54,789 nt of DNA. Source: Halorhabdus amylolytica (lineage in GTDB: Archaea; Halobacteriota; Halobacteria; Halobacteriales; Haloarculaceae). Positions 1 to 54,789 of this stretch are shown in pieces. How positions within the stretch are numbered: the stretch's first letter is position 1; the number at the start of each line of letters is the position of its first letter. The DNA lies in assembly GCF_004944975.1 (NCBI RefSeq), contig NZ_SPQG01000016.1:1010-55798 (forward strand). Direction: 5' to 3'. Below the pieces are notes generated by a model. The model worked only from the letters and a program-made list of their open reading frames with translations. It made no database searches and was not told the DNA's origin. Both the position numbers and the translations under genes were made by a program.

Positions 1-114
1 AGCCACGAATGGCTGGAGTCACCACGCTCTCCTGCGACGGAAAGTCCCAAAGAACAGCGCACAGACCTGAGTACCGTCCACCGTGACGGGAATGTTGCCT
101 CCGGGGAATCTTAG
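1..114 (+). CDS. C-terminal tail of an IS200/IS605 TnpB-like protein (partial)
   Basis: The frame is open from the first base of the window to a TAG stop at 112-114, giving about 37 residues that end in NVASGES. The tail alone has no diagnostic domain. The call rests on position: the stop lies directly before a GC-rich hairpin and a GGGGAGGATGTCA stretch that resemble the right end of haloarchaeal IS1341-type elements, where the TnpB gene normally ends. The catalytic part would be upstream of the window. It could also be non-coding sequence. Confidence 0.4.
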   Translation, partial: SHEWLESPRSPATESPKEQRTDLSTVHRDGNVASGES

Positions 115-170
115 ACCGGCTGAGACTCCCACGGAGGAAACCCCGTCGTGAACGACGGGGAGGATGTCAT
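115..170 (+). mobile_element. Right end of an IS200/IS605-type element, probable omega-RNA scaffold
   Basis: A perfect 8-bp stem (CCCCGTCG at 141-148, loop TGAA, CGACGGGG at 153-160) is followed by AGGATGTCAT. Haloarchaeal IS605/IS1341 elements characteristically end with such a hairpin plus a GGAGGATGTCA-like tail. In TnpB systems the 3' end of the tnpB transcript folds into the omega RNA, and the bases just outside the element act as the guide. If that holds here, the guide would start near position 171. The left end is outside the window. Confidence 0.6.
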
Positions 171-264
171 TCCGGCCGGGAACAAAACCGTTGGCCCCCG
201 AGTATCCCGACGGGGAACGCGGAACCGAAATGTCTTATTGTCCGTCCAGTCAAGGACCACTCAC

Positions 265-1113
265 ATGATAACGGGCACGTCGACGGCCCAGGCGATCGCG
301 GCGGCGGTTTCCCAGCGACTCGGCGAACCACTGGTCGACCTCGACGCGGACGGCACCGCCGAGGCCGCCGAGAACGTCACCGTCGGCGCGGACGAGCGGG
401 TCGTCGTCATCGGCTCGACCACTTCGAGTCGGTCACACCTCGAACTGCTCGAACTACAGGAGCGGGCACTCGAGCGAGATCCTGCCGAGATCGTCACCGT
501 GATCCCGTATCTGGGGTACGCACGTCAGGACAAACTCTTCGAGCCCGGGCAGGCCATCTCGGCCCGGGCGGTCGCCAGGGCGATCGCCGCGAGCACGGAC
601 CGGGTCTACTCGGTCAACCCGCACAACATCTCGGTACTCGATTACTTCGGGATCCCGGCCGAACCGGTCGACGCTGCCCCGCAACTCGCCAAGCCGCTGC
701 CTGACGACCTAGTCGAGCCGGTGTTTCTCGGTCCCGACGAGGACGCCGAGTGGCTCGCACGGTCCGTCCGGAACACCTACGGCGTCGGGCTCGTCGAGAA
801 CTTCGAGAAGGTCAGACACTCCGCGACCGAGGTCGAACTCTCGGCTGACGAGAAGGACTTCTCCGGCCGCGACGTCGTCCTCGTCGACGATATGATCGCC
901 ACCGGCGGCACCATGAGTGAGGCGGTCAATCTCCTCGCCAGACAGGACACCCGGCGCGTGTTCGTCACCTGCATCCACCCGCTGCTGGTCGAGAACGCTC
1001 TGAGCAAACTCCACCGGGCCGGCGTCCAGTCGCTTTACGCCACCGATACTATCGACCGCTCGATCAGTCAGGTCAGCGCCGCACCGCCGATCGCCGACGT
1101 CCTTCAGCAGTAA
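265..1113 (+). CDS. prs: Ribose-phosphate pyrophosphokinase (PRPP synthase)
   Basis: The product makes PRPP from ribose 5-phosphate and ATP for nucleotide and histidine synthesis. The 282-residue protein has the conserved PYLGYARQDK segment at 81-90 and the PRPP-binding loop VVLVDDMIATGGTM at about 204-217. The frame is open further upstream, but the chosen ATG at 265 starts the family-like N-terminus, and a TTATTG box lies about 30 nt before it. The upstream extension runs into the IS605-like end. The convergent neighbour rpe and the nearby rpiA both lead to its substrate, ribose 5-phosphate. The family assignment is clear. Confidence 0.95.
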   Translation: MITGTSTAQAIAAAVSQRLGEPLVDLDADGTAEAAENVTVGADERVVVIGSTTSSRSHLELLELQERALERDPAEIVTVIPYLGYARQDKLFEPGQAISARAVARAIAASTDRVYSVNPHNISVLDYFGIPAEPVDAAPQLAKPLPDDLVEPVFLGPDEDAEWLARSVRNTYGVGLVENFEKVRHSATEVELSADEKDFSGRDVVLVDDMIATGGTMSEAVNLLARQDTRRVFVTCIHPLLVENALSKLHRAGVQSLYATDTIDRSISQVSAAPPIADVLQQ

Positions 1114-1143
1114 CACCTGCGGCCGATTCTGCCGTCCTTCGTC

Positions 1144-1791
1144 TCAGCCGTCGTCGATCCCGATACTCTCACGTAGTTCCGTGAGTGCGCCGGGGATGTC
1201 CTCGCGTCCGAACAGTGACGACCCGATCACGAACGTGTCGACGCCCGCCTCGGCACACCGGGGCCCGGTCTCTTCGTCGACGCCGCCGTCGACCTCGATT
1301 TCGGTGTCCGTCTGTTCCGCGATGCGTTCGACGCGGTCCAGCGTTTCGGGCTCGAACGACTGCCCGCCGAAGCCCGGCTGAACGCTCATCACGAGGACCA
1401 TGTCGACGGTGTCGAGCAACGGTTCGATCGCTTCGATGTCGGTGTCCGGGTTCAGTGCGACCCCGGCGTCCATATCGTGATCGTGAATTTCTTCGACGAT
1501 GGCACGCGTATCCTCGCGGGCTTCGACGTGGACCGTCAGCCGGTCGACACCGACCGATGCGAAGTCCTCGACGTAGCGACTCGGCCGTTCGATCATCAGA
1601 TGGGTATCGAAGTACAGGTCGGTCCGCTCGCGCAACGAGGCGATCACCGGCTGTCCAAACGAGATGTTCGGCACGAACTGTCCGTCCATGACGTCCAGAT
1701 GCAGAAGGTCGACGCTTCCCTCGACCTGGCTGACGTCACCGTACAGATCGCTGAAATCGGCCGCGAGGATCGACGGTGCGATGCGACGCAT
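1144..1791 (-). CDS. rpe: Ribulose-phosphate 3-epimerase
   Basis: A cytoplasmic TIM-barrel enzyme that interconverts ribulose 5-phosphate and xylulose 5-phosphate. The protein (215 residues) starts MRRIAPSILAADF and carries LLHLDVMDGQFVPN, HLMIERPSRYV, MSVQPGFGGQ and EVDGGVD, the usual metal and phosphate-binding segments. An in-frame ATG exists ten codons upstream at 1821, but that start adds non-family residues and runs into a tandem repeat, so 1791 is preferred. Rpe is not universal in haloarchaea. Here it makes sense as the link between XylA/XylB (xylulose 5-phosphate) and RpiA/Prs in the same window. Confidence 0.95.
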   Translation of the reverse strand: MRRIAPSILAADFSDLYGDVSQVEGSVDLLHLDVMDGQFVPNISFGQPVIASLRERTDLYFDTHLMIERPSRYVEDFASVGVDRLTVHVEAREDTRAIVEEIHDHDMDAGVALNPDTDIEAIEPLLDTVDMVLVMSVQPGFGGQSFEPETLDRVERIAEQTDTEIEVDGGVDEETGPRCAEAGVDTFVIGSSLFGREDIPGALTELRESIGIDDG

Positions 1792-1810
1792 ACCTGGCAG
1801 TTCAGAACGG

Positions 1811-1880
1811 AGTCGTATCAACTCGTCGTCTCACACCAACGGAGCACCAGTCGTTTCAACTCGTCGTCTCACACCACCGG
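1811..1880. repeat. Two 32-bp direct repeats upstream of rpe
   Basis: Copies at 1811-1842 and 1849-1880 differ at 2 of 32 positions and are spaced 38 bp apart. Both contain CAACTCGTCGTCTCACACCA. They fill most of the gap between the rpe start and the end of the upstream transducer gene, so a tandem operator is possible. They could also be a recent neutral duplication. Confidence 0.8.
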
Positions 1881-1887
1881 GCGAGCG

Positions 1888-3846
1888 TCACTCCGCGCGT
1901 CCGCCGTCACCCACTGCCACGTCCGAACTGTCGGTCTTTGCGTCTCGCGCCTCGACCTCGAAGGTCGACAGCAGGCTCCGGAGCCGGTCGGCCCGATCGT
2001 TGAGGGACTCGACAGTGGTACTGACTTGCGACATCGACGCCGCCTGCTGTTGGGCCGCCGCGGACGCACTCTCGCTTTCTTCGGCGACCCTGTGACTCAC
2101 GTCGGCGACGTTTTCGATCGAGGAGACGACTGACTCAGTGGACGTGGCCTGCTCGTCGGTCGCCCTGTTGATCTCCTGGATCCCTTCGTCGGTTTCCTCG
2201 GCGTTTGTCGCGACCTGTTCGAACGCCTCGGCGACCGCTTCGGCGGCTTGGACCTCCTCGAGCACGTACTGCTCGGCCGTCCGAGCTTGCTCGACGGTCC
2301 GTTCGGTCTGTGACGTGACGTCTGCGATGAGCGCCTCGATGTCGGCTGCTGACTTCTGTGTCTGTTCGGCCAGTCCTTTGACCTCCTCGGCGACGACGGC
2401 GAACCCGTCGCCGCCGTCCTCGCCGCCGGCTCGTGCCGCCTCGATGTTGGCGTTCAACGCCAGCATGTTCGTCTGCTCGGCGATGTCGCCGATGAGATCG
2501 ACGATCTCGCCGATTTCGGCCATCCGCTCCTCGAGGGATTCGACGCTCTGGACTGTCGAGTCGATCGCCGTTCGTGCGTCCCGTGCGTCCTCGATTGCAC
2601 GCTGGGCAGTCTCCTCGCTTTCCTCGGCAATGCGCGCCGTCTCGTGGGACCGCTCGGCGACCGTTTCGGCCGAGGCGGCCACCTCCTCGACGCTCGCAGA
2701 GAGGTTCGACATCTCTTCGGAGGCGGCCTCGAGCATCTCCCGCTGATCGGCTGCCGCGCTCGCTATCTCCTCGACCGCCTCGCTCACCTCTTCGCTCGCG
2801 TTCGCGGCCTCTTCGGTCCCCGAAGTCGCTTCGACGCTCGCGTCGGTGACGGTCTCGGCGAAGGACTGCAGTTCCGTCATCGCCGTAGCCGTGTCCTCGA
2901 TCATCTCGTTGAACGACGCGGCGATCTGGGCCATTGCGTCGCTCTCGACGCCATCGTCGAGTCGGATCGTGAGATCGCCGTCGGCGGCCTGCCGGATCTT
3001 CGTGCTGTAGGCGTCGGCCGTCGCTTCGAGGTGCTCGTTGGCCCGCTCGATCTCGGTCTGTCGGGCCTCGGCTTCGGCTTTCATCTCCTGGGCTTGGGCC
3101 CGTGCCTCCTCGATTTCAGCCTGTTTGGCTTCGAGGTCTTCGATCTCCCGACTCCTCTCGCGGGCCTCCCGGAGTTGTTCGCGTGCCTCTTCGCGGGAGC
3201 GCTCGGTCGAGTACCAGTGGGACATCAGCGCGATAGCTAGCGCCAGGACGAAGATACCGTGAATGAAGCCCCACGCCCAGGGATTGTTGATCGCGGCGGT
3301 GTGGTTGTAGACGCGACTCGGGTTCACCATACCGAACCCGCCGTGAGTGAGAACGACGTATCCGATCCCCAAGGCGAAGGGGAGCCAGTCCTCGTAGACC
3401 GCGACGACGGCCATCCCGACGAAGAAGTGAAAGTGCGCCTCGATGAACCCGCCCGAAACGTGGACCAGCACCACCGACGCCGACAACAGGCCAGTCGTCG
3501 CCAGCGCGGTCCGCGCTCGGCGGGAGAACCGAGGGACAGCAGCGGCGAGCGCAAAGGCCACGACGATCGCGAGTTCGACGAGCAGATACGACAGGGGGAT
3601 CGCCGGGATCGTCGCGCCGGTGACGACCGATTCGGTGCCCTCGAAGGTTCCAAGCACAAACAGGAACGGAACGTGGGCGAGAATCAATACGACAATGTTC
3701 CGATGGCGACTCCGCCAGGACTCCTCCGGGATCGACTGCCCGCTCGGGACGTACTTCAGCGTCTCCTGTATCCGGCGTCTCCACCCAGCTAATCGGTTAA
3801 ATTCGCCGGTATTAGGCGTTTCTGTGCCTTCCATACCCGTAGGCAT
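1888..3846 (-). CDS. Membrane methyl-accepting chemotaxis transducer (Htr-type)
   Basis: A 652-residue receptor that would signal to CheA/CheW and the archaellum motor. The N-terminal half has about six membrane segments between residues 51 and 210. One stretch, [13 protein letters not shown] near 136-148, is followed by further membrane histidines (H168, H182, H196). Then comes a long charged coiled coil (about 212-280), a HAMP-like segment ([20 protein letters not shown]) and a long helical signalling domain with the hairpin tip [18 protein letters not shown]. Glu/Gln-rich helices offer methylation sites. The ligand is unknown; the neighbours are pentose phosphate genes. A second ATG four codons in is equally possible as the start. 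Confidence 0.93.
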
Positions 3847-3975
3847 GGATACCCGGTGAAAAACCCGTCTCCCGTGGTATCAAATCCTGAAACGACGATC
3901 GCGAGTGGCACTCTCCGGGGAGTCTCCGTCAGCGTCTAACAGTAGGTATTTGACGCGGAGTCCTAACGTACGGAC

Positions 3976-4662
3976 ATGGACGAACGAACGCGAACGGAGG
4001 CGAAGCGACGAGCGAGCGAGAGCGCGGTCGAGGCTGTCTCCGATGGGGACGTCGTCGGTCTCGGAAGCGGGAGCACAGCCGAACACGCGATCCGGATCCT
4101 CGGGGATCGAGTCGATTCCGGGCTTGACATCGTCGGCGTCCCGACATCCTTCCAGGCGCGGGAGGTCGCAATCGAGGTCGGCATCGAGTTGACGACCCTC
4201 GACGAGACCGACGGGCACATCGACGTGACGATCGACGGTGCCGACCAGTTCGTCGGAGCGGATCTGATCAAGGGCGGTGGGGCCGCTCACGCCCGCGAGA
4301 AGATCGTTGCGAGCGCGACCGACGAACTGGTGATCGTCGTCGACGAGACCAAACGCGCCGACGTCCTCGACGAACCCGTGCCCCTGGAGGTGCTGCCCGA
4401 CGCCCGAACAACGGCTGCCGCGGCAGTCGAAGAGTTGGGCGGCGATCCGATCCTCCGGCGGGCCGAACGCAAGAGCGGCCCCGTCGTCACGGACAACGGG
4501 AACCTGCTGTTCGACTGTGACTTCGGTGCGATCGACGATCCGACGGCGTTGGCTACCGATCTGGCGACGCTGCCCGCCGTCGTCGAACACGGACTGTTCC
4601 CTGCATTCGCCGATGTGATTCACGTCGGTACGACCGGCGGTGTCGATATCGTCGAACCGTAG
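3976..4662 (+). CDS. rpiA: Ribose-5-phosphate isomerase A
   Basis: Interconverts ribose 5-phosphate and ribulose 5-phosphate in the cytoplasm. The 228-residue length fits the family, and the motifs are clear: GLGSGSTAEHAI near the start, DVTIDGADQF with the catalytic acid, KGGGAAHAREK, and a C-terminal TGGVDIVEP. It is divergent from the transducer gene and separated from it by about 130 bp. With Rpe and Prs it gives a complete path from xylulose 5-phosphate to PRPP. The ATG start at 3976 is the only sensible one, since the N-terminal helix MDERTRTEAKRRA matches the family. Confidence 0.96.
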   Translation: MDERTRTEAKRRASESAVEAVSDGDVVGLGSGSTAEHAIRILGDRVDSGLDIVGVPTSFQAREVAIEVGIELTTLDETDGHIDVTIDGADQFVGADLIKGGGAAHAREKIVASATDELVIVVDETKRADVLDEPVPLEVLPDARTTAAAAVEELGGDPILRRAERKSGPVVTDNGNLLFDCDFGAIDDPTALATDLATLPAVVEHGLFPAFADVIHVGTTGGVDIVEP

Positions 4663-4837
4663 CGACGAAGTGAGTTAAAACTGATAGTTCCGCCCGGTCC
4701 CATCCAGGTACCGAGAGAAACGTCGAGGCCCCGGAGCGTGATCGACGGGAACGTCGACCGACCGGTGTCCGTTCGGGCCGATGTCGATCGGTTCTCCTGC
4801 CGTCACGGCTAAGTCCGTCCCGCCACTGACTACCGAT

Positions 4838-5059
4838 ATGGGCGAGGACGCGACTCTCGGCGACTTCGTCGAGGGGGAAGACGGATCCCCGGGCAATCGT
4901 CGGGAGTCGGGGGAGACCGACGCCGCCGGGATCGAGCCGGCACGGACGACCTATGCGTTCGTCCCGGACGGAGGAACCTGTGAGGCGTGTGGGGAGCTGA
5001 GTGAAGGTCGCTGGCATCAGGACGGAGACCTCGTCTGTTCGACCTGTAAGGAGTGGTGA
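4838..5059 (+). CDS. Small zinc-ribbon-like protein (DUF7573-like)
   Basis: A 73-residue acidic protein with a disordered N-terminal half (GDFVEGEDGS...) and a C-terminal mini zinc ribbon with two CxxC pairs, CEACGEL and CSTCKEW. This matches a short haloarchaeal protein type that I recall as DUF7573. The function is unknown. An upstream in-frame ATG at 4781 would add residues unlike the family, so 4838 is chosen. The next gene overlaps or nearly abuts, suggesting co-transcription. Confidence 0.75.
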   Translation: MGEDATLGDFVEGEDGSPGNRRESGETDAAGIEPARTTYAFVPDGGTCEACGELSEGRWHQDGDLVCSTCKEW

Positions 5060-5061
5060 GC

Positions 5062-5265
5062 GTGAACGTGACGTTACAACGGTCCAGACTGGTGTTCATT
5101 GCGATCCTGCTCGGCGGCGTCGTCGGCTTCGGCCTGGCCGACTACGCCCTGGCGAACGCCGGCTATCCGATGGTCGGCGGGATCGTCTGGGCGGTCGGCT
5201 ATCTCGGGACAGTGCTCGTCCTGTGGTACGGCTGGGTTCGTGATCTCGAGTTCCGCGGGCCGTGA
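5062..5265 (+). CDS. Small two-helix membrane protein, function unknown
   Basis: About 67 residues with two hydrophobic segments (LVFIAILLGGVVGFGLADYAL and a second near IVWAVGYLGTVLVLWYGWV) and short polar ends, so a small integral membrane protein. GTG codons at 5053, 5056 and 5062 could all start it. The Shine-Dalgarno AAGGAG at 5048-5053 sits 8 nt before 5062, which decides this start. It follows the zinc-ribbon gene immediately and is probably translated from the same message. I do not recognise a function. Confidence 0.65.
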   Translation: MNVTLQRSRLVFIAILLGGVVGFGLADYALANAGYPMVGGIVWAVGYLGTVLVLWYGWVRDLEFRGP

Positions 5266-5357
5266 GCCTTCGACAGTCGTCTCTCCACCTGCCGTGGCGG
5301 CGATTCCCAGGGGTAGCGGAAGTTTAATGATCGAGTCAGGGTGATTCTGAGACAAGA

Positions 5358-5648
5358 ATGAACGGGCTAGGCCCCCTGCAACTGGTTGACAGCGTGCTCC
5401 TCAACTACAACGTGGGGGACGCGCTGTTGTTGTTGCTCGGTCTCTCGGTACTTGCGGCCATCGTGTTGCGCTCCAGGAAAATGTTCTCGACACAGGCGAT
5501 CGCGTTCGGTCTGCTGCTGGTAGTAACCCCCACCGGTGCGCTGGAACCGGGCAACGGGAGTCTCCTCGGCTCGGTCCTGCAGTACAAGTTCTTCGGGCTC
5601 GTTCTGGTAGTGGCCGGTCCGGTGCTTTACATGACTACCAGACAGTGA
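5358..5648 (+). CDS. Conserved small membrane protein, function unknown
   Basis: A 96-residue protein with about three hydrophobic segments (near residues 18-37, 47-60 and 74-92), a dibasic turn (LRSRKM) and an extracellular-looking loop TGALEPGNGS. A TTTAATGA box about 30 nt upstream fits a leaderless promoter. It converges on NAD kinase with a gap of only 9 bp. It resembles uncharacterised haloarchaeal membrane proteins, and nothing in it indicates a reaction. Confidence 0.7.
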   Translation: MNGLGPLQLVDSVLLNYNVGDALLLLLGLSVLAAIVLRSRKMFSTQAIAFGLLLVVTPTGALEPGNGSLLGSVLQYKFFGLVLVVAGPVLYMTTRQ

Positions 5649-5657
5649 ATCGCTCGG

Positions 5658-6533
5658 TCACTCGAGTTTGCCGAGCGCAGTGAAGAACTCCAGAGCCGGG
5701 CCGGCGACCTGCACCGGCTGTTCGGCGCGTTCGATCGTCACCTGCGTCGGGGGCTCGATCTCTTCGGTCGTCCGGCCGTCACTGACGACCGAAGCGGTGT
5801 CGGCGTCCTCGACGCGGATCGTGATCGTGGTGTCCTCTTCGACGACGAGGGGTGGCATCGGTCGTTCGGCGGCCATCTCCGTGACGACCCAGACCGGGAC
5901 GTCCGGATGGACCAAGGGACCGCCCTCGCTGAGGTTGTAGGCCGTGCTCCCCGTCGGCGTCGCCACCAGGACCCCGTCCGCGTGTCCGCTCGTGTAGAGT
6001 GCGTCGTCGACCCGGACTGTGACGCCGACGCCGCTGCCGTGGCCACGCTGTGGTCCCTGGACGACGACCTCGTTGAGTGCGGGCTGGAGGCTCCAGCCGT
6101 CGCCGCCGACCTGCAACCGCGGCAGTTCCCGTGTGGGGGTTGTCCCGTTCTCGCGGATGTCGGTAACGACGTCTCTGATCGTCTCGATGGCGTCGTTCGG
6201 GGAGACGGCGTTCAGGAACCCGACCTCGCCGAGGTTGACGCCCATGATCGGTGTCCCGGCCGATCCGCGGGCGGCGTGGAGGAAAGTGCCGTCCCCGCCG
6301 ATCGAGACGACGAGACCACACTCACTCATCGTCTCGACCGAGACGCTCTCGGGGGGCTCGAGTTCCGGCGTGGCCACGCCCCCGTAGGTTTCGTGACGGT
6401 CGTCCGAAAGCGCCTCGGCTGTCACGTCGTCGACGACGACGTCGACGCCTTCGCCCCGGAGATCCATGCGAACGGCCTCTACCAGCGAGCGGGCTCGTGG
6501 ATTGTCCTTCTGACCGACGAGTCCGAGCTTCAT
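5658..6533 (-). CDS. nadK: NAD kinase
   Basis: Phosphorylates NAD to NADP. The 291-residue protein starts MKLGLVGQKDNPRA and has the diagnostic GGDG motif (SIGGDGTFLHAARG, GGDG at 79-82), an NEVVV segment, and the TPTGSTAYNLSEGG loop that binds NAD. The reading frame is open far upstream towards 7175, antisense to the KaiC-like gene, but CAT at 6531-6533 gives the start where family similarity begins. It is divergent from the KaiC-like ATPase gene across about 120 bp. Confidence 0.95.
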   Translation of the reverse strand: MKLGLVGQKDNPRARSLVEAVRMDLRGEGVDVVVDDVTAEALSDDRHETYGGVATPELEPPESVSVETMSECGLVVSIGGDGTFLHAARGSAGTPIMGVNLGEVGFLNAVSPNDAIETIRDVVTDIRENGTTPTRELPRLQVGGDGWSLQPALNEVVVQGPQRGHGSGVGVTVRVDDALYTSGHADGVLVATPTGSTAYNLSEGGPLVHPDVPVWVVTEMAAERPMPPLVVEEDTTITIRVEDADTASVVSDGRTTEEIEPPTQVTIERAEQPVQVAGPALEFFTALGKLE

Positions 6534-6653
6534 ACCACGTGCTTGCTTGCCCCCACTGATAAAATCGTAGCATCTCCCTCGACGCGTGACGGACAGAGTT
6601 ATTGAGTCCCCGCGCGAACCCACCGACATGACTGTCGGGCGGGGAGGACGTCC

Positions 6654-7733
6654 ATGAGCGAGGACGACTCCGAGGACGACTGGTTCGAGGAGGCACTCGC
6701 CGAAGAGAGCGGCTCCGACGGGACTGGCGGGAACGTCGAGTCTTCCGACCCCACGGACGACGATTGGTTTCCCCAAGAAGACGGTACGGACGACGAGACG
6801 GCCTCGCCCGTTGGGGACGTCGAATCTGACGTCGAGACGGGGGACGTCGAACCCACGGAGCGGGCTGACACTCCAATCGGGAAGGGCTCCGAGGCCGGCG
6901 CCAACGAGGGAGCGACCGAGGTCGACGACGATTCGTTGTTCGAGGAGGACTTCGCCAGCGCGTTGGCATCCGCGGGCGGACCTGAGAGTGGCGAAGATGC
7001 CGGGGAGGGTGGTTTCGCCGAGGAGGACTTCGACTCGGAGATCCCACGGATCGATCTCGGTATCGAGGGGCTCGACGATATGATCCAGGGCGGGATCCCC
7101 CACCGCCACCTCATGGTCGTCATCGGCGCGCCGGGGACAGGCAAGACGACCTTCGGCCTGCAGTTTCTCAACCACGGTCTCCAGGCGGGCGAGAACGCCG
7201 TGTTCGTCACCTTAGAGCAGAGCAGAGAGAGCATTCTCGACACCGCCAACGAGCGTGGGTGGGACTTCGGCCGGTACGAACGCGAGGACCGGCTGGCGAT
7301 CGTCGATCTCGATCCGGTCGAGATGGCCAACAGCCTAGAGAACATCCGTGGCGAGTTTCCCGAACTCGTCCGGGAGTTTGGTGCCGATCGGCTGGTGCTC
7401 GACTCCGTCTCGCTGCTAGAGATGATGTACGACGACCAGTCTCGCCGCCGGACCGAGGTCTTCGACTTCACCCGCTCGCTGAAGGCCGCGGGCGTGACGA
7501 CGATGGTTACCAGCGAGGCCAGCGAGGACAACCCCTACGCGTCCAGACACGGCATCATCGAGTACCTGACTGATGCCGTCTTCGTCCTCCAGTACGTTCG
7601 CGGGGACGCCCAGGAGACCCGTCTGGCCGTCGAGATCCAGAAGATCCGAAACGCCAACCACTCCCGGGCGACCAAACCATACGCGATCACCCTCGACGGC
7701 ATCGACGTCTACCAGCAAGCCAGTATCTTCTAG
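6654..7733 (+). CDS. KaiC/RecA-like ATPase with acidic N-terminal tail
   Basis: A 359-residue protein. The first 125 or so residues are disordered and strongly acidic and repeat the DDWF/EEDFxS theme (DDWFEEAL, DDWFPQED, FEEDFASA, EEDFDSEI). A single KaiC-type RecA domain follows, starting at IDLGIEGLDDMIQGG, with Walker A GAPGTGKTT at about 158-166 and a Walker B region RLVLDSVSLLEMM. Proteins of this type in archaea are regulatory ATPases of mostly unknown target. A strong Shine-Dalgarno GGGGAGGA lies 6-7 nt before the ATG and fixes the start. The repeated acidic motifs may be docking sites (inference). Confidence 0.9.
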   Translation: MSEDDSEDDWFEEALAEESGSDGTGGNVESSDPTDDDWFPQEDGTDDETASPVGDVESDVETGDVEPTERADTPIGKGSEAGANEGATEVDDDSLFEEDFASALASAGGPESGEDAGEGGFAEEDFDSEIPRIDLGIEGLDDMIQGGIPHRHLMVVIGAPGTGKTTFGLQFLNHGLQAGENAVFVTLEQSRESILDTANERGWDFGRYEREDRLAIVDLDPVEMANSLENIRGEFPELVREFGADRLVLDSVSLLEMMYDDQSRRRTEVFDFTRSLKAAGVTTMVTSEASEDNPYASRHGIIEYLTDAVFVLQYVRGDAQETRLAVEIQKIRNANHSRATKPYAITLDGIDVYQQASIF

Positions 7734-7741
7734 GAGCCACT

Positions 7742-7785
7742 TTTTCCTCGGGTTCGATCGCAACGGCGATCGAACCCGAGGAAAA
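7742..7785. terminator. Long perfect hairpin between convergent genes
   Basis: Two perfectly complementary 20-base arms (7742-7761 and 7766-7785) enclose the loop AACG. The left arm begins with TTTT and the right arm ends with AAAA, so each strand shows a GC-rich stem flanked by a U-run. It lies between the end of the KaiC-like gene and the end of deoC, as expected for a bidirectional terminator or RNA end stabiliser. Confidence 0.8.
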
Positions 7786-7896
7786 TTGGGGAAAACGCAC
7801 CTGCGCACTCGCGAAGCTCGTCCGCAGCGAACGTCTCGCTCCGCTCGACGATGCTGCTGGACGTAGCCTGCTGAATGCGATGTCGAAGAGGCGGGA

Positions 7897-8535
7897 CTAC
7901 TTCTGCTGATCCAGATACTCTTGGGCGATGACGTCGCCGCTGGAAGCGCCGATGCGCTCGGCACCCGCCTCGAACATCGCCTTGGCGTCCGCCCAGGAAC
8001 CGACGCCACCGCTGGCTTTCACGGGGGCGTACTCGCTCATGAGTTCGACGTCCGGGACGGTCGCTCCGCCGCCCCCGAAGCCCGTCGCCGTCTTGACGAA
8101 GTCCGCGCCCGCGTCGGCGACCAGCTGGCTGGCGCGGTGCTTCTCCTCGTCGGTCAAGAGTGGCGTCTCGATGATGACCTTCACCGGCTTCGTGGTCGCA
8201 GCGACGACGCTTTCGATGTCTTCGCGAACGGCATCGTCTTCGCCGGCCTTCAGCAGTCCGACGTTCATGACCATGTCGAGTTCGTCCGCCCCGGCCTTGA
8301 CGGCGTCTTCAGCCTCCGCGACCTTGGCCGTCGTGGAGTGATTGCCGTGTGGGAACCCGATGACAGTCGCCACTTCGACGTCGGGAGCGTACTCGCCAGC
8401 CATCTCAAGGTAACACGGCGGGATACACGTGCGCAAGCCGTATTGGCTTGCCTCGTCTAACACTTCTTCAACGTCTGCCGGTGTCGTTTCGGGGCCGAGT
8501 ACGGTGTGTTCGATCCGCGGGAGAACGTCTTCCAT
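7897..8535 (-). CDS. deoC: Deoxyribose-phosphate aldolase
   Basis: Splits 2-deoxyribose 5-phosphate into acetaldehyde and glyceraldehyde 3-phosphate, the last step of deoxynucleoside breakdown. The 212-residue TIM-barrel protein has the Schiff-base lysine in KTATGF (K148), the proton-relay region ELDMVMN (D87), and [10 protein letters not shown] near the C-terminus. A TTTAATATA-like box directly precedes the start on the minus strand. The neighbours (R15P isomerase, phosphorylases, cytidine deaminase, nucleoside importer) support a nucleoside catabolic role. Confidence 0.96.
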
Positions 8536-8610
8536 AGGCGTATATTAAATAATGCACCGCATAAAAAAGGACCGCCGCGCGACCGGTTGGACTGCTCTCC
8601 CCGCGGGCAG

Positions 8611-9555
8611 TCACCCTTCGAGCCAGGGATCCCTGGCGGACCCGCCGTAGAGTTCCCGCATCAGCGTCACGACGCTCTCGGGCGGGTACTGGCCGCGCTC
8701 GGTGACGATCGCGTCGACGTACCGTGCCGGCGTCACGTCGAAGGCAGGGTTCTCCACGGCGACGTCGCCGATCTGCTTGCGCGTGGCTTCGTCGAGCACC
8801 TCGCGTTCCTCGCGGGTTTCGATGTCGACGCTGTGGCCCGTCAACGAGTCCGGGTGCAGCCGCAACGTCTGGGCGGCGACGGTCACCGGGACGCCGCGCT
8901 CGCGGGCGATGACCGCCAAGTCGCTCGTCCCGATCCGGTTGACGACCGATCCGTCCGCGGCGATACTGTCGGCGCCCACGAGGACGTGGTCGGCGTCGTC
9001 GAGGAACCGCCGCGCCGCGCTGTCGACAATCACCGTGACCGCGATATCCCACTCCTGGAGCTGTTGCGCGGCGATGTGGCCCTGCTTGCGCGGGCGGGTC
9101 TCCTTGACGAACGCGTTGATCTCCTTGCCGTCCGCGAGCGCGTGTTCGAGCGTCGCAAGCGCGTCAGCCGAGTGCGAGTGGATCATTACCGTGTCGCCGT
9201 CCCGCAGTCGACGCGATCCGATCCGCCCGAGTGTCTCGCGCGCCCGGTCGATGTTTTCCTGGAACGTCCGGGCGGCGCCCGTCACCGATTCCCGGAGCGA
9301 CTCCACTGTCTCGCCGTCCATGCGCTGAAAGAGATATCGCAGCGCGTTCGAGAGGCTATCGTCGTCAGGTCGGGCGTCGTGAAGCGTTCGTGCCGTCTCC
9401 CGCATCGTCTCGCGGAATTCCTCGGGCGTGTCGGCCGCGGCGTCTCTCGCCTGGGCCTCCATCGCCTGGGCCGTCTCGCGGGCGATGGTCGCGGTCCCGC
9501 GGATGTCCCGGTTCTTGATCTGTTCCGACACCGAGCGTACTCGCTGATGGGTCAT
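8611..9555 (-). CDS. Ribose-1,5-bisphosphate isomerase (eIF2B-like family)
   Basis: A 314-residue member of the eIF2B/MtnA superfamily. The features of the archaeal R15P isomerase branch are visible: IKNRDIRGTATIAR at the N-terminus, MIHSHSADAL, FVKETRPRKQG, the catalytic loop VLVGADSIAADGSVVNRIGT, and a C-terminus ending in ELYG. The enzyme converts ribose 1,5-bisphosphate to ribulose 1,5-bisphosphate in archaeal nucleotide or nucleoside degradation. No RuBisCO, AMP phosphorylase or ribose-1-phosphate kinase is in the window. Its start faces mtnP across a shared promoter region. A related eIF2B-like function cannot be fully excluded. Confidence 0.88.
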   Translation of the reverse strand: MTHQRVRSVSEQIKNRDIRGTATIARETAQAMEAQARDAAADTPEEFRETMRETARTLHDARPDDDSLSNALRYLFQRMDGETVESLRESVTGAARTFQENIDRARETLGRIGSRRLRDGDTVMIHSHSADALATLEHALADGKEINAFVKETRPRKQGHIAAQQLQEWDIAVTVIVDSAARRFLDDADHVLVGADSIAADGSVVNRIGTSDLAVIARERGVPVTVAAQTLRLHPDSLTGHSVDIETREEREVLDEATRKQIGDVAVENPAFDVTPARYVDAIVTERGQYPPESVVTLMRELYGGSARDPWLEG

Positions 9556-9578
9556 TGGCCGGAACTATTCTCCCAGCC

Positions 9579-9657
9579 GTTAAGAAACCGCTGGCTCCAC
9601 CGCGGGACGGCGTCGGTCCCCCGTCCAGCGAACGGCTGAACCACCACGTCTTTATGA
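9579..9657. promoter_or_regulatory. Divergent leaderless promoters for R15P isomerase and mtnP
   Basis: On the minus strand TTTCTTAA (9579-9588 area) lies about 24-33 nt before the isomerase start at 9555. On the plus strand CTTTATGA (9650-9657) lies 23-30 nt before the mtnP start at 9680. Both distances fit archaeal TATA boxes of leaderless or short-leader messages. Confidence 0.5.
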
Positions 9658-9679
9658 CTGGTGTCGACACATATCCAGT

Positions 9680-10543
9680 ATGCCGATCGGCTTTATCGGG
9701 GGCAGCGGCATCTACGACGCGCTCCCGCTCGAAGACACTCGAACGATCGACATCGAGACGCCGTATGGCGATCCGAGCGCACCCGTCACCGTCGGCACGC
9801 TCGCCGGAACCGACCGGGATATCGCGTTCGTCCCGCGCCACGGCCGGGACCACGAGTACTCTCCCTCCGAGGTTCCCTACCGGGCGAACATCCACGCCCT
9901 GAAAGATCTCGGGGTAACCCACGTCATCGCGACGAACGCGGTCGGGAGTCTTTCGGGTGATATCCCGCCGCGGACCATCGTCGTCCCTGATCAGTTGTTC
10001 GACCGGACGCGCCACCGCGAGTTTTCCTTCTTCGGCGACGGGATCGTCGTCCATCAGGGCTTCGCCGAGCCGTTCTGTCCCGAACTCGCGAGCCACCTCG
10101 CCGACGCCGTCGAGGCGGCGACCGAAGAAACGGCCCGCCGCGGCGGTACCTACGTCTGCATCGAGGGACCGCAGTATTCGACACGTGCAGAGAGCGAGTT
10201 CTTCCGTCAGCAAGGCTGGGACATCGTCGGGATGACGGCTATACCGGAGGCGAAACTCGCTCGTGAAGCCGAACTGAGCTATGCGACGATAGCCGGTGTC
10301 ACTGACTGGGACGTCTGGAAGGACGACGCCGAGGTGTCCCTAGAGGAAGTCCTGGAGAACGCGGCGGCGAACGAGACCGTCATCAAAGAGGCCGTCCAGC
10401 ACGCCGTCGAGACGCTGCCAATGAATCACTCCTGTGCGTGTCACGCGGCGCTCGAGGGGACGATCAACACCGAGCCCGGTGCTATCCCCGAGGAGACATT
10501 CCGGCGCGTCGAACCGCTGGTCGGTGAATACGTCGATCGGTAG
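9680..10543 (+). CDS. mtnP: S-methyl-5'-thioadenosine phosphorylase
   Basis: Phosphorolyses methylthioadenosine (and possibly adenosine) to adenine and a ribose 1-phosphate derivative. The 287-residue protein opens with IGFIGGSGIYDAL (phosphate loop) and has the PNP/MTAP family signature region around VPYRANIHAL, IEGPQYSTRAES, and GMTAIPEAKLAREAELSYA. The VTDWD segment carries the two Asp residues typical of 6-aminopurine specificity, and a C-terminal CAC pair resembles the stabilising CxC motif of archaeal MTA phosphorylases. It is followed by a second nucleoside phosphorylase in the same direction. Confidence 0.92.
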   Translation: MPIGFIGGSGIYDALPLEDTRTIDIETPYGDPSAPVTVGTLAGTDRDIAFVPRHGRDHEYSPSEVPYRANIHALKDLGVTHVIATNAVGSLSGDIPPRTIVVPDQLFDRTRHREFSFFGDGIVVHQGFAEPFCPELASHLADAVEAATEETARRGGTYVCIEGPQYSTRAESEFFRQQGWDIVGMTAIPEAKLAREAELSYATIAGVTDWDVWKDDAEVSLEEVLENAAANETVIKEAVQHAVETLPMNHSCACHAALEGTINTEPGAIPEETFRRVEPLVGEYVDR

Positions 10544-10648
10544 GCCACTCGAGGCCGTTCGGGATCGACTGACTGGCGTTGATCTCGGAAACTGAGCCGC
10601 CCCTGGGCGGGACATACCCTTTTGTTGTTCCATCCGGAAGGCTACTCC

Positions 10649-11374
10649 ATGCTGAAACAGTCCCACCTGCAGATCGAGATGGATCAGTTGGCCGACATCG
10701 CACTCCTCCCGGGAGATCCCGATCGCGTCGATCGGATCGCGACGTACTGTAGAAACGTCGAGCAGGTCGCACGGAACCGCGAATACAAAGTCCTCAACGC
10801 GACGTACGAAGGACGTGACCTTACTATCGCTTCGACAGGGATCGGGGCACCCTCGGCTGCCATCGCGATCGAGGAACTCGCCAACGTCGGCGTCGAGACG
10901 ATCCTCCGGGTCGGGACGACGGGTGGCCTCCAGAAGGGTATCGAGATCGGGGACATGGTGGTCGCGACCGCTGCCGCCAAGAACGAGGGGACGAGCGACC
11001 GCTACGAGTCCGCCGAGTATCCCGCCGTCGCCGACTACGACGTCCTCACGACGCTGGTCGAGACGGCTGAGGCGAACGACGAGGACGTCCACATCGGCCC
11101 GATCGCCACCGACGACGCCTTCTATAACGAGACCGAGGAGATCGTCGCCGATTGGGTGGAGGCCGGTATCCTCGCCGTCGAGATGGAGGCCTCGGCGCTG
11201 TTCACCCTCGCCCGTCGTCGCGGCATCCGCGCGGGCGCGATCTGCACTGTCGACGGCAACCTCGTCGAGGGGACTCAAAAGGGCGCGACCGACGAACGCG
11301 AACTTCCCGACAAGGCCAAGAACAACATCGGCCGGGCGACCGAGATCGCGCTCGACACCGCGACACAGCTTTGA
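10649..11374 (+). CDS. Nucleoside phosphorylase of the Udp/DeoD family, purine-type active site
   Basis: A 241-residue trimeric/hexameric-type nucleoside phosphorylase. Visible motifs are LLPGDPDR (phosphate site), RVGTTGGL, STGIGAPSA and VEMEASALF. Two positions suggest substrate. The Gln-x-Arg motif that reads uracil in uridine phosphorylases is absent (the segment is DAFYNETEE), and ICTVDGN has an Asp (D202) where DeoD-type purine phosphorylases keep theirs. I therefore infer a purine nucleoside phosphorylase, although automatic annotation may call it uridine phosphorylase. The ATG at 10649 follows GGAAGG and begins the family-like N-terminus; an upstream TTG at 10622 is less likely. Confidence 0.85.
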   Translation: MLKQSHLQIEMDQLADIALLPGDPDRVDRIATYCRNVEQVARNREYKVLNATYEGRDLTIASTGIGAPSAAIAIEELANVGVETILRVGTTGGLQKGIEIGDMVVATAAAKNEGTSDRYESAEYPAVADYDVLTTLVETAEANDEDVHIGPIATDDAFYNETEEIVADWVEAGILAVEMEASALFTLARRRGIRAGAICTVDGNLVEGTQKGATDERELPDKAKNNIGRATEIALDTATQL

Positions 11375-11621
11375 ATCCACTCTTCCTTCGTTTATATGGG
11401 AACCACACTTATAATGGATCGCAGTATTTATCAGTGGAATCCGACTAAGATCACGCGTCCATGATCGTACTACCACGCGACAGTCGCGGGGAACGGTTGC
11501 GCGCCGTGTCGTCGGATGGCGACGGCTTCGACAGGCGTCGTCGGATCGGTTCGCCGAACGTTCCCGTTCGGACTACAAGACGGCGCTCGAATCGCACGCG
11601 AATCGAACGTGGGGTGGCCCA

Positions 11622-11816
11622 ATGAACGCGACCCTCGTCGCGCTCGCGACGCTGACTGGTCTTTTGACCGGGATCGTCTTCGGCTTCTTCGAAGTGCCGA
11701 TCCCGGCACCGCCGAGTCTCGCCGGTGTGATGGGTATTGTCGGCATTTTCCTGGGGTACCGGCTGATGGGCTTCTTCGATTACGGGTTCGACTTGCTGGA
11801 CGCTCTCGGCCTGTGA
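11622..11816 (+). CDS. XapX-domain small membrane protein
   Basis: A 64-residue protein with two hydrophobic helices joined by the signature PIPAPPSLAGVMGIVGIFLG, matching the XapX domain of very small membrane proteins. The family has no established function. The preceding 247 bp hold no convincing gene: an overlapping 54-codon frame ending in ATGA at 11622 is Arg-rich and unlikely. The protein has an acidic end FDLLDALGL. Confidence 0.8.
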   Translation: MNATLVALATLTGLLTGIVFGFFEVPIPAPPSLAGVMGIVGIFLGYRLMGFFDYGFDLLDALGL

Positions 11817-11921
11817 TCGTTCCGGACTGCCGGAGCGAAAATACTGATTTCCCGGAGGAAATTGCGGTTTTCGGGGCGATTACACAGCGCGTGGACCGCC
11901 GGTGATGCCCGCGGGGTGGTG

Positions 11922-13373
11922 TCATTCGCCGTCGAGTTCGGCGACGAGAGCGGCAAGCCGTTCGATCGACTGTCGCTGGGCATCGGTACGTTCGCTGATG
12001 GACTTGCTGACCTCACTGGCCTCCCGAGCACGATCGCGAACGTTTTCGAGGGTCGTCGTCACTTCCTCGATCGCGGCCGCCTGATCGTCGTTCGCCTCGG
12101 CGATCTCGGCGATCCCGGTCGAAACCTCCTCGATCTCCGTCTCGATGTCTTCGAAGGCGTTTCGGGCCGTCTCGACCTCTTCGATCGTGGCCTCGATCTC
12201 CGCCGTGGCTCGATCGATGGTCTCGGCCGTCTGGTCGGTCTGGCTCTCGACGGTTTCGACCTGCCTGGAGATCCGCTCGGCGTGATCGCCCGTCTCCTCG
12301 GCCAGGGCTTTGACCTCCTCGGCGACGACTTCGAATCCCTCGCCGGCCTCGCCCGCGCGGGCGGCCTCGATGGAGGCGTTCAGCGCCAGCATGTTCGTCT
12401 GATCGGCGACATCCTGGATCACCTCGACGATCGTCTCGATCTCCGCCGTGCGATCCTCGAGTGCCTCGACCGTCTCGACGAGTTCGTCGCCGGTCTCGGC
12501 GAGCTCTGCCGCACTCTCCCGGGCGCGTCTCCCGGACTCGAGTCCGTCTTCGGCCGTCTGCTGGCTCCGTTCGGCGGCGGTCGCGATCTGGTCGGAGTTG
12601 GCCGCGACCTCCTCCATCCGGGCGCTGAAGTTCTCGAGTTCGGTCACTGCCTCGTCGAGGTCTCTGGCCTGGTCCTCGACGAGTTCGGTAATCTGACTTG
12701 CCTCGGCAGTGGTTTCGCTCGCAGATTCGGTCAACTCCGTGGCCTGGGTGTCGACTTGCTCGACGATCTGTTCGAGTCGCGCCGCCGTCTCGTTGACTTG
12801 TTCGAGAATGTCGAGTAAGTGAGTCGAGACGTGTGCTGTCTCCTCGAAGGACGCCCGCGCGTCCAGCGACCCCTCGCTCACGGCTGACAGCGTCTCGATG
12901 ACCTCTTCGACGAGCGCCTCCGTGCGTTCCTGGCGGCGCCGTTGCTCGGTTTCGTCCCGGCATATCTGGACGACTGCCGAGAGCTCGCCGTCTGCGAAGA
13001 TCGGCATCGCGTTGAACCGAACGTACCGTCGCTCCCCGGCGTCGTTCTCCAGCCAGAGTTTCGACTCGTAGACCGGTGTCTCCGTGTACGGCGAGGAGAC
13101 GCGTTCGACCCGGTCGTTGCGATCGGCTTCGCGGGGATCGTCGACAACTTCGTTCGCCAGCGTCTTGATCCGGTTTCCGTCGTCGTCCCGACCGAAGAAC
13201 TCGTCGGTCCCGAGCATCTCCTCGCGGCCCAATCCGAGCAGCGGTTCGAGGCCGTCACTCCAGTGAATCACCGTGTGTTCGCTGTCGAGTACGTATGCCG
13301 GGATCGGGAGCACGTCCAGCACCGTCCGGACGTCCACTCCGCTGGACATCTCGGCGGCAACGTCGTCATCCAT
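11922..13373 (-). CDS. Soluble PAS-domain chemotaxis transducer (Htr-type)
   Basis: A 483-residue transducer without membrane helices. A PAS domain occupies about residues 15-145 ([22 protein letters not shown] ... [29 protein letters not shown]) and is followed by a helical segment and a long signalling domain with the hairpin tip [37 protein letters not shown]. It would sense an internal signal such as redox or a bound metabolite and act on CheA. It is divergent from cytidine deaminase and close to the nucleoside importer, so a link to nucleoside or energy taxis is possible but is inference only. Confidence 0.92.
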
Positions 13374-13398
13374 GGCCGGAATGAAGACGCTGGGACGG

Positions 13399-13441
13399 AT
13401 AAAGTATTATATAGCCATGGGTTTATAAAGCGGTACTTTAT
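13399..13441. promoter_or_regulatory. Dyad enclosing divergent TATA boxes (transducer/cdd)
   Basis: Perfect 8-bp arms ATAAAGTA (13399-13406) and TACTTTAT (13434-13441) flank a 27-bp core with TATTATATAG and GTTTATAAAG. The site lies between the divergent starts at 13373 and 13468. It could be an operator covering both promoters, or two back-to-back TATA boxes. Confidence 0.5.
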
Positions 13442-13467
13442 AATGGAGTCCGATCGTACGCCCGGAT

Positions 13468-13866
13468 ATGGAGCCCGAAGAACTCATCGAAGTGGCACAC
13501 GAAGCCCGCAAAGAGGCGTACGTCCCCTACTCGGAGTATCCGGTCGGGGCGGCGCTCGAAACAGCGGACGGCGAGGTCTATCGCGGTTTCAACGTCGAGA
13601 TCGTCAACTACTCTAATAGTTTCCACGCCGAGGAACTCGCCGTCACGGGAGCGATCCGCGACGGCCACACCGACTTCGAGCGGGTTGCGGTCGTCTCGGC
13701 GGAACACGACGGTGTCACGCCCTGTGGAATGTGTCGCCAGACCTTCGCGGAGTTCTGTGACGACTCCTTCGAGATCATTACGGAGGACGACGGCGAGATA
13801 CAGCGGTACACGCTGGGTGAGTTACTCCCGGCCGCAATGAAGCCAGGGAACCTGCAAGACCGGTAA
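13468..13866 (+). CDS. cdd: Cytidine deaminase
   Basis: Deaminates cytidine and deoxycytidine to uridine and deoxyuridine. The 132-residue length is that of the tetrameric class. The catalytic HAE triplet (H53-A-E55) and PCGMCRQ (C86, C89) provide the zinc site. The first zinc ligand is His, whereas short tetrameric enzymes usually have Cys; His is typical of the long dimeric class. The N-terminus YVPYSEYPVGAAL is standard. Uridine produced here would be the substrate of the phosphorylase at 19478. TATA-like boxes lie just upstream. Confidence 0.93.
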   Translation: MEPEELIEVAHEARKEAYVPYSEYPVGAALETADGEVYRGFNVEIVNYSNSFHAEELAVTGAIRDGHTDFERVAVVSAEHDGVTPCGMCRQTFAEFCDDSFEIITEDDGEIQRYTLGELLPAAMKPGNLQDR

Positions 13867-13922
13867 CTCGCCCGTCGAACGCGTCGACGATCGATCGAGT
13901 GGACTACTGTTTTCGAGGTGAC

Positions 13923-13983
13923 TGTCTGCTGACTGGAGTGACGATTGTGGAGATCTACCGTCCTGAATCAGCAGACAATCGTC
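13923..13983. repeat. Overlapping inverted repeats between convergent cdd and importer genes
   Basis: TGTCTGCTGA (13923-13932) is a perfect inverted copy of TCAGCAGACA (13968-13977). GACGATTGT (13940-13948) is a perfect inverted copy of ACAATCGTC (13975-13983). The two right arms overlap by three bases, so the two stems cannot both form fully. The location suggests a transcript end or RNA processing structure. Confidence 0.6.
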
Positions 13984-14023
13984 GAAATCAGACCGCCAAG
14001 AATGTGGGACAGTGACGCTGAGA

Positions 14024-15133
14024 CTACTCCTCGCCGGACTCGTAGTGTTCGCCGGCTTCGGCCGGCAGGCGTGTGTACCCGACGAACGCGAGCACGATGA
14101 TGACTGAGACGTACGGCACCAGTCGGATCAACTCGGTCGGGGCCGGGATGAACGGGATCTGTTGGAGGCGGATCTGCAAGGCGTCCAGCCCCGCAAAGAG
14201 GATCCCAGCCGCGGCAGTCCCGAGCGGGTTGTAATTGCCGAACAGGTACGTCGTGATCGCGATGAACCCGTCCCCGGCGATCATCGTCTGGCCGCTCCCG
14301 ATGAAGCGACCGGCCCGACCGACGACCAGGCCGGCACCGCCGAACCCGGAGAGGACTCCCGAGAGGACGACGCCGACGTACCTGACACGGTGGACGTCCA
14401 CGCCGGCCGTGTCGAGCGCGGAGGGATTCTCCCCACTTGCCTCGATCCACCGGCCAAAGCTCGTGTGGTTGAGGACGAACCACGAGACGACGATCGTCAC
14501 CAGCATCAGGATGACGATCGGGCTGGCGTCGAAAATGATTGGCCCGACAACCGGGATTTGAGAGAGTCCCGGGACCGTCACCGTGTTCAGCGTCGCGATG
14601 CTCGCGCTGTTGACCGATCCCCAGATTACGATGCTGAGGAACGGTCCGAGACCGAGTCCGACCAGCCAGACGGCGAGGCCGGCGATGATCTGGTCGGCCC
14701 GGAACTCGATGACGAGCACGGCAAACACAAGCGCGAGCAGCGTGCTCGCGAGGACACCGGCGAACAGACCGATCCAGACTGCCGACTGGGCGTCGCCGCC
14801 GAGCAGATGGGTGACTGCGACGGCGGTGAACGCCGAGATGATCAACAGTCCTTCGAGGCCGATGTTGATGACACCGCTCTTCTCGGCGAAGATACCGCCA
14901 AGCCCGGCGAAGACGATCGGCACGGCGATCCGCAGTGTCGACTCAACGAAGCTGGTGTTGAAGATCCCGACAACGGTCGACGCACGGGATCCCGGCATCA
15001 CGACGTTGATCACCGCACCGAAGACCGCCGCGACGAAGAACGACCCGAAGACGATCCTCGGAATACGTCCGACGTTTGCGAACCAGTCGCGAACGCTCGC
15101 GAGCGTACTGCCGTCGGCCGGTGCGTTACTCAT
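14024..15133 (-). CDS. Nucleoside ABC transporter permease (second subunit)
   Basis: A 369-residue permease of the BPD_transp_2 family (LivH/RbsC superfamily) with about nine or ten hydrophobic segments. The family signature FAGLGGIFAEKSGVINIGLEG lies near the first third. The ATG at 15133 overlaps the end of the upstream permease gene by 8 bp, so translational coupling is likely; an ATG three codons earlier is also possible. With the second permease, the double ATPase and the BMP lipoprotein it forms a complete bacterial-style nucleoside importer (NupABC/BmpA type). Confidence 0.9.
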   Translation of the reverse strand: MSNAPADGSTLASVRDWFANVGRIPRIVFGSFFVAAVFGAVINVVMPGSRASTVVGIFNTSFVESTLRIAVPIVFAGLGGIFAEKSGVINIGLEGLLIISAFTAVAVTHLLGGDAQSAVWIGLFAGVLASTLLALVFAVLVIEFRADQIIAGLAVWLVGLGLGPFLSIVIWGSVNSASIATLNTVTVPGLSQIPVVGPIIFDASPIVILMLVTIVVSWFVLNHTSFGRWIEASGENPSALDTAGVDVHRVRYVGVVLSGVLSGFGGAGLVVGRAGRFIGSGQTMIAGDGFIAITTYLFGNYNPLGTAAAGILFAGLDALQIRLQQIPFIPAPTELIRLVPYVSVIIVLAFVGYTRLPAEAGEHYESGEE

Positions 15134-16346
15134 TGCCGCCACCTCCGGTCGCCGCGGAAGCCGGGTCCGGTTTGATGCCCAGCCGGTTTCCGAGCATCCG
15201 GAAGGCTTCCGGCATCGCGATGAACAGGATGATCATCCCGCGGAGGACGGCAACCAGCTCCGGCGGGACGCCGAGCTGGAAGTTAATGGCGTTCGAACCG
15301 CCTTTCAGGACGCCGAACAGCAGTGCCGCGGGGATGACACCGATCGGGTTGTTCCCGGCGAGCACCGAGACGGTAATGCCGTCGAACCCGACCGAGGGGA
15401 CGCCCTGTCGCCAGGCGCCGATGACCATCATCGACCACATCGCGCCGGCGATGCCGCCGAGGGCGCCCGACAACGTCATCGTCGAGACGACCATCCGTTC
15501 GGCGTTGGCACCGCCGTACAGCGCCGCAGCCGCCTGTTTCCCCGAAACGCGCAGGTCGTACCCGAAACTCGTGTACCGCAGAACGTAGTAGACGGCGACG
15601 GTCGCGAGGAGTGCAAGGACGAGCGCGACCAGCGAGAACTGACCGCCCTGGGGGAAGACGATCCCGTTGAGCCGGGCGAAATCCGGGATCGGTCGGGTCT
15701 TGACGCTCTGGAGCGTCGGATCGGCGAAATACGCCGAAACGAGGAAAAAGGCCGTCCCGGTCGCGATGGTGTTGAGCATGATCGTCGTGATCACCTCGTT
15801 GGCGTCGGCATAGGCTTTCAGCGCCCCTGGTATTGCCCCGTAGAGCCCGCCGACGATCGCACCGACGAGCAACCCAAACGGGATCAACAGGAGCGTTCCC
15901 ACGAGCCCGCCAGGGACGAACGGCGCGACCCAGACGAGCGCGAGCGCGGCCGCAAGCCCGCCGAGAACGAGTTGGCCTTGAACGCCGATGTTGAACAGAT
16001 CGCCTCGGAAGGCAACAGCGACGGCGAGCCCGGCGAAGATCAACAGCGTCGTTTCCTTCAAGGTCGTTCCCATCGAGAAGTTGACCGGCGACCAACCTTC
16101 GGTGAACAACCGCGCCGAGTCGAGGGCGAAGGGTGAGCCAAAGGCCCCGTTGACAAGCACCGCGAAGATCTCGATGGGGTTGTAGGCCTCACCGGAGAGA
16201 TACCCGGCCACAAGGACGATGATGCTGCTGACGATGATGGCCGTGACCAGTGCGGCGGCGCTTATCAAGATCCGTTCGACGACTGAATTCCCCACGAAAA
16301 ACCGGAGGAACCGCTGCACTGGTGCGGGATACTGGCGATCGCTCAT
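15126..16346 (-). CDS. Nucleoside ABC transporter permease (first subunit)
   Basis: A 406-residue integral membrane protein with about ten hydrophobic segments, from the same permease family as its neighbour. The signature segment is LLIFAGLAVAVAFRGDLFNIG, in which NIGVQGQ follows. It forms a heterodimer with the 14024-15133 product in related importers. The start ATG overlaps the stop of the ATPase gene in an ATGA arrangement (16343-16346), a strong sign of a single operon read from the lipoprotein gene leftward. Confidence 0.9.
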   Translation of the reverse strand: MSDRQYPAPVQRFLRFFVGNSVVERILISAAALVTAIIVSSIIVLVAGYLSGEAYNPIEIFAVLVNGAFGSPFALDSARLFTEGWSPVNFSMGTTLKETTLLIFAGLAVAVAFRGDLFNIGVQGQLVLGGLAAALALVWVAPFVPGGLVGTLLLIPFGLLVGAIVGGLYGAIPGALKAYADANEVITTIMLNTIATGTAFFLVSAYFADPTLQSVKTRPIPDFARLNGIVFPQGGQFSLVALVLALLATVAVYYVLRYTSFGYDLRVSGKQAAAALYGGANAERMVVSTMTLSGALGGIAGAMWSMMVIGAWRQGVPSVGFDGITVSVLAGNNPIGVIPAALLFGVLKGGSNAINFQLGVPPELVAVLRGMIILFIAMPEAFRMLGNRLGIKPDPASAATGGGGNE

Positions 16347-17932
16347 TCGTCGCCACCCCCGTACTCGTCGGGCATCTCACCGGCCATGAGCAGGCCGACA
16401 TCCCGGTCGGTCACTTCCGCAGGGTCGACGATGTCCATAATCTCGCCTTCGTAGATGACCGCGAGCCGGTCCGAGAGCTGCTGGACCTCGTCGAGCTTCG
16501 AGGAGACAAGCAGGACGCCCTTGCCTTCGTCGCGAAGCTCGACCAACTGGTCGTGGATGAACTCGATGCTCCCGACGTCGACCCCTCGGGTCGGGTGGGA
16601 CGCGACGATCACGTCGGGATCCCGGAGGATCTCCCGGCCCACGATGACCTTCTGTTGGTTCCCACCGGAGAGAGACTCCGAGGCGGTCTCGACACCCGGA
16701 GTCCGCACGTCGTACCGGTCGATTATCTTCTCGGCGTGGTCGCGCGTCGCTCCCCAATCAACTCGGGGGCCGTTCGTGAAGTCGGGGTCGTACTGGTTGC
16801 CCAGCAGCGCGTTCTCGACGAGATCGAAGTCCATCACGAGCCCGCGTGCCTGGCGGTCCTCGGGAACGAAAGACATCCCACTCATGATGTGTTCCCGCCG
16901 CGAGGCTCTCGTCATGTCCTCGCCGTCGAGCTCGACCGTGCCTTCGTCAGGAACATCGAGGCCGACGACCGAATCGACAAGCTGTGACTGGCCGTTGCCG
17001 TCGACGCCGGCGATTCCGAGGATTTCGCCCTCGTGGACCGTCAGATCGACCTCGTCGACCTGTCGAACCCCCTCGTCGTTCTCGACGACGAGTTCGGAGA
17101 TCGACAGGGCGGGATCACCGGCTGGACGCTCGTCTTTCTCCACTTCGAGCATCACTTCCCGGCCGACCATCAACTCCGCGAGACTCTCTCGCGTCGCAGT
17201 CCCGGGGTCGACCGTCCCGACGTTCTCCCCGTCCCGGAGGACAGTGATGTCGTCCGAGATCTCCATCGCCTCACCGAGTTTGTGCGTGATGAAGATCAGC
17301 GTCTTGCCCTGTTCGGTCAACTCGTCGACGATCCGGAACAGTTCGTCGACCTCCTGGGGGGTGAGCACGGCCGTCGGCTCGTCGAAGATCAACACGTCGG
17401 CTCCGCGATAGAGCGTCTTGAGGATCTCGACGCGCTGTTTCTCCCCGACGCTGATGTCCTCGATCCTCTCAGTCGGATCGAGATCGAAATTGTACCTCTC
17501 GCTCAGTTCCCGGACCGCGTCACGGGCGCTCTTGGCATCGTACGCGAGCCCGTTCCACTTGCGTGGTTCGTTGCCGAGGGTGACGTTCTCGGCGACCGTC
17601 ATCGTATCGACCAGCATGAAGTGCTGGTGGATCATCCCGATCCCGGCGTCGATCGCGTCCTGGGGCGTCTCGAAGTTTATCTCCTGGCCGTCCAGGTAGA
17701 CCGTCCCCTCCTCCTGCTGGTAGAGTCCGTACAGGACGTTCATGAGCGTGGACTTACCCGCGCCGTTCTCGCCCAGCAGCGTGTGGACTGAACCTCGTTC
17801 CACTTCGAGGGTGACTTGGTCGTTCGCGACGACGCCCGGGAACCGCTTGGTGATGTTCTCCATCCTCACCGCTGGACCCGGGTCTGTACTCCCTCCGGTA
17901 TCGTCTTCCGGTGGTTGTGTCGTTTGTGCCAT
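16343..17932 (-). CDS. Nucleoside ABC transporter ATPase with two ABC domains
   Basis: A 529-residue tandem ATPase as in NupA/YufO and RbsA. Domain 1 has Walker A LLGENGAGKST, signature ISVGEKQR and Walker B VLIFDEPTAVL. Domain 2 has a degenerate Walker A (GIAGVDGNGQSQ), the signature LSGGNQQKV, and a Walker B changed to VIVASHPTRGVD. One intact and one degenerate site is normal for this family. It energises nucleoside import from the cytoplasmic side. The gene sits 41 bp after the lipoprotein gene and overlaps the next permease gene by 4 bp. Confidence 0.93.
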   Translation of the reverse strand: MAQTTQPPEDDTGGSTDPGPAVRMENITKRFPGVVANDQVTLEVERGSVHTLLGENGAGKSTLMNVLYGLYQQEEGTVYLDGQEINFETPQDAIDAGIGMIHQHFMLVDTMTVAENVTLGNEPRKWNGLAYDAKSARDAVRELSERYNFDLDPTERIEDISVGEKQRVEILKTLYRGADVLIFDEPTAVLTPQEVDELFRIVDELTEQGKTLIFITHKLGEAMEISDDITVLRDGENVGTVDPGTATRESLAELMVGREVMLEVEKDERPAGDPALSISELVVENDEGVRQVDEVDLTVHEGEILGIAGVDGNGQSQLVDSVVGLDVPDEGTVELDGEDMTRASRREHIMSGMSFVPEDRQARGLVMDFDLVENALLGNQYDPDFTNGPRVDWGATRDHAEKIIDRYDVRTPGVETASESLSGGNQQKVIVGREILRDPDVIVASHPTRGVDVGSIEFIHDQLVELRDEGKGVLLVSSKLDEVQQLSDRLAVIYEGEIMDIVDPAEVTDRDVGLLMAGEMPDEYGGGDE

Positions 17933-17973
17933 CGTATCAAATAAGTATCAATGACCGGCGCGGTCGAGACTGA

Positions 17974-19131
17974 TCAGAGGTCGTCAGGGTGGGACGGCAC
18001 CGTCACGTCGCCATCGATGACAGTCTGACTCTGGGACTGGATCTCGTCTTTGATCTCCTGAGGGATCTGGTCGCCGATCTCAGTTCCGTACAACAGCGCG
18101 ACGCCATCGTCGTCGAGGCCAAGCGTGATCGTCTCGCCGCCCTTGAACTCGCCGTTGATCGCGTTCCCAACCGAGGTGAGGACTGCCTCGTTGACCTGTT
18201 TGACCATACTGCCGAGGATCGCCCCGTTGTATTCCGGCAGCGTCTCGGACTGACGGGCGTCGACACCGATTCCGAACACGCCCCGCTCGTAGGCGGCCTG
18301 GAGGACGCCGACACCGGTCCCACCTGCGGCGTGGTAGAGGACGTCCGCGCCGTCGTCGATCATCGAGTTGGCGATCGACTGGCCCGAACTCGGTTCGCTC
18401 CATGAGCCGGAGTACGCCACGTTGATGTCGACGTTTTCGTTGACTCGCTGTGCGCCAAAGCGGTAACCGGCCTCGAACTTCTTGATCAGGCCCGTCTCTT
18501 TCCCGCCGACGAATCCGATCGTGTTCGAGTCGGTGTTCGTCTGACTCGGACCGGCGGAGAACTCTCGGCTCGTCAACATCCCGGCGAGAATGCCTGCCTG
18601 GAAGGACCCTTCGTGTTCGTTGAAGACGTAACTCGCGACGTTGTCGAGGTCCGCCGTCGAGTCGATGAACGTGAACTTCGTGTCCGGGAAGTCCGGCGCG
18701 ACTTCCTGGAGGGCGCTCTTCTGGGAGAACCCGATCGCGAAGATCTGGTCGTACTCCGGATTCGACGAGGTTGCGAACTGTCGCTGGAACGTACTGAACT
18801 CGCTCGGGGACTCCGGTTCGGCGTTCTGGAATTCAACGTTGTACTGCTCTGCGGCCGCCTTGATGCCCCTGTTGGCCATGTCGTTGAACGAGTTGTCGCC
18901 GAGGCCACCCGTCGAGTACACCATCCCGACCTGATGGGGGTCGCCGCTCCCGCCTCCACTGGTCGATTCGGTCGTGTCGCCGCCGTCCTCGTTCGAAGGC
19001 TCGCTCGACTCGCCGTCTTCGTTCGCGGGCTCGGTCGTGTCGCCGCCACCCGAACAGCCAGCCAGCGAGACGCCGAGTCCACTGACAGCGATACCCTTGA
19101 TGACTGATCGCCGATCGTAATTTCGAGGCAT
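17974..19131 (-). CDS. BMP-family nucleoside-binding lipoprotein (Tat signal)
   Basis: The 385-residue solute receptor of the nucleoside importer. It begins MPRNYDRRSVIKG, a twin-arginine motif, and the lipobox LAGC puts the lipidated Cys at 26, followed by an acidic Gly/Ser/Glu linker. The mature part has the BMP/PnrA signature GMVYSTGGLGDNSFNDMA, and then an IGFSQKSAL and GGKETGLIKKFEAGY framework. Family members bind purine or pyrimidine nucleosides. An open frame extends 65 codons upstream but lacks a signal peptide, so 19131 is the start. A TATA-like AT-rich box precedes it. Confidence 0.92.
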   Translation of the reverse strand: MPRNYDRRSVIKGIAVSGLGVSLAGCSGGGDTTEPANEDGESSEPSNEDGGDTTESTSGGGSGDPHQVGMVYSTGGLGDNSFNDMANRGIKAAAEQYNVEFQNAEPESPSEFSTFQRQFATSSNPEYDQIFAIGFSQKSALQEVAPDFPDTKFTFIDSTADLDNVASYVFNEHEGSFQAGILAGMLTSREFSAGPSQTNTDSNTIGFVGGKETGLIKKFEAGYRFGAQRVNENVDINVAYSGSWSEPSSGQSIANSMIDDGADVLYHAAGGTGVGVLQAAYERGVFGIGVDARQSETLPEYNGAILGSMVKQVNEAVLTSVGNAINGEFKGGETITLGLDDDGVALLYGTEIGDQIPQEIKDEIQSQSQTVIDGDVTVPSHPDDL

Positions 19132-19477
19132 TACATCCGTTGTGTGGGTCGAATAGTGATAATAGTTATGTTGCTTTCCGCCTTTTAATATAGCACATTG
19201 GTTTAAAGGGGCACCGGACAACCCCTCGTCACCACGATCCTGCGCTCTATGGACACTCCCGGTAGATGGGCAGAACAGGGCCACACAACGGTTCCGGCCG
19301 AGAGCCGAGACGCCGAAGACATCCACGACCTGACGAACGCGCCCTCGTCACGCGCGCTTTCCGGGTATAGCGCACTCTTCTAGCCACGATCGGCTATCCA
19401 TCTCGCGTCGGCCCGGGGTGGGTAGCCGTCACGATGGCGAATATTATATAAAAGTCCAGCTTAAAAAGGCGGATAGG
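19132..19477. promoter_or_regulatory. Intergenic control region between nucleoside importer and uridine phosphorylase
   Basis: No gene seen in these 346 bp. The plus-strand TATA element ATATTATATAAAAG (19441-19454) lies about 25-37 nt before the phosphorylase ATG at 19478. Near the importer start, TTAAAAGGCGGA occurs on the minus strand at 19177-19188. A close match, TTAAAAAGGCGGA, occurs on the plus strand at 19461-19473. A shared element for both units is possible. Confidence 0.5.
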
Positions 19478-20296
19478 ATGCCCGGAGACAGTGAGGACCC
19501 AAACGAAGACGAACAGTATCATCTCGCCGTCACGCCCGAGGATGTCGCCGAGACCGTGTTGCTCCCTGGCAACCCGGAACGGATCGAAAAGATCGTCCGG
19601 TTCTGGGACGGCTACGAGGAGAAAGCTCACCACCGTGAGTATCGGACGGTGACCGGGGACTACGACGGGACTCCCATCTCGGTAACGTCGACGGGGATCG
19701 GCTCGCCCGGCGCGGCCATCGCGGTCGAGGAACTCGCTCGCGTGGGTGTGGACACGTTCATCCGGGTCGGCTCGTGTGGCTCGATCCGCGAGGAAGTCTC
19801 AGTCGGCGATCTGGTCATCACGACCGGCGCGGTCCGACAGGAGGGGACGAGCGACGAGTACGTCCGGGAAGACTACCCCGCGACCGCAGACCACGAGGTC
19901 GTCTCCGCGCTCGCGGCCGCGGCCGAACGCCTCGACTACGACTACCATCTCGGGACGACGCTGAGTGCGGACAGCTTCTACTCAGGCCAGGGTCGTCCGG
20001 GTTTCGAGGGCTTCGAAGCGCCCTGGAGCGAAGGGTTGGTCGAGGATCTCCAGGAGGTCAACGTCACCAACATCGAGATGGAGGCCAGCGCAATCCTGAC
20101 GATTGCGAACGTCTACGGCCTGCGCGCGGGTGCGGTCTGTGCTGTCTACGCAAACCGCGTCACCGGCGAGTTCCGGACCGAGAGCGACCAGCGCGCTTCC
20201 GAGGTCGCCTCTCTCGCCACGAAGCTCCTCGCGCGCATGGACCAGGTGAAGGCCGAGGCCGGCGTCGATCACTGGCACCCCGGCCTGGAGCTTTAG
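19478..20296 (+). CDS. udp: Uridine phosphorylase
   Basis: Cleaves uridine with phosphate to uracil and ribose 1-phosphate. The 272-residue protein has LLPGNPERI, STGIGSPGAAIAVEEL, RVGSCGSI and IEMEASAIL. It also keeps the uracil-reading residues of the family: Gln171 and Arg173 in FYSGQGRPGF, and the ANRVTGEF segment near 225. This contrasts with the paralogue at 10649. The ATG at 19478 is favoured by the TATA box placed for a leaderless message; an upstream in-frame ATG at 19418 lies before that box. The next gene follows after 25 bp, so the two probably form an operon. Confidence 0.92.
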   Translation: MPGDSEDPNEDEQYHLAVTPEDVAETVLLPGNPERIEKIVRFWDGYEEKAHHREYRTVTGDYDGTPISVTSTGIGSPGAAIAVEELARVGVDTFIRVGSCGSIREEVSVGDLVITTGAVRQEGTSDEYVREDYPATADHEVVSALAAAAERLDYDYHLGTTLSADSFYSGQGRPGFEGFEAPWSEGLVEDLQEVNVTNIEMEASAILTIANVYGLRAGAVCAVYANRVTGEFRTESDQRASEVASLATKLLARMDQVKAEAGVDHWHPGLEL

Positions 20297-20321
20297 ACTA
20301 TTCAGCCACAAAGGGCAACGC

Positions 20322-21683
20322 ATGAATATGGATCTATTCGGAACGACAGGGATCAGAGGTCCGGTCGCGACGAAGGTGACCCCCGAACTCGCGCTGTCGG
20401 TCGGCCGGGCGGCCGGCGAGTACGGCGAGGAGTTCGTGATCGCCAGGGACGGACGACGAACAGGGCTGGCGATCGCCGCTGCCCTCGAAGCCGGGCTCGA
20501 AAGCGCCGGTGCCGACGTGGTGCGGATCGGCATGGCGCCGACGCCGGCCCTGTCGTTCGCCTCCTATGGACGCCACGGCGTGATGATCACGGCCAGTCAC
20601 AACCCTTCGCCGGACAACGGGATCAAGTTCTTCGTCGACGGCGTCGAGTACACCACGGCGGACGAGAACCGCATCGAGGAGCGGATCGACGCCGATCCCG
20701 GGCCCGCCCCCTGGGACGAGTGGGGCCGACGGACCCGTGAGGAACCACTGGCAGCCTATCGGGACGCGGTCGTCGAGTACGCACGGGCCCACGGCACGTC
20801 CCTCGATGGGATGACGATCGCCGTCGACGCCGGCAACGGCGTTGCCGCGCTCGGGACCCCCTCAGTTCTCCGTCGACTCGGCGCGACGGTCCACACGCTG
20901 CACGCCAATGTCGACGGGCACTTCCCTGGACGACCGAGCAAGCCATCGCCGGAGAACATTACGGACCTGACCCAGTACGTCCGCGAGCGCGAGGTAGTCG
21001 ATCTGGGGATCGCCCACGACGGCGATGGTGATCGGATCGTCGTCGTCGACAGCGACGGGTCGATCGTCCACGAGGACACGATTCTCGCCGTCCTCTCGTC
21101 GTACTTCGTCGAACAGTCCGACGCCGACGATTCGGTCGTGATGACGACGCCGAACGTCTCGGGCCGCGTCGACGAAGCAGTCCGGGCTGCGGGCGGACGC
21201 GTCGAACGCACCGCGCTGGGATTGCTCCACGAGGGGATCGCCGAGGTCGAGGCCAAGAGTGAAGAGACGGCTGTCGCCTTCGCGGGCGAGCCCTGGAAGT
21301 GCATCCATCCCGAACTGGGGATCTGGACCGACGGCATCGCGACCGCGGCCGTCCTGTCCCGGCTGATCGCCGCCGAGGGACTGGACGCCTTGCTCGACCC
21401 GATCACCGAACGGCCGCTGGAGAAAAAGCCGGTCGACTGTCCCGAGGAGGCCAAAGCCGACGCGATGGAACGCCTGTCGACCACTCTTCCCGAGCAGTTC
21501 CCGGACGGGAACGTCTCACTCGAATACGGCGTCCGGATCGAACTCCCGGACGCGTCGTGGTTCCTCGTCAGGCCTAGCGGGACTGAGCCCTACATCCGCG
21601 TCTACGCCGAGAGTGACGACGCGAAGGCACTGCTCGAAGAAGTCCGAGAGACCGTCAAAGAAGCCGTCGAGGCCGCGACCTGA
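20322..21683 (+). CDS. Alpha-phosphohexomutase family enzyme, probable phosphopentomutase
   Basis: A 453-residue four-domain PMM/PGM-type mutase. It has the active-site phosphoserine loop TASHNPSPDNG (S92), the metal loop DGDGDR, the sugar-binding FAGEPWK in place of the usual GEXSG loop, and the phosphate-binding RPSGTEPYIRVY near the end. All catalytic parts look intact. Its position right behind uridine phosphorylase suggests it turns (deoxy)ribose 1-phosphate into the 5-phosphate, feeding DeoC and RpiA. Archaeal phosphopentomutases of this superfamily are known. Phosphoglucosamine or phosphomannose mutase activity remains possible. Confidence 0.85.
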   Translation: MNMDLFGTTGIRGPVATKVTPELALSVGRAAGEYGEEFVIARDGRRTGLAIAAALEAGLESAGADVVRIGMAPTPALSFASYGRHGVMITASHNPSPDNGIKFFVDGVEYTTADENRIEERIDADPGPAPWDEWGRRTREEPLAAYRDAVVEYARAHGTSLDGMTIAVDAGNGVAALGTPSVLRRLGATVHTLHANVDGHFPGRPSKPSPENITDLTQYVREREVVDLGIAHDGDGDRIVVVDSDGSIVHEDTILAVLSSYFVEQSDADDSVVMTTPNVSGRVDEAVRAAGGRVERTALGLLHEGIAEVEAKSEETAVAFAGEPWKCIHPELGIWTDGIATAAVLSRLIAAEGLDALLDPITERPLEKKPVDCPEEAKADAMERLSTTLPEQFPDGNVSLEYGVRIELPDASWFLVRPSGTEPYIRVYAESDDAKALLEEVRETVKEAVEAAT

Positions 21684-21704
21684 CTGTTCACGTGTTTCTC
21701 CGCG

Positions 21705-22133
21705 TCACCTGATGACCGTGACCGGAACGGGCGAACGCCGGACGACCGTCTCGGCGACGCTACCCAGCAGGATCCGGGAGACGCCCGAACGACCGTGACT
21801 CCCCATGACGATCTGGTCGATGTCGTTCTCCTCGGCGTGTTCGACGATTACGTGGGTGGGTTTGCCCACTTCGATGACGCCCTCGACGTCGATTCCACGC
21901 TCGCGAGCGTCGGCCTCTATCTCGTCGAAGCGCTCCTGGGCCTGTTCTTTCTGGCGTTCGTACCACTCCTCGGAAAACGTCGGGATCGACGCCTGGACGC
22001 TGTAACCAGCGTCTGCGGGGTTGATGACGTGCAACAGCGTCAGGTTGGCCTCGGGAAACTCGTCCATCGCGAACTCGCAGGCTTCCATCGCCTGTTCGCT
22101 ACCGTCGATCGGGACCAGAATATGCTTGCCCAT
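21705..22133 (-). CDS. Universal stress protein A family
   Basis: A 142-residue UspA-fold protein starting MGKHILVPIDGSEQA. The nucleotide-binding signature GSHGRSGVSRILLGSVAE is complete (G-2x-G-9x-G[ST] pattern), so it probably binds ATP. The ATG at 22133 begins the fold; the open frame further upstream is not family-like. It converges on the phosphopentomutase-like gene with about 20 bp between stops. The cellular role is not evident from context. Confidence 0.9.
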   Translation of the reverse strand: MGKHILVPIDGSEQAMEACEFAMDEFPEANLTLLHVINPADAGYSVQASIPTFSEEWYERQKEQAQERFDEIEADARERGIDVEGVIEVGKPTHVIVEHAEENDIDQIVMGSHGRSGVSRILLGSVAETVVRRSPVPVTVIR

Positions 22134-22210
22134 ACGTGGGGGTTCGTCGCCCGGTCCCATCAACGTTCGGTGCCGGCGAGGATCACACCCCGAACTGCGT
22201 CGTCGTCCGT

Positions 22211-24040
22211 TCAGTCCCGTCCGTGTCGGGTCACGCACTCCGACAATCCGATCAACTCGACCGGTTCAGAGTTGTCCGGCGAGTAGACGACCATCTGGCC
22301 CTGCTCCATGTAGGGGACTTTCGCCTCCAGGTGCGTCGGGATGTTGACCGCCGAGATGGCGTCCTCGTCGCCGAGGTTGAGGACGACGGTGGTGTTGATC
22401 TGCTTGAAGACGGGATCGGCGATGTCCTGGGGGTCCTGGGTGATGAGAAAGAGACCCAGGCGTTCCTTGCGGCCCTGTTTGGCGGCGTCGGTGAACTTCC
22501 CGATGACCTTCCGGGCCTGGACGCTGTCGGCATCGGTCAGGAAGTTGTGGGCCTCGTCCATCCCGACGATCAGCGGCGTCTCCTCGATACGCTCGTAGGT
22601 CGGGTCGTTCGAGAGTTTCTCGTCGACAAGCAGCGATGCCAGCGCGAGTACGACTGTCTCGGTCGCCCGTGCGTCGTTGATGTGGTAGGTCGGAACGACT
22701 GTCAGCCCGCCGGGACGCACGAACTCGGCGACGAGATCGGTGATCGGGCGGGCATCCTGGTCGAATATATTCCCGAACCCACGCGCCCGTCGGCGGACTG
22801 CGTCGTATGTCGCCTCGTGGACTCGACCGGTCTCGTCGAGTTCCTCCTTCAGCGCGGGATCGTCTAAGAACGACGTGAACTGGTCGTAGGTACCCTCCCG
22901 GCCGTACTGCTCGCGGAACATGGGCAACAGAACGTTCACCAGGGCGCCGTACTGGTTGTCGTTGAGGCCACTGCCGGCGATCAGCCAGGGATTGTCGTAG
23001 ACCAGCGAGAACGGGATGGTGAAGGCGACCTGTTCGGCGCGGTGGTGTTCGGCGGAGTAGGTCGCCCCACCGACCTCCGGGACGAACGCCACGGTGTCCT
23101 CGTGACCGCCGCAGGCGACTCCCTGACGCTCACAGCGACGCCGGAATTCGTCGGACAATTCGCCGTCGTCGTGCATCTGGGCGTACTCGTCCTGGGGATC
23201 GAACTGGACCACTGCGGGCCGGATCGTCCGGTCACTTCCCGTCTCGACGGGGTAGGACCTGTCTTCGCTGAGGAACTGCCGGAGGACGTTCTTCGCGAAG
23301 TGGGTCTTTCCGGAGCCCGTGCCACCGGCGACGAGTGTATGGCGGAAGACCAGCGGGTCGCCGGCGTCGTAGGCGTCCTTCAGCCGGTAGTCGATCGTCG
23401 GCGGCTGGGCGGCCGTCTCGACCTTCTGGCCGCCGACCGAGAGATGGCCCAGGAATACCCCGTCTTCCGGGATCTTGAGGCCGGTCTTGATCGCGGATCG
23501 TTCCTCGGCGTGGCTGACGACCGTCTCGGGTTTGGGGACGCGGTCTGTCATCCGCCGCTGGAGGTCGCCGTCCTGTTCGTATAGAATCGCCACCGGCTCC
23601 AGGGTCGCGATGAACTTGAAATCCTGTTCGTCGATGCCGCTTGAACGCATCGCCCGGCGGGCGTGGATCTCGGTCGCGTCGTCGGCCCGGAACTCACGGG
23701 CGTACTCCAGGGCAGTGATCCGACAGAACAGCCGCTCGTCGGTCGCGCTGTCGGGATAGGGCGCGAGCAGATAGGTCCCGATGCGAACGTCAGCGCGATT
23801 ACCGACGGTGACGTACGCGCGCAAGCGAGTTTCCTCGCCGTCCTCGCTGATCGTGAGTCCCTGGGCCGCAGAGAGGACGCCGATGCCCCGCTCCTCGCCC
23901 GCCGTCGTGACCGAGACGGACTCGAAGTCGTCATCGTCGTCGGTCTCAGCCGGCGCCGACGACCCGTCGCCGCCATCCGTCTCGCCCGTCGCCGGATCGC
24001 GATCGCCGTCGAATTCGGTGAAATCCCCGAGGTCGGACAT
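22211..24040 (-). CDS. HerA-like ATP-binding protein
   Basis: A 609-residue DNA-translocase-like ATPase of the HerA/FtsK superfamily. After an acidic N-terminus (1-40) there is a HAS-barrel-like region, then Walker A GGTGSGKT at 239-246 (VAGGTGSGKTHFAKNVL), a long insertion, and a Walker B region TPLIVGMDEAHNFL. A downstream arginine-rich segment, DAAKQGRKERLGLFLITQDP, is typical of HerA-like ATPases. Classic HerA works with NurA nuclease in DNA end processing, but no NurA is nearby; a divergent EEP-family hydrolase is. The start at 24040 begins MSDLGDFTEFDG. Confidence 0.85.
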   Translation of the reverse strand: MSDLGDFTEFDGDRDPATGETDGGDGSSAPAETDDDDDFESVSVTTAGEERGIGVLSAAQGLTISEDGEETRLRAYVTVGNRADVRIGTYLLAPYPDSATDERLFCRITALEYAREFRADDATEIHARRAMRSSGIDEQDFKFIATLEPVAILYEQDGDLQRRMTDRVPKPETVVSHAEERSAIKTGLKIPEDGVFLGHLSVGGQKVETAAQPPTIDYRLKDAYDAGDPLVFRHTLVAGGTGSGKTHFAKNVLRQFLSEDRSYPVETGSDRTIRPAVVQFDPQDEYAQMHDDGELSDEFRRRCERQGVACGGHEDTVAFVPEVGGATYSAEHHRAEQVAFTIPFSLVYDNPWLIAGSGLNDNQYGALVNVLLPMFREQYGREGTYDQFTSFLDDPALKEELDETGRVHEATYDAVRRRARGFGNIFDQDARPITDLVAEFVRPGGLTVVPTYHINDARATETVVLALASLLVDEKLSNDPTYERIEETPLIVGMDEAHNFLTDADSVQARKVIGKFTDAAKQGRKERLGLFLITQDPQDIADPVFKQINTTVVLNLGDEDAISAVNIPTHLEAKVPYMEQGQMVVYSPDNSEPVELIGLSECVTRHGRD

Positions 24041-24150
24041 ACTACTGCAGTGTGGGCCGACGGACAAACCCGTTTCCCCGCACGTTCCGACCCCCTCCTT
24101 TACTTCCGGAGGCACAAACGTCCTTACCCGGCCGCTCGAAGGCCAGTCAC

Positions 24151-24981
24151 ATGCCACCGTGGCTTCGCGCCATGACCTACAACGTCCGATACGACACTCC
24201 CGACGACGGTGCACACGCCTGGGAGCATCGCCGCGAGGCTGTCGCGAGTACGATCCGGTTCCACCGACCGGACGTGATCGGACTGCAGGAACCGCTCGAT
24301 CACCAGTTGGCCGACCTCGCCGAGCGCCTATCCGACTTCGAGTGGGTCGGCTCGGGCCGCGTCGACGGCGACAGCAAGGGGGAGTACGCGCCGATCGGGT
24401 ACCGGCGTGACCGCCTCGACAGCGTGGCGTCGGGGACGTTCTGGCTCTCTGAGACCCCCGAAGAGCCGGGAAGTATCGGCTGGGACGCCAGTCATCCGCG
24501 GATCGTCACCTGGGCACGACTCCGCGACCGCTCGACCGGCGCGCGGTACCTCCAGGCCAACACGCACTTCTCCCACGACGGGCCACGTGCCCGCCGGGAG
24601 AGCGCCAGGCTGGTACTGGATCGGCTCGAAACGCTCGCCGACGGGGATCCGATCGTCCTCACCGGAGACTTCAACGCCGTCGCGGGCGATCCAGTCTTCG
24701 ACGACCTGGTCGGGGCCGGGGAGCGGGGATCGCCGCTATACAGTGCGCCGGAGCGGTCGCCCGACTCGTCCCACGGACCGTCGACATCCCGGACTGACTT
24801 CGAGGATCTCATCCCCGACCGCAAGATCGATCACGTCTTCGTGACCGGGGACGTGACCGTCGGTCAGCACGGGGTCTGCTGTGATTGCTACGACGACGGC
24901 CGCTATCCTTCCGATCACCTGCCGGTACTGGCCGAACTCGATCTCTCCGGGGAAACCGAACTCGGCCGTTCCGGGGACTGA
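24151..24981 (+). CDS. Endonuclease/exonuclease/phosphatase family protein
   Basis: A 276-residue metal-dependent hydrolase of the DNase I-like (EEP) superfamily. Diagnostic segments appear in order: MTYNVRYDTP (Asn metal contact), IGLQEPLDHQ (Glu ligand), ANTHFSHDG, VLTGDFNAVAGDPVF (Asp and Asn), IDHVFVTGDV and YPSDHLPVLAEL (catalytic Asp-His). No signal peptide is seen. Substrates in the family range from DNA to phosphoesters, so the exact reaction is open. It is divergent from the HerA-like gene across 110 bp, and a DNA role is possible but unproven. Confidence 0.9.
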   Translation: MPPWLRAMTYNVRYDTPDDGAHAWEHRREAVASTIRFHRPDVIGLQEPLDHQLADLAERLSDFEWVGSGRVDGDSKGEYAPIGYRRDRLDSVASGTFWLSETPEEPGSIGWDASHPRIVTWARLRDRSTGARYLQANTHFSHDGPRARRESARLVLDRLETLADGDPIVLTGDFNAVAGDPVFDDLVGAGERGSPLYSAPERSPDSSHGPSTSRTDFEDLIPDRKIDHVFVTGDVTVGQHGVCCDCYDDGRYPSDHLPVLAELDLSGETELGRSGD

Positions 24982-25030
24982 AACCGCGCGGGACGGCCCG
25001 CTTTTGTCCGTGGAGGTCTTCCTTCTCACC

Positions 25031-25396
25031 ATGTTGCTCATCCGCGGTCGAGCAGGCGGCACGGAACTGACCGGGACGCTGTACGAACCCGGCGAAGCGG
25101 CGCCGAACTACGAGGGGGCGCCGGACGTCGAGGCGCCGTACGTCTGGGTCTGTGACGCTTTCTATGCGGTCGAGAGCGGCGGCACCGTCCAGCGTATCGA
25201 CGGCCGGGATGTCAACGTCGCTTTCGAAACGCCCGCTCCCCGTGGTTTCACGGATCGGGACAGTGCGATCGAGGCGGCCGAGGAACACCTCCAGACGCAG
25301 TTCGGTCGGGTCGGCGTGTCCGCGTCGGCGGTCGAGATCGAACGTGAGGCGATCGAGGGCGACTCTCGGAACGACGACGAGGGGGGTGAAGCCTGA
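25031..25396 (+). CDS. Haloarchaeal conserved protein (DUF7113-like)
   Basis: A 121-residue soluble acidic protein starting MLLIRGRAGGTELTGTLYE. It has a central segment PYVWVCDAFYAVESGG and an acidic tail. I recall this as a conserved haloarchaeal protein of unknown function (DUF7113). The ATG at 25031 starts the conserved block; the frame extends upstream through unrelated sequence. It follows the EEP hydrolase gene by about 50 bp in the same direction and may share its transcript. Confidence 0.75.
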   Translation: MLLIRGRAGGTELTGTLYEPGEAAPNYEGAPDVEAPYVWVCDAFYAVESGGTVQRIDGRDVNVAFETPAPRGFTDRDSAIEAAEEHLQTQFGRVGVSASAVEIEREAIEGDSRNDDEGGEA

Positions 25397-25402
25397 CAGG
25401 AT

Positions 25403-25492
25403 GACTGTCCGACAATGTGGGATCGATCCGCTGACTCACGGCCCCGTTACGTACGGCTTAACGTGACCGTCTGACAGTGTGGGATCGATCCG
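25403..25492. repeat. Two 28-bp direct repeats between convergent genes
   Basis: Copies at 25403-25430 and 25465-25492 agree at 25 of 28 positions and share the end GTGGGATCGATCCG, which contains the perfect palindrome GGATCGATCC. They lie between the ends of the DUF7113-like gene and the patatin gene. Confidence 0.75.
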
Positions 25493-25502
25493 GAACGCTC
25501 CA

Positions 25503-26468
25503 TCATCGCTCCGCGAGAAAGTCCGCACACTGCTCGCGGCCGAGATCCAACAACTCCGCGATGAACTCGGGGTCGCGATCGAGTTTCGTCGAGCAGTGGT
25601 AGTTCGTCCCCATTTCGATCCGATGGATCTCCGTCTGTGCGAACTCCTCGACCGGGAGTTTTCCGTCTTCGACCCACTCGTTGATCTGCTCGACGAACCC
25701 TAGCTCCTGGTTCAGCGAGATGTTGCCCGACAGTTCGTTGCGCCGGTCGGCGATCGCCTCTAAGCTCGTCGGTTCGCCCTCGAACTCCTGTGGATTGATC
25801 TGGATGATCCAGAGTTCGTCGGGTTTGCGTTCCGGTGGCTGGTGCATCAAATCGTGGACAGGCGGGTTCTGGGAGAACAGGCCATCCCAGTGATAATGGC
25901 CGTTAATCTCGACGGCTTCGAAGACGTTGGGGACTGCGGCGGACGCGAGAATGGCCTCGACGGTAACCGCCTCGTCGACGAACGTTTCGAAAACGCCGGC
26001 GTTGACGTTGACCGTCCCGACAACGAGCTCCGGGTTGTTCAGCCGGCAGTAATCCGGGATCGCCTCGAAGTCGATGTGGGTTTCTAGGACGTCTCGGATG
26101 CGCTCTTTGCCGATCTCCGTGCCCGGTACCTGATAAGGGCTGATCTGTGGGAGCGGCCAGCCCTTCGATCCGAGTTTGTTGATGCTCGTCAGCCAGGAGT
26201 TGAGCATGCGATCGTCGTAGTCGTTGGCGGCAAGGTCGTCCCAGATGGCGGTGACGAGGTCACCCGCCCGTTCCGGCCCATCGGTCACGAGTCCGTACCA
26301 GGCAGCGAGAGCGTTGAACGCCCCGCCGGAGGCCCCGCTGATCCCGACGAGTTCGAACTCTCTCTCCCAGTCGCACTCGCGGAGCATCTCCTCTAAGACG
26401 CCCGCCGTAAACGCCGTGTGGCTGCCGCCGCCTTGACAGGCGATAGCCACGTTGGTTTGCTTACTCAT
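25503..26468 (-). CDS. Patatin-like phospholipase
   Basis: A 321-residue cytoplasmic serine hydrolase of the patatin family. The oxyanion-hole loop QGGGSHTAFTAGVLEEM is near the N-terminus, the nucleophile elbow is GISGASGG (GxSxG, about 43-49), and the second dyad residue is in HWDGLFSQNP (DG motif). Family enzymes release fatty acyl groups from lipids. Haloarchaeal membranes are ether-linked, so the natural substrate is likely something else, such as storage or foreign esters (inference). No signal peptide or membrane helix is visible. Confidence 0.92.
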   Translation of the reverse strand: MSKQTNVAIACQGGGSHTAFTAGVLEEMLRECDWEREFELVGISGASGGAFNALAAWYGLVTDGPERAGDLVTAIWDDLAANDYDDRMLNSWLTSINKLGSKGWPLPQISPYQVPGTEIGKERIRDVLETHIDFEAIPDYCRLNNPELVVGTVNVNAGVFETFVDEAVTVEAILASAAVPNVFEAVEINGHYHWDGLFSQNPPVHDLMHQPPERKPDELWIIQINPQEFEGEPTSLEAIADRRNELSGNISLNQELGFVEQINEWVEDGKLPVEEFAQTEIHRIEMGTNYHCSTKLDRDPEFIAELLDLGREQCADFLAER

Positions 26469-26767
26469 TTTCCCTTATCCCTTCGAGTGGGCCACTCATC
26501 GCTCGGACGTTCACGCGGCTCACTCATAGATGGTAGTGGAGCCCGGTCGAACAGGATGGGTGGTAGTGTAGTCCTGTCGAAGGGGAGGCCCCTTCCTTGA
26601 GGTGGCTGGCGTGGCGGGAGAAGCAAAAGACGACGCCGGACGTGGTCAACTCGCTGAAAAAAGCACCCCGGAGACGCCGTACTTCTCTTCGTTGGTGGTT
26701 GATATTTCTAATACGTTCCGCACCTTCACCAAAAATTATATTGAACTCGCGGGAAATAGCAGATTCG
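26469..26767 (+). promoter_or_regulatory. Upstream region of the GH42 gene with tandem repeats
   Basis: No gene is supported here. Two 21-bp direct repeats (26531-26551 and 26561-26581; 18 of 21 identical; both begin TGGTAGTG and end GTCGAA) have a 30-bp period, close to three DNA turns. An AT-rich TATA-like AAATTATATT (26733-26742) lies 26-35 nt before the GH42 ATG at 26768, fitting a leaderless promoter. The repeats could be regulator sites, though they lie about 190 bp upstream. Confidence 0.5.
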
Positions 26768-28777
26768 ATGCAAACTGGAGTCTGTTATTTCCCGGAACAT
26801 TGGCCGCGAGAACGCTGGGAAACCGACGTACAGCGGATGGCAGAATCGGGGATCGAATACGTGAGAATGGCGGAATTCGCTTGGAACGTCCTCGAACCCG
26901 AGCCCGGCGAGTACGACTTCGAGTGGCTCGAAGAGGCAGTCGAACTCGTTGGTGAACACGGCATGCAGGCTGTCCTCTGTACACCGACGGCAACCCCCCC
27001 GAAGTGGCTGGTCGACGAGTATCCGGATATTCGTCAGGAACAGGCAGACGGGACACCACTGGAGTTTGGCAGCCGTCGCCACTACTGTTTCAATTCCCCA
27101 GACTATCGCCGTGAAAGTCGGCGTATCATCGAGAAGATGGCCGAGAACTTCGCGGATAACGAGTACGTGGCTGGGTGGCAGACTGACAACGAGTACGGCT
27201 GTCACGAAACCGTGCGGTGTCACTGTGACGACTGTACGACAGCCTTCCGAGAGTGGCTTCGCGAGAAGTACGGCGACATCGAGACGCTCAACGAGGCGTG
27301 GGGCAACGCCTTCTGGAGTCAAGAATACCGTCGTTTCTCGGAGGTCGATCTACCTGGACCGACCCCAGCCGAGCACCACCCCGCCCGGCTGCTTGACTAC
27401 CAGCGCTTCGCCTCCGACAGCGTCGTCGAGTACAACCAGTTGCACGTCGACATCCTGCAGTCGGCGAACGCCGACTGGTTCGTGACCCACAACTTCATGG
27501 CCGACTTCGAGCCCCTGGACGGCTTCGATGTCGGCGAAGACCTGGACTTCGCTGCCTGGGATTCCTACCCCACGTTGCACGCCCAGCAAGCACCGGACAA
27601 CCCTGCACCCGAGGGGGATCCACAGGCCCAGCGCGTCGGCGACCCCGACGTCACGGGGATGAATCACGACCTCTATCGGGGCGTCAGCGATGGGGCGTTC
27701 TGGGTGATGGAGAACCAGGCCGGAGACATCCGTGCGTTTCCCTACTCGGCCGAACCGGGCGAGGGGATGATGCGCCTGTGGGCCCACCAGGCCGCAGCCC
27801 ACGGGGCCGACGTCGTCTCGTACTTCCGGTGGCGACGCTGTCAGTTCGGCCAGGAACAGTACTGGGGCGCGCTCAACAACTACGACGGCGAACCCGATCG
27901 GGGGCTGGGAGAGGCGGCCACCGCGGCCGAGGAGTTCGAAGCATTGCCCGAGATGGCACCGCCGGCCGGTGACGTGGCGATTCTCGTCGATTACGACAGC
28001 CAGTGGGCGCTGCACAACGAGAGACACACTCCGGACTTCGAGTACTGGGGCCACCTCCGGGCGTACTACCGCGCGCTCCGCAGTCGCGGCGTGACGGTCG
28101 ACCTCGTCGACGCTGACACCGATCTCGCGGGATACGCCGTCGTACTCGCCCCGTCACTGCATCTCGTCTCCGAAGACCGCGCCGATCGCCTGGCTGCGTA
28201 CGTCGAGGACGGCGGCGAACTGGTATTGACGATCCGCTCTGCAACGAAGACAGACACCGACAAACTCCGTGACGATCTCGCGCCGGGGCCGCTCGAACCG
28301 GTCCTCGGGGCCCGGATCGAGCAGTTCGAGAGTCTCGCGCCGAATCTGGAGCCCCAGGTGACCTACGACGGAGACACCTACGACTATCGGACGTGGGGTG
28401 AGTGGCTCCAGCCGGAGGACGCGACTGTCTTGGGCCGTCACGAATCCGGGCCCGCGACGGGAGAAGCCGCGATCGTCGAAAACGAGGCCGGTGAGGGACG
28501 AATCACTTACGTCGGGGTCTGGCCGGAGCCCGACCTCGCGGACGCGATCGTCCAGACGACTCTCGAAAGCGCAAACCACCCCGTGGGCCAGCGCCTTCCC
28601 GAGCGCGTTCGGCTGACCGAACGGGACGGCCACACCTGGATCACGAACTTTCGTACCGACTCGGTTACCGTCGACGCCGGGGCAGGTGACTTCGTCCTCG
28701 GCGAGGAGACGGTCCCTGCCCGGGACCTGGCGATCGTCGACGTGCCGGCTCACGAGATAACTATCTCGAATAAGTGA
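26768..28777 (+). CDS. Beta-galactosidase, glycoside hydrolase family 42
   Basis: A 669-residue GH42 enzyme beginning MQTGVCYFPEHWPRERWETD. The acid/base Glu is E142 in WQTDNEYG and the nucleophile Glu lies in WVMENQAGD. Four cysteines, C107, C151, C153 and C156 (the CHCDDC cluster), match the structural zinc site of GH42. A trimerisation-type domain (VAILVDYDSQWAL) and a C-terminal beta domain follow. There is no signal peptide, so it acts on imported galactosides or related glycosides. The ATG at 26768 is supported by the TATA box; the open frame reaches further upstream in unrelated basic sequence. Confidence 0.95.
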   Translation: MQTGVCYFPEHWPRERWETDVQRMAESGIEYVRMAEFAWNVLEPEPGEYDFEWLEEAVELVGEHGMQAVLCTPTATPPKWLVDEYPDIRQEQADGTPLEFGSRRHYCFNSPDYRRESRRIIEKMAENFADNEYVAGWQTDNEYGCHETVRCHCDDCTTAFREWLREKYGDIETLNEAWGNAFWSQEYRRFSEVDLPGPTPAEHHPARLLDYQRFASDSVVEYNQLHVDILQSANADWFVTHNFMADFEPLDGFDVGEDLDFAAWDSYPTLHAQQAPDNPAPEGDPQAQRVGDPDVTGMNHDLYRGVSDGAFWVMENQAGDIRAFPYSAEPGEGMMRLWAHQAAAHGADVVSYFRWRRCQFGQEQYWGALNNYDGEPDRGLGEAATAAEEFEALPEMAPPAGDVAILVDYDSQWALHNERHTPDFEYWGHLRAYYRALRSRGVTVDLVDADTDLAGYAVVLAPSLHLVSEDRADRLAAYVEDGGELVLTIRSATKTDTDKLRDDLAPGPLEPVLGARIEQFESLAPNLEPQVTYDGDTYDYRTWGEWLQPEDATVLGRHESGPATGEAAIVENEAGEGRITYVGVWPEPDLADAIVQTTLESANHPVGQRLPERVRLTERDGHTWITNFRTDSVTVDAGAGDFVLGEETVPARDLAIVDVPAHEITISNK

Positions 28778-28871
28778 ATCAACTCTCTCGAACGGAAGCC
28801 GACGTCGGACGTTGCGTCCCGTCCGATCCCCTTGATCGGTGGCGTGGTTCTCGAAAAAGTCGGTTCGTGAC

Positions 28872-31241
28872 TCAGTTCTCGCTGTCGACGCGCGTCTCGG
28901 CGAAGTAGACGCGACCCTTCTGTGGGACTTCACGGCGCCCGGTTACCTCGAAGGTGGCGTCCGCCTCGATGTCAGCCGCCGACGAACCGATCCGGAGTTC
29001 GTACTCGCCGGGTTCGACGACCACGTCCATATCGGCGTCGTGATAGGCGAGTTGCGAGGCGGCGACGTCGAACTCGACGGTTGCGGACTCACCTGGTTCG
29101 AGATGAACGCGGTGGAAGCCGACGAGTTCCTGGACAGGTCTCGCCTGGGTCGGCCAGCGCTGGTGGGCGTAACACTGGATGACTTCGTGGCCGGCCATCT
29201 CGCCGGTATTCTCGACAGTGATCGACGCCGTGACGGTTCCCGCGGGGGCGATCTCCGTCGCCGAGAGTTCGACGTCACCGTAGGCGAAGTCCGTGTAACT
29301 GAGCCCGTACCCGAATGGATACAGCGGGTCGCTGTCGGCGTAGACGTGGCGTTCGTTACGACTGTTGGGTTTCCGGCCGTAGTAGACGGGAAGCTGCCCC
29401 ACGTTCTTCGGGATCGAGAGCGGCAACCGGCCACTCGGATTGTGCTCGCCGAGGACGACGTCAGCGATGCCATAGCCCCCCTCCTCACCGGGGAGCCAGC
29501 CGTGGACGACCGCCGGGACGTGCTCGTCGATCCAGGGTGTCGCGTGGGGCTTGCCGCTGACGAAGACGACGACGAGAGGGGTCTCCGTCTCCTGAAGCTC
29601 TTCGACCAGTTCTTTCTGGACGCCCGGGAGGCCGAGATCGGCCACGTCCGCGCCCTCGCCGCTGGTCGGGACGTCAGGCCGTTCGTCTCGCTCTGCGGCG
29701 TCGGCCTCGCTGAGGGCGACGGCCGACCGCGCCCCGACGAACGCCAGCGCGACGTCTGCATCCTCGGCCGCCGCGACGGCGTCCTCGAAGCCGTCTGTTC
29801 CAGGTCCGGTCGTGGTACAGCCCTCCGCATAGGTGACGCTGTCGGCCCCGAGGCGCTCCTCGAAGGCTTCCAGCGGTGTAACGACGTGACGGTTGGATTC
29901 TTTCCAGGGGTAGTGGGCGGCGTAGGCGTAGTCACCTAGCTGGCCCGCCGATGTATCCGCTTTTGGGCCGACGACGGCGACTCTCTCGTCGTCCGCGATC
30001 GGTAGCAAGTCATCTTCGTTTTTCAGCAGTGTCACGGACTCGCGCGCGAGCTGACGGGCATACTCGCGATTGGCCTCCGGCCCGAACGCTGCTTCGACGT
30101 CCCCCTGGTCCGTGCCGTAGTCCTCGAACAGCCCCTTCTCGACTTTCTGTCTGAGAACGCGACGGGCCGCCGTTTCGATCGTTTCCCGTTCGATCTCGCC
30201 GGCCTCGACCGCGTCGACGAGAGTGTCGTAGCACTCGATCTGCGGGAGTTCGACGTCCAATCCCGCCTGAACGGCCTGGACCGCCGCCGTCTGATAGTCC
30301 GAGGCGACACCGTGTTCTTCCTTGAGGAAGCGGACGCTGAAGTAATCGGAGACGACCGTGCCCTCGAACTCCCACTCCCCGCGGAGAATCCCGGTCAACA
30401 GCGACTCGTCGGCTGCACAGGGGATGCCGTCGACATCGTGATAGGCGTTCATCACCGACTCGGCGCCGGCTTCCCTGATCGCTACCTCGTAGGGGAACAG
30501 ATGGACCTCGCGGAACTCGCGCTCGCCAACTTGTACAGACGAGCGGTTCTTGCCGCCCTCACCGACACCGTGTCCGGCGAAGTGTTTGAGCGTCGCCGAG
30601 ATGCCCGTCCTGGGATCCTCGCCCTGTAACCCCTCGACGTACGCTGAGGCCATCCTCGCGACCAGGTAGGGGTCCTCGCCGAAGGTCTCCTCGGTTCGAC
30701 CCCAGCGGGGATCACGCCCGATGTCGAGTACCGGCGAAAGGGCGTGTACCGATCCGATCGCCCTCAATTGCTCGCGGATCCGGTCGGTCATCTCCCGAAC
30801 ACGGTCGGGTTCGAACGTGCTCGCAACGCCGATCATCTGGGGATAGGTCGTCCCGTCCGGACCCATATAACCCGAGAGACATTCCTCGTGTGGGACAGCC
30901 GGGACGCCCAAGCGCGTCTCCTCGACGAGATATTCCTGTAGCTCTTCGGTCACTTCGGCCGCCCGCTCGGGCGAGATGCCGCCGCCGCCGGCCAGACGGG
31001 TGAAGTGACCGACGCCGTGTTCGAGCAGCGACTCGGCCTCCTCCCAGACGATTTCGCCGTCCTCGTCGAGTAGCGCCGGCTCCGTTGTTCCGGTCTCGGA
31101 GATCCGCTCGGACGGCACGGACAGCAGTTGCGCGACCAGCTCTTCGAGCGTCATTCGGTCGAGTAAGTCCTCGACACGCCGTTCGACGGGTGCCGATGCG
31201 TCTAGGTACACCGGTGTGTTGTCAGTTGTCACGTCCAACAC
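28872..31241 (-). CDS. Glycoside hydrolase family 3 (beta-glucosidase/beta-xylosidase type)
   Basis: A 789-residue cytoplasmic GH3 enzyme. The N-terminal barrel has RDPRWGRTEETFGEDPYL, the KHFAGHG segment (K219, H220) and the nucleophile Asp299 in TVVSDYFSV. The C-terminal alpha/beta domain includes VAVVGPKAD and GEEGGYGIADVVLGEHNPSGRLP, and a fibronectin III-like domain ends the protein. Sequence alone does not separate glucosidase from xylosidase; neighbours include GH42, GH2 and a GH43/xylose locus. The start is not ATG: a GTG at 31241 or the TTG after it gives the family-like MLDVTTDNTPVYLD end. Confidence 0.92.
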   Translation of the reverse strand: MLDVTTDNTPVYLDASAPVERRVEDLLDRMTLEELVAQLLSVPSERISETGTTEPALLDEDGEIVWEEAESLLEHGVGHFTRLAGGGGISPERAAEVTEELQEYLVEETRLGVPAVPHEECLSGYMGPDGTTYPQMIGVASTFEPDRVREMTDRIREQLRAIGSVHALSPVLDIGRDPRWGRTEETFGEDPYLVARMASAYVEGLQGEDPRTGISATLKHFAGHGVGEGGKNRSSVQVGEREFREVHLFPYEVAIREAGAESVMNAYHDVDGIPCAADESLLTGILRGEWEFEGTVVSDYFSVRFLKEEHGVASDYQTAAVQAVQAGLDVELPQIECYDTLVDAVEAGEIERETIETAARRVLRQKVEKGLFEDYGTDQGDVEAAFGPEANREYARQLARESVTLLKNEDDLLPIADDERVAVVGPKADTSAGQLGDYAYAAHYPWKESNRHVVTPLEAFEERLGADSVTYAEGCTTTGPGTDGFEDAVAAAEDADVALAFVGARSAVALSEADAAERDERPDVPTSGEGADVADLGLPGVQKELVEELQETETPLVVVFVSGKPHATPWIDEHVPAVVHGWLPGEEGGYGIADVVLGEHNPSGRLPLSIPKNVGQLPVYYGRKPNSRNERHVYADSDPLYPFGYGLSYTDFAYGDVELSATEIAPAGTVTASITVENTGEMAGHEVIQCYAHQRWPTQARPVQELVGFHRVHLEPGESATVEFDVAASQLAYHDADMDVVVEPGEYELRIGSSAADIEADATFEVTGRREVPQKGRVYFAETRVDSEN

Positions 31242-31302
31242 TGACTCGGAGTGACGACAAAAAACTTCGGTAAACGACCCTTATCGTCGTCTCTGCTAGC
31301 GA

Positions 31303-34807
<3,505 letters not shown>

Positions 34808-36391
34808 TCAGGAAAGAATATCGGTATTGGGTTCGTTGAAGTTACTCGCTGCGATCATATCGTCGATACGTACGATAGTGACAGTCGCGTCAACAGCCGA
34901 ATCGATCGCGGCGTTTTTGACCCGGAGCGGTTCGACGACACCCCGTGCCGTCATTTCAGCGACGTCACCGGTAGTGGCGTCGAGACCTGTGGCGATAGCA
35001 CCCTCTGCGTGATGGGTCCGTAGTTCGGTGAGGATATCAATCGGATCTCGGCCGGCAGTTCTGGCCAGCGTTCGCGGGATTGTCTCGAGGGCGTTTGCGA
35101 ACGCTTCAACAGCGAGTTGCTCGCGGCCGTCGATCGCGTCTGCATCGGAACGTAATTGCCTGGCTAGTTCGATTTCAGACGCGCCGCCACCAGGAAGCAC
35201 AGCCCCCTCTTCAAGAGCGATTTCGACAGCATCAACCGCGTCTGTAACGGCAATTTCCATCTCTTTACCGACGTGTTCTGTCCCACTCCGTAGGAGGAGG
35301 GTGACTTCCCCAGGATCTGTATCGCTTGCGAACGCGACGTATTCGTCGTCGCCAAATATACGCCGTTCGACCGACCTAGCGTGGCCGAGATCACTATCTG
35401 AGAGTTCGTCGAGGTCAGAAACGACCCATGCATCGGTTGCACGCACTATAGCGCGCTGATCTTCTTTGTCGACCTGATCGAAAGCGAGGACCCCTTCCTC
35501 GGCAAGGAAATGCATGACCATATCGTCGACATTGCCGTCGACAAGGACAACGTCGGCTTCAGAAACTTCGTCGGCCATATCGCGAAATTGGCGTTCTTCT
35601 TCTTCAATGATCGTCTCGAACTGCCCCGGATCCGTGATATCGATCGCTGGATCGGACTGAGCGTCGTCGAATGTCAGATCCGAACCGTATACTAATACCG
35701 TTGGGTCATCGATATTGTAGGGCATGTGGTCGTGGATTCGCTCTTCCTCGATGAGTACACCTTCGAGAAGCTCCGACTCTTTGGGAGTACCGCTGCCGAC
35801 AGATTCGACCACGATATCGTCGCCATCTCGCTGGTCAACGGTACGAACTGCCTCCACGACGAGTGACGACAGATGATCTCTCGCCACGTCTACATTCTTG
35901 CCCGTCATTGCAGTGGCCGCGACCTCCTGGAGGATGCCGCTGTCAGCCGTAATATCGATGGCGATCTCCGGTAGCAGTTCGCGTACCCGGTCAATAGCCT
36001 GGTGATACCCACGTTCGATCGTCGTTGAGTGGATACCGTCGTCCAAGAGCCGTTCGGATTCCTTGAGCAGTGATCCCGTGAGGATGACTGCCGTCGTCGT
36101 CCCGTCCGAGACTTCTGCCTTTTGAGTACTCGCGACATCGGCCACGATCTTCCCGGCGGGATGTTCGATATCCATCATCGAGAGGACCGTCTCACCGTCG
36201 TTTGTGACAGCGAGTCCGCCACCCTGATCGGCTAGCATCTTGTCTCTGCCTCGCGGTCCGAGGGTGGTCTTGACCACATCAGCGACAGCTCTCCCAACGG
36301 CGATGTTCATCGAGCGTGCGTCTCGGTCGGACGCTCGATCGATATCTTCGGAAAGAATGTTTGAAGGATGCAGTCCCGTCCGTTCGCTCAT
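34808..36391 (-). CDS. Divergent group II chaperonin (thermosome) paralogue A
   Basis: A 527-residue thermosome-type subunit. The ATP site is largely intact: TLGPRGRDKML (43-53), TNDG (63-66), SDGTTTAV with D96, the catalytic Asp384 in AVTDAVDAV, and PGGGASEIELA. SDG replaces the usual GDG. The apical helical lid (DITDPGQFETIIEEEERQ, about 251-268) and the C-terminal VKNAAIDSAVDATVTIVRIDD are present. The usual GGM-rich C-terminal tail is missing. Housekeeping haloarchaeal thermosomes are closer to consensus, so this looks like an accessory subunit. It is divergent from the Tat-dependent sugar-binding lipoprotein gene, and codon use is more AT-rich than upstream genes. Confidence 0.92.
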   Translation of the reverse strand: MSERTGLHPSNILSEDIDRASDRDARSMNIAVGRAVADVVKTTLGPRGRDKMLADQGGGLAVTNDGETVLSMMDIEHPAGKIVADVASTQKAEVSDGTTTAVILTGSLLKESERLLDDGIHSTTIERGYHQAIDRVRELLPEIAIDITADSGILQEVAATAMTGKNVDVARDHLSSLVVEAVRTVDQRDGDDIVVESVGSGTPKESELLEGVLIEEERIHDHMPYNIDDPTVLVYGSDLTFDDAQSDPAIDITDPGQFETIIEEEERQFRDMADEVSEADVVLVDGNVDDMVMHFLAEEGVLAFDQVDKEDQRAIVRATDAWVVSDLDELSDSDLGHARSVERRIFGDDEYVAFASDTDPGEVTLLLRSGTEHVGKEMEIAVTDAVDAVEIALEEGAVLPGGGASEIELARQLRSDADAIDGREQLAVEAFANALETIPRTLARTAGRDPIDILTELRTHHAEGAIATGLDATTGDVAEMTARGVVEPLRVKNAAIDSAVDATVTIVRIDDMIAASNFNEPNTDILS

Positions 36392-36577
36392 CTGTACTAA
36401 ATATTCTTTTTAATGAATGGTAAGCCTTCCGCTATATTACGAACCACATGTTGGCACAATGCGAGCGAACTGGACTGGATCTGAAACTAACGCGAAAGAT
36501 TATTCCTCATCTAGTTGCCACAAGGGACAAGTTATATGGGATGAGACGTACGACAATCGTCCGTAGTGTGATAAACA
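36392..36577. promoter_or_regulatory. Divergent promoter region, chaperonin A and sugar-binding protein
   Basis: An AT-rich 186-bp spacer. On the plus strand AAGTTATATGG (36529-36539) lies about 40-48 nt before the ATG at 36578 and can be the TATA box of the lipoprotein gene. On the minus strand AAAAAGAATATTTAG (about 36395-36410) lies directly before the chaperonin start. Shared control of both genes from this spacer is plausible. Confidence 0.45.
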
Positions 36578-38218
36578 ATGGTGGACAAATCAAATAGAAG
36601 ACCGAAAGATCCTGAACCGGATGACGAGGATTACTCACGTCGTGGTTTTATGGAGGCAGCCGCGACAGTGGGTGCAGTCGGTGCCGCTGGCCTCGCTGGC
36701 TGTGGCAGCGACGGTGGTGACGGTGGTGGCGGTGGTGACGGTGGTGGTGACGGCGGTGACGGTGGTGGCGACGGTGGCGACGGTGGCGACGGTGGTGACG
36801 GCGGTGATGGCTCTCAGCAAACGTCCGAACAGAACTTCGTGTTCTGGACGATGCGTGGTTATATCCCAGAAGTTTCTAATTCGATTCAAGATACAGCGAA
36901 GGCGTTCGAGGACGAAGCGAGTTCACCGGTAAACCTTACGACGAACGTGATCGTCTGGGCGCAGGTGTTCCCAAAATGGCAGTCGTCCATCCAAGGCCGT
37001 AACGCGCCAAACGTCAGCGAGATGGCCGGGGAGCACGCTGTCGACTTCGGCGACCAAGGAGTCAACGATCCGGTTACTGACATCTATAGCGACTTTGACG
37101 ACTGGTTCGAGACGATGGACTACTGGACCTCGTACGATGGCGAAAACTATGGTTTGCCGTGGTTCCTTGAAGTCCGTTCGTACCTCTACCGTATGGATCT
37201 CCTCAGTGACGCGGGCATCAACGAGGCGCCCCGGACGTGGGAGGACCTGATCAGTGCCGGCAAGACTATTCGTGATCAATTCGGTGAAGAGATCACGCCC
37301 ATTGGTCAGCCCGGGGGATCCGATTTCGCTACCGGCCAACAGATGTTTGACGCCACCCACAAATTCGGTGGCGACTTCTTCCAGTACGAGAACGGACAGT
37401 GGAATGTGACGCTCGACGAATCCGACGCAGTGTTCGGTCATCTTCTGCAAGCGAGTCTCGGCCAAGATCACTGGGACGTTGCCCCGCGTGGCTGGACCGG
37501 GATGGCAGGTTCAGACGTCCGCGCCCTTTTCCAGGAGGGGTCCGCTGCGATGTACCAGGCGAACGGCGAACCACTCCGTGCAGCCGTCAACAACCCCGAC
37601 GAAAAGGACAACCAGAACATTATCGAGCATACTGAGGTCATGACCGCGCCAACTGGTGCAGTAGAAGAGCGCGGCAACGCGGCCTTCATGGGGGGGTCCG
37701 TCGTGAGTCCGTTCTCAGAGAACGTCACGAAGAACAACGCACCCGACCTCAAGACCGAGTTCCTCGAGTACTGGATGAATCCCAGTACCCAGCAAAAAGT
37801 CTTCACCGCCGCGGCACCGATCTTCACACCGGTGCGTCAGTCTCAGACCGAAGCTCCGCCGTACGGCGGCGAGAACCCGACCGACCTCAAGCAAAGCTGG
37901 TTGGACGCAATGTCTGAACAAGCCGAAAAGGCTGTCCGCTACGGTGTTAGCGGCGCAAAACGTTGTTCACCGTTCCTCGGATCGACTGAAGGCAACACGA
38001 CTGGCTACTCGCAGGCATTCACCAGCATGATCGGCGCCGGTAATCCCCCATCCCAGATTCAGAACATGGCCAATCAGATGCGTAACACTGCCTCTGATCG
38101 GCTCGATTATACGCTCCAGGAACAGTCAGACGGTGTCTCGCTGGACAATCTCAACGACCAAGCTATGGCCTGGGCCGACGGAAGTGGCCCCCACCAGATC
38201 TGGAACCCGCTTGAGTAG
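36578..38218 (+). CDS. Sugar ABC transporter substrate-binding lipoprotein (Tat signal)
   Basis: A 546-residue family 1 solute-binding protein. The N-terminus has a twin-arginine motif (YSRRGFMEAA) and lipobox LAGC with lipidated Cys42. A pure Gly/Asp linker of about 35 residues (43-78) follows. The mature domain resembles maltose/oligosaccharide receptors: SGRNAPNVSEMAG-like sugar loop (QGRNAPNVSEMAGEH), GLPWFLEVRSYLYRMDLL, and AFMGGSVVSPF. The Tat route means it should fold in the cytoplasm before export. With the two following permeases and the MalK-type ATPase at 43440 it forms an importer; the nearby GH43 suggests xylo- or arabino-oligosaccharides. Confidence 0.92.
   Translation: MVDKSNRRPKDPEPDDEDYSRRGFMEAAATVGAVGAAGLAGCGSDGGDGGGGGDGGGDGGDGGGDGGDGGDGGDGGDGSQQTSEQNFVFWTMRGYIPEVSNSIQDTAKAFEDEASSPVNLTTNVIVWAQVFPKWQSSIQGRNAPNVSEMAGEHAVDFGDQGVNDPVTDIYSDFDDWFETMDYWTSYDGENYGLPWFLEVRSYLYRMDLLSDAGINEAPRTWEDLISAGKTIRDQFGEEITPIGQPGGSDFATGQQMFDATHKFGGDFFQYENGQWNVTLDESDAVFGHLLQASLGQDHWDVAPRGWTGMAGSDVRALFQEGSAAMYQANGEPLRAAVNNPDEKDNQNIIEHTEVMTAPTGAVEERGNAAFMGGSVVSPFSENVTKNNAPDLKTEFLEYWMNPSTQQKVFTAAAPIFTPVRQSQTEAPPYGGENPTDLKQSWLDAMSEQAEKAVRYGVSGAKRCSPFLGSTEGNTTGYSQAFTSMIGAGNPPSQIQNMANQMRNTASDRLDYTLQEQSDGVSLDNLNDQAMAWADGSGPHQIWNPLE
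36709..36810 (+). repeat. In-frame GGTGAC-type microsatellite
   Basis: Imperfect tandem GGTGGC/GGTGAC/GGCGAC units encode the Gly/Asp linker right after the lipidated cysteine. Such units can slip during replication, so linker length may vary between strains. Confidence 0.85.
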
Positions 38219-38452
38219 GCTCCCTCGTTTTCTCATACTTTTGCATCATCCGTTCAATTGTCAGTGATTTTTTAGGTAACATCCCCCACAAGTTGGGGCC
38301 CGATTTCGGATATGTAAACAGATAAATAACAAAAGTATCGAACATATTTATGGGGGAAAATACCCAACGTCATATGATTCTAACATTTTCGGTTACGTCG
38401 AACCGACGGCAGCGGAGTCTCGGTACGAAGCCTTCGACGTCGGGCGAAACCG

Positions 38453-39457
38453 ATGTCACAATCAACACGAACCCAGACCGATCCGACATATTTTTATATT
38501 TGGATTCTGAATTTCTCTTCAATGGTGGCGGAAAAGTACAGGAGAATCATCGATGAAAGTGACATAATAAAAGAATATCAGTACTGGCTTTCATCGGAGT
38601 CAGTATGGGGGTGGGTGTTCCTCCTCCCAACGATTGCAGCTATCGGATTGGTGAATGTTTATCCTGTAATCAGGGCAATATATCTGAGTTTCACTGATTA
38701 CGACGGTATTACCGAACCCACCTGGATTGGACTGGAACATTACATCAGGATCTTCACCGGCTGGCCGGAATTTTGGCAGGTACTGCAGAACACTCTCGTA
38801 TGGGTGTTCGGGACAGTCGTTGTGATGCTCGTGTTGGGCATGGGATTTGCCGTTCTACTTAATCATGATTTCCCCGGGAGCGGAATAGCTACGTCGCTGC
38901 TGTTGCTCCCGTGGGTGATGCCGTATATTGCTGTCGCCCTCAACTGGCAATGGATGTACCGTTATCAGACCGGGGTGTTCAACGGTCTTCTCCAACTCGC
39001 CGGTTTGGAGCGGGTCCTTTGGCTCGGTAGCGGCAAGTTCGCTCTCGCCGCGGCAATGGTCGGTTGGATCTGGCGCAACTTCCCATTCTTTATGATCAGT
39101 TTCCTCTCAGCCATGAAAGCAATCCCGACCGAACTCTATGAAGCGGCACTCGTCGATGGCTCTTCGCGATGGGAGCTGTTCCGTCATATCACTTTCCCGT
39201 ATCTTCAGCCGATTCTCATCGTCACAACGCTTTTGATGAGTCTTTGGACGTTCAACAACTTCACTATGATATTTGTCCTCACCGGCGGCGGGCCGGGACT
39301 CTCTTCGATGGTTCTCCCGGTGTATGTCTACCGGAAGGCATTCATCACTGGCGATATGGGGATGGCCGCCGCTATCGGCATCGTAATGATGCTGATAATG
39401 CTAAGCTACGGGTTGGTCTATCTCCGGTTCTACCGGGCAGATATCGGACAGAAATGA
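38453..39457 (+). CDS. Sugar ABC transporter permease (MalF/UgpA type)
   Basis: About 334 residues with six membrane helices from VFLLPTIAAIGLVNVYPVI onward. The EAA loop that contacts the ATPase is EAALVDGSSRWELFRHITFP. The start is uncertain. The ATG at 38453 gives a polar MSQSTRTQTD leader. An internal ATG at 38522 (MVAEKYRRII) is preceded at 22-31 nt by TTTTTATATT, which could be a TATA box for a leaderless message. It follows the lipoprotein gene after 234 AT-rich bases with no other gene. Confidence 0.9.
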   Translation: MSQSTRTQTDPTYFYIWILNFSSMVAEKYRRIIDESDIIKEYQYWLSSESVWGWVFLLPTIAAIGLVNVYPVIRAIYLSFTDYDGITEPTWIGLEHYIRIFTGWPEFWQVLQNTLVWVFGTVVVMLVLGMGFAVLLNHDFPGSGIATSLLLLPWVMPYIAVALNWQWMYRYQTGVFNGLLQLAGLERVLWLGSGKFALAAAMVGWIWRNFPFFMISFLSAMKAIPTELYEAALVDGSSRWELFRHITFPYLQPILIVTTLLMSLWTFNNFTMIFVLTGGGPGLSSMVLPVYVYRKAFITGDMGMAAAIGIVMMLIMLSYGLVYLRFYRADIGQK

Positions 39458-39468
39458 TGTGATCATCC

Positions 39469-40374
39469 ATGGCAACTGAAACTGATCCAACCACAGGCAC
39501 TGCACCGGGCGAACCAGACACCCTGTTTCAGCGGCTCAAGCAAAACGACACCGTCAGACTTCTCAGTTTCGAGGGGCTCGTCTGGGGGCTGGTATTGATC
39601 GTTTTGTTCCCGATCATCTGGATGATGCTCTCGTCGTTCAGTGCTGCCTCACTCAGTGACATCGTCGAAAATGGTCTCGGTTGGTATCTCTCCTCGATGT
39701 CCCTTGAGAACTATGTGGATATGGTGGAGTCAACCCGTTTCGTGACGTGGTTCAAAAACAGCGTGATCGTTTCCCTCGTCAGCACAGCTCTCAGCATTGT
39801 CATTGCGACGTTTGGGGGCTATAGTATCGGCCGACTGCGGTACAAGGGTCGATCAGCTTTCGCGGTTTTCTTGTTGATTACCCAGATGTTCCCGTACGCA
39901 GTTATCATCATTCCCCTGTTCATAATCTTCCGTAATTTAGGACTCTTCAACAGCCTTACTGGACTTATCGTCGCCTATGTCGCGTTCACACTTCCGTTCA
40001 CAACGTGGATGTTGCGGGGATTCTTCGAAAACCTCCCCGAACAGCTGGAAGAGGCGGCTATGGTGGATGGTAGTACCCGTGTCGGGGCGGTCGTCCGTGT
40101 CATCTTGCCACTGTCAGCTCCGGCTGTTGCGACGACTTTCATCTTTGGCTGGTTGCTTGCGTGGAACGAGTTCCTGTTCGCATTGGTACTTATCAACGAT
40201 CAGGCACTGAAGACCTTGCCCCCGGGGATCCAGCAGTGGGTCGGCCAGAACACGATTAATTGGGGACTTATCATGGCTGGTGCGACTACAGTAACGGTAC
40301 CACTGTTACTTTTGTTCGCGTTCCTCCAACAGTACTTCGTACAGGGATTGGCAGAAGGTGCGGTCAAGAGTTGA
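39469..40374 (+). CDS. Sugar ABC transporter permease (MalG/UgpE type)
   Basis: A 301-residue inner permease with a cytoplasmic N-terminus and six helices. The EAA loop is EEAAMVDGSTRVGAVVRVIL, matching the partner permease, followed by the FIFGWLLAWNEFLFALVL helix. It begins 11 bp after the stop of the first permease gene, so the two are co-transcribed and the products pair in the membrane. The ATPase subunit is not in this operon but on the opposite strand at 43440. Confidence 0.93.
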   Translation: MATETDPTTGTAPGEPDTLFQRLKQNDTVRLLSFEGLVWGLVLIVLFPIIWMMLSSFSAASLSDIVENGLGWYLSSMSLENYVDMVESTRFVTWFKNSVIVSLVSTALSIVIATFGGYSIGRLRYKGRSAFAVFLLITQMFPYAVIIIPLFIIFRNLGLFNSLTGLIVAYVAFTLPFTTWMLRGFFENLPEQLEEAAMVDGSTRVGAVVRVILPLSAPAVATTFIFGWLLAWNEFLFALVLINDQALKTLPPGIQQWVGQNTINWGLIMAGATTVTVPLLLLFAFLQQYFVQGLAEGAVKS

Positions 40375-40678
40375 TGGAGACTCGATAACTTGGTTTTCTT
40401 CGCTGAGTATTAATAGTCCATGATTGATTGAATATTTAGAATATCTATTCACATATCTGTTCGGAAACTAGTAAGTTATTTGTCAGAATCACTTGGGGAA
40501 ACGAGCGGACGCCGACACCCGATAAGTTGTTCGCGGTTCAACCACGTTAAACGATCGTCTCCGTGCGGTCAAGGAGTGTTGGACTGGGTATAGGTACCGA
40601 GTGCTGTTTTTCGGATAGAAGTGTATTTTCATCTATTGGAAAACAAATTATTAACTATTCATCCCCTGACGTAGGATT
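40375..40678 (+). promoter_or_regulatory. AT-rich spacer with promoter for the GH43 gene
   Basis: No gene is seen in these 304 bp. AAATTATTA (40645-40653) lies 26-34 nt before the GTG start of the GH43 gene and fits a leaderless TATA box, so GH43 may have its own promoter. The rest is AT-rich with only short imperfect inverted repeats. Confidence 0.45.
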
Positions 40679-42220
40679 GTGCCATACCGCAATCCAATCA
40701 TTCCTGGATTCAATCCCGATCCGACAGTTTGTCGTGTGGGGTCGGAATATTATCTCGCCACAAGCAGTTTCGAGTATTTTCCGGGGCTTCCGCTTTACCG
40801 GAGTCGTGACCTAGTCGAGTGGGAGCCGATCGGCCACGCACTCGACAGAACAGACCAGATCAATTTGAGTGGCCGCCCATCATCACGTGGCATCTTTGCC
40901 CCGACGCTCCGGTACCAAGACGGAACGTTCTACCTCACAACCACGGATGTCGAGGGAGAGGGTCACTTCATACTAACGACCGACGATCCGGCGGGATCTT
41001 GGTCAGACCCAACCTTTGTGGACGCACCGGGGTTCGATCCAGACCTGTTCTTTGGAGATGAAGTGGTGTACTTTACATACAAAGCTGAGCAAGGGATCAA
41101 TCAAGCGCCGATTGAACTCGCGACGGGCGATCTCGGAACGACACGCACTGTCTGGGAGGGGGTTGAGGATCCGCTCCCAGAAGCGCCGCATATCTACAAG
41201 ATCGACGGACAGTATTACCTTCTCGCGGCGGAAGGTGGCACCCACTTCGGCCACATGATTGTTGCCGGGCGCTCGGACAGCCCGACAGGGCCGTTCGAAC
41301 CCCATCCTGAGAACCCGATTTTAAGTCATCGGGCGAAAGTCCCGGAAAACATCCATGCGACCGGTCACGGCGACTTGGTGCAGGCACACGACGGCTCATG
41401 GTGGATCGTCTTTCTGGCAGTACGGATGACGGGCCGGTGGCCACGCCACCACCATCTAGGTCGGGAGACTTACCTTGCTCCTGTCTCCTGGAAAAACAGA
41501 TGGCCTGTGATCAACGATGGCAAACCGATCGGTATCGAAATGGATGCCGTTCCACCCGATCCGGATCCGGACGCCCCGCCGATTGATGGCGACTCGGTGA
41601 CAGCCGGCCATGAGACATTCGATGGAGCGCTCGGGCCAGCGTGGAATTATCGCCGGACGCCTGCACCTGATCACATTGAATCTGTAGATGGACTTCAGAT
41701 TGATCTCGTACCCGAGACGCTCAGTAAAGGGTGCCCGACGTTTGTCGGTCGGCGACAGCAACACTTCGTGTATACAATCCGAACACGGCTGGACTTCGAT
41801 CCGGATCGGGCTGTCGAAGAAGCGGGAATTGCCGTACTGATGAACGAACGCCACCATTATGATCTCGGCGTGCGCGGCGGCGAGAATCAACAGGCATTTC
41901 TCAGGCGACAGCTTGGAGACTACTCCTCAGTCGTCGAAACTGAACCGATTGAGACTGATAGTGTAATTCTCACGATCAACGCCGACGAGGTCGCGTATCA
42001 CTTCGAGATCGAACCTGTCGCCGAGACCGGCAACCGTGTCAATTTGGGATCAGCCGAGACGCGTTATCTCTCGACTGAGACCGCTGGTGGCTTCACAGGC
42101 GTGTATATCGGACCATACGCTACCTGCAACGGAGACGAGAGCGATCGAACGGCCCGGTTCGCATGGTTCGAGTACAAGCCAACGGACGAGGAAGGATTCG
42201 AAGGTGAGTGGGACATATAA
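40679..42220 (+). CDS. Glycoside hydrolase family 43 (beta-xylosidase/arabinofuranosidase type)
   Basis: A 513-residue cytoplasmic enzyme starting at a GTG with PYRNPIIPGFNPDPTVCRVG. The three GH43 carboxylates are visible: Asp14 in FNPDPTV (base), Asp122 in GFDPDLFF (pKa helper) and Glu168 in LPEAPHIYK (acid). A C-terminal beta-sandwich (from about 310) with HHYDLGVRGGENQQAFL is like that of the XynB-type subgroup (GH43_11), which favours beta-xylosidase. No signal peptide is present, so it would act on oligosaccharides delivered by the adjacent importer. The GTG start is backed by a well-placed TATA-like box. Confidence 0.92.
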   Translation: MPYRNPIIPGFNPDPTVCRVGSEYYLATSSFEYFPGLPLYRSRDLVEWEPIGHALDRTDQINLSGRPSSRGIFAPTLRYQDGTFYLTTTDVEGEGHFILTTDDPAGSWSDPTFVDAPGFDPDLFFGDEVVYFTYKAEQGINQAPIELATGDLGTTRTVWEGVEDPLPEAPHIYKIDGQYYLLAAEGGTHFGHMIVAGRSDSPTGPFEPHPENPILSHRAKVPENIHATGHGDLVQAHDGSWWIVFLAVRMTGRWPRHHHLGRETYLAPVSWKNRWPVINDGKPIGIEMDAVPPDPDPDAPPIDGDSVTAGHETFDGALGPAWNYRRTPAPDHIESVDGLQIDLVPETLSKGCPTFVGRRQQHFVYTIRTRLDFDPDRAVEEAGIAVLMNERHHYDLGVRGGENQQAFLRRQLGDYSSVVETEPIETDSVILTINADEVAYHFEIEPVAETGNRVNLGSAETRYLSTETAGGFTGVYIGPYATCNGDESDRTARFAWFEYKPTDEEGFEGEWDI

Positions 42221-42510
42221 CTCGAATATATGCTCAGCTACTGTCGGTTTTGACGTTTTGTGGCGTCCACATGAGAAACAACTGATGACATTCCAGTAAA
42301 TATCTGCATTAATGAATCCCCTTGCTTTGTCATTGTAGTGCCGAGAGACAGTCATCAAGTCTTTCGGCATTTTAGCGTCACCTGAGCGGTAGTGCAAAAT
42401 TCTTCACACACCCTGAGCTGCCCGATCTCGGTTTTTGAGTGAGACAAGATTTCGCTCTGATATGAGCTATCCAAGCACGGGGACCCATATCGGATCTTCC
42501 AAAATATCGA

Positions 42511-43221
42511 TCAGACTTGCCAGGTAATGCCCGAGAGGAACAACGCGGCCATTGTTGGAGGAAGCACCGAGAGGACACTTCTCTTTCTGTCGAGTTCGTA
42601 CAACCGACCGACGATTGGCAAGATCAAAAACCCAATAACGGCCCAGCCAACCATCCTGAGAACTCGGATGGCATACATTTGTGGAGTCGTTAAAATCTCA
42701 CGGCGATACTGCGCTAACTCCGTCGCAATTGTTGTCGCGTTGGCCGTGGGTTCGGACGGAAGGGGATACGGTTCCCCAGAGACAGTGAGTGCCAAAACGA
42801 TTCCAATCAGGAATAATGGGATGAATAGAACCGAAACGTATCCTCCAAGTTTAAATACCGCTGGACTGTACTGTCGTTCATCACTCAGAAATCCTGCAAT
42901 GGCACCAACGCCACCGAAGTACAGGAAAACCGCTAACAGGACGAATGAAGAAGTATACACGAAAACAACAATCATTGTAACTGCGGCTCCGTCAAAGAGG
43001 TATCCACTTATTATGACAATCGGTTCCATCACATAGATCAATATTGTCCGCACGAGGATGTGCAAAAGGAGACCAAGCATCGGACCCGCCCAACCGTAAT
43101 CAAGAATAACAGATGTAACGTCGTCAATGGTTTGTGCGCGCCGGAGCGCTCGCCAAGGTGCGAGCGGTTCGAAATCGATCTCGAGAAGTCCGATATCGAG
43201 AAATGGCGAATTGTCGGTCAT
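42511..43221 (-). CDS. Integral membrane protein of unknown function
   Basis: A 236-residue protein with five or six hydrophobic segments (starting near residue 44, then about 67-82, 84-104, 125-146, 190-206 and 222-234). A soluble N-terminus (MTDNSPFLDIGLLEIDFEP) and a polar loop with ATELAQYRREI are also seen. I cannot assign a family; a Yip1-like fold is conceivable. It converges on GH43 and lies downstream of the MalK-type gene in the same direction. The 290 bp between it and GH43 contain no gene I can support. Confidence 0.75.
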   Translation of the reverse strand: MTDNSPFLDIGLLEIDFEPLAPWRALRRAQTIDDVTSVILDYGWAGPMLGLLLHILVRTILIYVMEPIVIISGYLFDGAAVTMIVVFVYTSSFVLLAVFLYFGGVGAIAGFLSDERQYSPAVFKLGGYVSVLFIPLFLIGIVLALTVSGEPYPLPSEPTANATTIATELAQYRREILTTPQMYAIRVLRMVGWAVIGFLILPIVGRLYELDRKRSVLSVLPPTMAALFLSGITWQV

Positions 43222-43439
43222 CCCGATTTAATTCTATAGATGCCGTCAAAAGAGATTTTCTACTCACCACTACAAACATTTCGCCACTGTTGAGTCGATT
43301 AACCAATGTGACCGATTTGGAAATTTATATATAAATGAAATATAAATCTGATTGTACAATAAATGCTGATGAAACCGAGGTCACTCAAGACAACGAGGCA
43401 CCGACGCGAAGTTGGATATAAATAATCAGAGAAGAGAGA

Positions 43440-44588
43440 TTAATCGTCGGCTGCAATCCGTTCTACACGACCAGGGGACTCTTCGTTGAGCACGTTTAAC
43501 CCGGTCTCCTCATCGAAGAGGTGGATTTGTTGGTCATCAAAAGTCAGGTAAATATGTTCGCCGACATCGGGATGATAGTTGGGATCGACAAATGTGACGT
43601 ACTCACGTCCCTCTGTATCGGCTTCCGGTAGGTCGAAGTACATGAGATTATCCCGGCCCAGTGGCTCGATGAGTTCAACCACAACCTCAAAGGTATTCGC
43701 ATCAGATCCGACCTCCGCCAATTGGAGGTCTTCAGGCCGAACGCCCAGCGTATAGTGTGTGCCCCCGTGGTCGTCAACTCTTGTGGCTACTTCCTGAGAG
43801 AATTGGTATTCGAAGTCCCCCGTCAGAGTATTGTCCCCTGGATCGTAGACCACATCGAAGATATTCATGCTGGGGCTACCGATGAACTGTCCCACGAAAA
43901 GATTATTCGGTTCTTGATAGACTTCTGTCGGTGTTCCGACCTGCTGGAGAACACCCTGATGGAGAATAGCGATCCGATCAGACATCGTCATCGCTTCCTC
44001 TTGATCGTGTGTTACATAAATCGTGGTCGTTTCGAGATCCTGTTGAATCCGGTTGAGTTCGGTTCGCATGTGTTTGCGAAGTTTCGCATCGAGATTAGAA
44101 AGCGGCTCGTCGAACAGGAAGACCTCCGGCTCACGGACAATCGCACGGCCGGTCGCGACACGCTGTTTCTGACCGCCGGACAGCTGCTTCGGTCTGTCAT
44201 CGAGAAGTTCCTTGATATCCATCATCTCCGCCGCCTGATTGACGCGCTTCTTGATTTCCTCCTTCGAAAGATCCGTCGAACGTTTCAGTCCGAAAGCCAT
44301 ATTCTCGTAGACACTTAAATGAGGATACAACGCATAGTTTTGGAACACCATTGCGACATCACGCTTGCGGGGCGGTAGATAGTTAACGACTTCACCGGCC
44401 AGACGGATCTCGCCGTCGGTGACGCTCTCAAGCCCCGCCAACATCCGAAGCGTCGTCGATTTACCGGATCCACTGGGCCCAACCAGGGTGAGAAACTCGC
44501 CGTCTTTGACTTCGAGATCTAGATCTTTGACAGCGTCTATATCACCTTCATACGACTTTGATACTGTGTCGAACGTGATGGTTCCCAT
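43440..44588 (-). CDS. Sugar ABC transporter ATPase (MalK/UgpC type)
   Basis: A 382-residue CUT1-type ATPase. Walker A is GPSGSGKST, the Q-loop is in MVFQNYALYPHLSVYENMAFG, the signature is LSGGQKQR, Walker B is VFLFDEPLSNLDAKLR and the switch His is in YVTHDQEEAM. A C-terminal TOBE-type regulatory domain (from about residue 240, including TLGVRPEDLQLAE) is present. It should energise the permeases at 38453 and 39469, although it is encoded on the other strand. The chaperonin B gene ends 109 bp upstream in the same direction. Confidence 0.94.
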   Translation of the reverse strand: MGTITFDTVSKSYEGDIDAVKDLDLEVKDGEFLTLVGPSGSGKSTTLRMLAGLESVTDGEIRLAGEVVNYLPPRKRDVAMVFQNYALYPHLSVYENMAFGLKRSTDLSKEEIKKRVNQAAEMMDIKELLDDRPKQLSGGQKQRVATGRAIVREPEVFLFDEPLSNLDAKLRKHMRTELNRIQQDLETTTIYVTHDQEEAMTMSDRIAILHQGVLQQVGTPTEVYQEPNNLFVGQFIGSPSMNIFDVVYDPGDNTLTGDFEYQFSQEVATRVDDHGGTHYTLGVRPEDLQLAEVGSDANTFEVVVELIEPLGRDNLMYFDLPEADTEGREYVTFVDPNYHPDVGEHIYLTFDDQQIHLFDEETGLNVLNEESPGRVERIAADD

Positions 44589-44697
44589 ACCTAATCATGA
44601 TATATGGCCCCAATTAGAAAAAAATGTCGCAAAGTTTTTGGTCATATTCTAACTGATGTCCATTTACAATAAATTAAACTAGTTATAGATAGATAAA

Positions 44698-46401
44698 TTA
44701 GTCGTCCTGGACGGTCATCGCAGTATCGAATTCCTCTTGATCCATCTGGTCGGATTTCCGCTCAGGCTCGAACGGCTTCCGGTTGTACACGATATCGTCG
44801 ATTCGAATATAGCTGTTAGCGAGCTCGACTGCGCGGACGAGTGCGTTCGTCCGAACGAGCATCGGGTCCAGCGCGTTGTTCTCTGCGACGACGTCGTCAT
44901 CGACAGTTCCGTCAACACCGATTCCGGCACGATCATTGCTGTTGGCATGTGCTGAGCGGATTGCAAGGAGCTGATCGGTCGGATCGGCTCCCGCATTCCG
45001 AGCCATCGTCGCGGGAATGGTCTCAAGCACGTTCGCGAATGCTTCGACAACAAGCTGTCGCCGGTCGTCAATCCGTGGCGCAAGCTCGCGAACTGATGCT
45101 GCCGCAGCCATTTCCGGAGCGCCACCACCAGGTAATGCCTGTGGACGCTTGATCGCCGCCCGCACCCCGTTAAGGCCATGCTTGATGCGGCGTTGGGCTT
45201 CCTCAGCCATTCGCTTGCTTCCACCTCGAACAGTTATCGTCATGGCATCGGGCTTCTCAGGAGCTATCCCCTCAACGCGGAGCCATTCGTCGGACTCACC
45301 AATATCTTGGTTCGGCACTGTGATCGATGTCTTGCCAAGCCAGTTGTGTTTGATCGGTTCCGTCGGGACGATAGCCCCTTGGACGGTTCCACCACTCGCG
45401 TGGGCGAGGAACCGCAAGTGATGGTCGGGGACATCTTGAACCGTTATGATGCCGGCATCAGCGAGCGTACTTGCGTCACTTACTGAGACTGCCTGTCCGG
45501 AAAAGACTGCAACGACGCCAGCATCGGCAAGTTCGGTAACGAGGTCGTTAAACCACTTCGTCTTCCGGGTAGCTGTATCTCGGTGGACATTCGCGACGTC
45601 ATCTCCCGTCAACCGCATCTGCTGGTTCGGCGAGGGGGACTCAAATTTGCCTGAGACGAACAAAGCCGTCCCCTCCAGTGGCGCAGCAGGGTATGGGACG
45701 ATTGGTTCCTTCGGAATGTATTTCCCTTCGAATATAGTCGAATCCGTGACGTCGCCACCTGGTATAGCCTGGGTATCAATCAATGAAAGATCGACAGTAC
45801 CCGCCTCCCAGTCTGCAACGCGAATGGCGGCGTCCACGACGTGTTCGCTAAGCCCCTCAAGCGGCCAAGAAACCACGTCTCCCCCTGTCATAGCAGCAGT
45901 CGCTATCATCTCCATCCGGTCACGATCGATCTCTCCATCGGACGCAAGTGGTATCGATATCTCGTCCCAGGTCTCGAGGGTGCGCTGAGCGGCGATCGAG
46001 AAACCGTCGATAATGGTCGTCGCTGTGATCCCTTCCTCGATCAATTCAAATCCAGTTTCGATCAACTCCCCACTCAATACGGTTGTCGTCGTCGTCCCGT
46101 CGCCGTATTCGTCTTCCTGTGCCCGGAGTGTCGATATAAAGTGTTCTACAACAGGATCGCTAGAGATACTTTCAAATTCATTGATGATCGCACCGCCGTC
46201 ATTACTGACAAAGCCGCGTATTTCTTCACTTTCCTGTTCTCGGACGACGAGAGTATCTAGCCCTCGCGGCCCGAGCGTTCCTTTGACTGCATTGACGATC
46301 TCGTTGACTGTGTCGAGGACAATCTCGTTCTTTTGTGCTTCGTCATACCGACGACAGCCAAAAACCGGCCACTCCTGTTCGTTCGTGTTCATATGTATCA
46401 T
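44698..46401 (-). CDS. Highly divergent group II chaperonin paralogue B, catalytic Asp replaced
   Basis: A 567-residue thermosome-like protein. It keeps TLGPRGLDTLVV (42-53), SNDGG (66-70), GDGTTTTTV with D101, and LPGGGAPEMAAAASV, so nucleotide binding is likely. The water-activating Asp of chaperonins (D398 in GroEL) should lie in the helix before PGGG. Here that helix reads QRRIKHGLNGVR, with His408 at the Asp position. The lid region (about 268-288) is also unlike the consensus, and there is no GGM tail. It may be an ATP-binding, poorly hydrolysing partner of paralogue A or of the main thermosome. A second ATG three codons in (46392) is an equally good start. Confidence 0.88.
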   Translation of the reverse strand: MIHMNTNEQEWPVFGCRRYDEAQKNEIVLDTVNEIVNAVKGTLGPRGLDTLVVREQESEEIRGFVSNDGGAIINEFESISSDPVVEHFISTLRAQEDEYGDGTTTTTVLSGELIETGFELIEEGITATTIIDGFSIAAQRTLETWDEISIPLASDGEIDRDRMEMIATAAMTGGDVVSWPLEGLSEHVVDAAIRVADWEAGTVDLSLIDTQAIPGGDVTDSTIFEGKYIPKEPIVPYPAAPLEGTALFVSGKFESPSPNQQMRLTGDDVANVHRDTATRKTKWFNDLVTELADAGVVAVFSGQAVSVSDASTLADAGIITVQDVPDHHLRFLAHASGGTVQGAIVPTEPIKHNWLGKTSITVPNQDIGESDEWLRVEGIAPEKPDAMTITVRGGSKRMAEEAQRRIKHGLNGVRAAIKRPQALPGGGAPEMAAAASVRELAPRIDDRRQLVVEAFANVLETIPATMARNAGADPTDQLLAIRSAHANSNDRAGIGVDGTVDDDVVAENNALDPMLVRTNALVRAVELANSYIRIDDIVYNRKPFEPERKSDQMDQEEFDTAMTVQDD

Positions 46402-46716
46402 TGATTGGACTCTAACTGGCTTAGCTTTTGGGACCTAGAAACATCTCGGGTATTATCGTCATCCCACATATGGATATGAGACCAGGCCCTAATGCTAAAA
46501 CTTTCCTGAGGGTTCGAGGTCGCGTTACGGTAGAGAATGAGGCGTTCGACGTTGGTTTATCTCGAACTCCACGCTGTTTCGTGCTCCATCGGAGCCCTTC
46601 GTTTTGGTTCTCATGGCATGAGAAACGAGGGACGTTTTATTTCTGTCGTTGCGCTCGTTTGTTTGTGGTCACTGAAATAATGAGCGATAGGTGACAAAAA
46701 GGCGCTCTAAGACAAC
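46402..46716 (+). promoter_or_regulatory. Upstream region of the glycerol-3-phosphate oxidoreductase operon
   Basis: No gene is supported in these 315 bp. A near-perfect palindrome TTCTCATGGCATGAGAA (46608-46624; 8-bp arms around a single G) lies 93 bp before the first gene. GTTTTATTTC (about 46634-46643) may be the promoter. The palindrome looks like the binding site of a dimeric regulator of this operon. Confidence 0.5.
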
Positions 46717-48207
46717 ATGCAAGGGAACACAACGATCGCTGTGATCGGTGGCGGCGTCGTCGGGACGGCAATCACGAGAGAACTTTCAAAATACACACTC
46801 GACATCGTTCTTCTCGAAGCCGCCCCGGACGTCTGCACCGGGACGAGCAAGGCTAACACGGCGCTGTTGCACGCCGGGTTCAACGCGGACCCGGAGAAGC
46901 TGAAGGGTCGATTGAACGTCAGGGGCAACGAACTCTATCACGAGCGGATTCAACACGAACTCGACGTCCCGATCGAGTGGTGCGGTGCACTCGTCGTCGC
47001 CACGGACGAATCCGAACGACCGAAACTCGACGCGCTATTGGACAAGGGACGGGAGAACGGCATCGCCGACCTCGAAATCGTCGAGGGGAACCGACTCCAT
47101 GACCTGGAATCGACCCTCAACGACGATGCGATCGCCGCACTGTGGGCGCCCACGGCGGGTATCGTCAACCCCTTCGAACTCACTGCCGCCTTCGCCAACA
47201 ACGCCGTCGAGAACGAAGCCTCGGTCGAACTGAACGCCGAAGTCACCGACGTGACCGCGGTCGGCGATACCTTCCGCGTCGAGACAGTGAGAGGCGACAT
47301 TGAGGCCGACATCGTGATCAATGCCGCAGGACTCTACGCCGACGAGGTTTCGGCCATGGTCGGCGTCGAGGACTTCGAAATCACGCCGCGGCGGGGCGAG
47401 TACTACCTCTACGACAAGAAGATGGAGGTCGATGTCGAACACACGATCTTCCCCGTTCCCTCCGAGGTCAGCAAGGGAATCGTCGTCACGCCGACCGACG
47501 AGGGCAACGTGATGATCGGCCCCAACGCCGAGGAGGTCGACGCTCCGACGAACAAGGCCACGACCAGAGGGGGCTTAGACGAGGTACTCGCGGGCGCACA
47601 GAAGACCGTTCCCGAACTATCGAAAGACGACGTCATCCGGGAGTTCGCGGGGCTGCGTCCGGCGATCAAAGAGACCGGGGACTTCCGGATTCAGATCGAA
47701 CGCGACGATCCCGGATTCATCAACGTCGCCGGCATCCAGTCGCCGGGGCTTGCCTCCGCACCGGCGATCGCCGAATACGTCGTCGATCTCGTCGCGGACC
47801 TCCGTGGCGAACTCGCTGAAGATCCGACCTTCGATCCACAGTATTCGGGACCGCCGAAAGTCAGGCACATGAGTCACGCCGAACACGCTGCCCTGATCGA
47901 GGAGAATCCCGAGTATGGCCAGATTATCTGCCGCTGTGAGTCAGTTACGGAAGGTGAAATCCGGGACGCGATCAACGAACCGGTCGGGGCCCGAACGATC
48001 AACGCGATCAAGCGTCGGGTCCGGCCCGGGGCCGGACGCTGTCAGGGCGGGTTCTGTCAACCCCGCGTCGTCGAGATCCTCGCCGAGGAACTCGGTGTCG
48101 ACGAAACCGACATCAAACTCGAAGATGACGGCTCGGAAGTCCTGATCGGCGAGACCAAAGAGCTGCTACTTGCCGAGAGTGGCACGGAGGTGCGTGTCGA
48201 TGACTGA
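46717..48207 (+). CDS. FAD-dependent glycerol-3-phosphate oxidoreductase, bacterial three-gene type, subunit 1
   Basis: A 496-residue flavoprotein of the GlpA/GlpO superfamily. It starts with the dinucleotide fold IAVIGGGVVGTAITREL and has SKANTALLHAGFNADP, PRRGEYYLYDK and EFAGLRPAIKETGDF. The C-terminus is a BFD-like [2Fe-2S] domain with CRC (C405, C407) and CQGGFC (C442, C447). It should oxidise glycerol 3-phosphate to dihydroxyacetone phosphate. The two downstream genes match the module of Thermotoga and Firmicutes, not the GlpABC set usual in haloarchaea. It overlaps the next gene by 8 bp. The electron acceptor is not evident. Confidence 0.87.
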   Translation: MQGNTTIAVIGGGVVGTAITRELSKYTLDIVLLEAAPDVCTGTSKANTALLHAGFNADPEKLKGRLNVRGNELYHERIQHELDVPIEWCGALVVATDESERPKLDALLDKGRENGIADLEIVEGNRLHDLESTLNDDAIAALWAPTAGIVNPFELTAAFANNAVENEASVELNAEVTDVTAVGDTFRVETVRGDIEADIVINAAGLYADEVSAMVGVEDFEITPRRGEYYLYDKKMEVDVEHTIFPVPSEVSKGIVVTPTDEGNVMIGPNAEEVDAPTNKATTRGGLDEVLAGAQKTVPELSKDDVIREFAGLRPAIKETGDFRIQIERDDPGFINVAGIQSPGLASAPAIAEYVVDLVADLRGELAEDPTFDPQYSGPPKVRHMSHAEHAALIEENPEYGQIICRCESVTEGEIRDAINEPVGARTINAIKRRVRPGAGRCQGGFCQPRVVEILAEELGVDETDIKLEDDGSEVLIGETKELLLAESGTEVRVDD

Positions 48208-49540
48208 AACCGAGATGGAGCGTGCTGAATCTGCCCAGTCAGCCGCCGAAGCCGAGCAAGCGATCCGACGGGAAACGCACGATCTCGTGGTAGTTGGGGG
48301 CGGCCCCGCGGGGCTGGCCGCGGCGCAGGAAGCATACGATCAGGGCGTCGAGGACATCGTGATCCTCGAACGGGACTTCGAACTCGGCGGCATCCTCCAG
48401 CAGTGCATCCACAACGGCTTTGGCTTACACTACTTCGACGAGGAGTTGACCGGCCCGGAGTATGCACAGGAATTCATCGAGAACGTCGCCGAGCGGGGCG
48501 TCGACATCCGGCTGAACACGATGGTCGAGGAGGTGACCGACGAGAAGATCGTCTACGCCGTCAGCGAGGACGACGGCCTGACCGAGATCGATGCCGAAGC
48601 CGTCGTGTTGGCGATGGGGTGTCGCGAACGAACCCGGGAGGCCCTGGACATCCCCGGGGACCGGCCGGCTGGCGTCTTCACTGCCGGGACCGCCCAGCGC
48701 TACATCAACATGGAGGGGAAGATGCCCGGCGAGAAGGCGGTTATCCTCGGATCAGGCGACATCGGACTTATCATGGCCCGGCGGATGTATCTTGAGGGGG
48801 CCGACGTCGAGGCCGTCCTGGAGATCCTGCCGTACACCGGGGGGCTCACCCGCAACGTCGTCCAGTGTCTGGAGGACTTCGACATTCCGCTGCGGACCCA
48901 ACAGACCATCACGGAGATTTACGGCGACGAACGCGTCGAAGGCGTCACAGTCCAGGAAGTCGACAAGGACTTCGAGCCGATCCCTGGAACCGAGTACGAC
49001 ATCGAGTGTGACACCGTCCTCCTGTCGGTCGGCCTGATCCCGGAGAACGAACTTTCGGAGGGTGCTGGCGTCGACATGCATGCCGTCACTGGCGGCCCTG
49101 TGGTCGACGACGGTCGAGAGACGAGCGTCGATGGTATCTACGCCTGCGGGAACGTCCTGCACGTTCACGACCTGGTCGACTGGGTGACTGAGGAGAGCAT
49201 GATCGCCGGTCGATCGGTCGCCAAACAACTCCAGGGAGACATCGAGGTCCGCGAGGACCCGATCGAGATCGAATCCACCGGCGCAGTGAGCTACGTCGTC
49301 CCCGAGCGGATCACCAAAGCCGACGACGACCGCGAGAAACTCCCACTGTATCTTCGGGTATACGCTCCGATGGACGAGGTCTTCGTCACGGTCGAATGTG
49401 GTGACGAGCAGTTAGCTCGCGAGTTCGAGCGTCGTGCCGAACCAGGGGAGATGATCACGGTCGATATCGATACCGAAGCGCTCGCGGACCTCCCGGAGAA
49501 TCGTCTCACGGTCGACGTCGTCCCGAAGGAGGAGATCTAG
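48200..49540 (+). CDS. Pyridine nucleotide-disulfide-type oxidoreductase, subunit 2 of the module
   Basis: A 446-residue FAD/NAD(P)-binding protein. An acidic leader is followed by LVVVGGGPAGLAAAQEAYDQG (FAD site), FELGGILQQCIHNGFGLHYF (a conserved Cys-containing stretch of this family), ALGC-like AMGCRERTR, the second dinucleotide fold AVILGSGDIGLIMARRM, and GIYACGNVLHVHDLVDWV. It likely passes electrons between subunit 1 and NAD(P) or another carrier. Shine-Dalgarno GGAGG at 48186-48190 precedes the ATG at 48200 and decides the start. The stop is immediately followed by the third gene. Confidence 0.88.
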   Translation: MTETEMERAESAQSAAEAEQAIRRETHDLVVVGGGPAGLAAAQEAYDQGVEDIVILERDFELGGILQQCIHNGFGLHYFDEELTGPEYAQEFIENVAERGVDIRLNTMVEEVTDEKIVYAVSEDDGLTEIDAEAVVLAMGCRERTREALDIPGDRPAGVFTAGTAQRYINMEGKMPGEKAVILGSGDIGLIMARRMYLEGADVEAVLEILPYTGGLTRNVVQCLEDFDIPLRTQQTITEIYGDERVEGVTVQEVDKDFEPIPGTEYDIECDTVLLSVGLIPENELSEGAGVDMHAVTGGPVVDDGRETSVDGIYACGNVLHVHDLVDWVTEESMIAGRSVAKQLQGDIEVREDPIEIESTGAVSYVVPERITKADDDREKLPLYLRVYAPMDEVFVTVECGDEQLAREFERRAEPGEMITVDIDTEALADLPENRLTVDVVPKEEI

Positions 49541-49918
49541 ATGAGCAGCGACACCGTCGAGATAACCTGCATCGCCTGCCCGGTCGGCTGTGACGTCTCC
49601 CTGGAGGTCGATGACGGCGAGATCCAGTCGATCGAGGGCAATACCTGCCCGAGAGGTGCGGATTATGCGAAAGAGGAATACCGAAACCCGACCCGTATCC
49701 TTCCGACGACCGCTCGGGTCGCGGGTGGCGTCCTGCCGCGCGTGCCCGTGAAGTCAGCAGAACCGATGCCCAAACCCGAGTTAGAGGACGCGATGGCCGA
49801 GATCGCTGCAGTCGAAGTCGACGCACCGATCGAACTCGGCGACGTGATCGTCGAGAACGTCTGTGACACCGGCGTCGACATCGTTGCAACCCGGGACCTC
49901 CCGGCCACAGAAGAGTGA
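49541..49918 (+). CDS. DUF1667 cysteine-rich protein, subunit 3 of the module
   Basis: A 125-residue protein with an N-terminal four-cysteine motif, CIACPVGC plus TCPRGADYA (C10, C13, C17, C36), that probably holds an iron-sulfur cluster or zinc. The PTRILPTTARVAGGVLPRVPVKS stretch and the C-terminal GDVIVENVCDTGVDIVATRDL are typical of DUF1667. The gene always travels with the two flavoproteins above in bacteria, next to glpK. The ATG directly follows the preceding TAG stop, with AAGGAGGAG as ribosome site. The role is presumably electron transfer (inference). Confidence 0.9.
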   Translation: MSSDTVEITCIACPVGCDVSLEVDDGEIQSIEGNTCPRGADYAKEEYRNPTRILPTTARVAGGVLPRVPVKSAEPMPKPELEDAMAEIAAVEVDAPIELGDVIVENVCDTGVDIVATRDLPATEE

Positions 49919-50034
49919 GCCACACTGATGTGAGTAGTTTCTCTTTGCATATCAATCGGATACAGGAAAGCCCAACTCGAATGCCATACTGCACGCCTCT
50001 CTAACGAGAAACCGGTGCGTTTATAGGCTGAACA

Positions 50035-50072
50035 GGCGCAATACCACGGCCTTCAGGCCGTGGATACGCGCC
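50035..50072. mobile_element. IS200/IS605-type terminal palindrome (PATE-like remnant)
   Basis: A nested perfect palindrome: CCACGGCC (50044-50051), loop TTCA, GGCCGTGG (50056-50063), framed by GGCGC (50035-50039) and GCGCC (50068-50072). Such hairpins mark ends of haloarchaeal IS200/IS605 elements and of their short non-coding relatives (PATEs). No transposase gene is present. The truncated glycerol kinase begins about 55 bp downstream. Confidence 0.6.
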
Positions 50073-50126
50073 GTCACTTTGGGAAAAGTCCACCATTCAA
50101 ATACCGGTCCCGAGTTTCCAATAGTG

Positions 50127-51356
<1,230 letters not shown>

Positions 51357-51467
51357 TAGATACTGCACGGCACTGTCGGACGTACCACGATGAGGTCCCA
51401 AAGCGGTGTAGTGAGATTTCGGCCAAAGCCAAGAACTCGAAGAGTGATTGCGAGAGGTCCGGCCGGG

Positions 51468-53030
51468 TCAGTCGTTCGTTTCGAGGATGTCCTGTGCCGA
51501 CTCGATCGCCTGGATGTTCGCAGCGAACGGGTCTTCCAGTGCGGGATAGAGTGACTCGTAGATCTCGTAGTATTCGTCGTAGACCTGCGTGTGTGTCCCG
51601 TTCGGCTCGACGCTGTCGACGATGTCGACCGCCCGTTCGGTGGCGCCCTCGACGCTGTCGTAAACGCCGGCACCGACCCCAGCCAGCAGTGCCGACCCGT
51701 AGGCGGGACCCTCGTCGACGTTCGGTGTCAGAATCTCCGCGTCGAAGATGTCCGCCTGGATCTGCTTCCACAGCGGGCTCTTGGCGCCACCACCGGCCGC
51801 CTTCAGTTGCCCGGTGTCGACGCCCAAGTCGTCACGGACGATGCGTAACGAGTCACGGAGGCCGTAGGTGACGCCTTCGAGGACGGATCGGACGATGTGG
51901 GCCTTCTCGTGTCGCGTCGACAGACCGAAGAAGACGCCGCGGGCGTCGGCGTCTCGGTGGGGCGTCCGTTCGCCGTTCAGGTACGGGAGGAAGATGAGCC
52001 CTTCAGAGCCCGGCTGGACAGTCGTGGCTTCGTCTGTCAACACGTCGAAAGTATCCGTCCCCAGCTGGTCGGCGACCACCTCCTCTGGGCCGCCGAGTGT
52101 GTCGGCGAACCAGCTGAACGCGCCGCCGGCGGCCAACATTACTCCCATGGCGTGCCACTTGCCGGGAACGGCGTGACAGAACGTGTGAACCCGTCCATCG
52201 GGATCCGTTCGTTCCTCGTCGGTCGCGACGAAGATGACTCCGGAGGTTCCGATCGACCCCCAGACGTCACCGTCCTCGACGACCCCCGATCCGACGGCAC
52301 CCGCAGCGTTGTCACCGGCACCGGCGACGACCGGCGTCCCGGCCGGGAGTCCCGTTCGCTCGCTCACGGCGTCTGTGATCTCCCCGGTGACCTTGGGTGA
52401 CTCGTACACTTCCGGGAGCAGTTCCCGCGGGATGTCTAGCGTCTCCAGAATCTCGGTCGACCAGTCGCGCTCGCCGACGTTCAACAGGAGCGTTCCCGAG
52501 GCGTCGCTGACGTCGGTCGCGAACTCGCCGGTCAGTTTCAACCGGATGAAGTCCTTCGGCAGGAGGATCTTTTCGGTCCGCTCGAAGACCTCGGGTTCGT
52601 GCTCTTGCACCCAGAGGATCTTCGGCGCGGTGAACCCCTCGAAGGGCGGGTTCGAGGCGAGTTCGATGATCCGATCCTCACCGACGCGCTCCTCGATCTC
52701 CGCACACTGCTCGGAGGTCCGCGTGTCGTTCCAGAGGATCGCCGGCCGGAGCACCTCGTGATCCCCGTCTAAAAAGACCGAACCGTGCATCTGGCCCGTG
52801 AGTCCGAGTCCCTCGATCTCACCCGGATCGACGGCGGGATCGTCGAGAACTGCCTCGATTCCGGCGACTGTGGCGTCCCACCACTCGGCCGGGTTCTGCT
52901 CTGACCAGCCCACTTCAGGCTGGTACAGCGGATACTCCTCGGTAGTGGTCGCGACGACCTCGCCGTCCGCGTCCGTGACGAGGATCTTCACGCCTGAGGT
53001 CCCCAAATCGAGACCCATCAAAAGACTCAT
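51468..53030 (-). CDS. xylB: Xylulokinase
   Basis: Phosphorylates D-xylulose to xylulose 5-phosphate. The 520-residue FGGY-family kinase has the N-terminal phosphate loop MGLDLGTSGVKILVTDADG, GLTGQMHGSVFLD, LWNDTRTSEQ, and the catalytic Asp in GAGDNAAGAVG. The C-terminal signature GVTYGLRDSLRI and KAAGGGAKSPLWKQIQADIF follows. Full length and intact, in contrast with the related glycerol kinase remnant beside it. It is divergent from xylA, as in an inducible two-promoter locus. Confidence 0.95.
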   Translation of the reverse strand: MSLLMGLDLGTSGVKILVTDADGEVVATTTEEYPLYQPEVGWSEQNPAEWWDATVAGIEAVLDDPAVDPGEIEGLGLTGQMHGSVFLDGDHEVLRPAILWNDTRTSEQCAEIEERVGEDRIIELASNPPFEGFTAPKILWVQEHEPEVFERTEKILLPKDFIRLKLTGEFATDVSDASGTLLLNVGERDWSTEILETLDIPRELLPEVYESPKVTGEITDAVSERTGLPAGTPVVAGAGDNAAGAVGSGVVEDGDVWGSIGTSGVIFVATDEERTDPDGRVHTFCHAVPGKWHAMGVMLAAGGAFSWFADTLGGPEEVVADQLGTDTFDVLTDEATTVQPGSEGLIFLPYLNGERTPHRDADARGVFFGLSTRHEKAHIVRSVLEGVTYGLRDSLRIVRDDLGVDTGQLKAAGGGAKSPLWKQIQADIFDAEILTPNVDEGPAYGSALLAGVGAGVYDSVEGATERAVDIVDSVEPNGTHTQVYDEYYEIYESLYPALEDPFAANIQAIESAQDILETND

Positions 53031-53357
53031 GGTACGTTCTCACAATCGAAAGTTCTAATGTTAAGTTTTGTCTTCTTCCGGGGAAGTCTGTCGGGCAAAC
53101 CCCGTAGGTCGTCGAATACGGAGGGAACGCCGGCCCGGTGGTCAGGAATTGTCGTCAGGATTCGTCTCTCGAACCAGACGAGCGTTCCGACGCTCTGTCG
53201 AAACTGGGCTGTCAAAAAGGAGGGAACGCTTCGGTGAGCGAGATCACTCCGAACGGGTAAGATACCGGTCATACCCGGCTATCCGGGACGAATACCGCAA
53301 TGTTCAAGTGGTCTCTGAGAGCATTTCATTCGTGTTTGTCCTACAAACAGTGATATC
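53031..53357. promoter_or_regulatory. Divergent control region between xylB and xylA
   Basis: No gene is seen in 327 bp. The inverted repeat GTTTGT-CCT-ACAAAC (53334-53348) ends 9 bp before the xylA ATG, and GGAGGGAACGC occurs twice (53120-53130 and 53219-53229). On the minus strand AAAACTTAAC (53059-53068) lies about 29-38 nt before the xylB start and may be its TATA box. The inverted repeat is a candidate repressor or activator site for xylose control. Confidence 0.5.
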
Positions 53358-54677
53358 ATGAGTGAGTACTTCCCGGAGATCGACGCGATCACGTACGGTG
53401 GACCGGCGTCCGAGGACCCCCTCTCGTTCAACTACTACGACCCGGACCGGGAGATCGGCTCCAAGACCATGGAGGAACACCTCCGGTTCTCGGTGGCCTA
53501 CTGGCACACCTTCACCGAGGACGGATCTGACCCCTTCGGTGTCGGAACGATGGAGCGGCCGTGGGACGATATCGACGACCCCATGGAGAAGGCCCACGCC
53601 CGCGTCGATGCCGGCTTCGAGTTCTTCGAGAAACTCGGCGTCCCGTATTTCTGTTTCCACGATCGTGACATTGCACCCAGGGGAGAGAATCTCGCGGAAT
53701 CCAACGAGAACCTCGACGAGATCGTCGATCACGTCGAGGAGAAGATGGACGAAACGGGCGTCGAATTGCTCTGGGGGACCTCCCAGCTGTTCATGGAGCC
53801 GAAGTACATGCACGGGGCCGCGACCTCACCGAACGCAGACGTCTTCGCTCACGCCGCCGGCCAGGTCAAGAAAGCCATGGAGGTCACCGAACGCCTCGGC
53901 GGCGAGAACTTCGTCTTCTGGGGCGGCCGCGAGGGCTACAAGACACTGCTGAACTCGGACATGGGCCGGGAACTGGATAACATGGGTCGGTTCCTCCAGA
54001 TGGCTGCCGACTACGCTGACGACATCGGCTTCGAGGGGCAGTTGCTCATCGAGCCCAAACCCAGAGAACCCACGAAACACCAGTACGACTTCGACGCGGC
54101 GAACGTCCTGGCGTTCCTCCGTGAGTACGGCCTGGCGGACCGCTTCGCCCTCAATCTCGAGGCCAACCACGCGACGCTGGCGGGCCACAACTTCCGACAC
54201 GAACTCCAGTACGGCCGGATCAACGACGCGCTGGGCAGCGTCGACGCCAACCAGGGCGACAAGCTCATCGGCTGGGACACCGACGAGTTCCCGACCGACG
54301 TCTACATGACGACTCTGGCGATGTACGAGATCTTAGAGAATGGCGGCCTCGCCCCGGGCGGACTCAACTTCGACGCGAAGGTTCGCCGGGAGTCCTTCGA
54401 GCCGGTCGACCTCTTCTACGGCCACGTTTCCGGTATGGACGCGTTCGCCCGCGGGCTGGAGGTCGCCCACGAACTCCGCGAGGACGGGATCTTTGAGGAA
54501 GTCATCGACGAGCGTTATAGCAGCTACGAGGAAGGTATCGGCGCCGAGATCGTTTCGGGGGAAGCCGACTTCGACTCTCTCGCGGAATACGCGTTGAACA
54601 ACGACGGTTTCGATCTGTCCTCCGGTCGTCAGGAGAAACTCGAATCGATCCTCAACCGCTACATCCTGGAGTCCTGA
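53358..54677 (+). CDS. xylA: Xylose isomerase
   Basis: Converts D-xylose to D-xylulose. The 439-residue length and N-terminal extension match class II bacterial enzymes. Catalytic His101 is in [10 protein letters not shown], and metal ligands lie in [34 protein letters not shown] and [17 protein letters not shown] is also conserved. Many haloarchaea oxidise xylose instead, so this gene and xylB indicate a bacterial-type isomerase route, probably acquired by transfer. Codon use now resembles the host. Together with rpe and rpiA in this window, the route to the pentose phosphate pool is complete. Confidence 0.97.
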
Positions 54678-54789
54678 AATCGATTCCGCCAGTCGGGTTC
54701 ACGTCGGTCCCCTCACGTGGTCGGATACTCTCCCGGTTTGGTCACAGCTGGTGACTGCTACAGTCGGGACTCCCGAGTAAGGAAAGTAA

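Follow-up and report, generated by a model that had tools for sequence, protein, structure and literature searches.

A haloarchaeal chaperonin clade that lacks the catalytic aspartate in about half of its members is encoded beside a sugar ABC importer

The usual view of prokaryotic chaperonins is of general folding machines that cycle with ATP. The stretch of DNA analysed here (the window; 54,789 nucleotides of a Halorhabdus amylolytica contig) encodes a divergent chaperonin, B, with histidine at the position of the catalytic aspartate. Is this histidine a peculiarity of one gene or the mark of a family, and what could such a protein do? The gene and the sites that bear on the question are as follows.

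44698-46401, minus strand: chaperonin B, a divergent Cpn60_TCP1 protein of 567 amino acids with a group II fold (PF00118, E=6.5e-91)
45180-45178, minus strand: His408 codon, CAT, at the catalytic Asp position (Mm-cpn D386), from the alignment and its column states
46261-46275, minus strand: LGPRG nucleotide-binding motif, residues 43-47 (G44, P45 and G47 invariant in 21/21 B proteins)
46195-46203, minus strand: NDG motif, residues 67-69 (N67 and G69 invariant in the B clade)
46087-46104, minus strand: GDGTTT motif, residues 100-105 (G100, D101, G102 and T104 invariant in 21/21)
45121-45129, minus strand: GGG motif, residues 425-427 (G427 invariant; G425 replaced by Ala in 8/21)
45547-45651, minus strand: lid or helical-protrusion segment, residues 251-285, apparently eroded when scored for canonical near-invariant residues

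Chaperonin B passes the threshold of the TCP-1/cpn60 superfamily (PF00118, 305.9 bits against a gathering score of 34.3) and falls below the curated thermosome cut-offs of NF041082, NF041083 and TIGR02339 (287.9 vs 450, 266.5 vs 400 and 286.5 vs 671.1, respectively). The structure prediction proposed with the initial annotation was made for B alone and recovered the three-domain group II chaperonin fold, with a mean pLDDT of 82; among the group II subunits matched, the model is closest to ADP-bound Mm-cpn (3rus, TM 0.83/0.91). Residues 257-265 of the lid form a low-confidence region of this model.

The reading of His408 as the residue at the group II catalytic Asp position holds: a phmmer alignment to 3rus, with the position counted along the alignment, pairs it with residue 386 of the M. 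maripaludis chaperonin, and the helix segment QRRIKHGLNGVR offers no other Asp that could occupy the site. The companion claims, that the remaining ATP-site motifs are kept and that a second chaperonin of the window, paralogue A, retains its Asp, were borne out as well: LGPRG, NDGG, GDGTTT and PGGGAPE are all present in B, and A has Asp384 where B has His408. By the features of an active group II ATPase, window B has the nucleotide-binding residues and lacks the catalytic Asp. The His408 codon is a single base away from an Asp codon (CAT vs GAT), and a single-base assembly error may explain the histidine in the window gene alone. The loss of Asp in the relatives of B is independent of whether His408 is real.

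These relatives form a rare and scattered group. B-type proteins, sharing about 40-45% identity and standing well apart from ordinary thermosomes, occur in 17/392 genomes of the order: 4/146 in the window's family, 9/125 in another and 4/28, plus one split copy, in a third. Searches within single families added two further B-bearing genomes, a profile scan of named genomes found ten haloarchaeal loci with B (in Haladaptatus, Halovivax, Halegenticoccus, Natrialba, Natronorubrum, Halogeometricum and HArc-gm2), and a plasmid search added a locus in Haloarcula marina. A search of the genome contigs with B as a single protein returned no relatives; a search for phage matches gave none. Several copies are plasmid-borne and Haladaptatus carries two distinct versions in different parts of the tree; from this, and from the patchy distribution, we infer that the locus has spread by horizontal transfer. 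In one genome (G156) the B orthologue is broken by a frameshift (L104 8727-10318), with the remaining genes of the locus present. Divergent copies are rare by comparison: the 26 ordinary haloarchaeal genomes surveyed have 2-4 chaperonins each, mostly canonical, with one short partial match as the exception.

Histidine is not fixed among the B orthologues, a point that the initial annotation had left to an alignment: the catalytic column of 21 B-clade proteins reads D in ten, V in five, G and T in two each, and A and H in one each, the single H being that of window B. The Asp is thus replaced in 11/21, as against its presence in 44/44 canonical thermosomes sampled. On the tree the replacements fall in separate B lineages. 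A two-state count that allows regain gives a minimum of four changes, and counting residues gives seven changes, one of them in the outgroup; the latter figure, together with the positions on the tree, makes five or six the natural reading. The catalytic Asp has therefore probably been lost independently five or six times, and at least four.

The core residues of the nucleotide site are kept. T42, G44, P45, G47, D49, N67 and G69 are invariant in 21/21 B proteins, as are G100, D101, G102, T104, G427, N469 and D535, and D68 of the NDG motif is missing only in two Natronorubrum-type proteins, both of which also lack the catalytic Asp. The built-in lid, in contrast, appears from its sequence to be eroded: none of its 11 canonical near-invariant residues is kept in at least 90% of the clade, and residues 251-285 keep a mean of 0.11 of the canonical near-invariant letters, vs 0.38-0.65 elsewhere in B. 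The invariant binding residues, the repeated loss of Asp and the apparently eroded lid together support the proposal that B is a chaperonin that would bind but not hydrolyse ATP, which is the part of the original functional reading that stands. With the Asp retained in about half of the clade, B can probably do its work without hydrolysis, as opposed to hydrolysis being selected against; the D-bearing members (10/21) may hydrolyse ATP.

That the whole gene is simply decaying, with the Asp lost by neutral erosion and no function left, would fit a fast-evolving, patchy gene with a frameshift-split copy in G156. The clade is under purifying selection, however: pairwise dN/dS is 0.085-0.206, and catalytically dead and D-bearing pairs overlap in their values. 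With dN/dS at 0.09-0.21 even when dead pairs are included, the ATP-binding residues invariant and B never missing where its neighbouring binding protein is found, decay is very improbable, and the pseudogene reading is disfavoured by dN/dS.

The neighbours of B give the more specific clue. The genes concerned, as they lie in the window, are listed here.

36578-38218, plus strand: solute-binding lipoprotein (SBP) with a Tat lipobox signal, SRRGFMEAAATVGAVGAAGLAGC; found in the same 17 genomes as B
38453-39457, plus strand: ABC permease 1 (PF00528), at every B locus
39469-40374, plus strand: ABC permease 2 (PF00528), at every B locus
42511-43221, minus strand: TMhyp, a membrane protein of 236 amino acids; found in the same 17 genomes as B
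43440-44588, minus strand: UgpC/MalK-type ABC ATPase (NCBIfam NF008653, 456 bits, cut-off 432), at every B locus
34808-36391, minus strand: chaperonin paralogue A, with Asp384 kept

Judged by sequence family, the genes beside B have the make-up of a CUT1 sugar ABC importer: an SBP, two BPD_transp_1 permeases and a MalK/UgpC ATPase. All of these and TMhyp lie near B (within about 10 kb) in 24/24 fetched loci, which represent 21 distinct genomes besides the window; gene order differs among loci, and the gene set is the same throughout. Profiles for TMhyp and for the SBP match exactly the 17 B genomes (392 and 332 genomes searched, respectively), and the SBP family was not found apart from B and TMhyp. 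As B, SBP and TMhyp are linked and move together, this co-occurrence counts as one association and not as independent events. The SBP has no Pfam match and only a weak MalE match, below the cut-off, and its identity comes from the annotation of homologues; the Tat lipobox pattern is present in the SBP of 20/22 loci and in that of the window. TMhyp, predicted to be all-helical, matches no Pfam or NCBIfam family over the cut-off and no fold in the PDB. One cassette (G065) has two tandem SBP genes (L097 14548-17750), and the matched part of the second is interrupted by a TAG. Enzymes of families GH42 and GH3 are frequent near B, not universal, and a xylose dehydrogenase, an alpha-glucuronidase and a xylanase lie close to some copies, which makes a xylan-type oligosaccharide a plausible substrate. 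Elsewhere in the window (about 49900-51400, plus strand) a glycerol kinase-like gene extends over several reading frames, a sign that the gene is broken or that the assembly is in error.

Evolutionary distances correlate across all six cassette genes (r 0.83-0.96), and linkage with joint horizontal transfer could by itself be the source of much of this correlation. In partial correlations B is tied most strongly to the SBP (0.51, jackknife 0.44-0.56); the value for B and TMhyp is negative (-0.45), so direct co-evolution of these two is not favoured.

This pattern would be accounted for if one family of haloarchaeal sugar ABC importers had taken over a group II chaperonin paralogue as a permanent accessory, and we regard that description of B as evenly balanced between right and wrong. 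B would form ATP-stabilised rings that hold or assemble a client and do not cycle. The likeliest client would be the fast-evolving SBP, held or assembled before Tat export; as a twin-arginine lipoprotein it would need to fold in the cytoplasm ahead of export, and recruitment of B to the membrane beside the importer may be the part played by TMhyp. Tat export in haloarchaea is thought to permit chaperone-assisted folding in the cytoplasm (PMC3235422). Combined with the B-SBP correlation, this background for the SBP as client is suggestive only. SBPs that are Tat lipoproteins abound in haloarchaea, as a rule with no private chaperonin, so the Tat argument leaves the importer's need for B unexplained.

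The main rival to a dedicated importer chaperonin is a mixed ring with canonical subunits, in which B would be a client-specific adaptor within the housekeeping thermosome (alpha/beta, contigs C24 and C21), staying ATP-loaded while its neighbours hydrolyse. Canonical subunits are available in the window genome and in every haloarchaeal genome surveyed, and in B both the equatorial nucleotide site and Asp535, on the C-terminal strand, are kept. In the mixed thermosome of T. acidophilum, which serves as a precedent, a hydrolysis-deficient subunit was modelled as permanently ATP-loaded beside a cycling neighbour (PMC5983026). The parts of B that would have to fit such a ring are nevertheless the altered ones: the lid must close with its neighbours, yet that of B appears eroded, and the stem loop exceeds the canonical one by four residues and has clade-specific charged residues. 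The chaperonin stem loop sits at the subunit interface. Overall, we consider an adaptor role of this kind rather unlikely.

A further departure would be that B has ceased to be a chaperone and serves the importer as a structural component or nucleotide sensor, for instance as an ATP-bound cytoplasmic scaffold held by TMhyp and gating UgpC. Such a part would not need to retain the Asp; the apparent loss of both lid and hydrolysis and the strict co-occurrence of B with membrane components fit too. It is at odds with the full chaperonin domain architecture, apical domain included, and with the SBP, not UgpC, giving the closest co-evolution signal; we think it improbable.

Paralogue A belongs to the gene cluster of B, adjoins the SBP gene and keeps Asp384, and the initial annotation had accordingly suggested that B might act in a mixed ring with A. 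As a general function this did not hold up, the distribution of A, once tested, not being supportive. A is nearest to the thermosome on contig C24 of its own genome (49% identity), and a search of 142 genomes from the family of the window turned up no close orthologue of it (E<=1e-160), though this family has other B-bearing genomes; it is also absent from the conserved neighbours of B. An A/B ring is hence not a conserved arrangement and, while it could still hold in the window genome alone, we give it very little credence.

The preferred reading, a chaperonin dedicated to one importer, can be extended. A further twelve divergent chaperonins encoded on plasmids, at ten loci (L107-L116), were aligned; 9/12 have a non-Asp residue (K, T, N, R, A, S or E) at the aligned position, a figure to be taken as a lead and not as a rate, since the twelve were picked for divergence and their alignment is less certain. 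They belong to particular operons for transport or catabolism, with genes for formamidase, a polyamine ABC transporter, a sugar ABC transporter (here two chaperonins adjoin), GH4 or acyl-CoA. It is conceivable, if speculative, that B and TMhyp constitute a membrane-docked, ATP-bound, non-cycling chaperonin, obligate in one class of importer (a chaperonin-ABC transporter machine), and that this machine belongs to a broader group of haloarchaeal chaperonins, each dedicated to its operon, in which the catalytic Asp is lost.

The literature searched, which is thin on subscription journals, holds no description of the B family or its transporter link, and no natural archaeal clade of Asp-losing chaperonins tied to an ABC importer. 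The B clade makes two matters testable: (i) what a chaperonin does without hydrolysis, and (ii) whether the Tat-exported binding proteins of haloarchaea need private chaperones.

Among known systems, the thermosome (Mm-cpn, NF041082/NF041083) shares with B the Cpn60_TCP1 family, the full equatorial, intermediate and apical fold and the nucleotide-binding motifs. B differs in falling far under the curated cut-offs, in the missing catalytic Asp and lost lid residues, and in its link to a transporter. The laboratory mutant Mm-cpn D386A, altered at the same residue as B, binds ATP and does not hydrolyse it (PMC5019054), whereas the change in B is natural, recurrent in the clade and accompanied by apparent loss of the lid. 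CUT1-type importers (MalK/UgpC) resemble the B locus in their SBP, two permeases and UgpC-type ATPase; at the B locus the SBP has no Pfam match, and a chaperonin and TMhyp are always present.

The vertebrate BBS proteins are a known case of chaperonin paralogues that have lost catalytic residues, and devotion to one dedicated assembly would be a theme common to these chaperonin-like proteins and B. Like B, the BBS/MKKS paralogues (BBS6, BBS10, BBS12) keep ATP-binding signatures while their catalytic residues have degenerated (PMC2846930). The likeness is one of function alone, the BBS proteins being eukaryotic and B a haloarchaeal paralogue at an ABC importer locus. A clade that has repeatedly lost its catalytic Asp, yet is kept only with one transporter, would be an archaeal counterpart of the BBS chaperonins.
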